Assembly (NCBI GenBank): GCA_024653485.1
Contig: JANLFY010000003.1
Coordinates: forward strand, 1 to 64,000
Source of the DNA: Bacillota bacterium
GTDB lineage: Bacteria; Bacillota; SHA-98; UBA4971
Length of the DNA stretch: 64,000 bases
Direction: 5' to 3'
In this document: positions 1 through 64,000 of the stretch, piece by piece
How positions within the stretch are numbered: position 1 is the first letter of the stretch
Layout of the letters: each line of letters opens with the position of its first letter
Translations under genes and position numbers: made by a program
Notes under the pieces: generated by a model
What the model was told of the DNA's origin: nothing
Database searches by the model: none
The model's input: only the letters and a program-made list of their open reading frames with translations

Positions 1-336
1 ACGATCTCCTTCCAGGGCAAGACCTATCAGCTTCTCACACCTAATGGCGCCATCCTCCCCCTACGCCCCAAGGCTGCGATCATGGTCCTCACTCACCTGG
101 ATGGCTCCATTACCGCCCTATACGATGGCTGGCCCTATGCGCTCAAGGAATACCAGCATCCAACACAACAAGCTTCACAGCGCCCCCAACCTGAGCACAG
201 CCACCGTAAACACCTCAGTCCACCAGCTACGCACCCTTGGCGCCGCCAAGCTCTTCTCACGCCACCCAAACAGCCTACCACTAGCTCATGGCGTGAAAGG
301 CTCTATGGAGGAGGGAACATCTATGCCCAGAGGTGA
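1..336 (+). CDS. Transposase C-terminal fragment, ISNCY-like (runs off left edge)
   Basis: This frame is open from the first base of the window to a stop at 336, so about 111 C-terminal residues are visible. The residues read TISFQGKTYQLL, then a hydrophobic strand (AIMVLTHLDGSITALYDG), and the protein ends near the motif HPWRR. This layout, a small beta-rich tail followed by a Pro/Gln-rich segment and a closing HPWRR, is what I recognise from ISNCY-type transposases with an integrase core. The catalytic DDE core lies upstream of the window. It is the only clear plus-strand gene here, opposite to all its neighbours, as expected for an inserted element. Family assignment is from memory of the C-terminus alone. 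Confidence 0.68.
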   Translation, partial: TISFQGKTYQLLTPNGAILPLRPKAAIMVLTHLDGSITALYDGWPYALKEYQHPTQQASQRPQPEHSHRKHLSPPATHPWRRQALLTPPKQPTTSSWRERLYGGGNIYAQR

Positions 337-422
337 CTCGCCACGTCGCTCACGTACACATGCCCATGTGAAGCACGCCCACACACTACGCCCCCCGCCC
401 ACTCACGTCGTCGACACACCCA

Positions 423-479
423 GGGGTGACATTTTCTCAGTCCAGATGAATGTGTTTTGGGGTGACAAAATCACAGTCC
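423..479. repeat. Tandem 21-bp imperfect repeat at probable IS right end
   Basis: Two copies of a 21-bp sequence lie 36 bp apart, at 423-443 and 459-479. Both begin GGGGTGACA and end CAGTCC, and differ only in the central A/T-rich bases. The second copy is followed by TTGACAC (481-487). The position 90-150 bp after the transposase stop suggests these are transposase-binding sites at the right end of the element. The matching left end is outside the window. The stretch from 337 to 661 contains nothing else that I can support. Confidence 0.5.
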
Positions 480-661
480 GTTGACACGATCGCTGGGGTC
501 TCTCTTCTCCTGCTCGTTCACCTCAGACTCACCTACAAGAACTTTACGCTACCTCGTAGCGGTCTTCACACACTCTGCCGTATCCACGCCTCGCACGGGC
601 GCAGCCGCGCCGGCACCACCGCGCACATCCCGGGCGTCGGGCTCTTCATTGAGCTCTCCAA

Positions 662-1492
662 TCAGCGGGGCCATCTTCCGAGCGCCTTTCGGATGCTCGG
701 CAAGGCCTCGATGGCCGCCTGTTCCCCACGAGCGATGAGCTCGCGCGCCTCCCAGAACTCGATCCCCGTCGCAAACGATACGTCCGGCTCGATCACTACT
801 TCCGCCTCACCCCGCCTGAACTCGAACAACCTCATCTGCATGATGTCCAGTGTGTTCAGGACTATGTCAGCCGTGCGGGGCTTCTCCACGTGCTTGCGCT
901 CAAGTTTCGGCAACACGCTCACGGCCACTGCGACCGCTGACCTGTCGAGGACGCGGATCTGATCAACGGGCACTGGGTTCACCACGCCCCCATCCACAAG
1001 CATTCTCCCGCCGAGCTGCACAGGAACGAACACGACCGGAATCGAGATGCTGGCGCGTATGGCGTCGACGACGTCTCCGTCCCTGAGGATCGTCTCTTCT
1101 CCGGTGAGGACGTCCGCCGCGACCACGGCAAGCGGGATCTTGAGTTCTGAGAATCGAACGTTGCCGATGAAAGAGCGCAGCAGATCCTGTATTCTCTTCC
1201 CTACTATGAAGCCTTGTCTCGGGGGGATGGGGTCTATCCACGCAAGCACGGACCGTTTCGTCACGGCGAGCGCGTGCTTCTCCATTTCGGCGAGGGGCAT
1301 TCCCGCCGCATACAGCCCCCCTACTAGCGCGCCCATGCTTGCGCCGGAGAGCGCCCTGATCGGGATGCCCTCGCGCTCCAGGACCTTCAACACACCGATG
1401 TGAGCAAGCCCTCTCGCCGCACCGGAGCCGAGCGCAAGCCCGACGCCGCGCCTGAGCCTGCACCCGTGGTTCTCACCGACTCCCATTGGCAT
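662..1492 (-). CDS. Patatin-like phospholipase (RssA/YchK type)
   Basis: A 276-residue cytoplasmic patatin-fold serine hydrolase. The oxyanion-hole motif GSGAARG is at residues 22-28, the nucleophile motif GASMG at 50-54 (catalytic Ser52), and the DGG motif holding the catalytic aspartate near residue 168. Together these give a complete Ser-Asp dyad, so the enzyme should be active on acyl esters. The substrate cannot be told from sequence. The ATG at 1492 follows GAGGTGGT; a second ATG two codons later would serve equally. The gene lies 21 bp downstream of the acylphosphatase gene and is probably cotranscribed with it. The family is related to E. coli RssA and B. subtilis YlbK/YchK-like proteins. 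Confidence 0.87.
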   Translation of the reverse strand: MPMGVGENHGCRLRRGVGLALGSGAARGLAHIGVLKVLEREGIPIRALSGASMGALVGGLYAAGMPLAEMEKHALAVTKRSVLAWIDPIPPRQGFIVGKRIQDLLRSFIGNVRFSELKIPLAVVAADVLTGEETILRDGDVVDAIRASISIPVVFVPVQLGGRMLVDGGVVNPVPVDQIRVLDRSAVAVAVSVLPKLERKHVEKPRTADIVLNTLDIMQMRLFEFRRGEAEVVIEPDVSFATGIEFWEARELIARGEQAAIEALPSIRKALGRWPR

Positions 1493-1513
1493 ACCACCTC
1501 ACAAGCGGGGCTT

Positions 1514-1828
1514 TCAGCCTCGGACGGTGAAGGACACGAACTCGCCGCGGTAAGCGGACCACCGAACGTCGACGTCGTCCACCCTCGCCCATGGGGGTCC
1601 CTCGCGCAAGAGCGCGATGAGGCGCTCCACCCTGCAGAGCTCTCCCTCGATGACGAGCGCAACCGAGCCATCGTGTCGGTTCCTCACCCATCCAAGGAGG
1701 CCGAGAGATGTCGCGTGTCTCCTCGCGAACTCCCGAAAGCCGACACCTTGGACTCGGCCGGTTACCGTGATCTCGGCTCTCGTCTTGTCGCTTCCCATGC
1801 CGCGGTTCGCGGATTCCACCTCATCCAT
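1514..1828 (-). CDS. acyP: Acylphosphatase
   Basis: A small cytosolic enzyme that hydrolyses acyl phosphates such as carbamoyl or acetyl phosphate. The two family signatures are present: GRVQGVGFR (the phosphate-binding loop with its catalytic Arg) and GWVRNRHDGSV (with the catalytic Asn). The domain is full length, about 90 residues, preceded by a short extension. I place the start at the ATG at 1828. ATGs at 1861 and 1798 are also in frame, and none has a strong ribosome binding site. It is the first gene of a two-gene unit with the patatin-like hydrolase. Confidence 0.86.
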   Translation of the reverse strand: MDEVESANRGMGSDKTRAEITVTGRVQGVGFREFARRHATSLGLLGWVRNRHDGSVALVIEGELCRVERLIALLREGPPWARVDDVDVRWSAYRGEFVSFTVRG

Positions 1829-2111
1829 GGTCTTGACCCTACCCGCTGCCAGGCTCCTCATGGCTGCATTTCCATAATGTTCAAAGCGGAAATTCCCTTC
1901 AGGCGCGACTAAAATCTGCGACGCCGGGACACCACTATAACTGCCGACGGTCCCACGGCTAACGCGAGGGGATTATGGCACAAGCCATATTCTGAAGGAG
2001 AGCGCCATTTCTCACCTGTTGTGAACTTGCCTCTCCCACCTCAACTTGGCCGTCACCGTCGGCCTCGCGCTGCAGAGAAGGCTCGTGAAGACAACGGCAC
2101 GACCAGTGGGA

Positions 2112-2147
2112 CGAGAGCCGCCCGGCGTTCCTGCCAGGCGGCTCTCG
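2112..2147 (-). terminator. Strong hairpin downstream of tRNA-Pro
   Basis: An 11-bp perfect GC-rich stem (2112-2122 with 2137-2147) has a 14-nt loop. It lies about 57 nt beyond the 3' end of the tRNA gene on the same strand. No U-run follows on either strand, so it may be a Rho-type or processing structure rather than a canonical intrinsic terminator. The rest of 1829-2203 shows no gene that I can support. Confidence 0.42.
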
Positions 2148-2203
2148 GCGTATCTCTGCTGACACGTCGGTTGCAGACCGCGGAGCGCCGTCGGTACAAA
2201 GAC

Positions 2204-2281
2204 TGGTCGGAGCGGCGAGACTTGAACTCGCGACCTCCTGAACCCCATTCAGGCGCGCTAGCCAAACTGCGCCACGCCCCG
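2204..2281 (-). tRNA. tRNA-Pro (anticodon GGG)
   Basis: The 78-nt sequence folds into a full cloverleaf on the minus strand. The acceptor stem is CGGGGCG/CGCTCCG (one G-U), and the D arm has a GCGC/GCGC stem. The anticodon stem is CCTGA/TCAGG with loop ATGGGGT, giving anticodon GGG. The variable loop has 5 nt, the T arm is GCGAG/CTCGC with loop TTCAAGT, and the CCA end is encoded in the gene. It reads the CCC/CCU proline codons. Confidence 0.97.
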
Positions 2282-2322
2282 ACCCAAATCCGGCTGGCCC
2301 GCTTCTCTTGCGGTCCAACTGG

Positions 2323-2351
2323 ATTATAGCAGATCGCCGGCGTGGCCGCAA
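2323..2351 (-). promoter_or_regulatory. Sigma-A-type promoter for tRNA-Pro
   Basis: On the minus strand there is a perfect TATAAT (2323-2328), a 17-bp spacer and a weak -35 element TTGCGG (2346-2351). The predicted start is about 35 nt upstream of the mature tRNA 5' end, which fits a stable RNA transcription unit. Confidence 0.68.
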
Positions 2352-2416
2352 CCCCGAGTTTGCGTCCGCAGCTCGGTGCCGCCTTTCGACCTCCAAGAGA
2401 GCCCTGCAGCCGCAAT

Positions 2417-2692
2417 TCACTTGGCGACTGCGTCTTTGAGGGTCTTGCCTGCCTTGAAGACCGGCACCGTACGCGCGGCGATCCGAATGGTGCCCCCCGT
2501 TCTCGGATCCCTGCCGGCCCTGGCTGCTCTCCTTCTCGTCTCGAAGCTGCCAAAGCCTACTACTGATACCTTATCCCCTGCGGCCAGGGCTTCCGAGATG
2601 GACTCAAATACCGCATCGACGACTCGCGCTGAATCCTTCTTGGTGAAACCGGTCTTGGCTGCGACCTTGTCAACCAGTTCCGTCTTCGTCAT
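2417..2692 (-). CDS. hup: HU-family DNA-binding protein
   Basis: A 91-residue histone-like nucleoid protein that bends DNA as a dimer. The N-terminus [11 protein letters not shown], the core [13 protein letters not shown] and the arm motif [20 protein letters not shown] are the HU signatures in the right order. The start at 2692 is set by an AAGGAGG ribosome binding site 8 bp upstream. An upstream in-frame start exists but would add 13 unrelated residues and lacks a site. The arm has RTGGTI where most HU proteins have NPQTG-type residues, a modest difference at the DNA-intercalating tip. It is followed at a distance by the divergently regulated tRNA unit on the same strand. Confidence 0.95.
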
Positions 2693-2746
2693 TCCGGAAA
2701 CCTCCTTTCGCAGGTATGTTGCCCACTTCAAGCAGGATTTATAAAG

Positions 2747-2771
2747 GGCGGGCCGCCAAGTGCGGCCCGCC
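2747..2771 (-). terminator. Intrinsic terminator after spoIVA
   Basis: A 10-bp perfect stem GGCGGGCCGC (2747-2756 with 2762-2771) with a 5-nt loop is followed on the minus strand by CTTTATAAAT. It lies 50 nt after the spoIVA stop codon and just upstream of hup, so it separates the sporulation gene from the constitutive one. Confidence 0.7.
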
Positions 2772-2820
2772 TCGGGGATTCTCCGTCTTTCCCTTGCGTT
2801 CTTCCAGACGATGCTAAGCG

Positions 2821-4299
2821 CTATAATATGATGCAGATGAGCCCGCCACTGCCCTCATTGACGATCTTCTGAAGAGTCTCCTGAAGTTTCTGTTGCGCGT
2901 TCTCCGGCATTCTATAGAGCTTGCTCTCGATGCCCTCTTTCACCAGCTCGTGCAGGGACTTCCCCAGGAAGTCCGTGTTCCAAATGCGATCGGGGTCCTT
3001 CTCGAACTCCTCCGATAGTCGCCTGACCAGCTCCTCCCCTTGCCTTTCCGTCCCCACGTTCGTCGTGACCTCTGTCTCGATGTTCGCCCTGATCATATGG
3101 ATGGACGGGGCCGACGCCTTGAGCCTCACGCCGAACCGGCTGCCCTGCCTGATGAGCTCCGGCTCCTCGAACGTGAGCTCATCGAGGAGCGGCATCACTA
3201 TGCCGTACCCAAGCTCACGCGCGTCTCGCAAGCCATCGGCTATCTTGTCGTACTCCCTCTTTGCCGTGGATAGCTCCTTCATAAGCCGCAGGAGATGGTG
3301 ATCGCTCTCTACCTCGAGACCGCTCACTTCCTGGAGTACCTGGAAGAACAGGCTCCTCGGCGCGTCCAGGTCGATGACCACTGAGCCTGTGCCCAATTCC
3401 ATCTTCGTGAGATCCGCCGAGGATACGAACTCCTCTCCGGACAGCCTGTTCACGACGGTGTGGATATCGCGTATCCTCTTGACTTCCTTCACCGTCGTGA
3501 CGACGGCTTCCTGGAACCTCTGCCTTGCCCAGTGATCCTCTGCAAGCTCACCCAGCCAGACAGGCAGCCGCACGCTCACCTCGCGAACAGGGAACTCGTA
3601 GAGCACTTCGCGCAAGACACCCTTGACGTCCTCCACGTCCATACGCATGCAGTCGAGGGGGATGACCGGTACCTGGTACTTTTGGGACAAGTCGGTGGCA
3701 AGGTCCTTAGCCTCTCTCGACCACGGTGCCACAGAGTTGAGGATCGCGACGAAAGGCTTGCGCAGCTGGCGCAGCTCCGCTATGACCCGCTCTTCCGCCT
3801 GCGCGTAATTCTCCCTCGGGATCTCGGTGATCGAGCCGTCCGTCAGTACGACCAGGCCGATGGTCGAGTGGTCCGCTATCACCTTTCTCGTTCCGAACTC
3901 GGCCGCGTCCTCGAACGGGATTTCGTAGTCGAACCACGGCGTCACGACCATCCTCGGGCCGGCTTCGTCCTCGTACCCGAGCGCTCCCCTCACCGTGTAG
4001 CCGACACAATCAACGAGCCTGACCCGGACCTTGACGTTGTCTTCGAGCTCGACTTCCACGGCCTCGCTGGGCACGAACTTGGGCTCGGTGGTCATGATGG
4101 TCCTTCCGCCACCGCTCTGCGGGAGTTCGTCCACAGAACGCTGTTTGTCGTACATGTCGGAGATGTTCGGAAGTACCAGGAGGTCCATGAAACGTTTGAT
4201 GAACGTGGACTTGCCCGTTCTGACCGGCCCGACCACTCCGATGTAGATATCGCCGCCAGTTCGTGTGGCGATGTCCTGGAAGATGTCGAACGTCTCCAT
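2821..4299 (-). CDS. spoIVA: Stage IV sporulation protein A, spore coat basement-layer ATPase
   Basis: A 492-residue protein, the same length as B. subtilis SpoIVA, that polymerises around the forespore using ATP and anchors the coat. The N-terminus [17 protein letters not shown] and the Walker A GPVRTGKS (residues 24-31, Lys30) are present. The segments [24 protein letters not shown] and the hydrophobic C-terminal end are all conserved; the C-terminus binds SpoVM at the membrane. The start at 4299 has GGGAGG about 8 bp upstream, and a longer in-frame start at 4320 is rejected on homology. It is a single-gene unit with a terminator behind it and a possible sigma-E promoter in front. It shows the organism makes classical endospores. 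Confidence 0.97.
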
Positions 4300-4344
4300 A
4301 CCGGCTCCCTCCCCCGGCACCGGGTCGCACCCGGCTTTCAGAAT

Positions 4345-4376
4345 AATGTATATGAGCGGAGGGAGCGATTATTACC
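4345..4376 (-). promoter_or_regulatory. Candidate sigma-E promoter of spoIVA
   Basis: On the minus strand, GGTAATAA (4369-4376) and CATATACATT (4345-4354) lie about 14 bp apart, roughly 50 bp before the spoIVA start. They resemble the mother-cell sigma-E elements (-35 like GTCATATT, -10 like CATACAAT), the known class for spoIVA in Bacillus. The match is imperfect. Confidence 0.4.
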
Positions 4377-4526
4377 CAGGCTCCCAAAATCGTGGACGGA
4401 CACCCGCTCAAGTGGCTTGCGCCGGAACCGTCGGAGTGAAGGGTGAAGGCGGGTCATGCGCCGCGCTTCGGGAGACCATGGCGGGCCAGCCCGGTCAGGT
4501 GCTGCTATTGCAAGGCCGCCGGTGTC

Positions 4527-5090
4527 CTACGAATTGCCCTTGATCAAGGAGAACGCCTCGGCTCTCGCCGCAACGTCCTTCCGGAATAGTCCTCGCACCG
4601 CGGAGGTCACGGCGATGCTTCCCGGCTTGGTCACGCCTCGCATGGACATGCACATGTGCTCTGCTTCTATCACCACCACGACCCCGTGAGGTTTCAGAGC
4701 CTCGTCTATCATGTCCGCGATCTCGCTTGTGAGCCTCTCCTGCAGCTGGGGACGCCTTGCGACCGTCTCGACCACTCGCGCGAGCTTGCTCAGCCCCACG
4801 ACTCGCCCCCCCTTGGGCAGGTAGGCCACGTGAGCCTTCCCGTGGAATGGCAAGAGGTGATGCTCGCACATGGAGTAAAATGGGATGTCCTTGATGATGA
4901 CCATCTCCTCATGGTGCTCGTTGAACAGGGGTGTGAGAAGGTCACGAGGGTTCTTGCCGATTCCACAGAAGATCTCCTCGTACATCCGTGCTATCCTGCG
5001 GGGCGTCTCTCGGAGACCCTCACGGTCCGGATCCTCCCCGATTGCCTCGAGGATCTCTCTGACAGCGCGCATGATCCTTGCTTCGTCCAA
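4527..5090 (-). CDS. folE: GTP cyclohydrolase I
   Basis: A 187-residue enzyme that converts GTP to 7,8-dihydroneopterin triphosphate, the entry to folate (and possibly queuosine/pterin) synthesis. The zinc-site motif [10 protein letters not shown], the GKAHVAYLP strand, the catalytic-pocket QERLT and the second zinc Cys in [11 protein letters not shown] are present, so this is the canonical zinc-dependent type IA enzyme. The ATG at 5090 has AGGAG-type sites upstream. No other folate gene is adjacent; it lies between spoIVA and a nuclease gene and is probably its own unit. Confidence 0.97.
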
Positions 5091-5233
5091 TCTCCTGTAC
5101 CTCCTGATGTACGTCGCTATATAGGTCGCTCGCAGCGGGTGGCCTGAGCGCCGGGCGCACTCCCGCGCCTTGCCACGTTGCCCGCTCGTCCCCGACGCGC
5201 GCCTCGCGCCCGGGACGGCATCCCAACTCGAAG

Positions 5234-6163
5234 CTACGAGCCTCCGGACCTAACGTCCAAAATGGTCTCGAGAACGAGCGCAAGCGCATGAAGGTCCATG
5301 GCGTTGTGCTCAAGGATGGGACGTATGAGGGCGGGATTCCGGCTTCTCACGAACTCGTGGTACGCCTCTGGAATCAAGGCCCCCGGGATGTCGCCGTGGC
5401 GCTCGTACCCGAGTAGGTGCGCGGCCACCGTCACGAGCCTGCAATCCGGCAGCACGTCCCGATAGAGGCGGCGCACCACCCTGAGCAAGTCCACGTGGAG
5501 TTCGCACGACACGCATTCCATGCCATGAAAGGCCATTCGGTCCCGAATGTAGGGAAGATCGAACCTGTGTCCGTTGTAGGTCGCTACCACCTGGACCTTG
5601 TCCAGCTCGTCTCTGACTGCCGACAGCACGGCGGCCTCCTCTTCGTATGATCTGGCGAGATACTGCCGCAGGAACACCCCGCGATCCTCGCAAAACCCCA
5701 TGATTCCCACGAGAAAGAGCGGCTGCGTGCTATAGAGTCCTGTGGTCTCGATGTCCACGAACGCTATCGCGGTCTCTGGATAGTGCGTCAAGAGGTCCAG
5801 CTCAGATGCTCCGCACCTCAAGAGCGTCTTGCGGTCGCCGTTCTCGATGGCTTCCAGCATGGCTCGTGCTGCCGTGCCCCAGCGCGAGTGCTGGCACAGG
5901 CGCGCGAGATCGCTGTAGCCCTGGGCCTTCAGTTTCTCCTCGGTTCTCGGTCCGACACCCCGCAGAAGCTTGAGGTTACGTCGAAGGCTCTCTCGACCGC
6001 GCCCCGGCGACACATACACCGGAGGCAACGTGCGCCGGGCGACGTAGTAGTCTCCCTCTCCCAAGAGGTCATCTGCGGGCCTCGGCCATGTGGTCACTGT
6101 CCTCTCTCCCACTTCTTCTCCCTTGCTCTCCCTCTTCGCGATCGGTTCCACCCTTCGCCGCAC
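5234..6163 (-). CDS. YprB-like RNase H-fold exonuclease with helix-hairpin-helix segment
   Basis: A 309-residue protein. Residues around 65-90 hold a helix-hairpin-helix-like motif ([20 protein letters not shown]) that often binds nucleic acid. From about 130 onward is an RNase H-like DEDD exonuclease domain: the first acidic motif is FVDIETTGL, the second [10 protein letters not shown], and the third is the C-terminal HNAMDLHAL. All four metal-binding acidic residues therefore appear present. It matches the YprB/predicted exonuclease family of Bacillota, for which the substrate is not established. The start at 6163 gives a basic, poorly conserved N-terminus that may be too long. Confidence 0.8.
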
Positions 6164-6225
6164 GGCGGCAACGTCGCATAAAACATTCGCTATGCAGCCG
6201 TGGAACCCTCCCCCAAAGGAAAGGC

Positions 6226-6259
6226 GACGGGGCCGGCCGTCCGCGCGACCGACCCCGTC
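6226..6259 (-). terminator. Possible terminator after the small unknown gene
   Basis: Stem GACGGGG (6226-6232) pairs with CCCCGTC (6253-6259), extended inside by CGG/CCG. On the minus strand it is followed by the pyrimidine-rich GCCTTTCCTTT. It lies about 75 nt beyond the stop of the small unknown gene. The U-run is interrupted, so function is uncertain. Confidence 0.4.
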
Positions 6260-6334
6260 TGCGGCCTCATCCCAGACTCCAGAACCCCACGTGCGGCTTA
6301 CGCGCGCGCCAGCTCTTCAGCCCTTTGGCCAGGA

Positions 6335-6583
6335 TTAGTGATAACCGGAGTCTGCACCCCGCGAAGGCTGCGCCATGTGGTGTTTCTGCTTGAAGTCCTC
6401 CGAGAACGTGCTGGAAAAGTGAATTACATACCCGGAATCGAGCGTGATGAGGACCTCCTCCCAGTACCCCGGGTCTTGCGGTCCCGCCGCGCTCGTGCGC
6501 ACGTCCACGCCCACAATGACTGTGCCCACCACATTCTGCCGGAACCCTTCGATATCGTCAATCAGATAGCAGGCCACGGCCAT
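6335..6583 (-). CDS. Hypothetical protein, about 82 residues
   Basis: I do not recognise this protein. It fills a gap between the YprB-like and DUF4139 genes. It has a balanced, protein-like composition with alternating hydrophobic strands (VVGTVIVGVDV, VLITLDSGYVIHF) and no membrane segment or signal peptide. GGGAGGG lies directly before the ATG at 6583, better spaced for the in-frame GTG at 6577, so either may be the true start. It could be a small beta-rich protein. It is probably cotranscribed with the DUF4139 gene upstream. Confidence 0.5.
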   Translation of the reverse strand: MAVACYLIDDIEGFRQNVVGTVIVGVDVRTSAAGPQDPGYWEEVLITLDSGYVIHFSSTFSEDFKQKHHMAQPSRGADSGYH

Positions 6584-6685
6584 CCCTCCCTGATTGATCT
6601 CACTTCCAGTGTCCGGCACCCACCGGCCAGCGGGTGTGCGCCTGCGTCCTCCGACGCCGTTCGCGCTACTATCCTATTTGCGGGC

Positions 6686-8137
6686 CTAGTCAGCGATGAC
6701 GCGAACCCGGTACAGGATTTCGCCCTCCTTGCCCTTGGGCACCTTGATCTTGAACGCGGCCGTGTTCGCGTCCAGTTTCTGGTACGACGTGGGGACACAG
6801 CTCAGAATGGCCCATTCACCGTAGAACCTCTCGATGACCGTGATCTCCACATCTTCGTCCTTGTGGTTGCGCAGTCTGATACAGCACGCTTCCTCGTAAG
6901 AGCTCGGCCCGGTCTTCTTGTAGTCGGTGACCAGCCGTTCGCCCACTATGTCAAAAGCGTTGCCGACATAGAGCTCGACGGTCTCATCCCGCGGCGTGTG
7001 TGCTATCTTGTCTTCACCAACGAATGCCAGGCTCCCGTCGGCAGACGCCTTGTACACGCGCACCTGCCCCGCCGGAAGCGGGATTCCCAGCCTTGCATCG
7101 GTTTTGTTCTGGAACTGCACGATGACCTTGACGTCCCCGGTCTCCTTCTGTCCCGCGTATTTCTCGTACTCGGGGGAGCGTCGCGGACTTTCGAACACGT
7201 ACAGTTTCTTCACGGGCACGTTCGACGCCGAGAGCAGCTCGATCTGCTTCGACTGGTTGTCCTGCACTGTGGTGCGGCGCCCGAGCTCGTAAGAGTGGTA
7301 TTCGAAAAGCGGCTGCTCTCGGAATGCGTCAACGGCAAGCGTGGTCGCCAAGAGTCCTGCCGTCGCCTTGAAGGCCGCCTCCGGCTCGGCCGCACGCACC
7401 CCACCCGCCACGAGTCTCAGGGAGGCATTGCGGAACGTCGCTCCGCTCTCGTTGTCCAACGTGACCCACCCGTCGAGGGCGACGTGCTTCTCCGCCGGGT
7501 CCAGCACGCAGGCGTAATTCGCTCGCCAGCCAAGGCCCTCCGCGAGATAGGTCACCCCTATCACGTGGCTGCCGTCTGATTTCGCGTCCACGAGCCACGA
7601 GAGGGTTGGGCGCAGGAAGAGACCTGAGGGCAACGAAGGGAGCTCTACCTCACCCAGCGGGTCGAGAAGGATCTTCCCGTCCATCTCGACCGTGAGCCTG
7701 CCTTGAGGGTCAACGGCCAGAAGACGGGCCGGGCGCACGACGCCGTCGCGGTTCAACCCTATCTCCTTGCCTACATACTTCTCGAGGAGACCGACCCTGC
7801 TCGCGAGGTCGTACTCAAAACTCTGCTCGATGACGTTGAGATCGCCTGGTGCGGTGAGCGACCTGAGACGGACCGATGACGAGTCCAGCTCTTTGGGGAC
7901 GTCGGGGAAGCACAAGAGGTTGAGGCCTTTCGCGAGCGAGACCACGCGCTCCTCCCGAACCAATGCAAGGCCGCTGCTATAGACTGTAAGCGACACGTTC
8001 CTTTGGTGATCGAGAGCCGCCTCCGCTACTTCCACGCGCGCTTCCTGCGCGAACGCCAGGCCTGGAGCGACACACGCCGTTGCGGCTATCAAAGCAAGCA
8101 CTACGAACAAACGAGGGCTCCATCTTTCACGCAGCAC
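6686..8137 (-). CDS. Secreted DUF4139-domain protein
   Basis: A 483-residue protein with an N-terminal signal peptide: basic MLRERW, a hydrophobic stretch, and probable cleavage near AFAQ-E (residue 31). The body is rich in beta strands and matches the DUF4139 family: LTVYSSGLALVREER near the N-terminus, a central conserved region (VTYLAEGLGWRANYACVLD, VTLDNESGATFRNASLRLVAGG) and a C-terminal region with IRLRNHKDEDVEITVIERFYG. It should be exported; its role is unknown for the whole family. The GTG at 8137 is preceded by GGAGGGAG at good spacing. Confidence 0.85.
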   Translation of the reverse strand: MLRERWSPRLFVVLALIAATACVAPGLAFAQEARVEVAEAALDHQRNVSLTVYSSGLALVREERVVSLAKGLNLLCFPDVPKELDSSSVRLRSLTAPGDLNVIEQSFEYDLASRVGLLEKYVGKEIGLNRDGVVRPARLLAVDPQGRLTVEMDGKILLDPLGEVELPSLPSGLFLRPTLSWLVDAKSDGSHVIGVTYLAEGLGWRANYACVLDPAEKHVALDGWVTLDNESGATFRNASLRLVAGGVRAAEPEAAFKATAGLLATTLAVDAFREQPLFEYHSYELGRRTTVQDNQSKQIELLSASNVPVKKLYVFESPRRSPEYEKYAGQKETGDVKVIVQFQNKTDARLGIPLPAGQVRVYKASADGSLAFVGEDKIAHTPRDETVELYVGNAFDIVGERLVTDYKKTGPSSYEEACCIRLRNHKDEDVEITVIERFYGEWAILSCVPTSYQKLDANTAAFKIKVPKGKEGEILYRVRVIAD

Positions 8138-8270
8138 TCCATCTCCCTCCTCTCAGCTGTCTACGCTGTCTGCGTCTAGTGTGCGTTGCGTCTGCGCCAC
8201 GGGAAGGGCTTCCATACGAGCGCGAGGAATCGTTCCCAAGGGCGGCCACCACCCACCCGAGCGTTTCTCG

Positions 8271-9344
8271 TCAGCTCGCGAGCTCGGCCACGGTCGACGC
8301 GTCGAGCCGCCTCACGACCTCCGTCACCAACGCCACGGTCCGGTCATAGTCTTCGCGGCTGATGAGCGACACGTGGCTGTGTATGTAGCGGGACGGCACG
8401 CCGATCACAACGGACGGGACTCCCACGCCGTGCAGGTGGATTCTACCCGTGTCGGCCGCTCCGCCCTCCATGAAGTCGGTCTGGTAGGGTATGCCGAGAT
8501 CCTTCGCCGTCTCGATGACGAGGTCGCGCAGCTTCGAATTGGGGATGAGCGATCTATCGTAGATGAGGATGACAGGACCCGCGCCGATCCGCTCCTGCAC
8601 CCTCTCCTTGTCCGATCCCGGAACGTCGTTCGCTATTCCAACCTCGAGCGCGAACGCCACGTCGGGGTCGACTAGGTCCGCGCTGGTCTCCGCCCCGCGG
8701 AGGCCCACTTCCTCTTGAACCGTGCCGACTCCGTACACCGTGTTGGGATGGGTCGTGCCGGCGAGGTTCTTGAGCACGCTTATGAAGAGGGCACACCCCA
8801 CCCTATCGTCCCACGCCTTGCCGAGGTACAGGTCTGCGTTCCTTAGGACCTCAAAACTGCTGACCGGGACTATCGGGTCACCCGGACGGATTGCGAACTC
8901 GCCAGTCGCCTGCTCGAAACTGGTCGCCCCGACGTCTATGAACATGTCCTTCTTCTCTACGACTTTCTTTCTCTCTTCCTCGGTGAGCAGGTGCGGCGGC
9001 TTAGAACCAATGACCCCTGGCACATCGCCCGAGGCCGTCTTGATCACCACTCTCTGCGCCAACAAGACCTGATCGAACCACCCACCCAGCGGTATGAACC
9101 TCACGAATCCCTCGGGAGTCACAGACTTCACCATGAAGCCGATCTCGTCCATGTGGGCCGCCAGCATTATCCTGGGCCTGTCGCTCGTGCCCCGGCGCCG
9201 CGCGACCAAGCTTCCAAGTCGGTCTTGCTCTATCACGGCGAATTGTTCGAGGTGCTTCCTGATGATCTTGCGTACCTCCCTCTCGTATCCAGGCACTCCC
9301 GGAGCTTCCGAGAGCTCTCTGAGCATCATGGCAGTGTCATCCAC
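8271..9344 (-). CDS. M42-family metallo-aminopeptidase
   Basis: A cytosolic dinuclear-metal aminopeptidase of the tetrahedral TET/glutamyl-aminopeptidase type (357 residues). Metal ligands and catalytic residues are visible: AAHMDEIGFMV, AWDDRVG, VQEEVGLRG (catalytic Glu-Glu pair), ALEVG and the C-terminal SRYIHSHVSLI. The GTG at 9344 has AAGGGGGG upstream and begins VDDTAMMLRELSEAPGVPGYE. An ATG at 9329 is an alternative, and the longer in-frame start at 9392 is disfavoured because it adds a non-homologous basic tail. These enzymes usually finish peptide breakdown. The gene lies just after the speH terminator and so is likely its own unit. Confidence 0.92.
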   Translation of the reverse strand: MDDTAMMLRELSEAPGVPGYEREVRKIIRKHLEQFAVIEQDRLGSLVARRRGTSDRPRIMLAAHMDEIGFMVKSVTPEGFVRFIPLGGWFDQVLLAQRVVIKTASGDVPGVIGSKPPHLLTEEERKKVVEKKDMFIDVGATSFEQATGEFAIRPGDPIVPVSSFEVLRNADLYLGKAWDDRVGCALFISVLKNLAGTTHPNTVYGVGTVQEEVGLRGAETSADLVDPDVAFALEVGIANDVPGSDKERVQERIGAGPVILIYDRSLIPNSKLRDLVIETAKDLGIPYQTDFMEGGAADTGRIHLHGVGVPSVVIGVPSRYIHSHVSLISREDYDRTVALVTEVVRRLDASTVAELAS

Positions 9345-9468
9345 CGGTGGAAAACCCCCCTTGAGTTTGCTGGGCGAGCCACCCCTGCACACTATTCCCT
9401 TTGGCGGTCCGCCGCCGCCCCTTTACTTCGCCACCTCTTGGTCCTATCCTGCATGTTCGCTCGCCGTG

Positions 9469-9504
9469 AAAAAAGATCGAGGAACGCATCTGTCGTTCCT
9501 CGAT
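9469..9504 (-). terminator. Intrinsic terminator after speH
   Basis: An 11-bp stem (9476-9486 with 9494-9504) has a 7-nt loop and is followed on the minus strand by ATC and six T residues (9474-9469). It is a textbook Rho-independent terminator about 40 nt beyond the speH stop. Confidence 0.9.
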
Positions 9505-9544
9505 TCGATCCACATCGTGCGGCGGTTTGATGCCCCTGCGCAAG

Positions 9545-9928
9545 CTACCCCGGGGAGATCTTCGTCACGTCGTGCTCCTCGAAGATCCCCCTTTTCACCT
9601 CGGAAGCCACTATTCGGCGGGCCTTGAATAGATCGCGGATGTACCTGCACGCGACCATGGGGTCCACCTTCTCCCCGCATGTAAACACGTCGACCGCAGC
9701 ATACCTGTGCTCCGGCCAGGTGTGGATGGCCAGGTGGGACTCGGATATAACCACCACACCACTCACACCCTGAGGGCTGAATTTATGAAACGCCACCTCG
9801 CGGATCTCGGCCCCTGCCCGCAAAGCAGCGTCCACCATTATCTCTCGCACGGCTTCTATGTTGTCAAGCACCTCAGGGTCACATTCGTACGCCTCGCACA
9901 GGATATGACGCCCCAAAGTGTTTGCCAT
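9545..9928 (-). CDS. speH: S-adenosylmethionine decarboxylase proenzyme
   Basis: A 127-residue class 1B AdoMetDC, the enzyme that makes decarboxylated SAM for spermidine synthesis. The self-cleavage motif SESHLAIHTWPE is at residues 62-73; cleavage between Glu63 and Ser64 would give the pyruvoyl group. The proton-donor segment DVFTCGEKVDP (with the conserved Cys) is present. The ATG at 9928 follows GGAAGGGAGG. It is a single-gene unit with a clear promoter in front and terminator behind. No spermidine synthase gene is next to it, so the aminopropyltransferase must lie elsewhere. Confidence 0.96.
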   Translation of the reverse strand: MANTLGRHILCEAYECDPEVLDNIEAVREIMVDAALRAGAEIREVAFHKFSPQGVSGVVVISESHLAIHTWPEHRYAAVDVFTCGEKVDPMVACRYIRDLFKARRIVASEVKRGIFEEHDVTKISPG

Positions 9929-9990
9929 CCAAAGTCCCGCCTCCCTTCCAGCTCTCTCCCTTCTGATCGGTGACTTGCCCGATCAACGCA

Positions 9991-10018
9991 ATTTTAGCAG
10001 ATCGCCCCCCAAAGTCAA
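9991..10018 (-). promoter_or_regulatory. Sigma-A promoter of speH
   Basis: On the minus strand, TTGACT (10013-10018), a 16-bp spacer and TAAAAT (9991-9996) form a good vegetative promoter about 65 bp before the speH start codon. A short inverted repeat GATCGG/CCGATC lies in the resulting leader; I see no known riboswitch in it. Confidence 0.75.
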
Positions 10019-10041
10019 GGGAATCTCCGCAATTCGCGTCG

Positions 10042-11445
10042 TCAGCCTGTGCCTTCCAGGGGGTCTTCCCCACCCTCCTCTTCTCTCTCCGCCGCTGGCT
10101 CCAGCATATCTTCTCGAGACAATGCCGTGAGGCCGGATAGCACCGCCAGCATCACATGGTGCCTCGAAAGACCCCCTTGAACATACGCCACGTACGGCGG
10201 CCGGAGCGGTGCGTCCACAGTCAGTTCCGAGGACGACCCCTGCACGAAGGTTCCGCCGGCCATGATGACGCTGTCCGCATATCCCGGGAGCGGGCTCGGT
10301 TCGGGGGAGTATTTCGCGTTCACCGGGCTTGCGACGTGAAAACCGCGACAGAACGCAAGCAACCTGCGCCTCGTGAACATCCTCACCGCTAGGACAGTGT
10401 CTGAGCGCGCTTCCCTCTCGTCAGGCATCGTGGGATAGCCGAGCGCCCGGAAGAGTCTCGATGCCACGGTCGTTCCCGCCAAGGATTCCGCTACGACCAC
10501 CGGTGCGAGGAAGAAGCCCTGCAGTATCAAGCGGGAATGCCCAAGGCTCGGCCCGACCGCCCCGCCAACTCCTGGCGCTGTGAGACGAGCCGCGACGCGT
10601 TGCACGAGCTCGCGTCTGCCGACGACGTATCCCCCAGCGGGGGCTATCCCGCCACCGGGATTCTTGATGAGTGAGCCCGCAGCTACGTCCGCGCCCACTG
10701 CCGTGGGTTCCATATCCTCGGTGAACTCACCATAGCAGTTGTCCACGACCACGAGAGCGTCCGGTTTTTCTGCCTTGACTCCTCGGACGATCTGCTCTAT
10801 CTCGGCAGCCCTCACCGATGGTTGCCAGGAGTATCCGCGGGACCGCTGAATGAACACTATCCTCGTGCGATCGCCCACCGAACGCCTTATCTCGCCCACG
10901 TCGAGATCGCGCCGCTCGACGTTCCTCGGGACGACGCGCCACGTAATTCCAAGCTCCGCACACGACCCGGGCACGCGACGCCCCATGCCCACCACGTCTC
11001 GTAAGGTGTCGTACGGTTCGCCCGTTGCGAACAGGATCTCGTCACCGGGCCTGAGGAGGCCGAAGAGGCAAAGAGCGAGCGCGTGGGTGCCGGAGACTAT
11101 CTGGTGCCGCACGATGGCTGCTTCCGCGCCGAAAACGCTGGCGAAGATCGCTTCGGCGACTTCTCTTCCCCGGTCGTCATACCCGTACCCGGTCGTGCCG
11201 CCGAAATCCTGGTCGGTCAGGCCGTTCTCCCTGAACGCCCTCAATACCCTCCCAAGGTTGCGCCGCGCCAAGGCGTCGATGCGCCCAATCTCCTGTTTGC
11301 ACGCCTCCTCAGTCTCGCGCGCGAGCGCCGCTAAGGAGGGGTCGATTCCGAGATCGCTCTCGATGATCCCATCGACGATCTCATCGACGAGGCTCTCGGC
11401 TCCTTCCGGCCCCTTCGCTTCTGGCATGTCCCCCCGTCCCCTCAT
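10042..11445 (-). CDS. YnbB-like PLP enzyme (methionine gamma-lyase family / aluminium resistance protein)
   Basis: A 467-residue cytosolic fold-type I PLP enzyme. Landmarks are [15 protein letters not shown], the cofactor region [16 protein letters not shown], the aspartate segment [10 protein letters not shown], the PLP-lysine segment [15 protein letters not shown] and the C-terminal [15 protein letters not shown]. These match the B. subtilis YnbB group, annotated as methionine gamma-lyase family or aluminium resistance; the true substrate is not established. The ATG at 11445 overlaps the dapL stop by 4 bp (ATGA), so the two are translationally coupled; MPEAKG at 11427 is an alternative start. 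In Bacillus ynbB also lies near hfq and spoVK. Confidence 0.88.
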
Positions 11446-12620
11446 GAGTACCTGACTCCAGCCTCCTCGAGACGCGCTATCGCCTCTTCCAGCCTCGCGT
11501 CGCTGAGAGTGACGGATATCCTGAAATAGCCCTCGCCTGCGGACCCGTACCCGACTCCGGGCGTCACGAACACTCCCGCTGTATCGAGCAGGTGTCGGGA
11601 GAACTCTATCGACGAATAACCGTGCGGCACGGGCGCCCAGATGTAGAACGTCCCCTTCGGAGGTTCGAGGGCCCATCCCAAGCGGTTCAGCGCATCGACA
11701 ATTCTCCGTCGACGCTCCGCGTACGCGTTCAGCACCCGAGTCAAGTGCTCGGGGGGTGTTTCAAGGGCCGCTATCGCGGCGTATTGGACAGCTTGGAAGA
11801 TGCCGGAGTCGAGGTTGGTCTTGAGCCTGCCGAGCGCGCCTATGACCTCCCTGCATCCGACCGCCCACCCAATGCGCCATCCGGTCATGTTATAGGTCTT
11901 GGAAAGGGAGTGGAACTCTATCCCGACTTCTTTCGCGCCAGGGACCTGAAGGAAACTCGGAGCCTGGTACCCATCGAAGGCTATCTCGCTGTAGGCAGCG
12001 TCGTGACACACGATGATGGAATTCGCCCTCGCGAACTCCACTACCTGTTCGAAGAACTCAGTGCCGTCGACCGTGGCAGCTGTGGGATTGTTCGGATAGT
12101 TGATGAACATCAGCTTGGCCTTTGCCCTCACGTCCGCCGGGATGGAGTCCAGGTCGGGAAGCCAGCCGTTCTCCGGGCGGAGCCTCATCGGAAACGGATC
12201 CCCCCCTGCGAGCAACACCGCGGTGGCGTACACGGGGTACCCTGGGTCAGGGACGAGAGCGAGGTCCCCGGGGTCGATGAAACACCACGGGACGTGTGCA
12301 AGGCCTTCCTTCGAGCCTATGAGGGACACCACCTCGGTGTCGGGATCGAGCGCCACACCAAACCTTCGCTCGTACCAACCGGCCACCGCTGCGCGGTACT
12401 CGCGTAGGCCCTCGTAACTCGGGTAACGGTGGTTCGCTGGGTCGTCCGCCGCTTCCTTGAGCCGTGCCACCACGTGCGGAGGCGTCGGGAAGTCGGGGTC
12501 TCCGATGCCGAGGCTGATTACGTCGACGCCGCGCTCGCGTACACGCGCTATCTGGCGATCCACCTCGGCGAAAAGGTACGGAGGCAGGTTAGTGATCCGT
12601 CGTGCTTCCTGAATCTTCAC
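11442..12620 (-). CDS. dapL: LL-diaminopimelate aminotransferase
   Basis: A 392-residue fold-type I aminotransferase. It starts [19 protein letters not shown], typical of DapL, followed by [10 protein letters not shown], the substrate/cofactor region [21 protein letters not shown] and the PLP lysine in [15 protein letters not shown]. DapL converts tetrahydrodipicolinate directly to LL-diaminopimelate, bypassing the acylated intermediates. Its position immediately after dapF, whose substrate it makes, supports this over a generic aspartate aminotransferase. The start is the GTG at 12620, in a GTGA overlap with dapF and 8 bp after GAGGAG. The downstream partner is the YnbB-like gene. Confidence 0.91.
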
Positions 12621-13546
12621 TTCAACCACTCCTCGAGGTCATCGATGATCCCTGTGAATACGTGTGTCGCGGGGCCGGTCATGAAGACATGATCGTCCTC
12701 GTTCCATTCCACGAAGAGTGTCCCGCCGGGAAGGTGCACGCGTGCGGATCTCCCCGAGAATCCGCGTCTTGACGCGGCAACCAAAGACGCGCACGCCCCC
12801 GTCCCGCAGGCGAGAGTCGGACCCGCGCCTCTCTCCCACACGCGCACTGTGAGATCCTCCTTTCCATTCACCTGGACGAACTCCACGTTCGTTCTGTCCG
12901 GAAAGAGAGGATCGCGCTCGATGGCCGGCCCGAGTCGCTCAAGGTCCACGGCAGCCACGTCAGGCACGAAGACGACGCAATGGGGATTCCCCATGGACAC
13001 GCACGTGATCTCGAATCTGCCTGCTGCAAGGTCATGCGCTTCGCCCACCACAAACGGCCCGGCGGCTGCGACCGGTATCCTGTCCGGCCGGAACACGGGG
13101 GCTCCCATGTCCACGCGGACCTGTCCGGCGAATTCGCCCTCAAGTATCACCTCTGCTCGAACCGTCGCGCCTTTAGCTTCGATGGACACTGAGGGACCGC
13201 GCGCAAGGCCGCTGTCTTGTGCGTACACGGCCACACACCTCGAGGCGTTGCCGCACATGCGCGCCTCGCTGCCGTCGCTGTTGAAGATGACCATTCTGAC
13301 GTCGGCGTGGTCCGATGGCAAGACGAGCACCACCCCATCGGCACCCACTCCCGTGCGCCTGTTGCAGAGGCGCACCGCACCTCTCGCCCATCGCGCCGCG
13401 TCCGCGTCAGTAAACGCGTTTGCCTTGACAAAGTCAAAAAGGACGAAGTCGTTCCCTAGGCCGTGCATCTTCACGAACACCGTGCCTAGCCCATCGGCCT
13501 CTGCCATCGCGCTATCGTTCCTCTCTCGCGCCTGTCCGTCGTCCAT
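12617..13546 (-). CDS. dapF: Diaminopimelate epimerase
   Basis: Interconverts LL- and meso-diaminopimelate, for lysine and peptidoglycan. Both catalytic cysteines are present in CGNASRC (about residue 99) and CGTGAC (about residue 245). The family N-terminus [13 protein letters not shown] and the paired motifs GNPHCVVF and [15 protein letters not shown] are also present. It is about 310 residues, slightly long because of an N-terminal extension. I chose the ATG at 13546 because GAGGTG lies 6 bp upstream; the ATG at 13507 would match the family length better but has a poor site. It is coupled to dapL by a 4-bp overlap. Confidence 0.96.
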
Positions 13547-13671
13547 GACCCTCACCTCGAGGGCATGTCCATTTCCTGTCTCGGGGCCTGGCCCGCGACC
13601 GTGCTCCGAGCTTCCGGCGTTCTCGGACGTTGCCAGGTCCTGCAGAAGGAAGGCGACCCATTATTCGGCTG

Positions 13672-13938
13672 TTATTCGCGCTCGGGCGGTGATCTCCTGC
13701 TTGAGCTCTCGGGTTCGTTCGAGAGTTCGTTCTCGGAGTCCGGCCCCTTCCTCGTTCGCGTGCCCGTCCCACATATGGTGCACCTTCCGCGTTCCAGGGA
13801 TTCGCGACGCATTTCGATGGGCGCGAAGACTGCGCCGTCCCTGAAACCCTCGGTCCGGCCGTGCCTGTGGCCGATGATGTATCCGAGGAGGAACGCCACC
13901 ATTGCCAGCAACAGCCAGGAGTCAATCGACATCCGCAT
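13672..13938 (-). CDS. Small single-pass membrane protein with Cys pair, unknown function
   Basis: An 88-residue protein that I do not recognise. Residues about 6-23 form one transmembrane helix (SWLLLAMVAFLLGYIIG), followed by a His/Arg-rich stretch (HRHGRTEG), a CTIC motif that could bind metal, and a charged Ser/Glu/Arg-rich tail. It is convincing as a gene because GGAGG lies 8 bp before the ATG and the start overlaps the end of the UbiA-like gene by 17 bp. It is probably the third gene of a coupled GTPase / UbiA-like / small membrane protein trio. Confidence 0.7.
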   Translation of the reverse strand: MRMSIDSWLLLAMVAFLLGYIIGHRHGRTEGFRDGAVFAPIEMRRESLERGRCTICGTGTRTRKGPDSENELSNEPESSSRRSPPERE

Positions 13939-14533
13939 CGGCCCCGCCTCCTCTGCAGCCTGGGACGAGGCGACTGGCGACTTCGATCGCGGGGGCGCAC
14001 AGACACACGAGGAACGTCGTGCGTTTGTCCACGACCAGCGCGCCCAGGAGCGCTATGAGGCACAGCAAGAAAGCCTCACCCTTGCCGAGGCGCCGGGCAA
14101 GGTTGGCGCGGCCGGCCGCGCGGTCGGAAGCGAAGTCCCTGAGGTCGTCCGCGAGCTGGACGACGGTCATCAGGAGCACCGAGACCAAGGCGAGCCGCCA
14201 GCCAAACAGAAGGCACGTCACCAGGGCTACGACCGCTGACTCCATCCACGCTGAGAGCCCGAGCGGCAGCATGTCGCCGGGATTCTTCAGCATCCCCACC
14301 ACGTACGCCGCGAGCACGAGAGGACATGCGAGGCGCAAGTTCATGGCGCAGCCGATGAGCGCAAACACGAGTGAGTAGAGCACGGCCCCGCCACCCAGGG
14401 CGCGCACAAGGGAGGGCTGTCCTTGAGATATGTCCGCCTCGTAGTCGAGATGGTCGTCCATCAGTTTGATGGCCACACCTGCCAGGCCGACCGCGATGAG
14501 GTCCACTGCGAACCTAGAGACGACGGAGGACAT
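13922..14533 (-). CDS. UbiA-like polytopic membrane protein
   Basis: A 203-residue membrane protein with about six hydrophobic segments. Two acidic motifs are spaced as in UbiA prenyltransferases: LMDDHLDYEAD near residue 25 and LADDLRDFASDRAAG near residue 128, the second followed by NLARRLGKGEA as in true family members. It is shorter than usual UbiA enzymes (about 280-300 residues) and the first motif lies close to the N-terminus, so it may be a reduced or divergent member; activity is not assured. GGGAGG lies 8 bp before the ATG at 14533. The start overlaps the GTPase gene by 20 bp, indicating coupled translation. Confidence 0.68.
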   Translation of the reverse strand: MSSVVSRFAVDLIAVGLAGVAIKLMDDHLDYEADISQGQPSLVRALGGGAVLYSLVFALIGCAMNLRLACPLVLAAYVVGMLKNPGDMLPLGLSAWMESAVVALVTCLLFGWRLALVSVLLMTVVQLADDLRDFASDRAAGRANLARRLGKGEAFLLCLIALLGALVVDKRTTFLVCLCAPAIEVASRLVPGCRGGGADADVD

Positions 14534-15122
14534 GTCGCTTCACCTCCCGCAGCCCGGTCTTCGCGACAGCCGAGACGGGGACCACGGTATGACCCCAGAA
14601 GGCCCTTTGGAGCCTGGCAAGACCCCGTGCGGCCTCAGGTAGGTCCATTTTGTTCGCCACGATGACATACCCTCCTCTGGACCCCGCAAAGTCTGCGATC
14701 TGCCTGTCGACCGTGTCGGCAGCGATGCCGGACTCGCATCGCCCCGCCTCAGCCGCGTCCAGGACGTGCAGGATGACGTCGGCAGGACGGATGCTCCCCA
14801 GAGTCTGCGCGATCGCCTTCCGAAGTTGGGGGTCCTCATGAATGTAGTCGACCACGCCGGTCGTATCCACAAGCTCTACGATCCTACGACCCTTTCCCGC
14901 CGGCAGTCCCACCACGACGGACTGGAGGCACCGGGTCTGGTGAGGACGCGGTCCGACGAGCTCTCGAACTGCCTCGCTTATGGAGTAGCTTCTCACCTCT
15001 TTGTCCCCGCGTGGGTGCCAGAAGGTGACGTCCACTGTGTCGGCCCTCAGATGCTCGGCGAGCCTGAGGACGAGAAGGGTCTTGCCGACGTTCGGCCTGC
15101 CAACGATCACACAACGCTTCAT
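14514..15122 (-). CDS. Small Ras-like/Era-type GTPase, unknown role
   Basis: A 202-residue P-loop GTPase. G1 is GRPNVGKT (residues 8-15), G3 is DTTG (canonical DxxG), G4 is NKMD and G5 is VSAVAKTG. The effector region contains VTFWHPRGDKEVRSYS, which is not that of Era, Der or FeoB, so I cannot assign it to a named group. There is no membrane segment or RNA-binding domain. The ATG at 15122 is preceded by GAGG; a GTG one codon earlier is possible. It is the first gene of the coupled trio with the UbiA-like protein and a small membrane protein, which suggests the GTPase acts at the membrane with them. Confidence 0.8.
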   Translation of the reverse strand: MKRCVIVGRPNVGKTLLVLRLAEHLRADTVDVTFWHPRGDKEVRSYSISEAVRELVGPRPHQTRCLQSVVVGLPAGKGRRIVELVDTTGVVDYIHEDPQLRKAIAQTLGSIRPADVILHVLDAAEAGRCESGIAADTVDRQIADFAGSRGGYVIVANKMDLPEAARGLARLQRAFWGHTVVPVSAVAKTGLREVKRHVLRRL

Positions 15123-15206
15123 CACTGTACGCCATCCTCGGGCGATCGGCCCGGCCGGTGTGCGGCAGGTCGGCCTCGCGCCGTGCGCTCTCCACGTCTT
15201 CCGCGC

Positions 15207-16208
15207 TCAGAGATCGTCGGTGATGTCCTCCCGGCGGATGAGCATGAGCTCTTCTCTGGAAAGGTGCTGCTTCTCCACCAAGCGCAGCGCCTGGCGCCTG
15301 ATGGCGCGTTCGATCAAGTTCCGCACGAGCCGCGCGTTTCCGGAGTGCTCGTTTCCAGGACCGGCTCTTCGACTCAGGAGGAACTCCAGCCTCGCGCGGG
15401 CGGCGACATCGAGACGGTAGTCCCTCTTCCTGAGCATGAGGTCGGCGATGCGAAGGAGTTCGTCTGTGCTGTAGTCGGGAAAGTCTATATGGATGGGGAA
15501 TCGCGATCTGATTCCGGGATTCGCGCTGATAAAGGTGGTCATCTCATCACGGTAGCCTGCGAGGATGACGATGAACCTGTCCCTAAAGTCCTCCATCCCT
15601 TTTACGAGCGTGTCGATGGCTTCCTTGCCGAAGTCCTTCTCGCCGCCCCTCGCAAGCGAGTATGCCTCGTCGATAAAGAGTATTCCGCCGAGGGCCTTCT
15701 TAATCTGTTCCCGGGTTTTCTGCGCCGTGTGCCCGATATACTCCCCAACGAGGTCCGCTCGTTCCCTCTCGACGAGGTGCCCCTTTTCGAGGACCCCCAT
15801 CTCCCGGAATATCTTGCCGAAGAGACGTGCGCACGTCGTCTTGCCCGTCCCCGGGTTCCCGCTGAAGATCATATGAAGGACGAGGGGCTCCGACGTGAGC
15901 TGCCGAGCCGCCCTGATCTGCTGGATCTTCACGTACGCAACTATCTCGCGCACGAGCGCCTTTACCCTGTCCAACCCGATGAGGCTGTCGAGCTCGGCGA
16001 GAACCTCTTTCAGCCGTCCGTCGTTGGTGCCAGCGCTCGCGCTGGCGCCGGTCGGCGACGGGTCCGTGGCGTGGTGCGGCCCCGCGGGCCTTGCCTGCCC
16101 GGGTTCGGCCGCCCTCTTCAGGGCCTCCAGCGCTTGGACCGGTGAAAGCTTCCCCTCCTCCAGATCCATGAGAACCAGGCTTGGATCCCTGGGCTCGAAA
16201 GCAAGCAT
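15207..16208 (-). CDS. spoVK: Stage V sporulation protein K, CbxX/CfqX-type AAA ATPase
   Basis: A 333-residue AAA+ ATPase required in the mother cell at a late spore stage in Bacillus. After a variable Pro/Ala-rich N-terminus (about residues 30-62) comes the AAA core: Walker A SGNPGTGKTT (about residue 116), Walker B ILFIDEAY, sensor GYRDEM, and the arginine-finger region NPGIRSRF. Its location directly after miaA-hfq is the same as in B. subtilis, which supports spoVK over a Rubisco-activase relative. A CATACGAT box about 145 bp upstream of the start (near 16357-16364, minus strand) resembles a sigma-E -10 element. Confidence 0.89.
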   Translation of the reverse strand: MLAFEPRDPSLVLMDLEEGKLSPVQALEALKRAAEPGQARPAGPHHATDPSPTGASASAGTNDGRLKEVLAELDSLIGLDRVKALVREIVAYVKIQQIRAARQLTSEPLVLHMIFSGNPGTGKTTCARLFGKIFREMGVLEKGHLVERERADLVGEYIGHTAQKTREQIKKALGGILFIDEAYSLARGGEKDFGKEAIDTLVKGMEDFRDRFIVILAGYRDEMTTFISANPGIRSRFPIHIDFPDYSTDELLRIADLMLRKRDYRLDVAARARLEFLLSRRAGPGNEHSGNARLVRNLIERAIRRQALRLVEKQHLSREELMLIRREDITDDL

Positions 16209-16401
16209 GCCCCCATACCACCCCCCGCTTTCTCAGGTGACGGCAAACTCGAGCGCGCGTATGCCCTAACCTTACGTTTCCCGCGGCACGAGCCACGGGC
16301 TGTGCTGGCAAGGACCTAGCGGGCTCCGAGACCTGATGCGGCTAGAGGTTCGACTATATATCGTATGCTGCCCGCCGCGTTCCGTTCATTACGAGTTGTC
16401 A

Positions 16402-16656
16402 TTATGTGTTGGGGCTGTCTTCCGGCTCGCTCGGCGGAACGAGCGCCACCGGGCGTGAGGGGGTGATCGTGGAAATGGCGTGCTTATAGATTAGGTCCTG
16501 CTTCGTGCCGTCTGACAGGACCACGGTGAAGCTGTCGAAGCCTTTCACCAGTCCCTTCATCTGGTAGCCGTTGACGAGGTACACGGTTACCGGGATCTCC
16601 TGGCGTTTCACGGCGTTCAATATCACGTCTTGGAGATTCGGCGTCGGCTTGCTCAT
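16402..16656 (-). CDS. hfq: RNA chaperone Hfq
   Basis: An 84-residue Sm-like hexameric RNA chaperone. The Sm1 segment [24 protein letters not shown] is spread over residues 7-30, and the Sm2 segment YKHAISTI replaces the usual YKHAIST(V/I). These are all the poly-U and distal-face signature residues of the Gram-positive protein, followed by a short acidic tail (EPEDSPNT). I chose the ATG at 16656 because it gives the family N-terminus ([10 protein letters not shown]); longer in-frame starts at 16668 and 16686 exist. It lies between miaA and spoVK, as in Bacillus. Confidence 0.95.
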
Positions 16657-16797
16657 TCGCTCCTTCATCCTCCCCCGCTCCTGCACCCCGTAACAGCGCG
16701 GTGCATTATGCGGCCCAGCATACGGCCCAGCGCACGATGCTCTGCCGTCGGTACCCGCCCCGTCGAGCGCGTGCCGAGCACCGGCGACACCGATCTT

Positions 16798-17757
16798 CTA
16801 CATCGCGGCGAGCTTTCCTTTGACGAGCGCGAGGACGCATGTGGCCGCCTCCCGCACCGACGAAAAGGAGCCGAGGTCCACCCACTCTACCCTTGGATCC
16901 GCTCGGAACCAAGTCAGTTGACGCTTGGCGTAACGCCTCGTGTTTCGCTTCATTGCCTCTACCGCGTCTGAAAGAGAGCACATCCCGCGCAGGTGGTCGA
17001 CTATCTCCTTGTAGCCCAGGGCCTGCCCCGCGGTGAGCGCTCGCTCGTAGCCGCGGTCGAGGAGGGCTCGAGTCTCGTCCACAAGCCCATCCCGAATCAT
17101 CGCGTCGCATCTTCGGTCTATCCGTTCGTACAGTGCTTCCCTTTCGCGCACGAGCCCCACCATGACGAGCCTGTCTACGCGCATCCTGCCCGCTCCCCCT
17201 TTGCGCCACATCTCAGAGATCGGGCGTCCCGTCACCGCGTGTACCTCGAGGGCTCTGATGATTCTGCGTGCGTCGTTTGGGTGTATCCGGTGGGCGGCAA
17301 CGGGGTCGACTTCAACAAGACGCTGGTGAAGGGCTGGGGCTCCGTGCACCTTGGCTTCAGCTTTCAGCTCCCTGCGAAGCTCAGGTGAGGTTCCTCCCCA
17401 TGGAAAGAGGAAATCGTCGACAGCAGCTCTCACGTAGAGCCCTGTGCCGCCCACAAGGACGGGAACCAGCCCCCTGGACGCGATGTCTCGGATCGCGGCA
17501 CGGGCAAGTTCCTGGAAGATCGCGACGTTGAATGCCTCGTCCGGGTCCACCACGTCGATGAGGTGATGGGGCACGAGCGAGCGCTCCGCGGGGCTGGGTT
17601 TGGCGGTGCCTATGTCCATGTGCCTGTACACTTGCATCGAGTCGCAGGACACGATCTCGCCGGGCAGTCTCGCAGCGACTTCCATGGATACGTCGGTCTT
17701 GCCCACGGCGGTGGGTCCGACGATGACGACCAGAACGTCTGGGGAGGTATGTGTCAT
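16798..17757 (-). CDS. miaA: tRNA dimethylallyltransferase
   Basis: A 319-residue enzyme that adds the dimethylallyl group to A37 of tRNAs reading UNN codons. The P-loop GPTAVGKT is at residues 14-21, followed by SCDSMQVYRHMDIGTAKP, the HHLIDVVDPDEAFNV segment, the VGGTGLYVRA motif and the C-terminal MKRNTRRYAKRQLTWFR tRNA-binding segment; all are present. MiaB, which methylthiolates the product of MiaA, is encoded a few genes upstream in the same block. It lies between mutL (a 189-bp gap) and hfq. Confidence 0.97.
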   Translation of the reverse strand: MTHTSPDVLVVIVGPTAVGKTDVSMEVAARLPGEIVSCDSMQVYRHMDIGTAKPSPAERSLVPHHLIDVVDPDEAFNVAIFQELARAAIRDIASRGLVPVLVGGTGLYVRAAVDDFLFPWGGTSPELRRELKAEAKVHGAPALHQRLVEVDPVAAHRIHPNDARRIIRALEVHAVTGRPISEMWRKGGAGRMRVDRLVMVGLVREREALYERIDRRCDAMIRDGLVDETRALLDRGYERALTAGQALGYKEIVDHLRGMCSLSDAVEAMKRNTRRYAKRQLTWFRADPRVEWVDLGSFSSVREAATCVLALVKGKLAAM

Positions 17758-17946
17758 CGCAAGCGTCCTCGTGACCTCGGATTCTTCGTGCCTTGTCGTC
17801 GTGGCCGTTCGCCTCCCATTGCTGCGTGGCGCCTCCGTCTGAGCCCCGTCGCGCGGCCGCTGTAACCTGGCTCCCGACGGCGGATGACCGCGAGCGAGGG
17901 CAGGTCCCAGCCCCCCGAGGGCCTGACCGCCCCTGCGCCGGGCCGT

Positions 17947-19842
17947 TCACGCCCGGCGGAAAGCCCTGTCGAGCTCGGCCCTGCTGATCCTGACAAGAGT
18001 CGGCCTCCCGTGGGGACAGGAGTACGGATCGCCAGCCTGCGCGAGGTCGGCGAGAAGCCTTTCGACCTCCGGCGGCTCCAGCGCGCTGTGGGCTTTCACC
18101 GCGGCACGGCAAGCGATCTCCGCGGCTAGGCGGGCTCGCCAGCTTGCGCCGTCGCGCATACCGCCGCCCGCGGGCTCGTCATCGAGACATGCTTCGAGCG
18201 CCTCCTTGAGGATCAGGGCTACGTCACTTGTCCGGCGCGACGCGCCAAGGACCGAAGGCACCGCGCGCAGGAGGAAGGACGACGGACCGAAGGGTTCGAG
18301 GACGAACCCTGCCTTCGCAAGCTCTTCAAGCGCGTCGGCCACCCTGGAGGCGAAGCGCGGCGCGAGCTCCAGCGTCGTCGGGATCACCGTCTGCACCTCG
18401 GGCTTCTCACCGGAAAGACCTCGGAGAACTGCTTCGTAAAGGACACGTTCATGCGCGGCGTGCTGGTCGACTATGACGAGGTCGCTCCCGTCGGTCGCGA
18501 GCACGTACGCCCCCATGAACATGCCGAGCGGCACGAGGACCGCACTATCGCTGTCGCGTCCTCCTCGAGAGGAGGAACGTGGGCGCGACCCAATCCAAAG
18601 CGGAGCTCCCTGGATGCCTTGTTGGGCGGGCGCGGTCCAGGCGTCCAGCGGTTTCGGATGCTCACCGCCGAACGCGGTCTGTCTTGCACCGTCTGTTGCG
18701 GCCTCGTGTCCCGCGACGGGCGCAGGCGAAAGGCGATACTGACCCCCATCGTCCCGCGTCGTTCCCGCCGTCGCTCGCCTTTCCGCCTCGCGCAACTCGA
18801 GGCTCCGGCCGAGGTCGGGCACGGCCGCTGCTGAGCGCAGCGCGGATGCGGCAGCCTTCGCCGCGAGCTGGTACACCTCGTGACCGACTGAGAACTTGGC
18901 TTCCCGTTTCGCCGGGTGGACGTTGACGTCAACCGACCTCGGATCAGTGGAGATCCAGAGGAAGACAGCGGGGTACCGACCAGACGGGAGCCTCCTGCCA
19001 TAAGAGTTCTCGATGACCCGCACGACAGCGGATGCAGACACCGGCCTCCCGTTGACGAAGACGCACTGCGCGTCCCGATTGGCCTTTGTCACGTTGGGAG
19101 GCGATATGAGCCCCTCGATCCTCGTCGTGGGCGTTCCGGCTACCACCGGCAGGAGGGTCCTCGCGAGGCTCGCGCCGTACACCGCTGCGACGGCAGCCCG
19201 TCTGTCTACAGCATGGCCTCCCTGTACGAGGAGGACCTCGCGTCCGCCTTGGATGAGCCTGAACCTCACCTTTGGCCACGCAAGGGCCAGCCTCGCCACG
19301 ACATCGTGAATGTGGTCCAGTTCCGTCGCCGGGCGCCTCTGGAACTTGCGTCTGGCGGGGGTGTTGAAGAAGAGATCTCGGCAGGTCACAGCTGTGCCTA
19401 CCGGGGACGGGGCATCCTCTTCGAATAGAAGGGTGCCCCCTTCGTACACTATTCTTGTGCCGGCCGCATCCTCCTCCCGCCGCGTCACGAGCTCCACCCT
19501 GGCGACTGCCGCGATGCTGGCAAGGGCCTCTCCCCTGAATCCCAGGGTTAGGATGCCCTGGAGGTCAGCGGGTCCGCGAATCTTGCTCGTGGCATGTCTC
19601 AAGAACGCGGTTCTCGCGTCGCGCCGGCTCATTCCCGAGCCATCGTCGCTCACCCTGATGAAGTCGCCGGGCACGCCGGCGACCTCGACGGTCACGGCGG
19701 ACGCCCCCGCATCGATGGAATTCTCAACGAGCTCCTTGACGACGGACGCAGGGCGTTCCACGACTTCACCCGCGGCGATCTTGTTGATGGTTTCGTCGTC
19801 GAGCACCACTATGGTTTCGTCGCTTCGTGCCATCCCCCTCAC
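17947..19842 (-). CDS. mutL: DNA mismatch repair protein MutL (endonuclease type)
   Basis: A 631-residue mismatch repair endonuclease. The N-terminal GHKL ATPase has INKIAAGEVVERPASVVKE, DDGSGM and TLGFRGEALASI. The C-terminal nicking domain has DQHAAHERVLYE (metal-binding motif, about residue 475), ACRAAVKAH and CPHGRPT, so it is the self-nicking type used by bacteria without MutH. A low-complexity linker joins the two. The GTG at 19842 overlaps the mutS stop (GTGA) and has GGAGGA at 7 bp; the ATG at 19833 is too far from that site. It is cotranscribed with mutS. Confidence 0.97.
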   Translation of the reverse strand: MRGMARSDETIVVLDDETINKIAAGEVVERPASVVKELVENSIDAGASAVTVEVAGVPGDFIRVSDDGSGMSRRDARTAFLRHATSKIRGPADLQGILTLGFRGEALASIAAVARVELVTRREEDAAGTRIVYEGGTLLFEEDAPSPVGTAVTCRDLFFNTPARRKFQRRPATELDHIHDVVARLALAWPKVRFRLIQGGREVLLVQGGHAVDRRAAVAAVYGASLARTLLPVVAGTPTTRIEGLISPPNVTKANRDAQCVFVNGRPVSASAVVRVIENSYGRRLPSGRYPAVFLWISTDPRSVDVNVHPAKREAKFSVGHEVYQLAAKAAASALRSAAAVPDLGRSLELREAERRATAGTTRDDGGQYRLSPAPVAGHEAATDGARQTAFGGEHPKPLDAWTAPAQQGIQGAPLWIGSRPRSSSRGGRDSDSAVLVPLGMFMGAYVLATDGSDLVIVDQHAAHERVLYEAVLRGLSGEKPEVQTVIPTTLELAPRFASRVADALEELAKAGFVLEPFGPSSFLLRAVPSVLGASRRTSDVALILKEALEACLDDEPAGGGMRDGASWRARLAAEIACRAAVKAHSALEPPEVERLLADLAQAGDPYSCPHGRPTLVRISRAELDRAFRRA

Positions 19843-22556
19843 CCGTTCTCCTCCAACCTCGCCTTGAGCTCGGCAAGCTTCTGAAGCGCCTCGATGGGCG
19901 TCATCCTGTTCACGTCCACCGCTCCCAGCTCTGCGAGAATCGCCTCACGCGTTTCGCTCGTGGGTGCTCGACGCGAAATGCATCCTTCTTCGGTGCGATC
20001 ACCGCCTTGCCCCGAAGCCGGTGATACCTCCCTCTCTCGCCCGCCTTCGTCACAAGCGGCGCCGCCGGCGGCGGTCCCAGGGCCGTCTTCGCCCATCAAC
20101 ATTGCCAGGAGGCTGGTCTGCTGCGGTCGCGACGGGCTGCGCCTCTCGAGGTCCCGCAGTATCGAGCCTGCGCGCCTCACCACTTGGGCCGGCATCCCGG
20201 CCATTCGGGCCACGTTTATCCCGTAGCTCCTGTCGCATCCACCGGGGACGACCCTGAAAAGGAACACGACCTCGCCCTCCCGCTCCTCGGCTTCCACGCG
20301 GAAGTTCCTCACCCTTGGCAGCTTGGTCGCGAGCTCTGTCAGCTCATGGAAGTGGGTGGTGAAAACGGTCTTCGCACCGACCCTGTCGTGAAGATGCTCG
20401 ATGACCGCTTGGGCTATGGCCATTCCATCGTAGGTGCTCGTGCCCCTGCCAAGCTCGTCTATGAATATGAGCGTCCTCTCCGTCGCGCGGGCGAGGATGG
20501 CTGCCGTTTGGAGCAGCTCCACCATGAACGTGGACTTTCCCGAGGCTATCTCCTCGCCGGAGCCCGCTCTGACCGCTATCCTATCGGTGAGCGGAACGCG
20601 CGCTGATGCGGCGGGCACAAAGCTTCCAATGTGTGCCATGAGAACGATGAGGAGGACGGATTTCCCGAAGGTGCTCTTGCCTGCCATGTTCGGCCCGGTG
20701 AGCACCATGATCTGACATTCTTCCGGGCCGAGCCGGGCGTCGTTGGGAACGTACGTGCCTGGAGGCAGGGTCGCCTCCACGACGGGGTGCCTGGCACCCA
20801 CTAACTCGAGGTCTCTGCCTTCGTGAACCTCCGGTCTCACATAGCCCCGCGAGGCTGCCACCTCAGCAAGGCTCGCGAACACGTCTGCTTCCGCGAGCGC
20901 TTGCGCCGCCTGTTGAATCCTCTCGGTCTCGCGCGCCACGCGCGCCCGCACGTCGCAGAAGATCTCGTATTCCAGGCGAGACATCAGCTCTTGGGCTTTC
21001 AGGATGGCTGCTTCATGCTCCTTGAGCTCTGGAGTGACGAACCGTTCCGCTCCTGAAAGGGTTTGCTTCCGAATCCACTCGCTCGGCACGAGGTGGAGGT
21101 TGGGCCGGGTCACTTCTATGTAGTACCCAAAAACCTGGTTGTAGCCGACCTTCAGGGACTTTATGCCTGTCCTCTCCCTTTCCGTCGTCTCCAGTGATGC
21201 GAGGAATTCGCGGCTTCTCGCCGTCGCACGGCGCAGCTCATCGAGGTCCTCATTGTAGCCGTCTCTTATCATGCCGCCTTCCGTGAGCACAGACGGGGGG
21301 TCGCTCGCGATGGCGGCCGTGATGACCTCGCGCACGTCGGAAAGGTCGCCCAACCTCCCCGCGAGCCTGCGAAGGGCCTCGCACCTCGATCTGCCCAGGG
21401 TGTCCCTCACATCCGGGATTGCCGCAAAGGATTCCGCCAGCGCTACGAGATCGCGCGCCCCCGCGGTGGAGGTCGAGACCTTCGTCGCCAGCCTTTCAAC
21501 GTCGCGCACAGCGCCCAGGGCGCGCCGGAGCTCCGTCCTGGCAATGACGTCCCTCACGAGCTCATCTACAGCGTCGAGCCTCCGACCGATCTCGGCGATG
21601 TCCTGTGACGGCTTGTCCAGCCACCTCCGGAGGAGCCTTGCCCCCATCGCCGTTGTAGTGCGGTCGAGCACGGCTAGCAATGTTGGCCCCCGCGAGCGCT
21701 GTCTCAGGGGATCCGATACCTCAAGGCTCCGCCGCGTCTCGGGATCGAGGCCCATCGCGTCCCCACAGGAGTATGCCCTGAGGCTCCTGATGTGATCGAG
21801 CGAGGTCATCTGCGTCTCCCGTAGATAGAGCAGAATGACCCCCGCGGCCTGAACCCCCGCCTCATACTCTTGTGCCCCCGACGATTCCAGCACGGCCCAT
21901 CCGAAGTGCTCCTCCGCCGCCCGAGCTGCGACTGCCGGCGAGAAGCCCGTTCCGTTTGGCTCCGTGAGCGACACGCCCTCCAGCCTTCGGAGAGCCGCGA
22001 CGAGCTTGGCATCCTTCGCGGCGTCGGGAGGCACGAGGCACTCCCTCGGCGCGAGCCGCGCGAGCTCGCCCAGGATGACGTCCACCGCCTCATGCCCGGT
22101 CGCCTCGGTGACGGCGAACTCCCCCGTTGACACGTCAGTCATGGCGAGCCCTATGGCGCGGCCCCGCACCGCCAGTGCCGCGAGGTAGTTGTTTGACTTT
22201 GCGTCCAGGAACTCGGGGTCCGTCACCGTGCCCGGGGTGAAGACGCGCGTCACTTCGCGCCTGACCAGCCGCCTTCCGGGGCCGGGCAACTCCATCTGGT
22301 CGCAAACTGCCACTTTGTAACCGCAGTCCACCAGCCGGGCGATGTAGGCATGTGCGGCGTGGTATGGCACGCCGCACATGGGCATCCTGTTGCCTTTCCC
22401 CGTCTCGCGCGAGGTCAACGTTATGTCCAGCGCACTCGACGCGATCTCGGCGTCCTCGTTGAACATTTCGTAGAAATCACCCAGCCGGAACATGAGGATC
22501 GCGTCGCGGTGCTTCGCCTTTATGGCCTGGTACTGCTCGAGCATCGGGGTGGTCAA
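19839..22556 (-). CDS. mutS: DNA mismatch repair protein MutS
   Basis: A 905-residue mismatch sensor. The N-terminal mismatch-reading motif RLGDFYEMF, the middle clamp domains, Walker A LTGPNMAGKSTF, Walker B IFIDELGRGTST and the following TTHFHELTEL are all present. The C-terminus ends in a proper MutS2-like dimerisation helix (TPIEALQKLAELKARLEENG). The region of about residues 800-870 before it is low in complexity and varies between species. The start is a TTG at 22556 overlapping the miaB stop, with GGTGGAGGT just upstream; the ATG at 22544 is an alternative. It is in one unit with mutL and miaB. Confidence 0.97.
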   Translation of the reverse strand: MTTPMLEQYQAIKAKHRDAILMFRLGDFYEMFNEDAEIASSALDITLTSRETGKGNRMPMCGVPYHAAHAYIARLVDCGYKVAVCDQMELPGPGRRLVRREVTRVFTPGTVTDPEFLDAKSNNYLAALAVRGRAIGLAMTDVSTGEFAVTEATGHEAVDVILGELARLAPRECLVPPDAAKDAKLVAALRRLEGVSLTEPNGTGFSPAVAARAAEEHFGWAVLESSGAQEYEAGVQAAGVILLYLRETQMTSLDHIRSLRAYSCGDAMGLDPETRRSLEVSDPLRQRSRGPTLLAVLDRTTTAMGARLLRRWLDKPSQDIAEIGRRLDAVDELVRDVIARTELRRALGAVRDVERLATKVSTSTAGARDLVALAESFAAIPDVRDTLGRSRCEALRRLAGRLGDLSDVREVITAAIASDPPSVLTEGGMIRDGYNEDLDELRRATARSREFLASLETTERERTGIKSLKVGYNQVFGYYIEVTRPNLHLVPSEWIRKQTLSGAERFVTPELKEHEAAILKAQELMSRLEYEIFCDVRARVARETERIQQAAQALAEADVFASLAEVAASRGYVRPEVHEGRDLELVGARHPVVEATLPPGTYVPNDARLGPEECQIMVLTGPNMAGKSTFGKSVLLIVLMAHIGSFVPAASARVPLTDRIAVRAGSGEEIASGKSTFMVELLQTAAILARATERTLIFIDELGRGTSTYDGMAIAQAVIEHLHDRVGAKTVFTTHFHELTELATKLPRVRNFRVEAEEREGEVVFLFRVVPGGCDRSYGINVARMAGMPAQVVRRAGSILRDLERRSPSRPQQTSLLAMLMGEDGPGTAAGGAACDEGGREREVSPASGQGGDRTEEGCISRRAPTSETREAILAELGAVDVNRMTPIEALQKLAELKARLEENG

Positions 22557-23875
22557 ACCTCCACCACCTCTCCCATTTGCGTCCAGGCCTGGGGCTTGGT
22601 GATCTTCACCTTGACGAGGTCGCCTCTGCGGACGCGATCGTCCCGAGGGAACACCACGAGCTTGTTCGTGCGCGTCCGCCCCGCGAGCATGGACGGGTTC
22701 GTCTTGCTTTCCCCCTCGACGAGGATCTCGACGACTCTGCCCCGAAGACCTTCGTTGATCTCTGCGGTGATGGCCTCCTGTACCGCGATGAGCCGTTGTA
22801 TCCTCTCGCTCTTCACGTTCTCGGGCACCTGGTCGGCCATTCGGGCAGCCGCTGTGCCGCGACGCGGAGAGAAGACGAAGGTGAAGGCGGAGTCGAACCT
22901 GACCTCCCGGACTACCTTCAGAGTCTCGAGGAAGTCTTCCTCGGTTTCGCCCGGGAAGCCCACGATGAGATCCGTGGTAATGGACGCGCCCGGGACCGCT
23001 TCGCGGATCCTGCGCACGAGATCGAGATAGTGAGCTTGCGTGTACCCACGATTCATGCGCGCGAGCACCTTGTCTGAGCCGGCCTGAAGAGGCAGGTGGA
23101 AGTGCTCGCAGACCGTCCGCGCGGCGGCGATTGTGTCGATGAGCTTCTGAGAGAAGTCCCTCGGGTGGCTGGTGGTATAACGGATCCTGTATATGCCGGG
23201 CGTTCCATCGAGAGCGTTCAGGAGATCCGCGAAGTCGTGACCGTCCGCGAGGTCCCGTCCGTACGAGTTGACGTTCTGCCCGAGGAGAACCACTTCACGG
23301 AAGCCGGAGTTTCCCAGGCCCCTGACCTCCCTGACTATGTCCTCGAATCTCCGGCTTCTCTCCCGGCCTCGCACGTACGGCACGATGCAGTACGAGCAGT
23401 AGTTGTCGCAGCCGTACATGATCGTCACCCACGCAGAGACCGCGTCCGCCCGGCGTATGGGAAGACGCTCCACGATGCCGCCTTCCCCGCCCCAGACCTC
23501 TACCGCCTTGCGGCCCGCTTCAACCCTGTCGAGGAGCTCCGGCAGACGATGGATGTTCATGGTGCCGAACACGAGGTCCACGTGGGGCAGTTTCTCGGCG
23601 ATGCGTTGAGGTTCGCCCTCCTGCTGCACCATGCACCCGCAGACGCCGATGATGAGATCGGGGTTCGCCCGTTTCAGCCTCTTGAGGTCGGCGATCCGGC
23701 CGTACACCTTCCGTTCGGGGTTCTCGCGGACGCAGCACGTGTTGAAGATGATCACGTCGGCTTCCTCGAGTGCGTCGGCGGCGATGTATCCGCGCCCCTC
23801 CAGAATTCCCGCGATCACCTCGGAATCGTGCTCGTTCATCTGGCACCCGAGAGTGCATATGAAATACTTCCGCAT
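22553..23875 (-). CDS. miaB: tRNA-2-methylthio-N6-dimethylallyladenosine synthase
   Basis: A 440-residue radical-SAM methylthiotransferase that adds a methylthio group to i6A37 of tRNA. It has the N-terminal UPF0004 domain with its three cluster cysteines (C7, C11, and NTCCVRE), the radical-SAM triad CDNYCSYC followed by IVPYVRGRERSR, and a C-terminal TRAM domain (GRVVEILVEGES). It acts on the product of MiaA, encoded about 5 kb further on. It is the first gene of a miaB-mutS-mutL unit, with an extended -10 element about 115 bp upstream. Confidence 0.97.
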   Translation of the reverse strand: MRKYFICTLGCQMNEHDSEVIAGILEGRGYIAADALEEADVIIFNTCCVRENPERKVYGRIADLKRLKRANPDLIIGVCGCMVQQEGEPQRIAEKLPHVDLVFGTMNIHRLPELLDRVEAGRKAVEVWGGEGGIVERLPIRRADAVSAWVTIMYGCDNYCSYCIVPYVRGRERSRRFEDIVREVRGLGNSGFREVVLLGQNVNSYGRDLADGHDFADLLNALDGTPGIYRIRYTTSHPRDFSQKLIDTIAAARTVCEHFHLPLQAGSDKVLARMNRGYTQAHYLDLVRRIREAVPGASITTDLIVGFPGETEEDFLETLKVVREVRFDSAFTFVFSPRRGTAAARMADQVPENVKSERIQRLIAVQEAITAEINEGLRGRVVEILVEGESKTNPSMLAGRTRTNKLVVFPRDDRVRRGDLVKVKITKPQAWTQMGEVVEV

Positions 23876-23991
23876 GGTGGCGTTCTCTCAACCCGCTCTC
23901 CGTCGCTTGCGCGGAGGGCGTCGTTCTCGCGCAAGCCAGGCATCGTCCTCGGCAGCAACCGTAACTATGGTTCGTCCTAGGCGCTACCCCA

Positions 23992-24000
23992 ATTCTAGCA
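23992..24000 (-). promoter_or_regulatory. Candidate extended -10 promoter of miaB-mutS-mutL
   Basis: The minus strand carries TGCTAGAAT, an extended -10 element, about 115 bp before the miaB start. No good -35 hexamer is seen 17 bp upstream, as is common for extended -10 promoters. It is the best promoter candidate in the 228-bp gap between spoVB and miaB. Confidence 0.38.
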
Positions 24001-24103
24001 TATATCAGCCACCTGGAGAACTGCTAAGGGAGAGGTGTGCCGAACGGGCGCTGCGAGCGAGTCGCCGGCACGCGCGGACGGTCCCCGGTTGCGGCGACGC
24101 TGC

Positions 24104-25756
24104 CTACCTGCGTAGGATGCCTGAGCTACGAAGGGCGTGAGCGAGCGGACGTCCTATGAGCGGGATGGCGGCGACCTCCCGCTGCGCGATCTCGCCCAGG
24201 ACGAGGAGGATGAACCCGTAGAGAGAGGCGCCCACGGCGATCGCCGCGACTGTCGCGACGGAGTTTCTGTAAGTATACCCGAGTAGAAGCCGGTATACGA
24301 TCTTCACGGCCGGGACCATAGCCGCGCAACCCGCGACCACGCGCCATCCTGAGCTCAGCAAGCGTATCCCCTCTCCCGTGGCTCGGGCCACCGCGACCGT
24401 GTTCAGCGCGCCCGCGACAAGGAACGCCAGACCCGTCCCGAAGGCCGCGCCCCTGATACCGATCCCGGGAACCGCCGTGAGGACGTAGTTCACGCCTCCC
24501 GCCAAGACCGCGCCCACAAGCCCGTTTCTCGCAGGCACCAGCACCTTGCCGAAACCGTTGAGGACGCCCGCGGTGGTCTGTTGCAGACAGAAGAAGACCG
24601 ACGCGAACGCCATGGCGGACAGGGGCACCCCACCCGCCGGATCGTTGAAGAGCAGAGAGCAAATCTGAGTAGGAAGCACGCCAAGACCTGCGGCAGCCGG
24701 GAGGCCCAACACGACCGCGCTCCTCACCGCCTGTCTAGCCAAGCGCCTCGCGCGCCGCGCCTCGCCGCCCGCGTCCGCCGCCGCCACTTGCGGCACCAAG
24801 TTTGTGGCCACCGCGGCAGTGACCACTCCGGGAAGGGCGACGAGTCCGACGGCCATGACCGCAAGGTGTCCGTATAGCCTCGTTGCTTCTGTCACCGCGA
24901 ATCCGGCTTGCTGGAGGCGGGCCGGCACTATCAAAGCGTTGATCGTGTCGAGGAGAGGGATGACGAGCGCTGCGAGAGTCGTGGGTCCGGCAAGCGACAA
25001 GAGCTGCCGAAGGGTCGCCCATGAGGTGGCGAGGGGACGCGGCTTGCGCGCTAGCCTCGAGCTTCGCCGCGGAGCCCTTCGCATCCGTGACGACGCCCTC
25101 CCAAACCGCGAACCCGCGCCCTCCTTCGCCGACTCGCAATAGAAGGCGGCCAACATGCAGAGGCCGACCACGGCCCCGGCCACGCCGCCTGCGGCTGCTC
25201 CCCCGGCTGCCCAGTGGACGCCTCTAGGAAGAAGCGCGTATGCAAGCCCGAGGCCCGCCACGACCCTAACAACCTGCTCCGCCACCTGTGACACTGCCGT
25301 GGGCACCATGGTTCGGTGGCCCTGAAAATACCCTCGAAGCACGCCGGCCACCGGGCTGACCAGTAGGATTGGGGAAAGGAACCGCATCGGCAAGTATGCC
25401 CTTGGGTCTCCGATCAGCGTTGCGCTGAGGAGATCCGCCCCCTCGCGCAGCGCAGCGGCCAGGATGCCCCCGACGGGTATGACGAAAGCAAGGCATACTA
25501 GGAGGACTTGTCTTGCGCCATCGCGGTCGTTCTTCGCAAGGCGTTCCGCCACGAGCTTCGAAGTAGCGACCGGGAGACCCGACATACACAGCACGAGCGC
25601 CAGCGTGAACACAGGCGACGCCATGTGGAGCAAGCCAACCCCCTCGGCTCCGATGAGCCGGGCGAGGGGTATGGTGAAGAGCGCGCCGAAGATCTTGGTA
25701 ACGACCGCGGCGGCCACGAGGATCGCGGTCCCCTTGAGAAAGGACTCGGGCTTCAT
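24104..25756 (-). CDS. spoVB: Stage V sporulation protein B-type lipid flippase (MVF/MATE family)
   Basis: A 550-residue polytopic membrane protein with about 14 hydrophobic helices. It opens with LKGTAILVAAAVVTKIFGALFTIPLARLIG (spread over residues 6-37), the SpoVB/MurJ-like start, and contains GVLRGYFQGHRTMVPTAVSQ, the hallmark of the SpoVB group. The family moves lipid-linked glycan precursors; SpoVB is required for spore cortex synthesis. A strongly basic insertion (about residues 214-243, many Arg/Lys/Ser) sits in the large cytoplasmic loop and looks lineage-specific. MurJ-like or other SpoVB paralogues remain possible. It is followed closely by the promoter region of miaB. Confidence 0.86.
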   Translation of the reverse strand: MKPESFLKGTAILVAAAVVTKIFGALFTIPLARLIGAEGVGLLHMASPVFTLALVLCMSGLPVATSKLVAERLAKNDRDGARQVLLVCLAFVIPVGGILAAALREGADLLSATLIGDPRAYLPMRFLSPILLVSPVAGVLRGYFQGHRTMVPTAVSQVAEQVVRVVAGLGLAYALLPRGVHWAAGGAAAGGVAGAVVGLCMLAAFYCESAKEGAGSRFGRASSRMRRAPRRSSRLARKPRPLATSWATLRQLLSLAGPTTLAALVIPLLDTINALIVPARLQQAGFAVTEATRLYGHLAVMAVGLVALPGVVTAAVATNLVPQVAAADAGGEARRARRLARQAVRSAVVLGLPAAAGLGVLPTQICSLLFNDPAGGVPLSAMAFASVFFCLQQTTAGVLNGFGKVLVPARNGLVGAVLAGGVNYVLTAVPGIGIRGAAFGTGLAFLVAGALNTVAVARATGEGIRLLSSGWRVVAGCAAMVPAVKIVYRLLLGYTYRNSVATVAAIAVGASLYGFILLVLGEIAQREVAAIPLIGRPLAHALRSSGILRR

Positions 25757-25788
25757 AGCGGTACCGTACTATGATGCGAAACACTCGG

Positions 25789-27432
25789 TCATGCCAAGAG
25801 ATGCCTACCGCGATCCGAGCCGCGGGCTCGGCGGGGTTTCAGGACGACTATGGGCGTCTGCTGGTCGTCGTTGCCGAAGGGGTTGTGAGCCAAGGCGCGG
25901 GCCAGCCAGTCGGTCTTCCCCTGCAACGTCGACCCCAGCACATCGACGCACCCGAGGTCGTTGACGTCGACCACCACGGTGTCCACTCCCGTGGCTTTGC
26001 GGACCTCCCTCGCCACCTCGTCGGGGTTTGCTGGCCCGAGTATGACGTGTTTGTCGTACGGCGGCATAGTGCCGGCGATGTCATCGATCTGAGCTAGAGA
26101 GCGCCCGGCCACCCGAAAGAAGTCCCCCCTTCGTCCGAGCAGCCTCCCAACGCCCGCCGCTGCCGTGCCAAGGAGCACCTTTGTCGCGCCAGCTTCACGC
26201 AGGGCGAGTTCCATCGCGGGCGGCGTCGCGAGGCTTCCGTCTTTGCCCGGAAGCTTGCACAGCATCCGAGCGAGAGGTCCTGGATGCACGGAGCCCGGGA
26301 GCACCGCCCTGCCCTGCGTGATCGCGACGACGCTCTCGGCGAGCGCCACTACGTCGCCCGGACGGGCTATCCCCCGAACGTACCTCCGCACCACGTCCGC
26401 GATTCGCTCATTCTCTCCGATGATATGAGTCCGTATGGGAACCGCTTCCACGCACGCCGGCGCTTTCGCGGTCCTCTCCGTCCGCGCGGCGTAGTCGGCT
26501 CCTCCCGGTCGAGCGGCCGTGTTGTCGGCGCGGTCCGCTGCAATGCGACCCTCCCGGTCCGCGAAGTATCGCTTGAGGCCGATCATGATGGCGGACGCGG
26601 CCCTCTCCTTGAACGTGCTGCTTCTAAACCACCCCTCTTCCACCCAGTTGGTGAGGGTGGCGACCTCAACGAACACGCAAGGCATGCCCGGGTCGCTTTG
26701 TGGCTTCATTGAACACCTGGCTACGCCCCTTGTCACCACGGGCAGCTTGGCGACTATGGAGGATTGGACGTGCCTGGCCAGTAGCTCGCTTTCGGCGTCA
26801 GGAAAGTGCAGCGTGCGCGCGCCCGCGATGGCGCGGTCGCGGGAACCGAAGGTGTGGACGCTCACGAAGGCGTCGCACATGGCCTCCCTCGCCAGTGCGA
26901 ACCGCTTCGCGGCGGGGACGCCTTGATCAGAGGTCCGCGTCATGACCACGCCTGCTCCCGCGAGGGAAAGCCGGGTGGAGAGCAGGCGCGCTATCTCCAG
27001 GGAGACGTTCTTCTCCAGCAGGTTCACGGGGCCTCGCTCTCCCGTGTCGCTTCCGCCGTGCCCCGCGTCCACCGCCACCGTCTTGCCCTCGAAAATGGCG
27101 CGGATGGGACTCCTGTCGAAGTCCACCACCAGCCGCGCGGGCATCCCGGCCGATTCCGTTATCGTCCACAAAGGAGAGTGCTCGAGCCTTACCAAGACCT
27201 GTGGGTGCGGCGGCCCTGCGTTCACCGTCACGTGTGTCAGGAGACCGTCGTTCACTGCTATGGTCGCGGGGGCCATGGCGAGTTCGCAACCTGGGAGGTC
27301 TATACGCACTTGTTCAGGGGACAGCGCGCGGACGCGATGGTGGACCGGAAGCGTGGCTTCGACGACGAGGCGCGAGACCATCCGGCGACAAACCGAGTCT
27401 GCGAACTCCGTAGCCCAAACGTTCGTGACCAA
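25789..27432 (-). CDS. Fusion: N-acetylmuramoyl-L-alanine amidase + F420-0 gamma-glutamyl-ligase-like domain
   Basis: One open frame carries two unrelated domains. The first is an AMIN-like beta segment followed by an Amidase_3 catalytic domain: VAVDAGHGGSDTGERG (zinc His), LEKNVSLEIA (zinc Glu), VSVHTFGS (zinc His) and FVEVATLTN (catalytic Glu). A linker leads to a CofE/F420_ligase-like domain with PGDVVALAESVVAITQGR, IDDIAGTMPPYDKH, VDVNDLGCVDVL and NPFGNDDQQTPIVVL. I chose the TTG at 27432 (GGAGA upstream) because longer starts overlap the MoaD-like gene; no signal peptide is apparent. The amidase would cut peptidoglycan; the second domain's substrate is unknown, as F420 is not general in Bacillota. 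Confidence 0.8.
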   Translation of the reverse strand: MVTNVWATEFADSVCRRMVSRLVVEATLPVHHRVRALSPEQVRIDLPGCELAMAPATIAVNDGLLTHVTVNAGPPHPQVLVRLEHSPLWTITESAGMPARLVVDFDRSPIRAIFEGKTVAVDAGHGGSDTGERGPVNLLEKNVSLEIARLLSTRLSLAGAGVVMTRTSDQGVPAAKRFALAREAMCDAFVSVHTFGSRDRAIAGARTLHFPDAESELLARHVQSSIVAKLPVVTRGVARCSMKPQSDPGMPCVFVEVATLTNWVEEGWFRSSTFKERAASAIMIGLKRYFADREGRIAADRADNTAARPGGADYAARTERTAKAPACVEAVPIRTHIIGENERIADVVRRYVRGIARPGDVVALAESVVAITQGRAVLPGSVHPGPLARMLCKLPGKDGSLATPPAMELALREAGATKVLLGTAAAGVGRLLGRRGDFFRVAGRSLAQIDDIAGTMPPYDKHVILGPANPDEVAREVRKATGVDTVVVDVNDLGCVDVLGSTLQGKTDWLARALAHNPFGNDDQQTPIVVLKPRRARGSDRGRHLLA

Positions 27433-27583
27433 GGGCTTCTCCAAACGCGTCCACCCCGTCCGGCGCAAGTCTCGTGTCGCCGGAAAAGGCGACACATTAC
27501 ATGGTATGCCCGGACGGGGTGGTTCGACACTGCGGCTTTGCCGCATGCCATGTCGGGGAAGCGGCTTGCGCGACGCAAGGAGG

Positions 27584-27817
27584 CTACCCTCCTGAGACGG
27601 GCGGGAACACCGCCACTCGGTCTCCCGCGGACAGCTTAGTCGAAGCACCAGCCACCTTTCCGCCGACAATGACTATCCCCCATAGCCCCTGAGCGAGCCC
27701 CGCAGCGGCAAGTGCGTCACCCACGGTGGCCCCATCGGGAAGCACCAATTCCATCGTCTCTGCCAGCCCCGGCCTCATGGCCACCAGGACTCTGGACACC
27801 TCTAGCGTAACCTTCAT
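27584..27817 (-). CDS. MoaD/ThiS-family sulfur-carrier-like protein
   Basis: A 77-residue beta-grasp protein. It has the MoaD-like pattern (LPDGATVGDALAAAG, then AGDRVAVFPPVSGG) and ends in the Gly-Gly tail that is adenylated and thiocarboxylated in MoaD and ThiS. It directly follows the aldehyde oxidoreductase gene with a 4-bp overlap, so it likely supplies sulfur for the dithiolene cofactor of that enzyme. Dedicated MoaD-like genes next to tungsten AOR genes are common in anaerobes. Confidence 0.82.
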   Translation of the reverse strand: MKVTLEVSRVLVAMRPGLAETMELVLPDGATVGDALAAAGLAQGLWGIVIVGGKVAGASTKLSAGDRVAVFPPVSGG

Positions 27818-29676
27818 GAGATTCGCCCCATCGCCAGGAGTTCTTGAGCGACTTCGGGGAGCCCCAGTCTCTCCAGGGTCTTCGCGGTTGGCCGCCCGTT
27901 CCTATCCCATCCCCTCAAGTCATAGTACTCGTCGAGGAGCCTGTCGAGGTCCTCGCGAGTAATGCGCGACCCGGCAAGGGGACCGTCCGGGACGGGTTCG
28001 GTATAGAATCTCTTGGGCGGTTGGTCGTCCGGCCTGCCGAAGTCCGCCCTCTCGCGCACACCGAAGGCGCGCACCAGATTCCATATCCGCTCTGACTTGG
28101 CGAGCAGGTCCTCCCACGTGTCTTGACGACCCGTCACCGCAGGGTAGAGCCTGGCGTAGTGCTCGAGCGGAACTCCCAGTTCCACCCACTGCAGCCGGCA
28201 CACGCCCAAGCAGTCGAAGAGCGGCCTCACGTGTTGAAGCTCGATCACCTTAGCGGCCTTTCCCTCGATCACTTTGCGGCCGACGGCGATATCATGGGTG
28301 ATGGACCACGCCCTGTTGTGGTGAGCGCCTATGTCGCACGTCATGTACGCCAGCATCATCGACGGCGCGCCACGAGACTCGTATCCGCTCCACTCCAGGC
28401 CTTTTACATGGATCGCGAAGTCCTCGCTTCCTCCTCCCCATGCCTGCGCGGCAGCCTTGACACCTCTCGAGAGGGGTTCCCCTATTCCCTTACGCGCTGC
28501 TATCAGCTTTGCGATTTCTACGAACGCGTCCAGGCTGCCGAAGCGCGCCTCGATTCCCGAAGACTCTTCTTTCGTGATGATGCCTCTCTCGAAGCATTCC
28601 ATTGTGAACGCTACGGCGCTGCCCGCAGAGATGGTGTCCATGCCGAGCTCGTCGCATATGTAGTTGGCGTACGCGACTTCCTCTATTGACCCCAGCGCGC
28701 AGTTGCTTCCAATCAGAGCTGTGGTTTCGTATTCGGGGCCTTCCAGGAACACCGTCTCACCTTTGTATCTCGCTCGGCAGAACTTGCCCGTGGCCATGGG
28801 GCATGCAAAGCACGCCTTGTCGCGCACGTGGATGTCGCTCAGCATGCGCTCACCGCTGAGGGCGTCCGCTCTCTCGTAGAAGTTCTGCCTGAAGTTCCGA
28901 GTCGGCAGGGCTCCAATGGAGTTGGACCACGTGGTCACCTGAGCGAGCCCCTGGTCTTGCCAGACCTTGAGCGCGGGATTCGCGGCCAGCGAAGCGAACA
29001 TCTCTCCCGCTGCCTTCCGCAGCGCAGCCATGTCGGCCACAGGGACGCCTCGGGAGCCTCGCACTGCGATGGCCTTCAGATTCTTCGACCCCATGACCGC
29101 CCCCATGCCGCAGCGCCCCGCCTGCCGACCTATGTCATGGTTGACCGACGCGAAGACCACCATGTTCTCGCCCGCGGGACCGATGGTGGCTATCTGGAAC
29201 TCCTCGCCAAGTTCATCCTTGAGGGCCTTCTCAGACTGTATCGCGCCCTTACCCCACAGCTTCTTGCACGGGCGAATCTCGACCCTGTCGTCGTCTATGA
29301 AAAGATACGAGGGCACCGGCGCTCTGCCTTCCACTATGACGGCGTCGTACCCCGCGTACTTGAGTTCACCCGCCAGGTGACCTCCGATGTTGCTGTCGCC
29401 GTAAAGTCCTGTCGCGGGGCTCTTTGATGAGAAGCTCGTCTTGGCGCCGCTCGGCAGGAACACTCCTGAGAACGGCCCGGCGGCCACCACCAGCTTGTTG
29501 TCGGGGCCAAGCGGATCCGTTCCTGGAGGGACTTCCCGGTAAACGAAATAGGCGCCGAATCCCCGCCCGCCTATGTACCCATCCACCAATTCCTCATCGA
29601 GCGGCTCCTTGGATGCTGTTCCCGTGGATAGATTGACCCTCAGAATGGACCCCGCGTATCCGAACGTTCCGCTCAT
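27814..29676 (-). CDS. aor: Aldehyde:ferredoxin oxidoreductase (tungsten/molybdenum bis-pterin)
   Basis: A 620-residue cytosolic enzyme that oxidises aldehydes to acids (or the reverse) with ferredoxin. The N-terminal pterin-binding domain has GYAGSILRVNL, the GGRGFGAYF loop, FSSKSPATGLYGDSNIGGH and GRCGMGAVMGSKNLKAI. The cluster region reads CFACPMATGKFC (C289, C292, then C300): the third Cys of the usual CxxCxxxC is a Thr (296) and a Cys appears four residues later. A fourth Cys comes from the later DCLGVC. This looks like a divergent AOR branch. The gene is coupled on both sides to the ferredoxin and MoaD-like genes. Confidence 0.9.
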   Translation of the reverse strand: MSGTFGYAGSILRVNLSTGTASKEPLDEELVDGYIGGRGFGAYFVYREVPPGTDPLGPDNKLVVAAGPFSGVFLPSGAKTSFSSKSPATGLYGDSNIGGHLAGELKYAGYDAVIVEGRAPVPSYLFIDDDRVEIRPCKKLWGKGAIQSEKALKDELGEEFQIATIGPAGENMVVFASVNHDIGRQAGRCGMGAVMGSKNLKAIAVRGSRGVPVADMAALRKAAGEMFASLAANPALKVWQDQGLAQVTTWSNSIGALPTRNFRQNFYERADALSGERMLSDIHVRDKACFACPMATGKFCRARYKGETVFLEGPEYETTALIGSNCALGSIEEVAYANYICDELGMDTISAGSAVAFTMECFERGIITKEESSGIEARFGSLDAFVEIAKLIAARKGIGEPLSRGVKAAAQAWGGGSEDFAIHVKGLEWSGYESRGAPSMMLAYMTCDIGAHHNRAWSITHDIAVGRKVIEGKAAKVIELQHVRPLFDCLGVCRLQWVELGVPLEHYARLYPAVTGRQDTWEDLLAKSERIWNLVRAFGVRERADFGRPDDQPPKRFYTEPVPDGPLAGSRITREDLDRLLDEYYDLRGWDRNGRPTAKTLERLGLPEVAQELLAMGRIS

Positions 29677-30075
29677 CTAGCTCGCCACCCTTCCCGCGAT
29701 GGCCAGGGCGTCAAGGACTCCCCTTGGGCAGAGGGCTGCGCACTCCCCGCACGCGACGCACTTGATGGGGTGGCCGACTTCGGGATGCGTGAAGAGCGCG
29801 CCGTTAGGACATGCCTCCACGCACACCCCACAATTCGTGCACGCTCCCTCGTCTATCACTACGACGCCACGCTCAACAGAGATAGCTCCCACCGGGCACG
29901 AATCCACGCACCCGCCGCATTGGTCGCACACGACGACGTCGTACCTCGCGTCCAGAAAGAGCCTGGAGATCACTCGAATGCCCGCCTTCTTGGGGTTGTT
30001 CTCTCCGAAGTTCTCGACAGAGCACACGAGCTCGCAGAGCCTGCAGCCCGTGCACCTGTCCAGGTCAAGTTTCAC
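29677..30075 (-). CDS. Polyferredoxin partner of AOR (four [4Fe-4S] motifs)
   Basis: A 132-residue HycB/FdhF-type electron-transfer protein. Four Cys-rich motifs are seen: CTGCRLCELVC at the N-terminus, CDQCGGCVDSCP, CTNCGVCVEACP and CVACGECAALCP, suggesting up to four cubane clusters. It ends one base before the aor start, so it is the electron-carrying small subunit of the AOR-type enzyme. The protein has no signal or Tat motif and is cytosolic. Confidence 0.91.
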   Translation of the reverse strand: MKLDLDRCTGCRLCELVCSVENFGENNPKKAGIRVISRLFLDARYDVVVCDQCGGCVDSCPVGAISVERGVVVIDEGACTNCGVCVEACPNGALFTHPEVGHPIKCVACGECAALCPRGVLDALAIAGRVAS

Positions 30076-30193
30076 TCTCGCTCCCTCCCCCGAAGATAGG
30101 TAATGGACACGGACCTCGGTCCGCCGGCCCTCGGGCTCATCCTCGATGCGAAAGCGGGGCGCCGGGACCTAGGCACGGCACGACTCCATACCT

Positions 30194-31338
30194 CTATACG
30201 ACGGATGGCTCCACCACGAGCTCGCCCCGCTCGAACCTGCCCAGGTCGAGGCCGGTCACGTCCACGCACGGCCTCTCGTCGCAGATGATCTCCGCAAGCA
30301 GCCGGCCGGTGACCGGAGCGAGCATGAAGCCGTGCCCTGAGAACCCGCAGGCAAGGTAGAAGCCCTCGACCGGCGTCGCACCCAGGATCGGGTGGGCGTC
30401 CGGCGTCATGTCGTACAGCCCCGCCCATTGTCTCACGACCTTCAGGGTCCGAAGGGGCGGCAGGATCCTCGTGATCTCACGCGCCATGTCGACAAGGAAC
30501 CTCCAGCTGCTCTCTGTGTTGAACCCGTGGGGCTCCTGCGGATCACCCATCCCCATGATGAAACTGCCGTGTGGGGTCTGCTGGCAGTACACGCGCCGAG
30601 AGAAAGACATCACCATCGCCGCAGCGCGGGCTCCACAGGCTCCGTCACGAGGATCTGGTGACGCTCCGCCCAGAAGGGGATCTCGAGGCCCGCCATGGCG
30701 GCCACTGCCCCCGAGTGCGGTCCCGCGGCGTCGACCACCACCGGCGTGTCAATGCTGAACTCGTTGCAGTGGACCCGCACAACCTTGCCTTTCTCGACCA
30801 CGATCCCCCTCACTTCGGTGAAAGTCATGACTTTCACGCCGAGCCTATGCGCTGCGTGCGCATAAGCGTACGTCACGTGAAAGGGGTTTGCGTGCCCGTC
30901 TGTGGGACAGTACGCGGCGCATAGCACGTCGCTTGCGTTCAGCATCGGGACTATGGCCTTTGCCTCGGCGGGGGTCAGGAGGCTCGCGGGTATTCCCAAG
31001 CTGCGCTCGAGCTCCACATTCTTGATGAACTGGTTCATCTCGCGATCGGTGTATGCAAGGAGCAGGTAGCCACCTTGTTTGAACTCGATGCTCCGGTCGT
31101 ACTCAAGCTCGTCGTCCATGCGCTCGAACATCCGCACGCTTTCCCGGGCGAGGACGCAGTTCAGCTTGGTGCCCCACTGCTGGCGAACTCCCGCGCCGCA
31201 ACGTCCCGTGGACCCGCTGGCAAGATATGATCGCTCCACGAGGAATATGCGGCCGAACCCGCGTTTTGCCAGATGGTACGCAATGGACGCCCCCACCACT
31301 CCCCCGCCTATCACCACGGCGTCGGCGCGCTCATTCAT
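30194..31338 (-). pseudogene. FAD-dependent amine/proline dehydrogenase-like subunit, one-base frameshift
   Basis: Two adjacent frames together make one glycine/D-amino-acid-oxidase-family protein of about 380 residues. The N-terminal part (30610-31338) has the FAD motif VIGGGVVGASIAYHLAKRG and ends ...EPALRRW-stop. The C-terminal part (30194-30616) continues with MVMSFSRRVYCQQTPHGSF and CGFSGHGFMLAP, as in intact relatives. Between CTGCGG and ATGGTG there are two bases where three are needed, so one base is missing near 30616. It may be a true mutation, a sequencing error, or two proteins coupled by the stop/start overlap. It is the last gene of the five-gene cluster. Confidence 0.8.
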
Positions 31339-31699
31339 CGCAATCACCCTCGCACCCCGCCTCTTCGCGACCGGGGCTCGCGGCGGCCGCGCCGCCGAGG
31401 CGCACGGGCTTGGTGGGCGGTCTGAACTTCGTCGGCGCGACGGAGGCCATGTCCTTCCCCGTTGCCCTGGCTATTTCCGCCAGAACGAGCTGCCTACACG
31501 TTCTGCCTTGACAGGGCCCCATTCCGCACCTGGTGATCCGCTTGATCTCTTCGAGAGTGGAGTATCCTTTCGCCAAGAGATCACGAACCTCGTCGAGAGT
31601 GACGTCCTCGCAGCGGCAGATGACGGTAACGTCGTCTGCCACCCCGGACCCGGCCTTGCCGCGGGAAGCACGCTCACTCTCAGACCTCACGCGACCCAC
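31331..31699 (-). CDS. BFD-like [2Fe-2S] protein
   Basis: A 122-residue protein with a bacterioferritin-associated-ferredoxin-like domain. The cluster cysteines occur as CRCEDVT and CGMGPCQGRTC, typical of the small subunit of multi-subunit amine/proline dehydrogenases (the delta-type subunit in Thermococcus PDH1). The C-terminal tail is Pro/Ala/Glu-rich. The start is a GTG at 31699 with GGAGGGAG upstream, overlapping the ferredoxin gene; the last bases overlap the start of the FAD subunit. It passes electrons between the FAD and iron-sulfur subunits. Confidence 0.82.
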   Translation of the reverse strand: MGRVRSESERASRGKAGSGVADDVTVICRCEDVTLDEVRDLLAKGYSTLEEIKRITRCGMGPCQGRTCRQLVLAEIARATGKDMASVAPTKFRPPTKPVRLGGAAAASPGREEAGCEGDCDE

Positions 31700-32186
31700 C
31701 CCCGCTCCCTCCTACCCGGATGTGCCTTACTTCCATGGAAAGGGACTTCGGTACCTCCACCCACACCACGGTCGTCCTGTCGTGCTTTGCCGACCTTTCG
31801 ACCTTCACCACCCTCGCCGCGCACCTCTCTTGGCCCGACCTATCCAGTCCGGCCACCTCATCCCCGGGCGACGGCACCGGCAAGAACTCATACGGCAATC
31901 TGACGACGGCGAAGTCGTCTTTCCAAGTCTCGTCTACCACGAAGATCGCAAGGCCGGGGCATGCCGGTATGCAGGCTCCACAGCCGTTGCACACATCGAA
32001 GTCCACCTCGGGAAGATGGTTTATCTGACTGAACGGGCGGATCGCTCCACGCCGACACGCGTCGTGGCAGGGGTCGCACGGGATCTCCTCGAAGCACTCA
32101 ATCGCAACGCACGGCCCTCGTGAGCGTCTGCCCTGATCTGGGATCCTGCCCCGAGCCCTCGCGTCGAGCCACGCCGCGTCAGGCAA
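31680..32186 (-). CDS. [4Fe-4S] ferredoxin-like electron-transfer subunit
   Basis: A 168-residue protein. The N-terminal motif ECFEEIPCDPCHDACRRGAI and the second motif CNGCGACIPACPGLAI supply two [4Fe-4S] sites, and the C-terminal half folds as a beta domain (AKHDRTTVVWVEVPKSL). It resembles the gamma-type subunit of dye-linked L-proline dehydrogenases. The start is a TTG at 32186 with AAGGGAGG 9 bp upstream, overlapping the stop of the preceding flavoprotein gene; this is a strong TTG start. Confidence 0.82.
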   Translation of the reverse strand: MPDAAWLDARARGRIPDQGRRSRGPCVAIECFEEIPCDPCHDACRRGAIRPFSQINHLPEVDFDVCNGCGACIPACPGLAIFVVDETWKDDFAVVRLPYEFLPVPSPGDEVAGLDRSGQERCAARVVKVERSAKHDRTTVVWVEVPKSLSMEVRHIRVGGSGGGSREV

Positions 32187-33291
32187 CTACGCCGACCTCC
32201 CTTCCGAGGCGCATGAGCCGATCTATACCCTTACGCACCTTCTCGCCCTTCGGACCTGCACGAAGCGCGTCGAGCTGCGCCCTTGCAGTCGCGAGCATCT
32301 CCTCGGAGTCCCGCGTAGAGTGCCCAAGGGATCGCGCCGCGGCAATGCCGGCGATGGTGCCCTCGATCATCGCGGACGATGCCTCCTCGATGCCCGCAAG
32401 GTCACCTGCAACGTAGATGTCCGGGCGCGAGGTTCGGTAGTCCTCGTCCCTGATGGCAACGTGTCCACCCAGCTCCGGAATGTAAGCCATCTTACACCCC
32501 GCCTGCCAGAGGAGATCCGCCAGAGGCGCAAGCCCAACCGCAAGGCATACCGTGTCAACCTGGAAAGCACGTTCCGTCCCCGGGATCGGTTGAAAGTCGC
32601 TTCCAAGCGCCCACACGCAGGCAGCCTCCACCGTCCTCGCCCCGTGGACTGCCTTGACCGTGTGAGAGGTCAGGATCGGCACTCCGGCCCTCCGAATCTT
32701 TCGCGCGTGCACGTCGTACCCGCCGACCTCGGGCATGGCCTCGACAACCGCTGCCACCTCAACGCCTGCCTGCAACAGCTGGTAGCTGACGATGAGGCCT
32801 ATGTTGCCCGCCCCAACCATGAGCACGGATTTTCCTGGCCTGACCCCGTACACGTTCATGAGGGTCTGGACCGCCCCCGCCCCGTACACCCCGGGGAGAT
32901 CGTTCCCCGGGAAAGCGAGCATCCTTTCGGAAGCTCCGGTCGCGCACACCATACACGCGGGCTTGATGAAAGTGAGAGAGTCCTCGTGTTCAATGCCCAT
33001 GGCGCCGTCATCGTAGATCCCTATGACCGTGCTTTCCAGCATGAGGTCGACCATGGGGTCGTTCTCTATCTGTGCGGCTAGGATTCGCGCGATGTCCATC
33101 CCACGCTTGCCTGCGAACTGCCCCCTCGACCCGAAGAACTTGTGGGTCTGCTTGACAAGCTGCCCCCCGGGCCTGTCGCCCGAGTCCACGCAGGTCACCT
33201 GAGCTCCAGCGCGTCGAGCGGCGATCGCAGCGCACAAGCCCGCCGGTCCCGCGCCTATCACGCAGATCTCAGTCGTTCGCAAGGAGCACAC
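32179..33291 (-). CDS. NAD(P)/FAD-dependent oxidoreductase (alpha-type subunit)
   Basis: A 370-residue two-dinucleotide-domain flavoprotein. The FAD motif CVIGAGPAGLCAAIAARRAG is at the N-terminus; the second nucleotide motif VLMVGAGNIGLIVSYQLLQAG lies near residue 175; and VYVAGDLAGIEEASSAM is the FAD-closing motif. This is the HcnB/sarcosine-oxidase-alpha-like electron-transfer subunit. I chose the GTG at 33291 with GAGGAAAGG just upstream; a TTG at 33282 is an alternative. It overlaps the [2Fe-2S] gene by 23 bp, so the two are tightly coupled. Confidence 0.86.
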   Translation of the reverse strand: MCSLRTTEICVIGAGPAGLCAAIAARRAGAQVTCVDSGDRPGGQLVKQTHKFFGSRGQFAGKRGMDIARILAAQIENDPMVDLMLESTVIGIYDDGAMGIEHEDSLTFIKPACMVCATGASERMLAFPGNDLPGVYGAGAVQTLMNVYGVRPGKSVLMVGAGNIGLIVSYQLLQAGVEVAAVVEAMPEVGGYDVHARKIRRAGVPILTSHTVKAVHGARTVEAACVWALGSDFQPIPGTERAFQVDTVCLAVGLAPLADLLWQAGCKMAYIPELGGHVAIRDEDYRTSRPDIYVAGDLAGIEEASSAMIEGTIAGIAAARSLGHSTRDSEEMLATARAQLDALRAGPKGEKVRKGIDRLMRLGREVGVVA

Positions 33292-33592
33292 CCTTTCCTC
33301 TCTGAGTCTCGACACGCATGCCCTCGCGCAGCTTCTCCACGCACACCCTCACGTTCGGCCTGCCGTCCACTGTCATCAGGCATGAGGAGCAGTTCCCGAT
33401 GGCACAAAAGAAGCCCCTGGGCCTCTTGAGCTTGGGGCTTTCTCGCAGCACTCGAACGCCCGCGGCGTGCAGGGCAGCGGCTATGGGCTCTCCCTCATAC
33501 CCCTCGAGTTCCCGCCCGTCGAACGTGAAGCGTACCTTCTTGCCCTCCCTGAACTCCAAGATGGGATGGGCAGTGATCCTAGCGTCAGTCAC
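33269..33592 (-). CDS. [2Fe-2S] Fer2_4 subunit (HcnA-like)
   Basis: A 107-residue protein with a plant-type ferredoxin fold. FDGRELEGYEGEPIAAALHAAG is followed by the cluster cysteines CAIGNCSSC and a later VCVEK, as in HcnA and the N-terminus of sarcosine oxidase alpha. The start is the GTG at 33592, behind an AGGGGGG-type site; a longer in-frame start at 33745 would add unrelated sequence. It is the first gene of the five-gene dehydrogenase cluster, which begins about 240 bp after recN on the same strand. Confidence 0.85.
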   Translation of the reverse strand: MTDARITAHPILEFREGKKVRFTFDGRELEGYEGEPIAAALHAAGVRVLRESPKLKRPRGFFCAIGNCSSCLMTVDGRPNVRVCVEKLREGMRVETQRGKGVLLAND

Positions 33593-33828
33593 CCCCGCTT
33601 CCGCCCCCCTCTCTCGCGCGACCAGCCTTGACCCCCCGGAGCACGCTCGAAGCCCTCTTGCGGCCGAGATGACCGACGGACACACGTCGTGGTCCGCCGT
33701 AGCGGATGCCCGAGGCCAACAGGGCACGAGCGCGAGTTGGCGCACCGAGGTAGTTATTCGCTACTGTGCGGTGATCTCCTCTTGCGGTGCTATACGAGCT
33801 TCGGAAGGCAGCGAGCCAGGCGACGGTC

Positions 33829-35610
33829 TCACGTGGCGAGGACGCGCCCGCCGCCTGCACACCTCGACGGGGCACCTTTGGCGGAAGCGGGGCGACGCGA
33901 CGCGAGGAGCATTTCCTTGGCATGCTTGATGGAGGTCGGCGTGAGCTCGGCGCCGCCTAGCATCCGGGCGATCTCCGCGGCGCGCGCTTCACCCTCGAGC
34001 TTCTCCACCATAGTCAGCGTGCGGCCGCCTTTCTCAACTTTGCTGATGCCGTAATGGACGTCGGCCATGCACGCGATCTGCGCGAGGTGAGTGACGCAGA
34101 CTACTTGGCGCACGAGGCTCGTCGACGCAAGCTTCTCCCCTACCGCCGTCGCCGTGCGCCCGCCTATACCGGTGTCTATCTCGTCGAAGATGAGCGTGCC
34201 CACCTCGTCTACCGAGGCGAGGCACGATTTCAGCGCGAGCATGACGCGAGATATCTCGCCTCCGCTTGCTATCCTGGCCAGTGGTTTGGCCGGCTCGCCC
34301 GGGTTCGCAGAGAACAGGAACTCAACGATGTCGGCACCACCAGGCCCCACTGCCAGGAGCTTGTCTCCCACTGGCACTCCTCGCGGGTCTTCCTTGCAGG
34401 AGAAGCTCACACGGAACGTTGCGGAGCCCATATTGAGGTCGGCGAGCTCCACCTCCACTTGCCGCTCGAGGGCGCGAGCGGCACGGACCCGCGCTTCGCG
34501 AAGGGACGCGCAGAGCCCGCCGAGAGAGACCCTCAGCTTGGTGAGCTCGTCGGCGATCTCGGCCATCTCCTCCTCTGAAGAAGAGGCTCTCTGAAGCTCC
34601 TCGCCTATCCTTCGCCGAAACTCGAGGATCTCGTCCACGGTGTCGCCGTACTTTCTTCTGAGCCGCTGCAGCAGTGCGAGCCGCTCCTCAATCTCCGCAA
34701 GCCGCGCCGGGTCCAGCTCTATGCCGTCCCTATACATCCTGATGACCCTCGCGGCTTCCTCTGACGCCGCAAGCGCGTTCTGGAGCAATTCCAATGCGCC
34801 TCTCAGAGAGTCATCCACCTTCAGGACGGCCTCGATTTCGGACACGGCCGCTGCTAGCGCGTCGCACGCGCCCAAAGCGCCCGTGTCGCTTCCGCGCAGG
34901 CCGGCGTAGGCCGAGTTTGCGTGTGCATAGAGCTGATCCGCGGCCGCAAGGACCGTCCGTTCCCGGGCGAGACGAGCATCCTCCCCAGGCGACAGGCGCG
35001 CGGCGTCTATCTCGCGCGCTTGGAATTCGAGAAGGTCCATGCGTTGCGCTCGTTCTCTCTCGCCGGACCGCAAGGATGCGAGCCTCTCTTCCAGCTCCAC
35101 CAGGCGCGCGTAGCCCGACCTGACCTGCTCGCGGATGCCCAGCGCCTCCGCGCCCGCAAAGTCGTCGAGAAACTCTATGTGGCGGCCGACTCTGAGCAGC
35201 GACTGGTGCTCGTGCTGACCGTGGATGTCCACGAGGTGTTCTCCGACGCTCGAGAGCATCGCTTGCGTGACCGGGCGCCCGTTCACCCTGCACTGATTTC
35301 GTCCCGACCTCGAGATGGTGCGCGAGATGAGCACGAGACCGTCCTCGCCCACCTCGATGCCGAGGTCTTCCAGTGCCGCCCTTGCCGGTGAAGCTTCCTC
35401 GACGCTAAAGACCCCATGAATCGACGCTTCCTCCGCGCCAGTACGGACTTGGTCAGACGATGCCCGACCGCCTAAGAGGAGCGACATCGCTCCTACAATG
35501 ATGGACTTGCCCGCGCCCGTTTCTCCGGAGAGAACGTTGAGACCCTCCTCGAACTCGAGCTCGACCTCGTCCACGAGGGCGAAGTCCCTGATTTGAAGTT
35601 CACGAAGCAC
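33829..35610 (-). CDS. recN: DNA repair protein RecN
   Basis: A 593-residue SMC-like protein that acts early in double-strand-break repair. It has an N-terminal ATPase half with Walker A LSGETGAGKS (residues 28-36), long coiled-coil arms, and a C-terminal half with SGGEISRVMLALKS (signature), LIFDEIDTGIGG (Walker B) and VTHLAQIA. It starts 21 bp after the argR stop, as in the Bacillus order argR-recN. In Bacillus the next genes are spoIVB and spo0A; here they are missing from this position. Confidence 0.97.
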   Translation of the reverse strand: MLRELQIRDFALVDEVELEFEEGLNVLSGETGAGKSIIVGAMSLLLGGRASSDQVRTGAEEASIHGVFSVEEASPARAALEDLGIEVGEDGLVLISRTISRSGRNQCRVNGRPVTQAMLSSVGEHLVDIHGQHEHQSLLRVGRHIEFLDDFAGAEALGIREQVRSGYARLVELEERLASLRSGERERAQRMDLLEFQAREIDAARLSPGEDARLARERTVLAAADQLYAHANSAYAGLRGSDTGALGACDALAAAVSEIEAVLKVDDSLRGALELLQNALAASEEAARVIRMYRDGIELDPARLAEIEERLALLQRLRRKYGDTVDEILEFRRRIGEELQRASSSEEEMAEIADELTKLRVSLGGLCASLREARVRAARALERQVEVELADLNMGSATFRVSFSCKEDPRGVPVGDKLLAVGPGGADIVEFLFSANPGEPAKPLARIASGGEISRVMLALKSCLASVDEVGTLIFDEIDTGIGGRTATAVGEKLASTSLVRQVVCVTHLAQIACMADVHYGISKVEKGGRTLTMVEKLEGEARAAEIARMLGGAELTPTSIKHAKEMLLASRRPASAKGAPSRCAGGGRVLAT

Positions 35611-35631
35611 AATGCCTCACCACCGGCGTCT

Positions 35632-36117
35632 CTAGACGTCGCGCCCTTCCGGAGAAGGCCTTCGCAGCTTGTTGAACCTCTCGATCACTTGTGGCACGGC
35701 GGACTTCGGGCGCACCACCGCTAGAATTGTGTCATCGCCCGCGATCGTGCCCACCACCTCTTTGAAGTCCGCCTCATCGATCGCGGCCGCGACCGCGTGA
35801 GCGTTGCCGGTTAGCGTCTTCACCACCACGAGGTTCTCGCTGAAGTCCACCGCGACCACGGAGTCGGCGAACAGCCTCGCGAGACGTCGATGAGCCTCCT
35901 CCTGTGAGCGCTCGTGGGGGATGCCATAGCGGTACCGGCCGTCGCTGGTCGGCAACTTGGTTATGCGGAGCTCCTTGATGTCGCGCGACACGGTGGCCTG
36001 CGTGACCTTGAAGCCTTCCTTGCGCAGCTCGCGGGCAAGATCTTCTTGAGTCTCCACCACCTTGTCCCTGATGATCTTGAGCACCCTGGCATGCCGCTTG
36101 GCCTTCAAGGATCTCAC
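35632..36117 (-). CDS. argR: Arginine repressor
   Basis: A 161-residue arginine-responsive regulator. The N-terminal winged helix has the DNA-recognition segment QATVSRDIKELRITKLP; the C-terminal trimerisation and arginine-binding domain has GTIAGDDTILAV with the characteristic Asp pair. It represses arginine synthesis when arginine is abundant. I chose the GTG at 36117 because the TTG at 36141 overlaps nadK; the two genes are separated by 4 bp. It keeps the conserved place between nadK and recN. Confidence 0.95.
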   Translation of the reverse strand: MRSLKAKRHARVLKIIRDKVVETQEDLARELRKEGFKVTQATVSRDIKELRITKLPTSDGRYRYGIPHERSQEEAHRRLARLFADSVVAVDFSENLVVVKTLTGNAHAVAAAIDEADFKEVVGTIAGDDTILAVVRPKSAVPQVIERFNKLRRPSPEGRDV

Positions 36118-36121
36118 CTTC

Positions 36122-36979
36122 TTACACGTTCCCTTCCGCAAGCCGCGTCCTAAGGACCTCGTAGAAGCTGCGGCGCCCGAGCTTCACGAGGCGGGTCCTC
36201 TCTGCGGCCGCCCCCACCCACACCTCGTCGCGGTTCTCCAGACGAAACCCTACCTGGCCATCGACGGTGAGCATGACTTCCTCGTTGGGAGCGGACAGCA
36301 CTATCCTCACCGTGTCCTTGCGAGACGCGACAAATGATCTGGCTGCTAGAGTGTGAGGACAGATGAAGGTCACTATCAAGGTGTCGACAGCTGGATCCAC
36401 TATCGGGCCTCCGGCGGAGAGCGAGTACCCCGTGGAGCCCGTCGGACTCGCGACTATCGCGCCGTCCGCGGGGTACGTGCCGATCAGGTTCGGCCCGATG
36501 TACGTCTCTAGCCTTATCATCCGGGCGAACGCGCCTTTCGTGACTACCACGTCGTTCAGCCCCACGAAATCGGCCACCTGTCCTTGGGGGGCGCGGGTTA
36601 CCCTCGCGCGGAGCATCATCCTCTCCTCCACCGTGTACCGGCCGCCCAGAACCGCATCAAGGGCATCATACAAGCCGGGCAGCTCGACTTCGGTGAGGAA
36701 ACCGAGGTGGCCTACGTTTACACCCAGGATGGGGACGTCGGACCCCGCCAGGCGACGCGCCGCATTGAGGAGAGCGCCATCCCCGCCCAAGACCACCGCA
36801 AGATCCAGCTTCTCGCCTACATTGTCCGCGCCAAAGGAAAGGTGGGGGAGGCCAAGCTCGCGGGCGGATTCCGGGTCCAGGAACGCCTCTGCCCCGCGCG
36901 CCGGGAGGAACTTCAGGACCTCTCTCGCCGCGTCCAAGGCGGTACGCTTTCCGATATGGGTTATGAGGCCGATCCTCAT
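36122..36979 (-). CDS. nadK: NAD kinase
   Basis: A 285-residue kinase that makes NADP from NAD and ATP. Diagnostic motifs are LGGDGALLNAAR (about residue 64), GVNVGHLGFLTE, the NDVVVTKG segment and SPTGSTGYSLSAGGP, followed by CPHTLAARSFV; all catalytic residues are visible. The ATG at 36979 begins MRIGLITHIG as in relatives; longer in-frame starts exist. It sits between tlyA and argR, as in many Clostridia. Confidence 0.97.
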   Translation of the reverse strand: MRIGLITHIGKRTALDAAREVLKFLPARGAEAFLDPESARELGLPHLSFGADNVGEKLDLAVVLGGDGALLNAARRLAGSDVPILGVNVGHLGFLTEVELPGLYDALDAVLGGRYTVEERMMLRARVTRAPQGQVADFVGLNDVVVTKGAFARMIRLETYIGPNLIGTYPADGAIVASPTGSTGYSLSAGGPIVDPAVDTLIVTFICPHTLAARSFVASRKDTVRIVLSAPNEEVMLTVDGQVGFRLENRDEVWVGAAAERTRLVKLGRRSFYEVLRTRLAEGNV

Positions 36980-37035
36980 CTTGTCCAGCCCCCGCTCGGA
37001 CCATGACCGACGTGAGACGCACGTCACTACGCGCG

Positions 37036-37932
37036 TCAGCGCCGTGGCAAGCGATCGACGTCTGCCGCGCGAGGGGGTGCATGGAGATCGCCGCCGGAAC
37101 CGTGTTCCCCGAGATCTCGGTGGGCTTCGAGCACCACCTCACGTACCCTCGCCTCAAGCGCGCCGACGCCGCAACCGCCTTGCCGTCCCTTTACTGCATA
37201 CACCAAAAACTCGATGTTTCCTGCCGGCCCTCTTACCGGGGAATGAGTGACGCCGCGGATCTCGAGACCACACTCCATCATGTGTCCCATCACGCGCACG
37301 AGAGTCTGAACGTGCACCTCTGGGTCGCGCACGACCCCGCCCTTTCCTACCTTGTGCCTCCCCGCCTCGAACTGTGGTTTTACGAGCGCCACCACTGCCG
37401 CTTCGGGCGTGAGGAAGGTCAGAAGGTGCCCGAGGAACTTCTCTATGGAGATGAACGACACGTCAATGGTGCAGATGTCGACCTTCTCCGGAACGGCGTC
37501 GTGCTTGAGGTACCTGATGTTGGTGCGTTCCAACACGACCACCCGGGAGTCGTTCCTGAGCTCCCACGCCAGCTGGCCGTATCCCACGTCGACGGCGTAC
37601 ACCCTCTTGGCGCCGTGGCAGAGAAGGCAGTGGGTGAAACCACCGGTGGACGCCCCCACGTCAATGGCGGTTTTACCCTCCACATCAAGGTCGAACTCTC
37701 GCAGCGCTTTCTCCAGCTTCTCGCCGCCCCTGCTGACGTAGGTCGCTTTCGTCGGTTTGAGCTCGATCCGGGCCGATCTGGACACCCTTGCGCCAGGTTT
37801 GGTCTGTGGCACCCCGTCCACGATCACCTCTCCCGCCATGATCGCCCTCTGGGCCTTCTCCCGGGTCTCAAACAACCCGGTGCTCGAGAGCAACACGTCG
37901 AGGCGGCATCGGGGCTCGTCGCGCCCAGACAT
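37036..37932 (-). CDS. tlyA: TlyA-family rRNA methyltransferase / haemolysin-like
   Basis: A 298-residue protein with an N-terminal S4 RNA-binding domain (RLDVLLSSTGLFETREKAQR) and an FtsJ-like SAM-dependent methyltransferase domain (DVGASTGGFTHCLL, then DVSFISIEKF and LVKPQFE). In mycobacteria TlyA methylates ribose in rRNA. A start at 37932 gives MSGRDEPRCRLDVLL; the earlier start at 37992 would overlap dxs. It lies downstream of dxs, the usual place (B. subtilis yqxC). Confidence 0.94.
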   Translation of the reverse strand: MSGRDEPRCRLDVLLSSTGLFETREKAQRAIMAGEVIVDGVPQTKPGARVSRSARIELKPTKATYVSRGGEKLEKALREFDLDVEGKTAIDVGASTGGFTHCLLCHGAKRVYAVDVGYGQLAWELRNDSRVVVLERTNIRYLKHDAVPEKVDICTIDVSFISIEKFLGHLLTFLTPEAAVVALVKPQFEAGRHKVGKGGVVRDPEVHVQTLVRVMGHMMECGLEIRGVTHSPVRGPAGNIEFLVYAVKGRQGGCGVGALEARVREVVLEAHRDLGEHGSGGDLHAPPRAADVDRLPRR

Positions 37933-37958
37933 ACCGTGCGCGTCCTCTGTGCGGCCTT

Positions 37959-39959
37959 CTACTCCCTCGACAGCGTCGTCTGAGCTTCCCACTTGGCCAC
38001 CCCCACGTCGGGCGATGACGAGCCACGACGTTGCTCCTGCAAACTGCGATGCAAACCGCGCCAGGATCTAGAGGCGCTGTTGTCCGCCCCGCAGAGGTCT
38101 TGCGCCGCCCGAGCGATGTGCATCGGCGTGAGCCCGCATGCTGCAAGGAGCGCCTCGCGGGATCCGTGCTGGACGAAGGCGTCCGGAAGGGCCAAGTGGC
38201 TGACGGCCACCGCTTGTTCGCCGTAACCGCGCCTCGCGAGCGTCTCGAGGACAGCGCTCCCAAATCCTCCCAGCGGGGTTCCCTCCTCCACCACCACGAT
38301 CCTGCGGCAGCTCTCCGTAACCTGGATCAGGAGGTCCTCGTCAAGGGGTTTCGCGAACCTCGCGTTTACAACGGCGGCCCTCACGCCTTCTCGCTCGAGC
38401 AGCCGTGCTGCCTGCAGTGACGGATGGACCATGCTTCCTATGGCCACTATGGCCACGTCGTCTCCGTCCTGGACGAGCACCCCCTTGCCTCGTTCCACGG
38501 GTTGCGGCGGACGCAAGGCGGCCTGTCCGAACCCCTGGGACTTCGGGTACCGCACTGCCACGGGCCCGTCCATGGAAAGCGCGGCGCGGACCATGGCCAC
38601 CAATTCTTCCTCGTCGGCAGGTGCCATGAGCGTCATTCCGGGAACGCCGCGCAGGTAGGCAAGGTCGAATGCGCCGTGATGGGTTGGGCCGTCCTCTCCG
38701 ACGAGTCCCGCCCTGTCCACCGCGAAGACCACGTGAAGCCCCTGCAGGGCCACATCGTGAACGATTTGATCGTACGCTCTCTGGAGAAAAGTGGAATAGA
38801 TCGCCGCCACCGGAACGATGCCCAGGCTCGCTAGCCCCGCGGCGAGAGTCACGGCATGCTGCTCAGCTATACCTACATCGAAAAAGCGGTCCGGATGAAG
38901 TCGTGCGAACACATCCAGTCCCGTGCCGTCCGGCATTGCGGCGGTAATTGCCACTATCCTGTCGTCTTCGGCCGCAATGCTGGCGAGGGTTTCCCCGAAG
39001 ACCTGGGTGAAAGTCGGCGGCCCCGGTTGCTTCGGAAGCTCGCCCGAAGCCACATCGAACCTCCCCACTCCGTGAAACCTTCGAGGGTCCCGCTCGGCAG
39101 GCGCGTATCCGCGGCCCTTCTTCGTGACGACGTGCACTAGCACAGGACCGCCTTTGGCGCGCGCGTCCTCGATCGTGCGCATGACAGACGAGATGTCGTG
39201 GCCATCGAGCGGCCCAAGGTATGTGAAACCCAGGCTCTCGAAGAGCATCCCCGGCACGACGAGGTACTTGACGCTTCCCTTGAGCCTTCGCAGGCTCTCG
39301 GCAAGGTCCTTACCGATTCGGGGGACGCCCTCGAGGACGCGCTCTATGTCCTGACGTAGTTTAAGGAGGCGCGGCTCCGTTCGGATCCTGGCAAGGTAGG
39401 AGGCAAGCGCCCCCACATTCGGGGAAATGGACATCTCATTATCGTTCAGAACCACGATGAGGTCGGTCTTCACGTGGCCCGCGTGGTTGAGAGCCTCGAA
39501 CGCCATGCCCCCCGTGAGCGAGCCGTCGCCGATGACCGCGACCACTGTGAAGTCCTCGCCCTTCAGATCGCGTGCCATAGCCATGCCGAGCGCCGCGGAG
39601 ACCGAGGTGCTCGAATGGCCTGTGTTAAAGGCGTCGTGAGGGCTCTCGTCGCGTCTGGGAAAGCCGCTGAGCCCGCCGTACTGCCTGAGGCTGCCGAAGG
39701 CCGCGCGCCGCCCAGTTATGATCTTGTGTGCGTACGCTTGATGTCCGACATCCCAGATGATCTTGTCCCGCGGGCTGTCCAGCACGGCATGCAAGGCTAT
39801 CGCCAGATCCACCGCTCCGAGGCTGGATGCGAGGTGGCCCCCGGTTTTCGCCACCGTGTGGATGATTTCCTCGCGTATCTCCTGGGCGAGCCTGTCCAGT
39901 TCTCGCGGCGCAAGCCGCTTCAGATCGTGCGGGAGATCCAAGGAGTCAAGGAGTCTCAT
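37959..39959 (-). CDS. dxs: 1-deoxy-D-xylulose-5-phosphate synthase
   Basis: A 666-residue thiamine-diphosphate enzyme that starts the MEP isoprenoid pathway. The family motifs appear in order: IWDVGHQAYAHKI (about residue 69), GHSSTSVSAALGMA, GDGSLTGGMAFEALNHAG (thiamine and metal site), the central VTKKGRGYAPAE, and the transketolase-like DVGIAEQHAVTLAAGLA. The last 45 residues (after ARAAQDLCG) are a basic, low-complexity tail not usual for Dxs, overlapping the tlyA upstream region. ATG at 39959 starts MRLLDSLD; a longer frame exists upstream. It follows the OapA-like gene, overlapping its end by 14 bp. Confidence 0.95.
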   Translation of the reverse strand: MRLLDSLDLPHDLKRLAPRELDRLAQEIREEIIHTVAKTGGHLASSLGAVDLAIALHAVLDSPRDKIIWDVGHQAYAHKIITGRRAAFGSLRQYGGLSGFPRRDESPHDAFNTGHSSTSVSAALGMAMARDLKGEDFTVVAVIGDGSLTGGMAFEALNHAGHVKTDLIVVLNDNEMSISPNVGALASYLARIRTEPRLLKLRQDIERVLEGVPRIGKDLAESLRRLKGSVKYLVVPGMLFESLGFTYLGPLDGHDISSVMRTIEDARAKGGPVLVHVVTKKGRGYAPAERDPRRFHGVGRFDVASGELPKQPGPPTFTQVFGETLASIAAEDDRIVAITAAMPDGTGLDVFARLHPDRFFDVGIAEQHAVTLAAGLASLGIVPVAAIYSTFLQRAYDQIVHDVALQGLHVVFAVDRAGLVGEDGPTHHGAFDLAYLRGVPGMTLMAPADEEELVAMVRAALSMDGPVAVRYPKSQGFGQAALRPPQPVERGKGVLVQDGDDVAIVAIGSMVHPSLQAARLLEREGVRAAVVNARFAKPLDEDLLIQVTESCRRIVVVEEGTPLGGFGSAVLETLARRGYGEQAVAVSHLALPDAFVQHGSREALLAACGLTPMHIARAAQDLCGADNSASRSWRGLHRSLQEQRRGSSSPDVGVAKWEAQTTLSRE

Positions 39960-40608
39960 CACTCTCGTTCTCTCTCCATTTCCGGTGGCGATCTTGTCGC
40001 TCCCGGTTCCTCGCCGACAGCCGCGCGCGCCTGTGGTGACCGGTCTTTCCACCACGAAGGAACGTAAGTCCCGTGACGGACTCAAGGCCGGCCATCACCT
40101 TTCCGGCGGCGAGCACGATCATCTCGGCGTCGCTCACGGCGATGTTCTTGCTCCAGGCCTTTCCTCCGACCGTGAGGCCCGCGATCACTCCGATGACGAC
40201 CGTGCTGATCAAGGTCTCGCTGATGCCGGGTCGCGCAAGCGCCGCAAGGCGCATCGCGATGCTCACCCCGACCGCTCCGCTCACCGTTCCCGCCATGTCG
40301 CCGACCACGTCGTTGCAGAAGTTCGCCACGCGGTCGGCGGACCGAACGATCCTTATGGCCTGGTGGGCGCCTCGCACCTTCTTCGCCGCCATGGCGTGAA
40401 AGGGTTGTTTCTTGGCTGCCGTTGAAGCCGTGCCGATGACGTCGAACACGACCCCTATCAGGACTATCCCTAACAGAACAAAAAGTCCAAGAACCAGCCC
40501 GACCTGACCCAGCAGTATCTTGGACACGAAATTCACCAATATGGCTAGGAAAAACGTTGTAAAGCCTACGGACACAGCTCTTGCGAGACGTTGGTCCAAG
40601 AACCGCAT
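39946..40608 (-). CDS. oapA: OLE-associated membrane protein, OapA-like
   Basis: A 220-residue membrane protein encoded immediately after the OLE-like RNA and before dxs. About four hydrophobic segments are seen: residues 11-28, 32-50, around 120 and 130-150. Between them is a conserved loop FDVIGTASTAA..KQPFHAMAAKKV and then RSADRVANFCNDVVGDMAG, followed by a strongly basic tail (RRARLSARNRERQDRHRKWR) that could contact RNA. The composition and place match OapA of Bacillus halodurans (BH2780), known to bind OLE RNA and carry it to the membrane. The ATG at 40608 is chosen; a GTG at 40641 also exists. The assignment is from context and recalled sequence, not a search. Confidence 0.8.
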   Translation of the reverse strand: MRFLDQRLARAVSVGFTTFFLAILVNFVSKILLGQVGLVLGLFVLLGIVLIGVVFDVIGTASTAAKKQPFHAMAAKKVRGAHQAIRIVRSADRVANFCNDVVGDMAGTVSGAVGVSIAMRLAALARPGISETLISTVVIGVIAGLTVGGKAWSKNIAVSDAEMIVLAAGKVMAGLESVTGLTFLRGGKTGHHRRARLSARNRERQDRHRKWRENESDETP

Positions 40609-40644
40609 CACCTCGATGATGCTCCAGGCAGGTGGTAACACTCC

Positions 40645-41250
40645 GGGTAAATATTGTGGCTTGAGGTCCGGCTGGTTTTCCCTGCGGTGCTCCCTCGCGT
40701 TGCCGCTCGGGCGGTTTCCCGTTTACGACCGCCTCCCGCGGTTGCCCCTGCGGGTGGCCGGATTACCACTTAGCGCACACTGCAATCCCCGGAATGCCCC
40801 ACTTGTTCGGACAGTCTAGGAGTTTTCCTCGGCAGCCCCCACCATCTTCTAGCCTCTTTTGCAGCTAGGGTTTCATGCGGCAACGAGCCGATCCCCTGGC
40901 CAGGAGATACGGACCCTGGTACCCGCAATCCCGCTCCCGCCACTCAAGGCAGGCTACGCTGCACCAAGCACGGTGTACCTCGCACCCTGCCCGCACCTAG
41001 GTGCAGGTTTACCCCCCGGCCGTGGCAGCCGGTCGGTGCCGTCTCGCCACGGGGTCGGGTCTCCGCGAAGAGAGGGTCCACGCCCGCATGCCGTTGCAGA
41101 TCGCCCTCTCCTCTTAACCCCCAGCACCAACCCCCGACTGGGCGTCGGCGGCCAGCACCAGGGACTTCATCGATGTGCCCTTGACGGATTTTTAGGCCCG
41201 TCTTCAAAGATGGTGGTGCTGACTAGAATACTGCACCACCTGCCCTGGCA
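40645..41250 (-). ncRNA. ole: OLE RNA-like large structured noncoding RNA
   Basis: This approximately 606-nt stretch holds no credible gene. It sits between ispA and a membrane protein followed by dxs, exactly where OLE (ornate, large, extremophilic) RNA is found in extremophilic Bacillota. It has its own strong promoter (41257-41285). Visible hairpins include GGTGGTGC/GCACCACC (41212-41219 with 41233-41240), GACGG/CCGTC (41183-41187 with 41198-41202) and GGCGGT/ACCGCC (40710-40715 with 40728-40733), plus a CCCGC/GCGGG stem just upstream. OLE RNAs are about 610 nt and act at the membrane with OapA. The 3' end is estimated as just before the OapA-like gene. The call is from context, length and promoter; I could not test the covariance model. 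Confidence 0.83.
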
Positions 41251-41256
41251 CGAACG

Positions 41257-41285
41257 ATTATAACACACGTGTCCCCTGCCTTCAA
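41257..41285 (-). promoter_or_regulatory. Strong sigma-A promoter of the OLE-like RNA
   Basis: On the minus strand there is TTGAAG (41280-41285), a 17-bp spacer and a perfect TATAAT (41257-41262). Transcription would begin near 41250. The -35 element overlaps the stop codon of ispA, so this RNA has its own promoter inside the operon and may also be read through from ispA. Confidence 0.85.
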
Positions 41286-42229
41286 GCAACGGTGCCGGCA
41301 AGCACCTTCGCGAGCGCGCGAAGCTCCGAGGCTTCGGCCTCGCCGAAGAGCGCGAGCGCGTCGTCTGCGGCCTCGACAAGACGGGCGCCGTACTCTCGCG
41401 CGCCCGCCGTCCCCATGACTCGGGGGAAGCTCTCGGAATCGTCTTGGGACGCGTCCGCGACGTCATCGAATACTTGGAAAGCCCTCCCAAAGAGCTCGCC
41501 ATAGCGCGTCAAGGCGTCGAGTTCGTCCTCTCGCGCTCCCGCCGCGATTGCGCCGCAGCGCACGGCCGCCCTTATCAGGGCTCCCGTCTTGAGGTCGGCG
41601 AGGCGTTCCACGTCGGAGAGGCTCGCGCCGCGGCAATCGCGGCGGTCGTGAGGCGGGGCGGCGGGAACGGCAGCCTTCGCTCGTCCGGCAAGAGACATGT
41701 CGACGGCCTGGCCACCGGCCATTCCCAGGCTTCCGGAGGCGCGGGCGATCTCCCACACGACGCTCGCGGTCGCCTTCAAGCCCATCAAGCGGCGGGCCTC
41801 CCGCTCCGACAGGACCTGAAAACTCAAGGAGAGGAGGGCGTCGCCCGCGAGGATGGCGACCGCCTCCCCGAAAGCCCTGTGAACCGTGGGACGCCCGCGC
41901 CTAAAGTCGTCGTCGTCCATTGCGGGAAGGTCGTCGTGGATGAGGGAGTACGAATGGACTAGCTCAACAGAGACCGCGCACGGCATCGCCCGACGGATCA
42001 TCCGCTCGTCCCCGTCCGCGTCGCGCCCCCCGCCTTCGGACTCACGGCGCCTTCGCCCAACCGCAAGGGCCGAGCCGAGCACCAGGAGGGGCCGCACGCG
42101 CTTTCCTCCTGGAAACACCGCATACCGCATGGCTTTGTGAAGATCTGCAGGAAAGGCTGTCTCCGGGGGCAGAGCCCGGTTCAGAGCCTCGTCCACCAGG
42201 CGTTTCATGGCGCGCGCCCATTCGTTCAT
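41282..42229 (-). CDS. ispA: Farnesyl/geranylgeranyl diphosphate synthase
   Basis: A 315-residue short-chain prenyl synthase. It has the first Asp-rich motif LIHDDLPAMDDDDFRRG, the second motif VFDDVADASQDDS and an active-site GKRVRPLLVLG, so the head-to-tail condensation residues are complete. Bulky residues before the first motif fit C15 product length, but product length cannot be fixed by sequence alone. A Gly/Asp-rich insertion (about residue 65) is unusual. The ATG overlaps the xseB stop (ATGA). It makes precursors for undecaprenol and quinones, and shares the locus with dxs. Confidence 0.95.
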   Translation of the reverse strand: MNEWARAMKRLVDEALNRALPPETAFPADLHKAMRYAVFPGGKRVRPLLVLGSALAVGRRRRESEGGGRDADGDERMIRRAMPCAVSVELVHSYSLIHDDLPAMDDDDFRRGRPTVHRAFGEAVAILAGDALLSLSFQVLSEREARRLMGLKATASVVWEIARASGSLGMAGGQAVDMSLAGRAKAAVPAAPPHDRRDCRGASLSDVERLADLKTGALIRAAVRCGAIAAGAREDELDALTRYGELFGRAFQVFDDVADASQDDSESFPRVMGTAGAREYGARLVEAADDALALFGEAEASELRALAKVLAGTVA

Positions 42230-42486
42230 CCGCCTTCATCCTCTATCCGGAACGGCTCGGTGACGAGCTCACCGCCTTTCGTCTCCACCAGCTTCGCGAT
42301 CCTCGTCTCCGCCTCGTCCAGCTTCTTTCGGCACATCCGCACCAACGACATGCCCTTCTCGAACGCCTCGAGCGACTCTTCCAAGGTGAGATCTCCCGAC
42401 TCCAGGCGGGAGACCGTCTCCTCCAGCTCTCCCATGGCCTTTTCGAAGTCGACGCTCACGTCATCCCGCTGCATCTCTCCCCGCAT
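42226..42486 (-). CDS. xseB: Exodeoxyribonuclease VII small subunit
   Basis: An 86-residue, mostly helical protein. It has the family pattern FEKAMGELEETVSRLESGDLTLEESLEAFEKGMSL spread across residues 14-48. It assembles in several copies with XseA to degrade single-stranded DNA from both ends. The ATG at 42486 lies 6 bp after GGAGG. Its start overlaps the xseA end by 26 bp and its stop overlaps ispA by 4 bp. Confidence 0.95.
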   Translation of the reverse strand: MRGEMQRDDVSVDFEKAMGELEETVSRLESGDLTLEESLEAFEKGMSLVRMCRKKLDEAETRIAKLVETKGGELVTEPFRIEDEGG

Positions 42487-43699
42487 CAGGGCCTCCCTCC
42501 TTGATCGCGCTCACGACACATTCGAGGCTGCCGTCGACCAGAACGACCTCCAGGGCGTCGCCCGGCTCGACTTTGCGCACGCTCCGCACCACGCGCTTCC
42601 CAGGAAGGCTCCTCACCACTCCGTAGCCACGCGCGAGCGTGCCAAGGGGGTTCAGCACATCCAGCCTGGCTGCGAGCGCGCCGAACGTCTCACGCTTCCG
42701 AGAGAGCTCGTGCTCCATAGCTGTGACCATCCTCTGGTTCGCGTCACCCAGCTTCTGTCGGTGCTCTCTCGTCAGATCCTGCGGAAACCTGAACACGTGG
42801 GACCGGGCCACTCGCTCCAGGCGCTCCCTCTGCTTGCGGACCTCGGACCGCGCGGCCGCCTCGAGCCTCAGAGAGAGCTGCACGATGGCGTGCCTCGTCT
42901 CGGCCATGTCGGGCACGGCCATCTCGGCCGCCGCAGACGGAGTCGGTGCACGCCGATCCGCAACGAAATCGGCGATGGTGAAATCCGTCTCGTGCCCCAC
43001 CGCCGATATGACCGGAACCTTGCAGCCGGCTATGGCTCGCGCGACAGTCTCGTCGTTGAAGGCCCAGAGATCCTCTATCGAACCTCCGCCGCGCCCGACT
43101 ATTACAACGTCTATGATGGCGGAGGCTCGGTTGATGAGTTCTAGAGCTTTCACGATGCTTGCGGGAGCTTCATCCCCCTGGACCTGCGCGGGAGCGATGA
43201 GGATGGTGGTGCCTGGAGCCCTCCTGCTTATCACCGTTATGATGTCTCGCACCGCGGCGCCTGTAGGCGATGTTACTACCCCGACGACAGACGGGAACCT
43301 CGGCAGCGGTCTCTTCCTGGCCGCATCGAAGAGGCCCTCGGCGGCCAGCTTCTCACGAAGCTGCATGAAGGCAAGGTACAGAGACCCTGTACCTGCAGGC
43401 ATCATGTCCTCCACGTACAGCTGCACGTCACCGGCTCGTTCGTACACTCCCACGGCGCCGTACGCGAACACGAGCATTCCCTCGGCAGGCGCGAACCTGA
43501 GGCGGGAGTTGTTCCCCCGGAACATGACACACCGAAGTCTCGCGGATGAGTCTTTCAGGCTGAAGTACATGTGTCCCGAGGTGTGGTGGGTGAAGTTCGA
43601 GATCTCGCCGCGCACCCAGATGCCAGAGAGCAGCTCATCGCCCTCGACGACTTGTTTGATGTGCCTGTTGACCTCCGAGACCGAAAGGACCGAGAGCAT
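42461..43699 (-). CDS. xseA: Exodeoxyribonuclease VII large subunit
   Basis: A 412-residue catalytic subunit. It has an N-terminal OB fold (VSEVNRHIKQVVEGDELLSGIWVRGEISNF), the catalytic core with GVVTSPTGAAVRDIITV, GRGGGSIEDLWAFNDE and SAVGHETDFTIADFVADRRAPTPSAAAE, and then coiled coils. The ATG at 43699 (MLSVLSVSEV) is the right start; a longer frame upstream overlaps nusB. It cleaves single-stranded DNA into short oligomers together with XseB. It follows nusB in the conserved order nusB-xseA-xseB-ispA; folD, present here in Bacillus, is absent. Confidence 0.96.
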   Translation of the reverse strand: MLSVLSVSEVNRHIKQVVEGDELLSGIWVRGEISNFTHHTSGHMYFSLKDSSARLRCVMFRGNNSRLRFAPAEGMLVFAYGAVGVYERAGDVQLYVEDMMPAGTGSLYLAFMQLREKLAAEGLFDAARKRPLPRFPSVVGVVTSPTGAAVRDIITVISRRAPGTTILIAPAQVQGDEAPASIVKALELINRASAIIDVVIVGRGGGSIEDLWAFNDETVARAIAGCKVPVISAVGHETDFTIADFVADRRAPTPSAAAEMAVPDMAETRHAIVQLSLRLEAAARSEVRKQRERLERVARSHVFRFPQDLTREHRQKLGDANQRMVTAMEHELSRKRETFGALAARLDVLNPLGTLARGYGVVRSLPGKRVVRSVRKVEPGDALEVVLVDGSLECVVSAIKEGGPDAGRDAAG

Positions 43700-43751
43700 G
43701 ACAGCACCTTCGCCGGCTCCTCCGCAGGATTCCTCACTAGACCGCTTGAGC

Positions 43752-44186
43752 CTACTCACGCGCTTCACCAGGGCTCGCGGCCACTTCCTGAGCGAGCCTT
43801 CCCAGAATGCCGTTGACGAACTTACCCGATTCCTCGTCCCCGAATTTCTTGGCGAGTGCCACTGCCTCGTTGATCGCCACGCCCACAGGCACGTCTTCGC
43901 CGTAAAGGATCTCGTACACCGCGAGGCGCAGAAGGGTGCGGTCCACAGCACCCATGCGATCCAGTGACCATCCGATGGCAAGCCTGGATATGGTCCTGTC
44001 TATGTCAGCGCGGTGTTCAATGACACCCGCCACGGTCTTTCTGAGGTACTCGAGGTTCTTGTCGTCGATGCGCCCGCCGCGGGTTGCGGTTTGAATGGCG
44101 GACTCCATCGCCGCCCGACCCACGTCCATCTGAAAGAGCGCGGTAAACGCCGCTTCGCGCGCCCCTCTCCTCGTCAATCCTCTCAC
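43752..44186 (-). CDS. nusB: Transcription antitermination factor NusB
   Basis: A 144-residue all-helical factor that binds boxA RNA with NusE during rRNA antitermination. Its motifs are LTRRGAREAAFTALFQMDVG at the start (the arginine-rich RNA-binding segment), WSLDRMGAVDRTLLRLAVYE and NEAVALAKKFGDEESGKFVNGIL. I chose the GTG at 44186; the longer frame up to 44324 adds about 46 residues not found in NusB. It follows the DUF2273 gene in the usual asp23-nusB order. Confidence 0.94.
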   Translation of the reverse strand: MRGLTRRGAREAAFTALFQMDVGRAAMESAIQTATRGGRIDDKNLEYLRKTVAGVIEHRADIDRTISRLAIGWSLDRMGAVDRTLLRLAVYEILYGEDVPVGVAINEAVALAKKFGDEESGKFVNGILGRLAQEVAASPGEARE

Positions 44187-44332
44187 CTCGCCTAACGCCT
44201 GACACGCGCTGCGTCCGGCTCGCAGTGTCTCCTCTTCGCTGAATCCGGGCAGGACGAGCTGGCGTCTGGGATAGCCCGATGCTGGAGGTCCGTCCGCGAG
44301 CCGGGGTGAGGCTGCCGTCCCCAAGCGCTTGC

Positions 44333-44563
44333 CTAACGGTCTTGCGGAGGGAGGAACTCCTCGAGGACTTCCCTGATGCTCCTTCGGCTATCGAGGTGGC
44401 GCCCTATGAGGTAGCCCACCACGACGCAGCCGGCAAGATAAAGGCCAGCTACGGGGCTGAAGAGAATCATCACCCATCCAACGATGAAACCGAAAACCGA
44501 TCCGAACACCTTTCCCGGGTGTTCAAAGGCAAGACGCAGAATCTCCCGCACCTCGGGCCGCAT
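44333..44563 (-). CDS. DUF2273 small membrane protein
   Basis: A 76-residue protein with two hydrophobic helices (about residues 18-35 and 39-53: FGSVFGFIVGWVMILF, then AGLYLAGCVVVGYLIG) and a short charged C-terminus. It matches the DUF2273 family, encoded beside Asp23/AmaP in Bacillota; its function is unknown. It is likely an accessory of the Asp23-AmaP envelope-stress complex. Confidence 0.85.
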   Translation of the reverse strand: MRPEVREILRLAFEHPGKVFGSVFGFIVGWVMILFSPVAGLYLAGCVVVGYLIGRHLDSRRSIREVLEEFLPPQDR

Positions 44564-44586
44564 GAACCTGTCCCCTCCTTCTCCAC

Positions 44587-45132
44587 CTACACGACTCTCG
44601 AGGTCCTCTGCTCGTGGCCGACATTCCTGACGTTCACCGACACCTTCGATACGTCCACTCCCACGGTGTCGCCTATGTAGCGCGCCAGCTTCGTCTGAAT
44701 CTGCTCGGCCACGCTCGGAATGGAGATGTCAGGGCTCACCGTAACTGACACGTATATTTCCAATTCCTCACCGGACGTGTCAACCACCGTGTCGACATCC
44801 TGAATCCCCGGGATTTCCCTCGCGGCGCGACGGACCAGCGTCTCCACGGCGGTCTGCGCTATCCTCACCTCACCAAGGCTTGTCCCCCTGATGATGGGCT
44901 TACGTCGGCCACGCCCGCGTGTAGCGAGCAGCATTAGGTAAAGTCCGAGAACCGCCACCACGGCGGCGCCTGCTATCGTCTCCGGACGCAGGCTTCCGAA
45001 AGGCCCGGTAAGGAAAACGTCGGTGAACAGCCTCGTGGGGTTCGGTCCGAATGCCATGACTAGGAACAGCAAGCCTGTCCCAAGCATTGCGAGGGATGAA
45101 ACGAACACGACGACCCGGTCGTACACTCTCAT
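44587..45132 (-). CDS. amaP: Alkaline shock response membrane anchor AmaP
   Basis: A 181-residue protein with two N-terminal transmembrane helices (about residues 6-25 and 48-66) and a C-terminal Asp23-like domain (IRGTSLGEVRIAQTAVETLVRRA, then VTVSPDISIPSVAEQIQTKL). AmaP tethers Asp23 to the inner face of the membrane. I chose the ATG at 45132; a TTG at 45165 overlapping the Asp23 stop is possible. It is cotranscribed with asp23 upstream and the DUF2273 gene downstream. Confidence 0.88.
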   Translation of the reverse strand: MRVYDRVVVFVSSLAMLGTGLLFLVMAFGPNPTRLFTDVFLTGPFGSLRPETIAGAAVVAVLGLYLMLLATRGRGRRKPIIRGTSLGEVRIAQTAVETLVRRAAREIPGIQDVDTVVDTSGEELEIYVSVTVSPDISIPSVAEQIQTKLARYIGDTVGVDVSKVSVNVRNVGHEQRTSRVV

Positions 45133-45161
45133 CGTGGAAGCTGCTCCTTTCACCTTGCTGG

Positions 45162-45581
45162 TCAACGCACCCTGGGGGATTCCTGCTTCTCCTCGTGCGG
45201 GAAGCTCACCCCCTGCACGTGGACGTTCACCTCTACCACCTCGCGCCCGGTCATGCTCTCGATGGCTCTCTTCACGTTCTGCTGCACCTTCCAGGCGACA
45301 TCGGGTATTCTCACGCCGTAGTTGACTACGACGAAGAGATCGACAGCCGCTTCCTTCTCGCCGACCTCCACTTTGACCCCCTTGGAAAGGTTACGGCGTC
45401 CGAGCAGCTCCGCTATGCCTCCGGTTATCCCGCCGCTCATGCCGGCTATCCCCTCCACCTCGGTCGCTGCGAGCCCAGCGATCACCCCCACAACCTCACT
45501 GGCGATCTTGATGCTCCCCAGGCCTTCGTGAGACGCGTGCGAACGGGCGTCATCATAGTACTGCGGATCTACCGGATGCAT
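45162..45581 (-). CDS. Asp23/Gls24-family envelope stress protein
   Basis: A 139-residue Asp23-fold protein. The N-terminus (SIKIASEVVGVIAGLAATEVEG) and the region VDLFVVVNYGVRIPDVAWKVQQ are typical. These proteins coat the membrane via AmaP and respond to envelope stress; the Bacillus gene at this position is yqhY, whose loss is tied to acetyl-CoA carboxylase defects. The placement next to accBC is conserved. AAGGAGG lies 11 bp before the ATG and a strong promoter just upstream. Confidence 0.92.
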   Translation of the reverse strand: MHPVDPQYYDDARSHASHEGLGSIKIASEVVGVIAGLAATEVEGIAGMSGGITGGIAELLGRRNLSKGVKVEVGEKEAAVDLFVVVNYGVRIPDVAWKVQQNVKRAIESMTGREVVEVNVHVQGVSFPHEEKQESPRVR

Positions 45582-45607
45582 GGCGTTCTGGCCCTCCTTG
45601 CGCTTGT

Positions 45608-45636
45608 ATTATACCAGCGTACACTTCCCCTGGCAA
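45608..45636 (-). promoter_or_regulatory. Sigma-A promoter of the asp23-amaP-nusB unit
   Basis: On the minus strand, TTGCCA (45631-45636) and TATAAT (45608-45613) are separated by 17 bp, with TGG extending the -10. It lies in the 56 bp between accC and asp23, so this block can be expressed independently of accBC. Confidence 0.78.
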
Positions 45637-45637
45637 T

Positions 45638-47005
45638 TTAAGGCTCGTCCCCGGCGACAAGAGCCAGAACGTCGTCGTTACAGCAAATGGCGGCTTCGCG
45701 AAACCGGGGACTGCCGACGAGCCTGCGCTGGAAAGCGACGTTCGTGCAGACTCCCTCGATCTCGATCTCCCCTAGCGCTCTCGCCATCCTGTCGATGGCC
45801 TCCTTGCGGTCTCGGCCCCAGACAATCACCTTGGCCACCAGGGAATCGTAGTGTGGCGGCACGTTACACCCAGCGAAGAGCGCGGTGTCCACCCGAACAC
45901 CCGGCCCTCCGGGCAGTATGAGCGAAGACACCCGGCCGGGAGACGGCATGAAGTTCCGGGACGGGTCTTCAGCATTGATCCTGCACTCTATGGCGTGACC
46001 TGTCAACTCGACGTCCTCCTGCGTCAACGCGATCGATTCTCCCGCCGCTATCATGAACTGCGCCTTCACTATGTCGATGCCTGTCACGAGCTCGGTAACG
46101 GGATGCTCCACTTGTACCCTGGTATTCATCTCCATGAAGTAGAACTTCCCGGAAGCGTCCACCAGGAACTCCATCGTTCCCGCATTCGTGTACCCGATTG
46201 CGAGCGCTCCCCGCACAGCGGCTTCGCCCATGGCGCTCCTCAGTTGATCGTCCGTGGCTGGGGAGGGCGACTCCTCGACCAGCTTCTGGTGCCGTCTTTG
46301 CACCGAGCAGTCGCGCTCGCCAAGGTGTATGGCCCGGCCTTCCTCATCCACGAGCACCTGCACCTCCACGTGGCGCGGGCGATCAAGGATCTTCTCGAGG
46401 TACACTCCTGCCAAACCGAAGGCTACCTCCGCCTCCGCTTTGGCAAACCCTATGGCCGTCACGAGCTCTTTCTTGCTGTTCGCGGCGCGCATCCCCTTGC
46501 CTCCGCCGCCGGCGGCCGCCTTGACCATGATGGGGAACCCGCACTCTTCCGCGAACGCGAGCGCCTCTCTCTCGTCCCGTATCACTCCCGGCGTCCCGGG
46601 GATCACAGGCAGACCGGCGGCTGCCATCACCCGTTTCGCCTCGGCCTTGTCCCCCATGACGCTCATCACTCGCGCTCTGGGACCTATGAATTTCAGGTCG
46701 TGCGACTCACACACCTCTGCGAAGTACGGGTTCTCGGCCAAAAAGCCGTACCCGGGATGGATGGCGTCCGCACCTGAAACCAGCGCCGCGCTTATGATGT
46801 TTGCCACGTTCAGGTAGCTTTGAGTGCTGGGCCCCGGACCGATGCAGTACGCCTCATCCGCCAGCCTCGTGGCGAGCGAACCCTTGTCAGCCTCGGAGTA
46901 TACCGCGACCGTCTTTATGCCAAGCTCTCTCGCCGCCCGTATCACGCGTACCGCAATCTCGCCTCTATTCGCCACGAGGACCTTGCTGATAGCGATGTCC
47001 GACAC
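45638..47005 (-). CDS. accC: Acetyl-CoA carboxylase, biotin carboxylase subunit
   Basis: A 455-residue ATP-grasp enzyme that carboxylates biotin on AccB, the first step of fatty-acid synthesis. It has [20 protein letters not shown] at the start, [12 protein letters not shown], the ATP-grasp glycine loop [31 protein letters not shown] and the active-site [15 protein letters not shown]. All catalytic residues are present. It lies 88 bp after accB, the usual order; the carboxyltransferase genes accA/accD are elsewhere. Confidence 0.97.
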
Positions 47006-47093
47006 GCCTTACCTCCTGCGACCGCCTGCGTCCGTTCCTGCGCGCACCGACCAATCGTGCGCGGCCGGACCCAGCCGTTTGTAGTTCCGCGAC

Positions 47094-47573
47094 CTAAAGA
47101 GCTTCCAGCAAGAAGAGCGGCTGCCCGTATTGCACGGGCTCTGCGTTCTCCACCAGGATCTCGAGGATCTTGCCCCTCACCTCAGCCTGTATCTCGTTCA
47201 TGACCTTCATGGCCTCGATGATGCACAATACCTGCCCGGGGGAGACCACGTCGCCGACCTCCACGTAAGGCTTGGCGTCCGGAGCGGGTGCCCTGTAAAA
47301 CGTGCCCACCATCGGCGCGGGAATCGTGATCCGGTTTTCGTTGACGGTGGACTCCGCTCCCGCCTGCCGCTTCTCCTCCGCCGACGCATCAGTCTCACGG
47401 AATGGCGTTGCGTGCTGCGCCGCTTCGGCGCCCGGCAGAGGGCGCACCTGCGCTCCCTGCCGCTTCAGCCTGAGAGACACACCGTCGGCAGCGACCTCGA
47501 TCTCTTCGATGTCATGGACGTTCATGATCTTCGCGAGCCCGGCTATCTCGCGTCGTAGCCCTTTCAGTTCCAA
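47094..47573 (-). CDS. accB: Acetyl-CoA carboxylase biotin carboxyl carrier protein
   Basis: A 159-residue carrier. It has an N-terminal helical part (LRREIAGLAKIMNVHDIEEIEVA), a Pro/Ala/Gln-rich linker and the C-terminal biotinyl domain with EAMKVMNEIQ, where the Lys is biotinylated. I chose the TTG at 47573 behind GGAAGG; the longer frame to 47690 has no family resemblance. It lies between spoIIIAH and accC, exactly as in B. subtilis. Confidence 0.92.
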   Translation of the reverse strand: MELKGLRREIAGLAKIMNVHDIEEIEVAADGVSLRLKRQGAQVRPLPGAEAAQHATPFRETDASAEEKRQAGAESTVNENRITIPAPMVGTFYRAPAPDAKPYVEVGDVVSPGQVLCIIEAMKVMNEIQAEVRGKILEILVENAEPVQYGQPLFLLEAL

Positions 47574-47811
47574 CTCCTGCAGCCTGCCTTCCCTGAAACT
47601 GGATGGATGTGTACATTCGTAGTTTCCCCGGCAACTGGAACCACTAACCACGGGAGCCGCGCCAGCTTCCCGAGTCGTATCATCATACATTCACCACAAG
47701 TGCCGCGTTTCCTGCTTGAGCTGCCTAGCATCAGGTACGGGCGCGCAATCGGGCCGGTCGCGTCTGGCAGCAGGCCGAGAACATCCTGCCCTGAGGGGGG
47801 CTCGCGCGACG

Positions 47812-48429
47812 TCATTTGCCCCGCTCGACTATGGTTATGTTGGCGAGTTCGACCCCCAGACACCTCGAGACGATGTCACCGATCTGCTCAGCGTCGGAGC
47901 GCGTCAGCTCGGGTCCTGACACGACCACGTCGCATGTGTCGCCGCGGACGAACACCAGAGCGTCCTCGTATCCCCTTGCCCGTATGAGCGCCTCCGCCTC
48001 GGACTCCGCATCGGTTTTCTTTGAGAGGTCCACGAGTTCCGCGCTGGCGGCCTCCCGCGCCTCCTCGGACGCGCTCTCATCCGCGAGGACCTGTTGAAGG
48101 AGCTCGATGCTCCTTGAACGTGCGCGGGTGCGCTCCAATCTGTACTCAGCGAAGAAGTCGTCGCCGGTCGTGTTCGTCTCCGAGACGGCGGGAAGGCCGG
48201 CGCGCGCGTTCGCCTCTTCCTTAGTGGCGTCGGGCGTCACCAGGCCCGAGCCGCTCTCCTCTCCGCCCGTCAGCGCGGCGGCCTGCCGCACGTCTCCGCC
48301 GGACGCCGAGTCCATCGCGCCCTCCGGTGGAGCCTGGACGTTCCTCGTGCCTATGAGGACTCCCAAGACGACCGCGACGACCACCATCAGCGCGAAACCA
48401 GATCTCGCTCTGTCCTTCATGGGCGTCAC
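47812..48429 (-). CDS. spoIIIAH: Stage III sporulation protein AH
   Basis: A 205-residue protein with one N-terminal membrane helix (ALMVVVAVVLGVLIGT) and an extracytoplasmic domain. The C-terminal YscJ-like ring-building domain contains ARGYEDALVFVRGDTCDVVV and the conserved double glutamate run. In Bacillus SpoIIIAH pairs with SpoIIQ across the mother cell-forespore space to form the feeding channel. It begins at the end of spoIIIAG, in the conserved order. Confidence 0.94.
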   Translation of the reverse strand: MTPMKDRARSGFALMVVVAVVLGVLIGTRNVQAPPEGAMDSASGGDVRQAAALTGGEESGSGLVTPDATKEEANARAGLPAVSETNTTGDDFFAEYRLERTRARSRSIELLQQVLADESASEEAREAASAELVDLSKKTDAESEAEALIRARGYEDALVFVRGDTCDVVVSGPELTRSDAEQIGDIVSRCLGVELANITIVERGK

Positions 48430-49089
48430 CTACCTTTGTCTGGGCAATATCGCAACCTTGTGCGGCGGTATGTCGAGGACGGTCGCAACCGCTTCGGTGA
48501 GAGCCGTCCTCACGCCAGCGTCACTCGCCCCGTCGGACACTACCAACACCCCCTGGACGCGGGGCTCCAGCACGTTGCGAACCACGGGGACGGCGTACCC
48601 CGTCCCGCGCTCCTGCGTCGTAACCACCTCTCCGCTCGTCCGGACCTCCTTAGTCTCCCTCCTCACGCCAGCCGAGTCTTGCTCCGTGGTGCTGCTTTCC
48701 TCGCGGGTGGCGTTTTCCGCGTACTCGTACATCCGTCCTGTTGCGAAAGTGAGCGTAACGCTCACTCGACCTGCCCCTTGCACCTCGCGGAGTATTTCCT
48801 CCAACCTGCGCTCGAGATATGACTCGCGTGACTCCAGAGAACCGGCTTCCCCGGTCCCAGACGCCGCGATGACCGGCGCGGGTCCGTCCGTTCCCCGGGG
48901 ACTGGGCGTGACCGAGCTCCCCTGAGGGCCTTGGGGCCTTGGCGAGAATCCAATGATAAGAAGGATCACGCCCACCAGCCCGATGAGGATGAGCCACCCG
49001 ATTCTGCGGATCTGCGGGGCCTTGAGGCTCCCGCCTTCTCCTTTGCCTTCCAGTAACCTAGCTATGTACTCCATGATCCCTTGCGCCAT
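48430..49089 (-). CDS. spoIIIAG: Stage III sporulation protein AG
   Basis: A 219-residue protein with one membrane helix (IRRIGWLILIGLVGVILLIIG) and an extracytoplasmic ring domain containing YLERRLEEILREVQGAGRVSVTLTF and VQGVLVVSDGASDAGVRTALTEAV. SpoIIIAG forms a large ring in the mother-cell membrane, comparable to secretion-system rings. It abuts spoIIIAH with no gap. Note that it, like the PilQ protein in this window, belongs to the ring-forming secretion world. Confidence 0.94.
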   Translation of the reverse strand: MAQGIMEYIARLLEGKGEGGSLKAPQIRRIGWLILIGLVGVILLIIGFSPRPQGPQGSSVTPSPRGTDGPAPVIAASGTGEAGSLESRESYLERRLEEILREVQGAGRVSVTLTFATGRMYEYAENATREESSTTEQDSAGVRRETKEVRTSGEVVTTQERGTGYAVPVVRNVLEPRVQGVLVVSDGASDAGVRTALTEAVATVLDIPPHKVAILPRQR

Positions 49090-49095
49090 GCCAGC

Positions 49096-49740
49096 TCACC
49101 CCCTGTGATCCGCGCGCTTCGCGCCGAGCACCTGGACGACGACGGGAACGTCGTCATCCAGACCGTAAAAGTCCCGTAAGGAGCGTTCGACCTCGGTCGC
49201 GAGGGCGGTCGAGGCGGTGCCCTCGTCATCGAGACCGTCCAGGGTCGCGCCCGGCCCCCTGGCACCGCTCCCCTCTTGCGGGCCGTGCTCATGCCCATCC
49301 GCCTGACCCGCCTGGTCGGTTCGCACGACCACGTGGATCGCCAGGATGTCCCCGAACGGACCCAGCTTGACACGAGCGTCCACGTCATCCGCCTGCGAGG
49401 CGAGACGCGCGAGTGACTGAACCTGTCTTTCGAACCGTGCAGAGATGTCCCTGCTCACCACCTCAAGCCCGGCCTGAGCGACCTTGCCGCCCTCAGCTGC
49501 AAAGTCACGTGTCGCGCCGCTCGGTGGCCATGCCGCGTCGAATGCGGGCCAGGTCGCCAGGGCTTCCTCAAGGGACGAAAGATTCACGAGAGATCCCAGG
49601 ATAGTGGCGACCAAGACGAGCCCAACGACAACCCTGGCGAACCTCCGAAGATCGTTCCTTGGTAGGAGCATCTCGACAAACGCGAGCACCAGCGCCATTG
49701 CGGCAAGATCACGTACCCACGCGGAAATGGCGCCTATCAT
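49096..49740 (-). CDS. spoIIIAF: Stage III sporulation protein AF
   Basis: A 214-residue protein with two N-terminal hydrophobic helices (about residues 11-28 and 36-53) and a soluble C-terminal domain ending with LRDFYGLDDDVPVVVQVLG. This matches the SpoIIIAF family, a part of the forespore-feeding channel. The Gly/Asp-rich stretch around residue 150 (EHGPQEGSGARGPGAT) is a lineage-specific linker. It ends 6 bp before spoIIIAG. Confidence 0.92.
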   Translation of the reverse strand: MIGAISAWVRDLAAMALVLAFVEMLLPRNDLRRFARVVVGLVLVATILGSLVNLSSLEEALATWPAFDAAWPPSGATRDFAAEGGKVAQAGLEVVSRDISARFERQVQSLARLASQADDVDARVKLGPFGDILAIHVVVRTDQAGQADGHEHGPQEGSGARGPGATLDGLDDEGTASTALATEVERSLRDFYGLDDDVPVVVQVLGAKRADHRG

Positions 49741-49816
49741 GTCGTGTCACCTCTCAACCGCGCCGGCTTCCCATGCGGCCTCCCCTCCCATCCTCTCCCC
49801 TCCCCTCCCATCCCAT

Positions 49817-51202
49817 CTATCTCATTGCCGCGGTTAGGTTGGCTAGGCCTGCCACCACGGTGATAGCCGCGACGAACGCGAACGCGGATACGGCGAGGGA
49901 GACGAGGACCATCACGAGGGTATTACCGAGATCCCCGAGACAGCGCGCCAACTGCTCGTCTCCCATGGGCTGCACCAAGGCGCTCGCTATCCTGTACATC
50001 GCGGCGACCACGAAGATCTTGGCCGCGGGCACGATACATATCATGAACACTCCGAGAAGGCCCACGACCGAAAGTCCGCTTTGGATGAGAACGGAACAGC
50101 TCGCAACCATGGCGATGGCATCTGAAAACATCTTGCCGACGACGGGTATGAACGTTCCAGAGACAAACTTCGCAGCCCTGATGGAGAGAGTGTCCGTAAC
50201 GGCAGCGCCCACGCCCCGCACTGCCATCACGCCCACGAACAACGTCGTGAAGCCGCCGAGCGCCGCCACGGCCCCGTCGCGCAGGAGGGTAGCCAACCGC
50301 GTGAGCTGGACGCGCTCTGTTATCATGCTCGTCACGTTCAGCACAGCGGAGAGGAATATGAGCGGAAACACCAAGTCGTTCACGAAAGCGCTGGTGGTTC
50401 CCGCTGCGGCCACCACCGCCGGGCTCATCACTGCAGCGGACGTGACGCCTCCAGCCGCCGCGAGCAGCGTGAAGAGAAGGGGCGTCGCGGAATGTACGAA
50501 CGACGTCATCCTGTCCACGGCGCCGGTTGCGACGCGCGTCGCCAGGAGGAAGCTGTTCACCGCTATGACGGCCAGCACCATGAAACACGCTGCCCGTGCG
50601 ATCCCCGTGGCCTGCTCCGCTCCCAGGCCGGTCGCGAACTCCGCCAGGACGGAACACATGACGGCGATCACGATGAGCTGTCCGAGCAAGGAGAAGCTCG
50701 CCCGCACTTCGGCCGCGAGCAGCCTCGCGATGCCCACGGCAATCCCCCAGAGATCCAGCCGTCCCGCCGCACGCTGAGGAGATCTCAGCATGGAGGGGAG
50801 ATCGAGCTCTGGAAAGAACTCCTTGACGTCCGCGTCCACATCCCTGAGGAAGCCTTCCAGCACAGAAGCGTCCATGGCCTCCATCTGCGCCCTCACGACA
50901 TCGTCGGGCGACGCAGCCTTGCCCGTGCCCGGGGTCCGCGGTGAAGGAGCGGATGAGAACACGCCGTCCGCCTGGGGCAACGTCTGCGCGTACACGCTCT
51001 CGCCCGAGCCCGCGAGGAAAGCGCAAGTGGACAGACCCGCAAACACAACCAAGGCGGCCGTGATGGCCGCAAAGGCTCGCGCCATCACCCGGCCGCGGGC
51101 GATGGTCGGGAGGAGCAGCCGAGCCACCTGGACTCCTCGCATGCGCGGGAGGCTCGCCGCCCCCGTTCGCGCGGCGTTCGCCGTTGAACCCAAGTCACTC
51201 AT
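49817..51202 (-). CDS. spoIIIAE: Stage III sporulation protein AE
   Basis: A 461-residue polytopic membrane protein with about eight hydrophobic segments in its second half, preceded by a long N-terminus with a signal-like helix (ALVVFAGLSTCAFLAGSGESVYAQ-like region at about residues 45-70). It includes FVHSATPLLFTLLAAAGG and FVSGTFIPVVGKMFSDA, conserved in the family. It is the main membrane channel-like component of the SpoIIIA complex. The ATG at 51202 lies 8 bp after AAAGGTG; a longer frame upstream (51241) is unlikely. It belongs to the spoIIIAA-AH operon. Confidence 0.94.
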   Translation of the reverse strand: MSDLGSTANAARTGAASLPRMRGVQVARLLLPTIARGRVMARAFAAITAALVVFAGLSTCAFLAGSGESVYAQTLPQADGVFSSAPSPRTPGTGKAASPDDVVRAQMEAMDASVLEGFLRDVDADVKEFFPELDLPSMLRSPQRAAGRLDLWGIAVGIARLLAAEVRASFSLLGQLIVIAVMCSVLAEFATGLGAEQATGIARAACFMVLAVIAVNSFLLATRVATGAVDRMTSFVHSATPLLFTLLAAAGGVTSAAVMSPAVVAAAGTTSAFVNDLVFPLIFLSAVLNVTSMITERVQLTRLATLLRDGAVAALGGFTTLFVGVMAVRGVGAAVTDTLSIRAAKFVSGTFIPVVGKMFSDAIAMVASCSVLIQSGLSVVGLLGVFMICIVPAAKIFVVAAMYRIASALVQPMGDEQLARCLGDLGNTLVMVLVSLAVSAFAFVAAITVVAGLANLTAAMR

Positions 51203-51320
51203 GATACACACCTTTCCCGCGGCGCACGGGGCGCGCGCCACGCCTTGGCCTGCAGCCCTGCCGCCTAGCCGCGGCGCGTCTTGGGGTCTTGCGCGCCCGC
51301 GTCGCGGGCGACCGATCCGA

Positions 51321-51716
51321 TTACCGCAAGAACCGCGTGATAGTCTCGAGCACCGCGACGAGCACCGGCAGCGCCATGACGAGAATCATCACTTTCCCCG
51401 CGAACTCGAGCTTCGTCGCGATCGCGCCTTCCCCCGCGTCCCGGCACACCTCCGCGCCGAACCCCGCGAGGTACGCGACGCCGATGACTTTCAGCACGGT
51501 ATTGAAGTAGACGTTGCCCGACTTGGTCCTCGACGCTATATCGGTCAATGCTCGCACCAGGTAGCTAATGTGGCCCAGCATTGCCGAGAAAACCACGACG
51601 CCTGTCACAATGCTGAGCCAGACGGCTACGTCCGGCCTCTGAGACCTCAGAAGGACCACTATGACCGTTGCTACGACGCACACAGCAAGCACCCTGGCGA
51701 TGTCCAACGTCCGCAC
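51321..51716 (-). CDS. spoIIIAD: Stage III sporulation protein AD
   Basis: A 131-residue protein with four hydrophobic helices, distantly related to SpoIIIAC. It has FNTVLKVIGVAYLAGFGAEVCRDAGEGAIATKLEFAGK, spread over residues 71-109, the most conserved part of the family. The GTG at 51716 is taken as start; a TTG three codons on (51707) has a better spaced GAGGTG. It lies 21 bp after spoIIIAC. Confidence 0.93.
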   Translation of the reverse strand: MRTLDIARVLAVCVVATVIVVLLRSQRPDVAVWLSIVTGVVVFSAMLGHISYLVRALTDIASRTKSGNVYFNTVLKVIGVAYLAGFGAEVCRDAGEGAIATKLEFAGKVMILVMALPVLVAVLETITRFLR

Positions 51717-51737
51717 CTCGCACCGACGCTTTCGAGG

Positions 51738-51938
51738 CTACCAAAGCCTGAAAACCGTCAAGATGTCGTCCAAGAGCGTTTTGAACTGGAGGAGCGCTAT
51801 GCCCAAGATCAGGGCGGCGCCGATGACCGTTGAGGCCCAGGCGAAGTCCTTTCTGCCCACCTGCTCGAAGATGAGGGCGACCACGATGGAGATGATGCCT
51901 ATCCCGGCAACTCTGAAGACTACGTCCACGCCTGGCAT
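51738..51938 (-). CDS. spoIIIAC: Stage III sporulation protein AC
   Basis: A 66-residue protein with two membrane helices (VFRVAGIGIISIVVALIF and ASTVIGAALILGIALLQF, split by GRKDFAW). Its size matches the family (65-68 residues). The correct ATG is at 51938; the frame is open much further upstream but that part is not SpoIIIAC. It is part of the feeding-channel operon, between spoIIIAB and spoIIIAD. Confidence 0.93.
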   Translation of the reverse strand: MPGVDVVFRVAGIGIISIVVALIFEQVGRKDFAWASTVIGAALILGIALLQFKTLLDDILTVFRLW

Positions 51939-52014
51939 ACAGTCATCTCCCTTCACCGGCGCAGGCCGGACGCCCGGTGCCCGTGGGCTACGACGCGCCG
52001 AGCACACCAAGGCC

Positions 52015-52530
52015 TCAATAGAGGAGGAGAGCCACCATGGCGCCAACTGTGACCCCGAGGTACCGCCACATCCTTGCCATACGTTCCGCCTCGTCCCGCG
52101 CTCTTGCCTCGTTTTCCCGCAGGCGCTCTCGCGCGAGGACGACGTGACGGAGTTGATCTTCGGCGCCGCACGCCCCGAGGGTCTCCCCGAACGCCAGCAA
52201 GACGTCGCGATCCTCTGCAGCCAGGGCGGACCACCCGTACACGGATAGCACCGCCGCGCGCCACGCTTCCCCCGGAAGGAGCTCGGACCCTCTGATGAGG
52301 TCCGCCGCGGCGCGGAATATCCGGGCGCCCGCGCCACGTCGACTCCCGCACGCGCGCGTCAAAGCCTCAGCCAGGGGCGTCCTCGCGTAAGAGATCTCCG
52401 TCTGGAGATGCGCGAAGGACGATGATATGTCCGCAAGCTCCCGAGGACGTTCCGCATAGTTGCGCGCTACTTGGTTTCCGATGAGCGCAGCTGACCCTAC
52501 AACCAGGGCAGCGCCCAGAAACCTCAACAC
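52015..52530 (-). CDS. spoIIIAB: Stage III sporulation protein AB
   Basis: A 171-residue protein, exactly the length of B. subtilis SpoIIIAB. It has membrane helices at both ends (FLGAALVVGSAALIGN and WRYLGVTVGAMVALLLY) and a conserved centre (LQTEISYARTPLAEAL, and later LGACGAEDQLRHV). It resembles the GspF/PilC-type platform proteins of secretion systems. The GTG at 52530 lies behind GGGAGGGG at 5-6 bp; the longer frame to 52626 is rejected. Confidence 0.94.
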   Translation of the reverse strand: MLRFLGAALVVGSAALIGNQVARNYAERPRELADISSSFAHLQTEISYARTPLAEALTRACGSRRGAGARIFRAAADLIRGSELLPGEAWRAAVLSVYGWSALAAEDRDVLLAFGETLGACGAEDQLRHVVLARERLRENEARARDEAERMARMWRYLGVTVGAMVALLLY

Positions 52531-52629
52531 AGGCGTCCCCTCCCCGACGTCGTGGCGCCAGGCCAAGCTGGGCCGTGCCGCCCGTCGCGCCTCGTTCTCT
52601 TCAATCGTCCAGGCGGCCCGCACCACGCA

Positions 52630-53646
52630 TCAAAGAGTCCCCTCCCCCTCGTTTGCCGTAGACCCCTGGCGGGCGGGGCGCGTGAAAAGGGCCTTGCCAG
52701 TCCTCAAGTCCAGGATGGTCTCGACGGTGCCCGGGCCTTCCGCAGAGCTCAGGATCACGACCCTCTCGAACATCTGTGCCTCGAAAAGGCACCGAAGGGC
52801 GGGACGCCTCGCCACGTCCTCGTGCGACTCACCGTGGGCAGTCACCACGACGCTGACCCCCGCGTTCATCACCTCGCGGACGGCCACTGCGTCTTCCTCC
52901 CTGCCGATCTCGTCGGTGGCCACGAGATCGGGGGACATCGATCTTACCAGCATGATCATGCCCGCGGCTTTCGGGCACGCGTCGAGAACGTCTGTGCGCA
53001 GACCCACCGTGTTCTGAGGAAGACCTGCGAAGCAGGCGGCTATCTCCGAGCGCTCGTCCACGATGCCCACTCGGAGGCCGGAAAGGCCCAGCGATGGTGC
53101 CCCGTCGCTCGCCTGCCGTGCTATGTCGCGAAGGAGCGTCGTCTTGCCGCAGCGTGGGGGCGACACGATGAGGGTGTGAAAGAGACGATCGCGGGACTTG
53201 ACGAGGTGAGGCATCACCGCGTCCGCCGCCCCAAGGACTTCGTGGGATACCCTTATGCAGAAGCCGGATATGTCCTTGATGATCTTGACCGCGCCGTCCT
53301 GGACCACGGCCCGGCCGACGATGCCGACCCTGTGACCGCCGCGCAGCGTTATGTAACCCTGGCGGAGCTCGTCGTCAAATGCGTATACAGACGCCCCCGC
53401 CATGAGCTGAAGGGCAGCGACCGCTTCCTGATCGCTCAGTATGTAGCACTCCTCCGGGCCTCGCGCGACTCCCCCCTGTGAGGCGAGAAACGCTTCGTCG
53501 CGTCCGGCGATGAGCATCACCGGGCGGCCGCGCCTGAGGCGAATCTCGTGAGTCCTCGCGAGGAGCTCGGTGGGCAGCGTCAGCAGCGCAGATCGCAGCC
53601 TCGCCGGGAGGCATGGCGCGATCTCATCGATAATCACGTCGTCCAC
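52630..53646 (-). CDS. spoIIIAA: Stage III sporulation protein AA ATPase
   Basis: A 338-residue ATPase resembling secretion-system motors. Motifs are LRRGRPVMLIAG, RGGHRVGIVGRAV, Walker A SPPRCGKTTLLRD (about residue 165 of the longer reading) and the Walker B region LVATDEIGREEDA. It powers the forespore-feeding channel. The GTG at 53646 has GGGGACGG upstream; a start at 53703 would lie inside the candidate sigma-E promoter. It is the first gene of the eight-gene operon. Confidence 0.94.
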   Translation of the reverse strand: MDDVIIDEIAPCLPARLRSALLTLPTELLARTHEIRLRRGRPVMLIAGRDEAFLASQGGVARGPEECYILSDQEAVAALQLMAGASVYAFDDELRQGYITLRGGHRVGIVGRAVVQDGAVKIIKDISGFCIRVSHEVLGAADAVMPHLVKSRDRLFHTLIVSPPRCGKTTLLRDIARQASDGAPSLGLSGLRVGIVDERSEIAACFAGLPQNTVGLRTDVLDACPKAAGMIMLVRSMSPDLVATDEIGREEDAVAVREVMNAGVSVVVTAHGESHEDVARRPALRCLFEAQMFERVVILSSAEGPGTVETILDLRTGKALFTRPARQGSTANEGEGTL

Positions 53647-53702
53647 GGACCGTCCCCGTCTACCTTCCGCAAGCACGGCACGTCCCCCCCCTCGTACAAC
53701 CA

Positions 53703-53731
53703 TGATTATGCGGGAGGAAGGGTTTTATGAC
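53703..53731 (-). promoter_or_regulatory. Candidate sigma-E promoter of the spoIIIA operon
   Basis: On the minus strand, GTCATAAA (53724-53731), 13 bp and CATAATCA (53703-53710) fit the sigma-E pattern (GTCATATT, 13-14 bp, CATACAAT). In Bacillus this operon is transcribed by sigma-E. The predicted transcript begins near 53696, supporting the spoIIIAA start at 53646. Confidence 0.5.
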
Positions 53732-53859
53732 AGGCTGGCTCGCGCAAGAACACAGCGCGGAGGTGGCGTGCGTTGCGCCATCTCCGCGGCAGGTCTGGAC
53801 GTATCACGTGGGTCGGCCCCTGAGGGCCGGCGCAGGTTGCGCTCTCTGCTGGCTTTCTG

Positions 53860-54417
53860 TTACACCCTCTCGAGGTACTGGTCTGTGCGCGTGTCCACCC
53901 TGATGACGTCGCCGACGTTCACGAAGAGAGGCACCTGGACCACCGCGCCTGTCTCAAGGGTGGCGGGCTTCGATCCCCCGGTGGCGGTGTCGCCACGCAG
54001 GCCGGGGTCGGTTTCCACGACGGCAAGCTCGACGAAGTTCGGGAGCTCCACTCCGATGGGAGAGCCTTCGTACATTTGGACCCCGATGACCATGTTCTCC
54101 TTCAAGTACTTCTTCGCGTGTCCGAGCGTCTCGTTGCTCAGTACCAGCTGCTCATAGGTGGACGTGTCCATGAAATGGTTCTCGTCGCCCGAGCTGTAAA
54201 GGTACTGCATCTCCCTGTACTCGATGTGAGCTCTCGGAAGCTTCTCACCCGCTCGGAAGGTTCGCTCCACCACGTACCCGGTTTTCACGTTCTTCAGTCT
54301 GGAACGGACGAACGCCGAACCCTTGCCGGGCTTCACGTGCTGGAAGTCCACCACGGTGTAGACCTCGCCGTCGAGCTCGATGGTAAGTCCTGTATGGAAG
54401 TCGTTAGTAGATATCAT
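53860..54417 (-). CDS. efp: Elongation factor P
   Basis: A 185-residue three-domain beta protein that rescues ribosomes stalled on polyproline. The N-terminus [18 protein letters not shown] and the loop [16 protein letters not shown] with Lys32, the modified residue in many species, are present, along with the C-terminal [17 protein letters not shown] signature. The ATG at 54417 has GGGGGTGGG upstream; the longer frame is rejected. It sits between the M24 peptidase and spoIIIAA, as in Bacillus. Confidence 0.97.
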
Positions 54418-54512
54418 GCACCCACCCCCGAACTGGATCAAATACAGACATAGTTCGCGCCGTCTCTAGATTATCCTCTCCCACCGGCGAATATTTGGCG
54501 CGCCGCACCGGC

Positions 54513-55589
54513 CTACACCTCGATGAGCTCCTTTGGTGCTGTCGTGAGGTTGCGCACGCCCCCGTCCTCCACGACGACCAGGTCCTCGATGCGCACCCCA
54601 AACCTCCCCGGCAAGTAGATGCCGGGCTCAACGCTCACCACCATGCCGGGCTCGAGCACCGTGGAGGACATGGGAGCGAGGCGCGGCTCCTCATGAACGG
54701 CAAGGCCCACACCGTGTCCGAGCCCGTGACCGAAGTTATCGCCGTAGCCCGCGTCTTCGATGACGCGTTGAGCTATCTCATGAGCTTCCTCGCCCTTCAT
54801 TCCGGCCCTTATCCTCTCCAGCGCTGCCTCCTGCGCCCGCAGCACTATCCCGTATACCTCCCGTTGCTCGCGAGACGCCCGGCCCAAGACAACCGTGCGC
54901 GTGGCATCGCCTCTGTAGCCCTCAACGACAGCTCCGAAGTCGAGCACGATGAGCTCTCCTGGGACGAGCCGCTTGCTGCTGGCCACGGCGTGAGGCATGG
55001 CTCCGTTGGCGCCGGACGCGACGATGACGTCGAAACCCGTCCTCTCGGCCCCGTTCCTTCTCATGAACCACTCCATCTCGGTGGCGACTTCGATCTCCGT
55101 CATGCCGGGCTTGAGCACGGTGAGTATGTGCGAGAACGCGGCGTCCCCCAGCGCCTCCGCGCGCCGGATCTTCTCGATCTCATCCTCGTCCTTCACCATC
55201 CGCATCTTCTCGACGACGCCTTCTACCGGCACCAGCTTGACCCCCGGGAGCTCGGAACAGAACGTCTCGTGCTGCTTGAACGTGACGACGTCCTTTTCGA
55301 ACCCGAGGCTGGAGACGCCGACTTCCTCGAGGACCGACTTGAGAGCCTCGACCATCTTCACGCCGTGCTTCACGATGCGAAACCCCGGCGCTTGGGAAGA
55401 GGCCTGCTCAACGTAACGAAAATCCGTGATGAGCACGGCGTGATCCCGGGATACCACCACAACTCCCGACGACCCGGTGAATCCCGTGATATACCGCCTG
55501 TTCTCCGGCCGCGTCACGAGGAGGGCGTCGATTCCGTGCTCCGCGAGACGGTCGCGAAGACTCTGCAGTCTCGTCGACATGCAAGCCAT
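54513..55589 (-). CDS. M24-family Xaa-Pro aminopeptidase/dipeptidase
   Basis: A 358-residue pita-bread metallopeptidase. The N-terminal creatinase-like domain (LLVTRPENRRYITGFTGSSG) precedes the catalytic domain with metal ligands in VLDFGAVVEGYRGDATRT, GHGLGHGVGLAVHEEP and EPGIYLPGRFGVRIED. It removes residues next to proline. The ATG at 55589 lies 8 bp after GGGAGG. The pairing with efp is conserved (B. subtilis yqhT-efp). It cannot be decided from sequence whether it acts on dipeptides or longer peptides. Confidence 0.94.
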   Translation of the reverse strand: MACMSTRLQSLRDRLAEHGIDALLVTRPENRRYITGFTGSSGVVVVSRDHAVLITDFRYVEQASSQAPGFRIVKHGVKMVEALKSVLEEVGVSSLGFEKDVVTFKQHETFCSELPGVKLVPVEGVVEKMRMVKDEDEIEKIRRAEALGDAAFSHILTVLKPGMTEIEVATEMEWFMRRNGAERTGFDVIVASGANGAMPHAVASSKRLVPGELIVLDFGAVVEGYRGDATRTVVLGRASREQREVYGIVLRAQEAALERIRAGMKGEEAHEIAQRVIEDAGYGDNFGHGLGHGVGLAVHEEPRLAPMSSTVLEPGMVVSVEPGIYLPGRFGVRIEDLVVVEDGGVRNLTTAPKELIEV

Positions 55590-55736
55590 GTTCCATCCTC
55601 CCACCTATCATCCTAGTCAGCCTGACAGCCCAACACCACCAAGCCCGCAGCGCAAATCCTGCTGCGCGGAAGGCGCGGCTCGACGGCGGTCCGGCCTTCC
55701 TCGCACTCCTCCTCTACGCAGACTCTACGCAGGCGG

Positions 55737-57200
55737 CTAAGGAGTGCCACCCGCGGCGCGGCCGGGGAGGGCGTCGGGCATCGTCGGAACCTGGATATTC
55801 TCCGTCACGGGCTCCGTCTCCTTCTCGCCTGTCTTGGCCGGCTCGGCCAGTGTCTTGGCGTCGTTCACCGTGACGATGGTCGGCGTGATGAAGATGACCA
55901 TCTCGGTCTCCCTGGCCTCGACCTTCCGGCTCCTGAAAAGCGCCCCTAGAATAGGGATGTCGCCGAGAATGGGCAGCTTGAGCATGCTGTCGATCTCCTC
56001 ACGCTGGAGCAACCCTGCGATCGCCAGGGTCTCCCCGTCGCGGACCGTCGCAACGAAATCCGCCTCCCTCGTCCTGACGTGCGGGTACCCCTGGGTCTTT
56101 TCTTGGCCGAGGATGGAGGACACCTCCGGACGCACGTGCACGGTGATGAGGCCGTTGCGATTGACGCGCGGGGTGATTACGAGCTTGACCCCTGCCTCGA
56201 TGAAAGACACGCTTTGCCCGGCTTGTTCGCCTTCTGAGCCCGCGATTATGATGGGGATCTTGTCACCGATGAAGATCCGGGCCTCGGTGCCATCGAGCGT
56301 GGTGGTGCCGGGTCTCGCGATGGTCGCCGCTTTGCCGGAGTCCTCGAGCATCTTGAGGAACGGCCCTACGGCGAGGGAGAGCCCGGTGAACGCCCCGGTG
56401 ACAGGGTCTGTACGTATGAACACCTTCCCGAACTGGCCAGCCTCCTGCCAGTTTATCCCGAACTCGTCCAGAGCATCCTTGGCGATCTCCTCGAGCCGCG
56501 CGTCTATCCGGACCATTGGAACGGGCACGTCCAGTTTCCGTATTATCCGTTCAGCCTCATCGAGCTCGATCCGGGAGCCGGACGCGACGACCGAGTTGGT
56601 ACGCTCCTCCACCTGGAGCTTGTCCGCGGGGATCACGAGGCTGAGAGCTTGCTTGATGTCCCCCGGCGATGAGTAGTCCAGCTTGAACACTCTGGTCTCG
56701 ACCTTGTCGAACCCTTCCTTGAACCTTGCCGGTGCGGCGACAACGAGACTGTTACCCACGTACCTGTACGCTAGTCCGGTTGCGCGCGTAACCAGCTCCA
56801 CGGCGTCGGTCACCGGGACTGCCTTCAAGGTGAGGGAGACCTCGCCCCTCACTGAGGGATCGGAAACGATGTTCGCCCCGCTGAGCTCAGCGAGGATCTT
56901 GAGGACATCGCGCACGTCGGCGCCCTTGAGGTCTATCGTGACCGGCCAAGGCGGTCCCCCTGAGACGGGGCCTTTCGCTTCCTGCCGGCCCGGATCCTCG
57001 TCTCGACCTTGGGACTTAGCCTCGGCACCCGGCTGCGATTGAGTCTGGACCCCCTGCCCAGGCATTGGCCCCTCGCTCTGACCGCCATCCGCATCTTGTG
57101 CGAGCGCCTTCCAGGGTTGCGCCGCAGCAAGGGAACACGTCACGAGCATGAGCGCGATCGCGAGGACCATGCGCCTGGTCGGGCGCTGACCGGTTGTCAT
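55737..57200 (-). CDS. pilQ: Type IV pilus secretin PilQ-like
   Basis: A 487-residue exported protein with an N-terminal signal (MVLAIALMLVTCSLAAAQ). An acidic, Gln-rich linker is followed by an STN/N1-type domain (DLKGADVRDVLKILAELSGANIV), a NolW-like domain (VFKLDYSSPGDIKQALS) and the secretin core (FIEAGVKLVITPRVNRNGLITVHVRPEV split over about 40 residues, then GETLAIAGLL, KLPILGDIPILGALF and a TEMVIFITPTIV terminus). Secretins are the outer-membrane gates of type IV pili and type II secretion, so this gene is notable in a spore-former. It is the last gene of the pil operon, coupled to the PilP-like gene. Confidence 0.93.
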   Translation of the reverse strand: MTTGQRPTRRMVLAIALMLVTCSLAAAQPWKALAQDADGGQSEGPMPGQGVQTQSQPGAEAKSQGRDEDPGRQEAKGPVSGGPPWPVTIDLKGADVRDVLKILAELSGANIVSDPSVRGEVSLTLKAVPVTDAVELVTRATGLAYRYVGNSLVVAAPARFKEGFDKVETRVFKLDYSSPGDIKQALSLVIPADKLQVEERTNSVVASGSRIELDEAERIIRKLDVPVPMVRIDARLEEIAKDALDEFGINWQEAGQFGKVFIRTDPVTGAFTGLSLAVGPFLKMLEDSGKAATIARPGTTTLDGTEARIFIGDKIPIIIAGSEGEQAGQSVSFIEAGVKLVITPRVNRNGLITVHVRPEVSSILGQEKTQGYPHVRTREADFVATVRDGETLAIAGLLQREEIDSMLKLPILGDIPILGALFRSRKVEARETEMVIFITPTIVTVNDAKTLAEPAKTGEKETEPVTENIQVPTMPDALPGRAAGGTP

Positions 57201-58402
57201 CGTTCACTGCCTCCTCCGAGTTCGAGCACGAACTCCTCGCCTTCCTTGAGCACGGTGATCGACCTTTCCCCCACGGATTCCACGGTCGCGCCCTCCGCTT
57301 CTTCGCCTGGTCGGACGATGATGCTTCCGCGGGGAGTCCTCACTATCGCGTACGCGACCGAGCCGCCGGCGGAGATGATGCCCGTTAGGACCATACGCGG
57401 AGGCTCCACGCGCGGCTTCTGCGGGACAAGGGTGCCCTGGTCTCCGACCTCAGGCCCGCCTTCCCTCGCCTTCCCGCTCGGCAAAGCCAGCTCGACGCGC
57501 GGGGTCTGCGCGCCTGGGGGGGCCGCGCCTCCTTCGAGACTCGAAACGGGCGAGGGAGCCGCGCGGAGATCCACGGACGGCGCGGAGGGTGACGTCTCGG
57601 CATCCGCACCGTCTGTACCCTGGTCGGGCTTCACGCGGCCATCCTCGCTTCCCCCACTAGGCGTCTGCCCGCCCACGCCCTGACGCGTGTCCGCCGCCTG
57701 ATGGATTCGGACGGCAGGCGCTTCCTCGCCTGTGGCGGCGAGCCCGCTCAAAGGAGGCGCACCGTGGGACGCGGGCGCGTCCACGACTGCCTGGTCCGGC
57801 GCCTTGATCGCCGCGTCGGGCCCTGATGTTGCCGGGGAGCGGGGAAGGCCCAAGGACGCGTCCTCCTGCCGCCGGATCTGCGCCCCACCGTCCGGTGACT
57901 CCTCGGGCTTGGCCGAACCCTGCGAGGCGACATCGGTCGAAGCGTCCGCTCCGGATCGGTCGACCACTCCCGAATCGGTTTCCGCCTGCAAATCCCAAGA
58001 CGCAAGGGGGGGCCCGGTGACCCGCAAGCGCCCAGCGATAGCGATGTCCACGGCGAATGGATCATCCGTGCTCCTCGCGCGGAAGGCAATGTCCCCCTCC
58101 TCCTTGCCACTCTGCTCGAGAGCAGGGAGAGGTCTCTGTAGGTCACGCCACTTCTGTGGAATGACGGAACGGTCGGACGCCGCAGGGGGCAGCGTAGCCG
58201 CGCCATCCTCCGCCGGACGCACAACCACCGGGCACACAACGCCTTTCAAGATCGCAATGGCCGTCAGGCCCGCCGCCACTGCCACACCTGCCACAATGGC
58301 CGTCGCACGGCGAATTCTCGCTTTCCTGGGCGACGCTTGCGTGTCCTCGCCTAGGTCTCCTCCCATGTTGATGCCCGAGTTGATGCCCGAGAGGTTTCTC
58401 AT
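57197..58402 (-). CDS. PilP-like pilus assembly protein with long disordered linker
   Basis: A 401-residue protein. It has a short N-terminus, one membrane helix (about residues 33-55, ATAIVAGVAVAAGLTAIAIL), a long Pro/Ala/Ser/Gly-rich linker of roughly 200 residues and a C-terminal globular end (MVLTGIISAGGSVAYAIVRTPRGSIIV, then VLELGG). The end resembles the GspC/PilP homology-region fold, which connects the inner-membrane complex to the secretin. Overlaps of 4 bp with pilO and pilQ show coupling. The PilP assignment rests mainly on position and the C-terminal domain. Confidence 0.72.
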   Translation of the reverse strand: MRNLSGINSGINMGGDLGEDTQASPRKARIRRATAIVAGVAVAAGLTAIAILKGVVCPVVVRPAEDGAATLPPAASDRSVIPQKWRDLQRPLPALEQSGKEEGDIAFRARSTDDPFAVDIAIAGRLRVTGPPLASWDLQAETDSGVVDRSGADASTDVASQGSAKPEESPDGGAQIRRQEDASLGLPRSPATSGPDAAIKAPDQAVVDAPASHGAPPLSGLAATGEEAPAVRIHQAADTRQGVGGQTPSGGSEDGRVKPDQGTDGADAETSPSAPSVDLRAAPSPVSSLEGGAAPPGAQTPRVELALPSGKAREGGPEVGDQGTLVPQKPRVEPPRMVLTGIISAGGSVAYAIVRTPRGSIIVRPGEEAEGATVESVGERSITVLKEGEEFVLELGGGSER

Positions 58403-58983
58403 CCGTCGCCTCCACCCTTCGGCACCACGTACAAAACCATGGAAAACGTCGCGTCGATGGCTTGGGTAGACCCCATGTCGCCAGCCCCTCCCGTGGAGAG
58501 CAGGTGAATGCCCTTGACGCTCACCGTTCGCCCGACGGAGAGCGTCCTATCCAGGAAAGCCTGCACTTGTCGATAGGTTCCACGGACTTTCACCGTGACG
58601 GGGATCTCCGAGTACGGGCTGGATGCGGTGAGCGTTCCAATGGAGAGATCTTGCAAGGCCGCTCCCGACGCTGATGCGGCGCGCTCCAAATCTCTGACGA
58701 AGTACGGAAGACCTGTCTCCCTCGTAATCGTCGAATCGACGTCTTGAAGGGCTTCTCGAGCCCGCTCGTACTCTCTCCGCAGACTCGCGAGGGTCTCACC
58801 CTTTTCGGCGACGGACCCTATCTTGCTCGTCACTATGTCGAGGCGCCGGGCGAGTTCCGCGGCCCGCCCCGACATCGGCGAAAGGATCCACTCGTTGACG
58901 AGGTAACCCGCGATGAGGAAACCTGCCGCAAGAGCAGCAAGGCGCATCCAGGCGCGACTCCGAGTGCTCGCGGCCCTGCTCAT
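58399..58983 (-). CDS. pilO: Type IV pilus assembly protein PilO
   Basis: A 194-residue inner-membrane protein: one N-terminal helix (LAALAAGFLIAGYLVNEWIL), then a coiled coil (SVAEKGETLASLRREYERAREALQ region) and a ferredoxin-like C-terminal domain (IPVTVKVRGTYRQVQAFLD). It pairs with PilN to form the alignment subcomplex. The ATG at 58983 overlaps the pilN stop (ATGA) and follows GGAGGCGGG; the open frame up to 59601 is unrelated. Confidence 0.88.
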   Translation of the reverse strand: MSRAASTRSRAWMRLAALAAGFLIAGYLVNEWILSPMSGRAAELARRLDIVTSKIGSVAEKGETLASLRREYERAREALQDVDSTITRETGLPYFVRDLERAASASGAALQDLSIGTLTASSPYSEIPVTVKVRGTYRQVQAFLDRTLSVGRTVSVKGIHLLSTGGAGDMGSTQAIDATFSMVLYVVPKGGGDG

Positions 58984-59537
58984 GGAGTCCCGCCTCCAGC
59001 GCCCGACAGGGTGGCCATGGCATGGAAGACGAACAATCCAGCTCTTTCGCTGATCCTGGTCACACTGGCGAGTCGGGCATTCTCGAACATCCTCGTGTCC
59101 TCGAGTGACAACATGAACGAGGCCACTGCCTCCAAGGATGTCGCCTCTCCCTCCATTACCGTCTTCCCGTCGCCAGCGAGGGTGAACTGCACGAGGCGCA
59201 CACCGGACGGAAGGGCGTGCGGAAGGGCTCCGAGGATCTCGCGCGCCGGAAGACCGCTTTGGACTTGGCCCCTGGCTGAAGCAATCCTCGCCAGCAATTC
59301 GTCCTTGCGCTTGCGAGTCTCCTGTATGTCGCGGTCGAGCCAGGAATACCGAGCGTACTCCTCTTCTCGAGCTTGCACGGCACGGGAGAGGTGAGCGATC
59401 TCCTGTGCCTTCATCGCATAGAGAAGCACGACTCCCATCAAGAAGACGCACACCGAGGCCGCCACGGCTATCCGAGGCAGGCTCGTTCTGGGCGGCTTTG
59501 GTATTCCCGCGGGGAGCAGGTCCACGCCGACCTTCAC
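58980..59537 (-). CDS. pilN: Type IV pilus assembly protein PilN
   Basis: A 185-residue protein. The short cytoplasmic N-terminus (MKVGVDLLPAGIPKPPR, containing the PilM-binding INLLP-like motif), one membrane helix (IAVAASVCVFLMGVVLLYA), a coiled coil, and a C-terminal domain (LPSGVRLVQFTLAGDGKTV, then SMF-like strands) match PilN. It binds PilM inside the cell and PilO outside. It overlaps pilM by 4 bp and pilO by 4 bp. Confidence 0.9.
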   Translation of the reverse strand: MKVGVDLLPAGIPKPPRTSLPRIAVAASVCVFLMGVVLLYAMKAQEIAHLSRAVQAREEEYARYSWLDRDIQETRKRKDELLARIASARGQVQSGLPAREILGALPHALPSGVRLVQFTLAGDGKTVMEGEATSLEAVASFMLSLEDTRMFENARLASVTRISERAGLFVFHAMATLSGAGGGTP

Positions 59538-60661
59538 GACTCCTCCACCCCCCGCAGCGCAAGCCCGATCGCGACGGATAGGGATGGCCCGTGCTCGGCA
59601 AGCACGTCGGAGAGGCGCGGCGCCCTCGCAGGCGACGGGTTCCTCAGAGGGTCACCACTGATAATGCGCACAGAAACGGACTTTTCGAGGAACTCACCCA
59701 GCCCCGCCAGCTTCGAGCCGCCTCCGGTGAGGATGACCGAGGTGATGCGCGCGTCCTCGCCCAGCCTAGTCCTGGCTTGGGCTTCGCAGTAGTCAATCGA
59801 CCTTCTGATCTCCAGCGCGAGTCTGGCCGCCACGCGTGCAAGCGCCCGTCCGACCACGTCGCTCTCTGCATCGCCCTGTACACCGTCTCCAGGCGCAGGA
59901 GAAACGCCGACCCCTGGGGGACCGGGCGACTTGGACACGCGGTGCTCGCGCTTGGCGCTTTCCGCCCAACTGGAGCTGCGCCCCGTGGCTTCCGCGACCG
60001 CAGCTGTGAAGTCGTTTCCGCCTATTCCCACGATGCGCGTAAACCTCAACACGCCGTGCTCAGTGTAGGCGAGGTCGGTGGTCCCCCCTCCTATGTCCGC
60101 GTAAAAGCCCGAGCCCCCGCTGCTTGCCCCGCGGAAGATGCGGTCGAGCGTAACCGGCTGGATGTCCAGGGCGAGCGGGTACAACCCCGCAAGCTGTAGA
60201 GTCCGGACGTGGCTCTCTACCAGCTTCTTTGGTGCGGCCACGATCATGACTTCGAGCTTGTCCGGGAAATGCGGGACCGGGCCGACGACCTGGTAGTCGA
60301 TGCTCGCGTCCTTCGCAGCGTAAGGTATGTACGCTCCGGCCTCCCACTTCACCGCCTGAGCGAGCTCCTCCTTGGGCATGCGCGGAAAGGTCACGTGCCT
60401 CACCACGACGTCGTCCCCGGCGATAGCGGCGTATACTTCGGTGGCCCTTATCCCCGCCGCTCTCATGGCTTCCTTCACCGCGAAGGCGACGTTTGGTGGG
60501 TCGAGGACGCTCCCGTCAGCGACCGCTCCTTCCGGAGTAGGATGGATTCCCGCGCGCACGATCTCGGTCGCGCGCTTTGTTTTCGAGATCTCGACCACCT
60601 TTATGAGGGTCGTTCCTATGTCGAGTCCCACGGCGCGCTTCGCGCCGCAGAATCGGAGCAT
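59534..60661 (-). CDS. pilM: Type IV pilus assembly protein PilM
   Basis: A 375-residue actin-like protein of the cytoplasmic ring. It has the phosphate-1 segment AVGLDIGTTLIKVVEI, phosphate-2 FYADIGGGTTDLAYTE and the adenosine motif VILTGGGSKLAGLGEFL, plus the PilM motif MPKEELAQAVKWEA. An insertion rich in Pro/Gly/Ser (about residues 230-270) breaks the usual fold outline. I chose the ATG at 60661; the frame runs to 60715. It interacts with the N-terminus of PilN. Confidence 0.92.
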   Translation of the reverse strand: MLRFCGAKRAVGLDIGTTLIKVVEISKTKRATEIVRAGIHPTPEGAVADGSVLDPPNVAFAVKEAMRAAGIRATEVYAAIAGDDVVVRHVTFPRMPKEELAQAVKWEAGAYIPYAAKDASIDYQVVGPVPHFPDKLEVMIVAAPKKLVESHVRTLQLAGLYPLALDIQPVTLDRIFRGASSGGSGFYADIGGGTTDLAYTEHGVLRFTRIVGIGGNDFTAAVAEATGRSSSWAESAKREHRVSKSPGPPGVGVSPAPGDGVQGDAESDVVGRALARVAARLALEIRRSIDYCEAQARTRLGEDARITSVILTGGGSKLAGLGEFLEKSVSVRIISGDPLRNPSPARAPRLSDVLAEHGPSLSVAIGLALRGVEES

Positions 60662-60715
60662 CGGGCTCAGACGACCGCCTCCCTTCCGAGCATCCGGGTC
60701 ACGAGCGTGGTCCAC

Positions 60716-61462
60716 CTAGCCGATCCAGGTGAGCCACGGGAAGAGAACGCGGACCACCCATGTCTCCGAGACGGACACTATTATCGCTCCTGCGGCGATG
60801 AAAGGCGCGAATGGGATCGCGTCTCTCCTTTTCTTGAGACCGGCAAGGATGAGCCACACGCCAGTCAGAGCTCCTAGGACGCATGCTGTCATGAAAGACG
60901 CCAGACCTCCCCACGGTCCGAGAAAGCTTCCTACCAACGCCATCATCTTGACGTCGCCGCCTCCCATGCCTCCGCGGCTCAAGACGGCGATAAGCAGGAC
61001 TAGTCCGCCGCAGAGGAGGAGTCCCGCGATGCGAGCGGCAACCTGTGGAAAGCCGCCTGTCGCCCCGACAGCGACTCCCACGGCCGTCCAGGGAAGCGTG
61101 AGTCTATCGGGGATCACGCCGTGATTGAGATCGATGACCGCGGCCACTACGACCAAGCTGGCCAAGGCGAGCCTGCTCAACGTCTCGGCCCCCACCCCGC
61201 GCGTCTCGACCATTAGAAGGAAGACGAGCCCCATTCCGACCTCGAGAACGGGGTACAAAAGAGATATCCTCCCCCGGCAATGACGGCACCTGCCCCGAAG
61301 GAGCAAATAGCTAAACACGGGAACCAGGTCGAGCGGCCCCAGCGCCGCCCCACATCTGGGGCACTGCGACCTCGGCCCCACGATCTGGCCGTCGCGCGGA
61401 ATTCGGTGGATGCACACGCTAAGGAAACTCCCTATGACCGCTCCCGAAACGAACGCCAGCAA
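60716..61462 (-). CDS. pilD: Prepilin peptidase
   Basis: A 248-residue membrane aspartyl protease/methyltransferase that trims prepilins. It has IGSFLSVCIHRIPR, the zinc-type cysteine pairs CPRCG and CRHCRG, catalytic Asp in VIDLNHGVIPD and the second Asp in GGGDVKMM, with about eight hydrophobic helices. All functional residues are intact. The start is a TTG at 61462, and the N-terminus is short; the exact start is uncertain. It processes the adjacent pilin. Confidence 0.95.
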   Translation of the reverse strand: MLAFVSGAVIGSFLSVCIHRIPRDGQIVGPRSQCPRCGAALGPLDLVPVFSYLLLRGRCRHCRGRISLLYPVLEVGMGLVFLLMVETRGVGAETLSRLALASLVVVAAVIDLNHGVIPDRLTLPWTAVGVAVGATGGFPQVAARIAGLLLCGGLVLLIAVLSRGGMGGGDVKMMALVGSFLGPWGGLASFMTACVLGALTGVWLILAGLKKRRDAIPFAPFIAAGAIIVSVSETWVVRVLFPWLTWIG

Positions 61463-61825
61463 CTTGAGGATTGTTCGTCACCTCGCTGCTTTCCAACGCA
61501 CCTACTGACGCGCCTACGGACGCACCTCGCCCGCCCCGATAGTCCCTGATCGAAGACCCGCCGACCCGGCCAGCCGGGCCCCCGCGGCCGGCCGGTTTTC
61601 CCCCAAATACCCGTCCGGTCGAGACCGATGACGAACTGCCCCGTCATCTCGTCGGCCACGGCGAACGGCGGCATGAATCGAGCGGCGCGGACCGCGGGAG
61701 CCCCTGGACCTCGCACAATCTATCGACCTTCCAGGACTCAAGCATGATCAACGAAGACGCTCCCCGCGTTCTGGCCATATGTCGGCAGATCGACGCCGGG
61801 GAGACGGCGCAAGCCGGAAGCCAGC
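61463..61825. other. Intergenic region between pilA and pilD
   Basis: A 363-bp GC-rich stretch. On the minus strand a small frame overlaps the pilD start, but it has skewed composition (many Arg, Gly and Pro) and no good ribosome binding site, so I do not call it. A GGCCGG-rich inverted repeat near 61565-61595 could form a hairpin after pilA. I see no clear promoter for pilD. Confidence 0.4.
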
Positions 61826-62221
61826 TCAATCCGCGACGTCCACAGTGATATTGCACGAGTTGCACTTCACACCGGTGACCTTGCCACCGGTAGCCGTCAC
61901 CAGCGTGTACTGGCCGGCCCCTCCCACGGGACACGCGGGCACGCTGCCGCCCTCAACATAGTCGGACAAGTTGTCGATTTCGGTTGGCTCGCCGCCCGTA
62001 TCCACACGGTACAGTAGCACCAGCTGCGCTAGCATCTTCAGGTTCGCCGCGCAAGCCTTCTTCTTAGCGGCTTCGGTGACTTTCGAGTAACTCGGCACCG
62101 CGATCGCCGCGAGGATTCCTATGATGGCGATAACTATGAGCATCTCCACCAACGTGAAGCCGCGCCTATCGCAGAGCACCCTGCGGACGGCGCGCCTTAC
62201 GCACACGCCCAGCCTCGTCAC
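61826..62221 (-). CDS. pilA: Type IV prepilin (major pilin candidate)
   Basis: A 131-residue prepilin. Its 21-residue basic leader ends in RRG, followed by FTLVEMLIVIAIIGILAAI, the class III cleavage site and hydrophobic assembly helix with Glu+5. The C-terminal part has CPVGGAGQYTL, reminiscent of ComGC-type major pilins, and four cysteines (one pair as CNSC). The GTG at 62221 has a perfect AAAGGAGGT 8 bp upstream. It is the only pilin gene in this operon, just before pilD. Confidence 0.95.
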   Translation of the reverse strand: MTRLGVCVRRAVRRVLCDRRGFTLVEMLIVIAIIGILAAIAVPSYSKVTEAAKKKACAANLKMLAQLVLLYRVDTGGEPTEIDNLSDYVEGGSVPACPVGGAGQYTLVTATGGKVTGVKCNSCNITVDVAD

Positions 62222-62353
62222 TGTAAACGACCTCCTTTACATAGTTCGGACTTGATATCATCTCGATAGCTCCCACCACTAAGCCGGCGCTCTTCCGCGT
62301 ACCACCTCCCCTCCCGGACGGCGGGCCGGCGCCAACACACGACGCAAGGCCGG

Positions 62354-63577
62354 CTATACAGCCTCCACCATTCTGAACATCGGGAGTATCACTGAAGCCG
62401 CCACGAGGGCGACGCACACGCCCAAGAACACGATGACCGCCGGCTCGATCAAACTCGTGAGCGACTTGATGCCTCGGTCGACCTCCTGCTCATAGAAGCC
62501 TGCGAGCCTTGTGAGCAAGGTGTCGAGAGCACCCCCTTCCTCACCGATGGTCATCATCTGCGTGACGACAGGCGGGAATATCTCGGCTTGCGCCAGCGGA
62601 AGAGCCACGCCCGCGCCCTCCCTCACGCCCGCGCGGGCCTGCCGCAGGCCCATCGCTATTCGGCTGTTTCCAACGACCTTCTCAACGATCTCGAGGCTCT
62701 GAAGGATCGGCACGCCCGCAGCGAGAAGACTCGCGAAGGTCTGTGCGAAGCGAACCACGATGACTTTCTCCGTGAACCTCCCGATCACTGGGAGTCGCAA
62801 CACCGTCGAGTCCCACCAATAGCGGCCTCTATCCGTCCTGAGCCAATACGCTGCTCCAGCAGCCATGACCGCCGGCACCCCGAGCACCGCGTACCACCTC
62901 GCCTGGGCGAATCTGCCGATCCCGAATACGACGCGGGTGACGCCCGGCAGCGGCACGCCGGCTTGGGCGAGCATGTCCACGAACCTCGGGATGACGAAGG
63001 TGATGAGGACCGCTACCACCAGAACGGCAAAGGCCGTGACCACCGCCGGGTAGGTGAGCGCCCCCTTGACCTTCTGACGGAGGTCGTGGTCCTTCTCAAA
63101 GTAATCCGCGAGTCTCGCAAGCACCTCGTCGAGCCGCCCGGTCACCTCCCCCGCCTCCACCATGTGGATGAAGAGCGGTGGGAAGGCTCCGGTCTCCCGT
63201 AACGCCCCCGCAAGTGGGTTTCCGGAGTCTACGCGGGCTTTTGCCACCTCCAGGACGCGTCTTTCCGACCTCGTCTCGGCCTGGCTCGCGAGGGTACGCA
63301 GGGCCGCCGAGAGCCCAACTCCCGCCTGCATCATCACGGAAAGGTGCCGCGAAAGCCTCGCAAGGCTCTGCACCCTCAACGTCCTCGCTCCGGTTGGAGG
63401 CGCCGCGGACTGCCCGCCGCGGCCGACCTCGTTCCTGTCCGCGCCGACGAAGCCGGTTACGACGAGCCCCTGAGCGCGCAGTAGCTCCACAGCGGCCGCC
63501 TCGTTGGCTGCCGTGATGGTCCCCTGGGTGAGGCGTCCTTCTGCATCGCGCGCACGGTACGTGAACTCCCGCTCCAC
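62354..63577 (-). CDS. pilC: Type IV pilus inner-membrane platform protein PilC
   Basis: A 407-residue membrane protein of the GspF/PilC family. It starts EFTYRARDAEGRLTQGTI and has two repeated T2SSF domains, the first around FPPLFIHMVEAGEVTGRLDEVLARLADY and the second around MTIGEEGGALDTLLTRLAGFYEQEVDR, each followed by long helices (last helix VIFLGVCVALVAASVILPMF). It is the scaffold for pilus assembly, contacted by PilT and the assembly ATPase. It lies 15 bp after pilT. Confidence 0.95.
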   Translation of the reverse strand: MEREFTYRARDAEGRLTQGTITAANEAAAVELLRAQGLVVTGFVGADRNEVGRGGQSAAPPTGARTLRVQSLARLSRHLSVMMQAGVGLSAALRTLASQAETRSERRVLEVAKARVDSGNPLAGALRETGAFPPLFIHMVEAGEVTGRLDEVLARLADYFEKDHDLRQKVKGALTYPAVVTAFAVLVVAVLITFVIPRFVDMLAQAGVPLPGVTRVVFGIGRFAQARWYAVLGVPAVMAAGAAYWLRTDRGRYWWDSTVLRLPVIGRFTEKVIVVRFAQTFASLLAAGVPILQSLEIVEKVVGNSRIAMGLRQARAGVREGAGVALPLAQAEIFPPVVTQMMTIGEEGGALDTLLTRLAGFYEQEVDRGIKSLTSLIEPAVIVFLGVCVALVAASVILPMFRMVEAV

Positions 63578-63592
63578 TTTGCGCCCCCCGCT

Positions 63593-64000
63593 CTACGCTC
63601 CCCTGATGAGCCTCTTGAGCTCGTCCTGGTCGACGGCGATGGTAAGGGCGTCCTCCAGGCTCACGACGCCTTGTTCCACCCACTGCCGCAGTGACTGGTC
63701 CATGGTCTGCATTCCGAACCTCGCCCCGGTCTGGATGACCGAACGGAGCTGATGGGTCTTGCCTTCCCGGATGAGGTTCCGCACTGCCGGGGTACCCACC
63801 ATCACCTCGACCGCGGGCACCCTGCCAGGCTTGTCCTTCCGCGGAACGAGTTGCTGGGCGACCACGGCAACGAGCGTCGCCGCCAGCTGGATCCTGACCT
63901 GCTGCTGTTGGTACGGCGGGTATACGTCTATGATCCGGTCGATGGTCTGCACCGCGTCCCCCGTGTGGAGCGTGGCAAGCACCAGATGACCCGTCTCCGC
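63593..64000 (-). CDS. pilT: Pilus retraction ATPase PilT, C-terminal part (runs off right edge)
   Basis: About 135 C-terminal residues are visible. The AETGHLVLATLHTGDAVQT segment (His-box), the DVYPPYQQQQVRIQLA helix, LVAVVAQQLVPRK, and the PilT-type ending VRNLIREGKTHQLRSVIQTG and MDQSLRQWVEQG match PilT rather than PilB, which lacks the AIRNLIRE-type end. The Walker motifs are beyond the window. No PilB assembly ATPase is in the window; it may lie further right. Confidence 0.93.
   Translation of the reverse strand, partial: AETGHLVLATLHTGDAVQTIDRIIDVYPPYQQQQVRIQLAATLVAVVAQQLVPRKDKPGRVPAVEVMVGTPAVRNLIREGKTHQLRSVIQTGARFGMQTMDQSLRQWVEQGVVSLEDALTIAVDQDELKRLIRGA

Follow-up and report, generated by a model that had tools for sequence, protein, structure and literature searches.

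The window analysed here, the whole stretch of 64,000 nucleotides from a Bacillota bacterium, carries on its minus strand a single gene in which an AMIN-like domain and an Amidase_3 domain are joined to a domain resembling the F420 ligase CofE. The features of the locus, in window positions, are as follows.

25789-27444, minus strand: fusion open reading frame, AMIN-like + Amidase_3 + CofE-like, 551 aa, TTG start
27097-27438, minus strand: AMIN-like N-terminal domain by structure match, residues 3-116
26554-27090, minus strand: Amidase_3 domain, residues 119-297, with H129, E144, H197 and E260 intact
26458-26553, minus strand: linker, residues 298-329, poorly conserved, with low pLDDT at residues 317-325
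25825-26457, minus strand: CofE-like (F420_ligase) domain, residues 330-540, the best conserved part of the protein
27445-27510, minus strand: upstream region with a genus-conserved element, GCATA[GC]CATGTAATGTGTC, a possible promoter
24104-25756, minus strand: SpoVB/MurJ-like flippase gene, 32 bp downstream of the fusion and on the same strand

The frame is open from the TTG through to the stop codon, so that the single uninterrupted frame claimed in a preliminary description of this DNA holds. Its start had been placed at 27432, which is four codons (12 bases) inside the gene; because the first residues of the relatives are conserved in alignment as [ML]-E-x-P-x-[VI]TN, the start is assigned to the upstream TTG at 27444. 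Twelve of the 13 family genomes carry the fusion (55-79% identity), as do 16 of the 17 in the class, which span three families and five genera; the sole genome of the class that lacks it is 88% complete. This recurrence rules out an assembly join or frameshift between the domains, the artefact that had been raised as a concern. In genome G012, a split match corresponded to a single open frame of 537-539 aa.

Pfam recognises Amidase_3 in the fusion protein with E=1.4e-32, and also F420_ligase, whose E=3.5e-8 corresponds to 33.7 bits where the gathering score is 25. Both domain assignments made earlier from the sequence were upheld, the first with all zinc and catalytic residues in place (H129, E144, H197 and E260) and the second also by the match of its AlphaFold2 fold to 2PHN. 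In the AlphaFold2 model of the full-length protein (mean pLDDT 89.6), residues 3-116 match AMIN-type domains (PilQ B2/AMIN) at Z ~12 and residues 119-297 match Amidase_3 structures at Z ~29. Modelled alone (mean pLDDT 89.4), the CofE-like domain matched 2PHN at Z 15.1 over 182 of its 211 residues, with the next unrelated fold at Z 4.3; within the full-length model it matched 2PHN at Z 15.5. The folds of the amidase portion and its four catalytic residues are those of the AMIN-Amidase_3 amidases AmiC, CwlV and CwlD. Unlike these, the window protein has no signal peptide-like N-terminal hydrophobic stretch by simple hydropathy, is fused to a ligase domain, and has close relatives that include zinc-less forms. 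The protein scored 83 against the CwlD profile TIGR02883, below the cut-off of 221.55 bits, and the PHROGs matches of the protein were to endolysins and covered the amidase part only.

The C-terminal part shares its fold with CofE and the N-terminal domain of FbiB (2PHN, 7ULD) over 181-182 residues at Z 15, and similarity in sequence is also detectable, with Pfam above the gathering score and a relative matching 7ULD at E=8e-4. It departs from these enzymes in being ~20% identical, in its genome, which lacks a CofD match or a CofH over cut-off, and in its neighbours, as it is fused to or paired with an AMIN-amidase. Since it scored 17.8 bits against the NCBIfam CofE equivalog, far below the cut-off of 180.65, we regard it as CofE-like and not as CofE. 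Two Asp residues were taken to be the Mn ligands of CofE: the one in the DTN motif aligns with the invariant D493 of the fusion protein, and the other comes close to D454/D455 in the sequence alignment but does not coincide with them. Because the CofE metal site could be mapped only in part by sequence, a ligase activity of the CofE-like part is predicted from its fold and conserved motifs.

Such a domain could belong to ordinary cofactor glutamylation, as a true CofE (F420) or a FolC2 (folate) fused to an amidase by chance. Its CofE fold agrees with this, as does the precedent of CT611, the Chlamydia FolC2, a CofE homologue that complements folC (PMC1971073) and likewise works outside F420 biosynthesis. 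In the window organism's own genome, CofD had no match and CofH had a profile match only below cut-off, so an F420 pathway there is rejected, in line with the non-F420 role that had been suggested. CofD was over cut-off in none of the 24 pair-bearing genomes, described below. FolC was over cut-off in all 24, and in the window organism as well; the Chlamydia case, in which a folate ligase is missing, therefore does not apply, and no folate neighbours were seen. With a score so far under the CofE equivalog, and with a fusion and a pairing that are conserved, cofactor glutamylation is highly improbable. We found no papers in the open-access literature that connect homologues of CofE to peptidoglycan or to amidases.

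When a profile of the CofE-like domain was run against 299 sampled Bacillota genomes, 114 had relatives; others came from Patescibacteria, WOR-3, Thermotogota and elsewhere. These were split by profile score into a subfamily A, with the typical motif IDD-x-x-GT-x-x-P[YF], and a group B, with the typical motif IDGP-x-x-YTLPPYN. The window protein belongs to subfamily A, which a quick tree recovered as a clade with an SH-aLRT support of 96. Group B (L016-L019, L088-L144) comes from Patescibacteria, WOR-3, Thermotogota and Armatimonadota, and includes a second copy in genus g2.

Neighbours within 3.5 kb were scored in 62 A loci and 78 B loci with one set of in-house profiles, whose seeds came from A loci and which were applied alike to B loci. 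A gene with the Amidase_3 fold was near the CofE-like gene in 50 of the 62 A loci, including a few with signal-bearing or more distant amidases, as against 1 of the 78 B loci. Arginine-type decarboxylases were present in 28 A loci and no B locus, and, among the lipid II flippases, the SpoVB-like type in 19 and 2 and Amj in 7 and 0, respectively; group B as such has none of the wall or polyamine neighbours. Counting by taxon group reduces non-independence and gave amidase folds in 24, decarboxylases in 16 and flippases in 12 of 30 A groups, these counts being approximate as some groups are one lineage under two names. The decarboxylases belong to two unrelated families confirmed by Pfam, the pyruvoyl-dependent PvlArgDC and the PLP-dependent OKR_DC_1, which alternate as neighbours of CofE-like A; in the window's class, none adjoins the fusion.

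The fusion is thus one form of a conserved pair of a signal-less AMIN-amidase and a CofE-like protein of subfamily A. In relatives we found both the same fusion and neighbouring gene pairs: 24 of the 30 A groups have the two partners fused, side by side on one strand, divergently oriented or within a common operon, and tree position indicates at least two independent fusions, in the window's class and separately in G170. The link between fusion and flippase is conserved throughout the window's class. In Desulfofundulus, one operon holds a CwlD-like amidase, the AMIN-amidase, an L,D-transpeptidase, an Amj flippase, the CofE-like gene and an arginine decarboxylase.

An export signal is usual for wall-acting members of Amidase_3. 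By hydropathy, no N-terminal signal-like hydrophobic stretch was present in any of 30 AMIN-amidases, comprising the window protein and 29 partners. The four zinc and catalytic residues are intact in 24 of these 30, and one lacks the catalytic Glu only. In L159, L162, L165, L167 and L168 (families f66 and f23, plus L167) zinc ligands have been lost; these candidate pseudo-amidases still lie next to or near CofE-like genes. Since the amidase fold stays linked after the loss of catalysis, it is probably a binding module in these proteins. These observations bear on one form of the wall role offered in the preliminary description, in which the amidase would act on mature wall and the CofE-like domain would carry out its amide or gamma-glutamyl chemistry extracellularly, on peptide stems. 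The AMIN and Amidase_3 domains and the intact catalytic residues of the window protein are what this role would call for, but the proteins have no signal-like stretch, some partners are without zinc ligands, and a nucleotide-dependent ligase would be without its cofactor outside the cell. CwlC is released when the mother cell lyses, and such release would offer an escape; even so, we consider the extracellular role very unlikely. The wider proposal of a wall-related function separate from F420 fared better and is well supported by the amidase-fold partner, the SpoVB and Amj flippases and the MurI neighbours described below. The protein does not, however, resemble a secreted amidase, as neither it nor its relatives carry a signal-like stretch and zinc-less partners stay paired. 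The evidence favours chemistry on precursors in the cytoplasm and adds a link to polyamines, which the preliminary description had not seen.

In one clade nested in subfamily A, the amidase gives way to a protein of ~180 residues that has no Pfam or NCBIfam match; a single hydrophobic helix lies at its N-terminus, and positive charges come after it. The following are examples.

L173, 8046-8588: ~180-aa membrane-anchored partner
L176, 6950-7474: ~180-aa membrane-anchored partner
L184, 6455-7000: ~180-aa membrane-anchored partner
L241, 4770-5306: ~180-aa membrane-anchored partner

Because positive charges follow its helix, this partner probably faces the cytoplasm. L086 carries it as a fusion with the CofE-like domain. 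Homology of this protein to the AMIN domain had no support (hhalign probability 1%). The partner being either an amidase fold or a membrane-anchored protein, the CofE-like enzyme is linked in the one case to a fold that would recognise muropeptides and in the other to the membrane.

In G277, a member of this membrane-partner clade (family f31), a decarboxylase aligns without gaps and with few differences over 393 of 393 residues to 5gjm, which we take to be the lysine/ornithine decarboxylase of Selenomonas ruminantium. Based on this match, the class of G277 is almost certainly Negativicutes. The presence of BamA and absence of SpoIVA in families f31 and f61 support the assignment; the 5gjm structure is cited in PMC10628300. 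CofE-like A was found in 117 of 120 genomes of this class, and in 100 of the 101 of high quality. In 20 loci from 20 families of the class, the membrane partner is directly upstream of the CofE-like gene in every case, and the glutamate racemase MurI lies 0.6-0.7 kb upstream in 14. Near CofE-like A at L155:3663-6687 and L241:6132-9288, a hydantoinase/oxoprolinase-like gene is followed by a gene of the histone-deacetylase family, an arrangement seen in two distant lineages, the class of G277 and family f15. The histone-deacetylase family includes acetylpolyamine deacetylases.

The peptide stem in Negativicutes carries cadaverine or putrescine on the alpha-carboxylate of its D-Glu, and the polyamine on the peptidoglycan anchors the outer membrane through OmpM (PMC10628300, PMC12826042). 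The class in which this polyamination occurs (Selenomonas, Veillonella) is thus one in which CofE-like A is near-universal and has MurI as a neighbour. To our knowledge, and in the open-access text searched, no ligase gene for peptidoglycan polyamination has been identified. The window organism lies outside Negativicutes. SpoIVA, for spore coat and cortex morphogenesis, is encoded in the window (2824-4299, minus strand) and BamA elsewhere in its genome (G000:C1:50436-52034); these two genes mark the organism as a spore-former among the Bacillota that also has an outer-membrane marker.

The fusion, the pairing, the repeated decarboxylase and flippase neighbours, the zinc-less partners and the near-universality of subfamily A in the class of G277 are all observed; from them we infer, tentatively and at somewhat less than even probability, that the enzymes of subfamily A join a polyamine to a peptidoglycan precursor by nucleotide-dependent amide ligation, while the amidase fold holds the muramoyl-peptide. 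The window protein would be the fused form of a cytoplasmic pair of AMIN-Amidase_3 protein and CofE-fold ligase. CofE uses GTP for activation; the CofE-like part would likewise use a nucleoside triphosphate to activate a carboxylate, which it would then couple to an amine. The acyl substrate would most likely be a peptidoglycan precursor (UDP-MurNAc-peptide or lipid I/II), reacting through the free alpha-carboxylate of its D-Glu, and the amine would most likely be a decarboxylase product such as agmatine, putrescine or cadaverine. The amidase fold would mainly recognise and hold the MurNAc-peptide, and in the window lineage may still cut; the adjoining SpoVB-like transporter would then flip the modified precursor. 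With greater reserve, we suggest that CofE-fold A may be the missing D-Glu polyamine ligase for peptidoglycan precursors, acting with a membrane-anchored partner in Negativicutes and with an amidase-fold partner, in places a pure muropeptide-binding pseudoenzyme, in spore-forming Bacillota. Against a polyamine ligase, only about half of the A groups have a decarboxylase nearby, none adjoins the fusion of the window's class, and group B shares the fold without these neighbours. The association of CofE-like genes with Negativicutes is a class-wide coincidence and not a test. Most pairs are carried by monoderm spore-formers, from which we know of no polyaminated peptidoglycan.

The decarboxylase neighbours, drawn as they are from two unrelated families, could also reflect a soluble gamma-glutamyl-polyamine metabolism in which glutamate is joined to agmatine or another polyamine and the wall neighbours are incidental. 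CofE activates the gamma-carboxylate of Glu in its later steps, and the hydantoinase/oxoprolinase-like and deacetylase-family neighbours in two lineages would suit such a pathway. The AMIN-amidase fold, the flippases, MurI and the membrane-anchored partner would all be left unexplained, and we consider a soluble pathway unlikely.

A further analogy starts from the first reaction of CofE, in which Glu is attached to F420-0 at its phospholactyl carboxylate to form a lactyl amide, the kind of bond that Amidase_3 cleaves. The pair might by analogy edit the lactyl amide of muramic acid in sporulation, with the amidase stripping the stem and the ligase adding an amino acid to the lactyl carboxylate. 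CwlD-like amidases (L075, L154), a YhcN/YlaJ lipoprotein (L165) and SpoVB-like flippases occur nearby, and SpoIVA is present in all 22 sampled pair-bearing genomes; the base rate of SpoIVA is, however, high, at 249 of the 299 sampled genomes, and non-sporulating Negativicutes keep the ligase near-universally. A strong link to sporulation alone was rejected on these two grounds. Several partners that have lost zinc ligands cannot cut, and the link to decarboxylases would go unexplained, which together make lactyl editing quite unlikely.

Genes annotated as 'F420 ligase' occur in many bacteria that have no F420, and under the precursor-ligase proposal one large group of these would gain a concrete role in wall-precursor chemistry. 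If true, the proposal would supply the enzyme for peptidoglycan polyamination, the outer-membrane anchor via OmpM in diderm Firmicutes. The modification would then extend far beyond its presumed range and is predicted in spore-formers; we know of no search for it in these organisms.

Two observations concern the surroundings of the gene. The upstream region at 27445-27510 contains a small palindrome, gtgtcgcc-ttttcc-ggcgacac, and the CATA..AT of its conserved element may resemble the -10 boxes of sporulation sigma factors. Further upstream, at 27814-33745 on the minus strand, lie genes that by sequence resemblance encode aldehyde:ferredoxin-oxidoreductase-like, ferredoxin-like and FAD-dependent oxidoreductase proteins, a block that looks unrelated to the fusion.

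Follow-up and report, generated by a model that had tools for sequence, protein, structure and literature searches.

The OLE–oapA locus

The window, i.e. the whole stretch of 64,000 nucleotides that was analysed, carries on its minus strand the genes xseA, xseB, ispA, OLE RNA, oapA, dxs, tlyA, NAD kinase and argR, in this order (gene names are taken from the translations). The preliminary description had noted a membrane-protein reading frame beside an RNA. This RNA is OLE (RF01071), which lies directly upstream on the same strand, and the candidate oapA starts at 40599–40611 adjoin it. A search of the whole genome with RF01071 found OLE in one copy. The oapA frame is open from a 3′ limit at 39946 up to a GTG at 40641. 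Residue numbers are counted throughout from the GTG at 40611. The features of the locus are as follows.

40616–41255, minus strand: OLE RNA, full length (Rfam RF01071, 445.8 bits, E 1.3e-127, model positions 1–616, complete)
40608–40614, minus strand: oapA Shine-Dalgarno sequence GAGGTGA, immediately past the 3′ end of OLE; pairs with the 16S 3′ end at −12.8 kcal/mol and is conserved across the genus
40608 (ATG), 40611 (GTG) and 40641 (GTG), minus strand: alternative oapA starts
39946–40599, minus strand: coding sequence of oapA, 217 aa when read from TTG 40599, the start with the best support (Shine-Dalgarno duplex energies; Shine-Dalgarno and TTG kept in six genus members; OapA profile 255.3 bits)
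39946–39962, minus strand: the 3′ end of oapA overlaps the start of dxs; GTG 39962 is conserved in the family, and ATG 39959 is also possible

The start and the end of oapA

The reading frame was initially described as starting at ATG 40608. The Shine-Dalgarno duplex energy is −12.8 kcal/mol for TTG 40599 versus −5.6 for the ATG and GTG codons. Shine-Dalgarno sequence and TTG are kept in six of six genus members, and the ATG is missing from two of them. On these sequence comparisons TTG 40599 is the best-supported start, and the ATG gives way to it. As a side observation, Shine-Dalgarno strength favours a TTG start in 31 of 51 oapA loci; the same rule applied to dxs points to TTG in two of 18.

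The overlap with the dxs start, also described earlier, is present and conserved. It amounts to 17 nt if dxs starts at GTG 39962 and to 14 nt if it starts at ATG 39959, and across the two genera of the family most members retain the overlap with the GTG start. Thus dxs shapes the last codons of oapA.

Association with OLE RNA and identity

An OapA profile was built from the open reading frames behind OLE in related genomes, with 51 homologues aligned. Among the 61 nearest genomes the profile matches exactly the 51 that have OLE; the other 10 have neither, and the profile and OLE searches found no OapA homologue without OLE in this set. The association extends to the phylum, where 282 of 398 genomes have both OLE and OapA, 107 have neither, two have OLE only and seven have OapA only (Fisher p 1e-85, shared ancestry being ignored). 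In seven of the nine mismatches a contig end interrupts the locus: in six of the seven OapA-only cases the oapA match is 33–223 nt away from the end of its contig, on the side of OLE, and in one OLE-only case (G316) the contig ends within oapA. The seventh OapA-only case, G274, has a decayed oapA remnant. Because of the contig ends, the apparent OapA-without-OLE genomes of the 398 were dropped as evidence.

Two unusual arrangements should be pointed out. In genome G340 (C36:3026–3699; L097, 1501–2174) an OLE RNA of 475 bits is followed directly by dxs, and oapA was not found in this genome, which is listed as 99% complete. In two other genomes OLE and oapA lie on separate contigs (C1 and C5 in G018, C85 and C73 in G027, respectively).

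Pfam and NCBIfam gave no match above cut-offs for the window OapA; DUF3397 of Pfam appeared below the cut-off, and NCBIfam gave nothing. The published signature of OapA is DxxxD (PMC11332333), and D100A and D104A are the mutations in H. halodurans OapA PM1 (PMC9723947). The D101-V-V-G-D105 of the window OapA has the same spacing as D100/D104, and both Asp residues are present in all 51 aligned proteins.

The genome also encodes the partners OapB and OapC, for which the preliminary description had suggested a search. The OapB gene lies between map and infA; it was missed by a KOW family search and was located by its map–infA position together with a best match to the PDB entry for OLE-associated protein B (E 1.2e-9). 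The OapC/YbxF gene lies between rpoC and rpsL (E 1.5e-19), and a bS21 gene is present as well.

The original assignment of the reading frame to OapA is well supported by its position behind OLE, the co-occurrence, the DxxxD motif, a CNNM-like fold (see below) and the OapB and OapC genes. The features shared with H. halodurans OapA are a gene directly behind OLE, four transmembrane helices, DxxxD, the CNNM-like fold and the presence of oapB and oapC; the differences are a longer Arg-rich C-terminal tail and a start that is likely TTG in the window protein. OLE RNA binding and membrane localisation by OapA have been published for H. halodurans (PMC12265935, PMC9723947). Both properties are carried over here by analogy, and the window OapA would accordingly anchor its OLE RNA in the membrane.

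Fold and polar core

The AlphaFold2 model of OapA (mean pLDDT 86.5) has long hydrophobic helices at residues 2–37, 39–65, 92–125 and 132–160, and the description as a four-helix membrane protein holds. The features of the membrane domain, all on the minus strand, are given below.

40501–40608, minus strand: TM1, model helix 2–37, hydrophobic from about residue 17 (AlphaFold2, hydropathy)
40417–40497, minus strand: TM2, helix 39–65, which carries the invariant F56 and D57 (AlphaFold2)
40414–40446, minus strand: FDVIGTASTAA segment, residues 56–66; D57 in 51/51 (hhalign, 7m1t alignment offset)
40237–40338, minus strand: TM3, helix 92–125 (AlphaFold2)
40297–40317, minus strand: CNDVVGD, residues 99–105, the DxxxD signature; D101, G104 and D105 in 51/51
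40132–40218, minus strand: TM4, helix 132–160 (AlphaFold2)
40147–40161, minus strand: K151-x3-K155, both invariant (51/51)
40072–40128, minus strand: helix 162–180, by its order the probable equivalent of the CNNM juxtamembrane helix (AlphaFold2, VIA-align, hhalign)

F56, D57, D101, G104, D105, K151 and K155 are invariant in the 51 aligned OapAs, and the first five of these bear out the conservation previously attributed to the FDVIGTASTAA and CNDVVGD segments.

Structural comparison points to the CNNM family. In VIA-align, CNNM entries occupy ranks 1–4, with 7m1t at the top (Z 13.4, rmsd 1.9 over 127 residues), and the next unrelated row has Z 8.0. A comparison with 20 CNNM proteins by hhalign gives probability 95 and E 3e-8; Pfam CNNM is touched by 42 of the 51 OapA members (best 5.6e-8), and Foldseek alone ranks CNNM first, at E 0.01. 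A search of PDB sequences with the OapA-alignment profile returned chance-level viral glycoprotein matches only (E 0.13 or worse).

The reported Mg2+ ligands of MtCorB are Ser21, Ser25, Ser71, Glu111 and the Gly110 carbonyl (PMC8242095). Two alignments place G53, D57, G150, K151 and K155 of OapA at CNNM Ser21, Ser25, Gly110, Glu111 and Lys115, and D105 falls at or beside Ser71 of MtCorB, a placement uncertain by one residue. Glu111, Pro114 and Lys115 are each found in 20 of 20 CNNM proteins; OapA has Lys at 151 and at 155 in 51/51 and Pro at 154, the Pro114 equivalent, in 0/51, and the Glu of the CNNM FSxxE motif is Gly or Ala. On the strength of the D57 and K151 placements in the two alignments, OapA is read as having extra acids and a Lys in place of the CNNM Glu. 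Judged by these residues OapA is CNNM-like, not CNNM, with the Mg2+-site Glu replaced by Lys in 51/51, and this replacement speaks against transport of the CNNM type with unchanged chemistry. We did not find the D57/K151 exchange stated in the parts of the literature available to us.

With MtCorB (7m1t), MpfA and CNNM proteins OapA shares the fold of the transmembrane domain and the basic hairpin linking CNNM helices 1 and 2, and its G150-x-x-x-x-K155 equals Gly110 and Lys115. It differs from MtCorB and CNNM in having an additional N-terminal transmembrane helix, in D57 for Ser25, G53 for Ser21 and K151 for Glu111, in lacking an equivalent of Pro114 and in lacking CBS and CorC domains. Pfam detects no CBS-pair or CorC domain, and OapA ends 40 residues past the juxtamembrane helix. 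The region after this helix is basic in OapA, whereas in CNNM proteins it is helical and acidic (19 of 20). The N-terminus, the TM2–TM3 loop (+7) and the C-tail (+6) of OapA are net positive, which fits a predicted topology with both N- and C-termini inside.

A search of the whole genome found no full-length CNNM/MpfA. Among the relatives, full CNNM proteins are present in 13 of the 51 OLE-positive genomes versus nine of the 10 OLE-negative ones (p 2e-4), in agreement with the anticorrelation of OLE and full CNNM/MpfA already published.

OapA without OLE

That OLE and OapA possibly never occur apart is a published idea. Homologues in related genomes that occur without OLE had been named in the preliminary description as a finding that would speak against OapA. 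There are none in the 61 nearest genomes, but two distant Clostridia metagenome-assembled genomes (MAGs), found through OapA, have an intact oapA and run against the idea. The rule of never apart is thus broken; the identification stands.

In both MAGs (L038, CACXFJ010000034.1, 2851–3546; L039, CAMFVQ010000053.1, 2899–3525) oapA is directly behind ispA, in the order xseA-xseB-ispA-oapA, and the gap of about 50–100 nt between ispA and oapA is too short for OLE. No OLE was found at either locus at E up to 1 with lax filters, nor elsewhere in either MAG. D57, D101, G104, D105, K151 and K155 are all kept. The TM2–TM3 hairpin is rewritten in L039 (K77H, K78R, a gap at G81, R90E, A92N) but not in L038. 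L037, which has a similar OapA, has OLE between ispA and oapA. The two MAGs, for which completeness figures are absent, seem to have lost OLE, and this is to be taken as a lead.

A different course is seen in one genus, where OLE and oapA decay together: G251 has both intact, in G029 (L054) OLE is degraded (169.9 bits) and oapA is broken, and G274 (L106) retains an oapA remnant only. G029 carries a full CNNM protein.

With the RNA cleanly lost and oapA intact in at least two Clostridia lineages, one of them with its hairpin rewritten, OapA might perform some membrane function independently of OLE; we consider this a serious possibility, if one that falls somewhat short of an even chance. Another proposal casts OapA primarily as an ion carrier of the membrane that has its own function; OLE RNA would then be a regulator which certain lineages do without. 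The core residues kept in L038 and L039 where OLE is absent speak for it, as do two published findings, that OapA is homologous to Mg2+ transporters and that mutants of H. halodurans show an Mg2+ phenotype (PMC11332333). However, this evidence comes from two MAGs of unstated completeness, co-occurrence is almost complete elsewhere, and OLE and oapA decay jointly in the genus of G029 and G274. In addition, K151 replaces the metal-binding Glu, and transport is a conjecture. The proposal is therefore rather doubtful.

Basic regions and possible RNA contact

Two basic regions of OapA come into consideration for contact with OLE RNA.

39949–40065, minus strand: Arg-rich C-terminal tail, residues 183–221, with an acidic final stretch in which dxs starts
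40342–40410, minus strand: basic hairpin of two helices (68–76 and 82–90) that connects TM2 to TM3, the best candidate for RNA contact

The preliminary description saw in the tail an unusually basic, RNA-contacting element. Its basic nature is evident: K+R make up 12 of its 39 residues versus a mean of 5.2 over 54 control reading frames of the window, and it is the sole tail with at least 12 and the most K/R-rich C-terminus of the set. A short basic end is general in OapA, with a net charge of at least 3 in 42 of 51. As a specific contact the long tail fares poorly. A genus-specific RNA-binding element would be compatible with the K+R count, which stays at 11–13 per about 31 tail residues in six of six genus members, even though more than one-third of the residues differ in many pairs, with the AlphaFold2 model, which draws residues 192–218 as a helix (pLDDT mostly 65–92), and with a neutral-drift simulation, which reaches K+R of at least 11 in only 16–22% of runs. 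The six tails are not independent, so that the simulation is weak evidence. Within the genus, dN/dS is mostly 0.4–0.9 for the tail versus 0.05–0.17 for the core, the rates being rough because the tails are short. Moreover, OLE-linked OapAs have basic stretches of anything from 2 to 43 residues, and the partnership can therefore do without a long tail. Fast-changing and poorly conserved as it is, the tail is a weak candidate: specific RNA contact by the long tail is not supported and a genus-specific element is unlikely, though the tail may act through loose electrostatics. The idea of a viral-type arginine-rich RNA-binding motif in the tail was dropped, composition alone being in its favour.

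The TM2–TM3 hairpin and K151/K155 are better candidates for RNA contact than the tail. The hairpin is favoured because its basic residues are better conserved (among OLE-linked rows, 96% have K/R at K78 and 86% have R90), and because its counterpart in MtCorB is likewise basic and has sulfate bound (PMC8242095). The median net charge of the hairpin is +4 over the 51 OapAs.

That the reading frame encodes an ordinary truncated Mg2+ transporter of the CNNM/MpfA type, beside OLE by chance, is highly improbable: it has the 7m1t fold and the profile-level homology found by hhalign in its favour, but invariant CNNM residues fail in the 51 rows (Gly/Ala for the FSxxE Glu, Lys for Glu111, never Pro for Pro114) and OapA co-occurs with OLE in the 398 genomes.

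Proposed role of OapA

The best explanation of the whole, which we hold with high confidence, is that the reading frame is oapA and encodes the integral-membrane partner of the adjacent OLE RNA, with a CNNM-like fold and a basic, probably RNA-binding cytosolic face. OapA combines the fold of the CNNM/CorB transporter domain with an extra N-terminal helix and a remodelled polar core (D57, D101, D105, K151, K155), without CBS domains. It most likely forms a dimer in the membrane, its two ends and the TM2–TM3 hairpin lying on the cytosolic side, and the basic cytosolic face would bind OLE RNA and so anchor it. The ion-handling core probably does metal-related work, and OLE RNA together with OapB and OapC probably stands in for the regulatory domains that OapA lacks. 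The topology, the surface that touches the RNA and any transport by OapA are the conjectural parts of this scheme; the identity, co-occurrence, fold, conserved residues and partner genes were shown by the analysis.

The partnership of OapA and OLE is itself already known, and a known RNA–protein machine here gains an ordinary new member: the OLE/OapA pair, together with OapB, OapC and bS21 in the same genome, is added from an uncultured high-GC lineage of Bacillota. The D57/K151 exchange relative to CNNM provides precise residues for mutation. The OLE-free OapAs, if confirmed, would make it possible to tell the work of OapA on its own from its work for the RNA.

Follow-up and report, generated by a model that had tools for sequence, protein, structure and literature searches.

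The stretch of DNA analyzed here (64,000 nt; hereafter, the window) contains a long interval between ispA and oapA that a preliminary description, made from the letters alone, had assigned to an OLE-type noncoding RNA on the minus strand, and the question raised by this locus is whether the interval indeed encodes an OLE RNA and, if so, of what kind. OLE is a structured bacterial RNA of about 600 nt that acts at the membrane together with protein partners and contributes to stress and magnesium tolerance. To our knowledge, it is among the largest structured bacterial RNAs whose biochemical function is unknown. OLE is widespread in Bacillota, with 2,822 published matches (PMC11332333).

A search with cmscan placed the interval (Table 1) in the Rfam OLE family, RF01071, with the match extending over model positions 1 to 616 of 616 at 445.8 bits (E value of about 1e-128), which is about nine times the family's gathering cutoff of 50 bits and the opposite of the sub-threshold covariance-model score that the preliminary description had named as a refuting outcome. 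The OLE model found a single copy in the window's own 3.0-Mb genome and no match in any of 14 control genomes. The interval had been described as free of genes, and on the minus strand the gap between ispA and oapA indeed holds no plausible gene, since the open reading frames (ORFs) that cross it are spurious ones only (at most 134 aa on the plus strand and 111 aa on the minus strand). The interval also folds stably, with a folding energy of −310 kcal/mol compared to a mean of −276 ± 7 kcal/mol for 20 dinucleotide shuffles (z = −5.0). We regard it as virtually certain that the stretch is an OLE RNA, and it is a new but ordinary and typical member of a known RNA family.

Table 1. Features of the OLE locus (window positions), listed in the order of transcription
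Feature	Position	Strand	Basis
ispA, farnesyl-diphosphate-synthase-type polyprenyl synthetase	41282-42229	−	PF00348, E = 2.7e-44; best NCBIfam match FPPsyn, below cutoff
Sigma-A-type OLE promoter, extended −10 (TGT)	41257-41285	−	Consensus match; conservation in the class
OLE RNA gene	40616-41255	−	End-to-end RF01071 match and covariation in 48 sequences
Predicted OLE transcript	From about 41250 to about 40616-40627	−	Promoter position; P1 3′ arm
P1 closing helix, 5′ arm	41235-41244	−	Pairs with 40627-40636
Conserved 5′ segment GUGGUGCAGUAUUCUAGUCAG, starting within the P1 5′ arm	41219-41239	−	Core TAT.CTAGT identical in all 48 sequences
Hairpin GACGGGCCUAAAAAUCCGUC with A-rich loop	41183-41202	−	98.6% of helix cells paired
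J4a/5 CACAUCGAUGAAG, 5′ half of the OapC k-turn region	41165-41177	−	CGAUGAAG nearly invariant; assigned by position
P5.1 end, loop GCCCA (L5.1)	41136-41146	−	Covaries with L6.1
P6.1 end, loop CAACGGCAU (L6.1)	41086-41099	−	Covaries with L5.1
J6/7 CGCGGAGACCC	41057-41067	−	Conserved
P9 terminal hairpin, self-complementary UGGCCA loop (L9.3 kissing loop)	40893-40906	−	Kissing role from PMC12286853
P13 hairpin end CGAGCGGCAACGCG	40696-40709	−	Conserved; with P12.2 (40740-40748), predicted OapB site
P1 closing helix, 3′ arm, outside the coordinates first proposed	40627-40636	−	Pairs with 41235-41244
oapA, 220 aa from ATG (231 aa via GTG at 40641)	39946-40608	−	Profile match
dxs, 1-deoxy-D-xylulose-5-phosphate synthase	37959-39959	−	TIGR00204, 809.6 bits (cutoff, 466)

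The RNA had also been credited with a consensus promoter of its own, and such a site is found where the RNA is predicted to begin: TTGAAG-N17-TATAAT, which has a TG upstream of the −10 element, matches the consensus at 10 of 12 positions. It is the sole such site within 3 kb, where 0.2 would be expected, and a score this good was obtained in 0.2% of simulated cases. The site occupies the same place throughout the host's class, with TGnTATAAT present in 17/17 genomes at an equal distance, 1 to 2 nt before the start of the OLE model, and TTGAnn located 17 nt upstream of TATAAT in 16 of the 17. The OLE of Halalkalibacterium halodurans is embedded in an operon and likewise has its own promoter (PMC9723947). 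Judging from the promoter position, transcription of the window copy would start near position 41250, about 7 nt past TATAAT, which fits the upper end of the boundaries originally given (40645 to 41250). The lower end, in contrast, leaves out the 3′ arm of P1, the closing helix; because this arm lies beyond 40645, the 3′ end of the RNA should reach about 40616 to 40627.

For the secondary structure, 48 OLE genes were aligned with MAFFT, the Rfam structure was transferred via the window sequence, and pairs were then counted. Across these sequences, 85.3% of the cells at Rfam pairs were paired, versus 72.5% in shuffles and 41 to 46% in slid controls. Changes on both sides of a pair occurred in 1161 cells (421 ± 21 in shuffles and 253 to 411 in slid controls), and the covariation score was 0.409, compared to 0.187 in shuffles. 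Distal P9 aligned poorly and makes up a small share of the covariation signal. When read on the Rfam alignment, the window copy has 137 of its 158 Rfam pairs standard and 21 nonstandard. The closing helix is unpaired in the Rfam structure line, yet it covaries strongly, with 92.9% of cells paired and 84 double-sided changes over the 48 sequences versus 21 ± 5 in shuffles; on the basis of position, it is taken to be the published P1.

Several conserved segments can be assigned to published contacts. The hairpin with the A-rich loop is likely P4/L4 and would then provide an A-A dimer contact, a role known from PMC12265935 and PMC12286853. The J4a/5 region has been described as part of the OapC k-turn (PMC9723947), and J6/7, assigned by position, is likely the partner strand of k-turn 1b, the role of which comes from PMC12286853. 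The OapB site at P12.2/P13 was described in PMC9723947 and is placed in the window by position.

Cryo-EM work has described kissing loops L5.1/L6.1 (PMC12286853, PMC12265935), and these covary in our alignment: GGGC occurs in L6.1 of 6/6 sequences in which L5.1 reads GCCCC versus 1/41 sequences with GCCCA (P value = 6.5e-7, by a statistic that ignores kinship). The window copy keeps the core GCC/GGC pairing, and its outermost pair is A-C, as in G004 and G005, compared to A-U in the other members of the genus. Other dimer-contact features are present in the window copy, namely, the palindrome UGGCCA in L9.3 and an A-rich L4. The distal P9 arm is absent, together with L9.3, in G013, G014, and G015 of the window's class (loci L039, L040, and L041) and in G025 (L031). 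The rest of OLE is intact in these genomes, which represent natural deletions of one dimer bridge.

The genomic context agrees with the one first proposed, with ispA upstream, an OapA homologue downstream, and dxs after it, so that the minus-strand order is ispA, ole, oapA, dxs; the last 14 nt of the oapA coding region are shared with the start of dxs. Neither Pfam nor NCBIfam has a model named for OapA, and the window protein matches DUF3397 alone in these collections, below the cutoff. An OapA profile based on 41 neighbors retrieves the window protein in its own genome with an E value of 3.6e-77. Residues D100 and D104, whose mutation defines the PM1 OapA mutant (PMC9723947), are invariant in the 41 OapA proteins, including that of the window. 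Weak matches to the CNNM domain were obtained for 28 of the 41 family members, the window OapA not being among them; the OapA profile retrieved nothing credible from the PDB, and an AlphaFold model from seven sequences was of low confidence (mean pLDDT of 49.8) and too poor for a structure search. The C-terminal tail of OapA (window positions 39946 to 40053, minus strand; about 35 residues) is strongly basic and hydrophilic, and this tail is common to members of the genus and is absent in a more distant OapA. A match to the snoRNA sR40 inside oapA (21.3 bits; cutoff, 50) was rejected as chance.

The other published partners also have counterparts in the host genome. An OapB homologue is encoded between map and infA, its best PDB match being OLE-associated protein B (7k9b; E value of 1.2e-9). 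An L7Ae-family protein is encoded between rpoC and rpsL, and its family match and position would fit OapC/YbxF. The ribosomal protein bS21 is encoded as well. The place of the OapB gene presumably is the same as that of Bacillus ybzG, which we take to lie likewise between map and infA.

Very probably, the best explanation for these observations is a full-length OLE gene, the likely mechanism being that of the published dimeric, OapA-anchored membrane RNP. Membership in the family comes here from the sequence, and the role is drawn from earlier studies of OLE in Halalkalibacterium halodurans and clostridia. OLE would be transcribed from its own promoter, fold, and dimerize through L4, L5.1/L6.1, and L9.3, after which OapA would anchor it at the membrane, OapB would bind P12.2/P13, and OapC and bS21 would bind the P5-P6 k-turn region. 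Such an RNP would aid adaptation to stress and Mg2+, as MpfA-type CNNM transporters do in OLE-less bacteria, and it seems reasonably plausible that this membrane-RNP and Mg2+/stress role applies in the present organism. One contact may differ. In H. halodurans, a CCUCCU in P6 that lies within the bS21 site mimics the 16S anti-Shine-Dalgarno (ASD) sequence (PMC12054373). The exact CCUCCU is absent from P6 of the window copy and is found at that place in only 1/48 aligned OLE sequences. It therefore characterizes H. halodurans and a small number of others and is not a general or defining feature of OLE, and bS21 binding in this class may differ from that in H. halodurans because P6 lacks the exact mimic.

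Instead of being a trans-acting RNA, the structured stretch might mainly be a 5′ leader governing oapA and dxs expression in cis, e.g., via P1 near the oapA ribosome-binding site. OLE does continue into oapA with no recognizable terminator between the two in the window. About 18 nt separate the end of the P1 3′ arm from the oapA ATG, and within the genus an extension of P1 can pair with part of a GGAG motif ahead of oapA. However, in G018 (L043) and G027 (L046), OLE is followed by a terminator-like hairpin and a T run in place of the usual oapA tandem, with oapA found on another contig, which makes an exclusively cis-acting leader unlikely. The OLE of H. halodurans, moreover, is an abundant free RNA of ~630 nt in an RNP (PMC9723947), and we consider the leader explanation very improbable. 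The possible P1 extension comprises three pairs (window positions 40616 to 40641), and it could possibly link OLE folding to oapA translation. As for G018 and G027, the idea that they carry an OLE without OapA was rejected, given that oapA was located on other contigs (G018:C5:83346-83924 and G027:C73:14379-14945).

Still less credible is the view that this genome holds a nonfunctional OLE remnant. A few departures from the consensus could be read in that way (the A-C pair of the kissing loops and the lack of an exact ASD mimic), but the match is full length, the promoter, oapA, and partner genes are intact, the conserved segments are unchanged, and the gene is retained in 17/17 genomes of the class. 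The chance that another noncoding RNA or a coding region merely resembles OLE is negligible: nothing was found in favor of it, and the E value, the lack of any match in the 14 control genomes, and the purely spurious ORFs speak against a look-alike, which is refuted by the full-length RF01071 match together with the covariation.

The window copy is like the RF01071 OLE RNAs of H. halodurans and Clostridium acetobutylicum in its full length, helices, conserved segments, and own promoter, as well as in the tandem with oapA between isoprenoid genes and the presence of OapA, OapB, OapC, and bS21 genes in the genome. Unlike RF01071 representatives, it has a GC content of 63%, an A-C instead of an A-U in the L5.1/L6.1 contact, and a host in which no MpfA-type CNNM protein was detected; unlike the Rfam OLE model, it carries a 19-nt insert at a hairpin loop (window positions 40973 to 40991). 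OLE variants 1 (TANB77) and 2 (RF39) of Fernando and Breaker (2024) have a short or missing P7-P9 and lack the OapB loop. The window copy keeps P7, P8, P9, and the P13 OapB site and therefore is of the full-length type rather than variant 1 or 2, whereas the shortened P9 of variant 1 resembles that of the class relatives G013 to G015. MpfA/CorC-type CNNM Mg2+ transporters, for which a functional replacement with OLE has been proposed (PMC11332333), are all-protein systems with CBS domains, and relatives of OapA give weak matches to the CNNM domain.

Of 61 genomes, 51 contained both OLE and OapA, and the remaining 10 contained neither. This strict co-occurrence, which is not independent of phylogeny, reproduces the published correlation (PMC11332333). 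Every genome searched from the host's uncultured, GC-rich class (17/17) contains OLE, and likewise OapA. A full CNNM protein was found in 9/10 OLE-lacking genomes versus 13/51 OLE-bearing genomes (Fisher P value = 2e-4, by a statistic that ignores kinship), an anticorrelation that likewise reproduces the published pattern (PMC11332333) and, again, depends in part on phylogeny. The window's own genome yielded no CNNM match and no MpfA-type transporter, and the CNNM matches of the 16 further class genomes are all weak and all at oapA itself, those of G008 and G009 barely reaching or exceeding the family cutoff.

These results extend the documented OLE set to a GC-rich uncultured class, with the full set of partner genes found in the one genome so checked. 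Their main addition is an apparently fixed OLE in one such class, some members of which lack the P9 kissing arm; this loss and the missing ASD mimic are natural variation relevant to the question of which published contacts hold generally. We tentatively speculate, while leaning somewhat against it, that OLE-OapA is fixed in the class and wholly replaces MpfA-type Mg2+ exporters, while G013 to G015 do without the P9 arm and the kissing loop on it. If this is true, the class offers a natural test of which OLE parts are essential.

Two further observations concern single loci. In G029 (L045, positions 3343 to 4330), the OLE copy contains an N gap and duplicated ends, and oapA is represented by two short frames with stops; this genome encodes a full CNNM protein, and the damaged OLE/oapA may be an assembly artifact or a case of decay. 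The window also carries a tRNA-Pro gene with the anticodon GGG (positions 2204 to 2281, minus strand).
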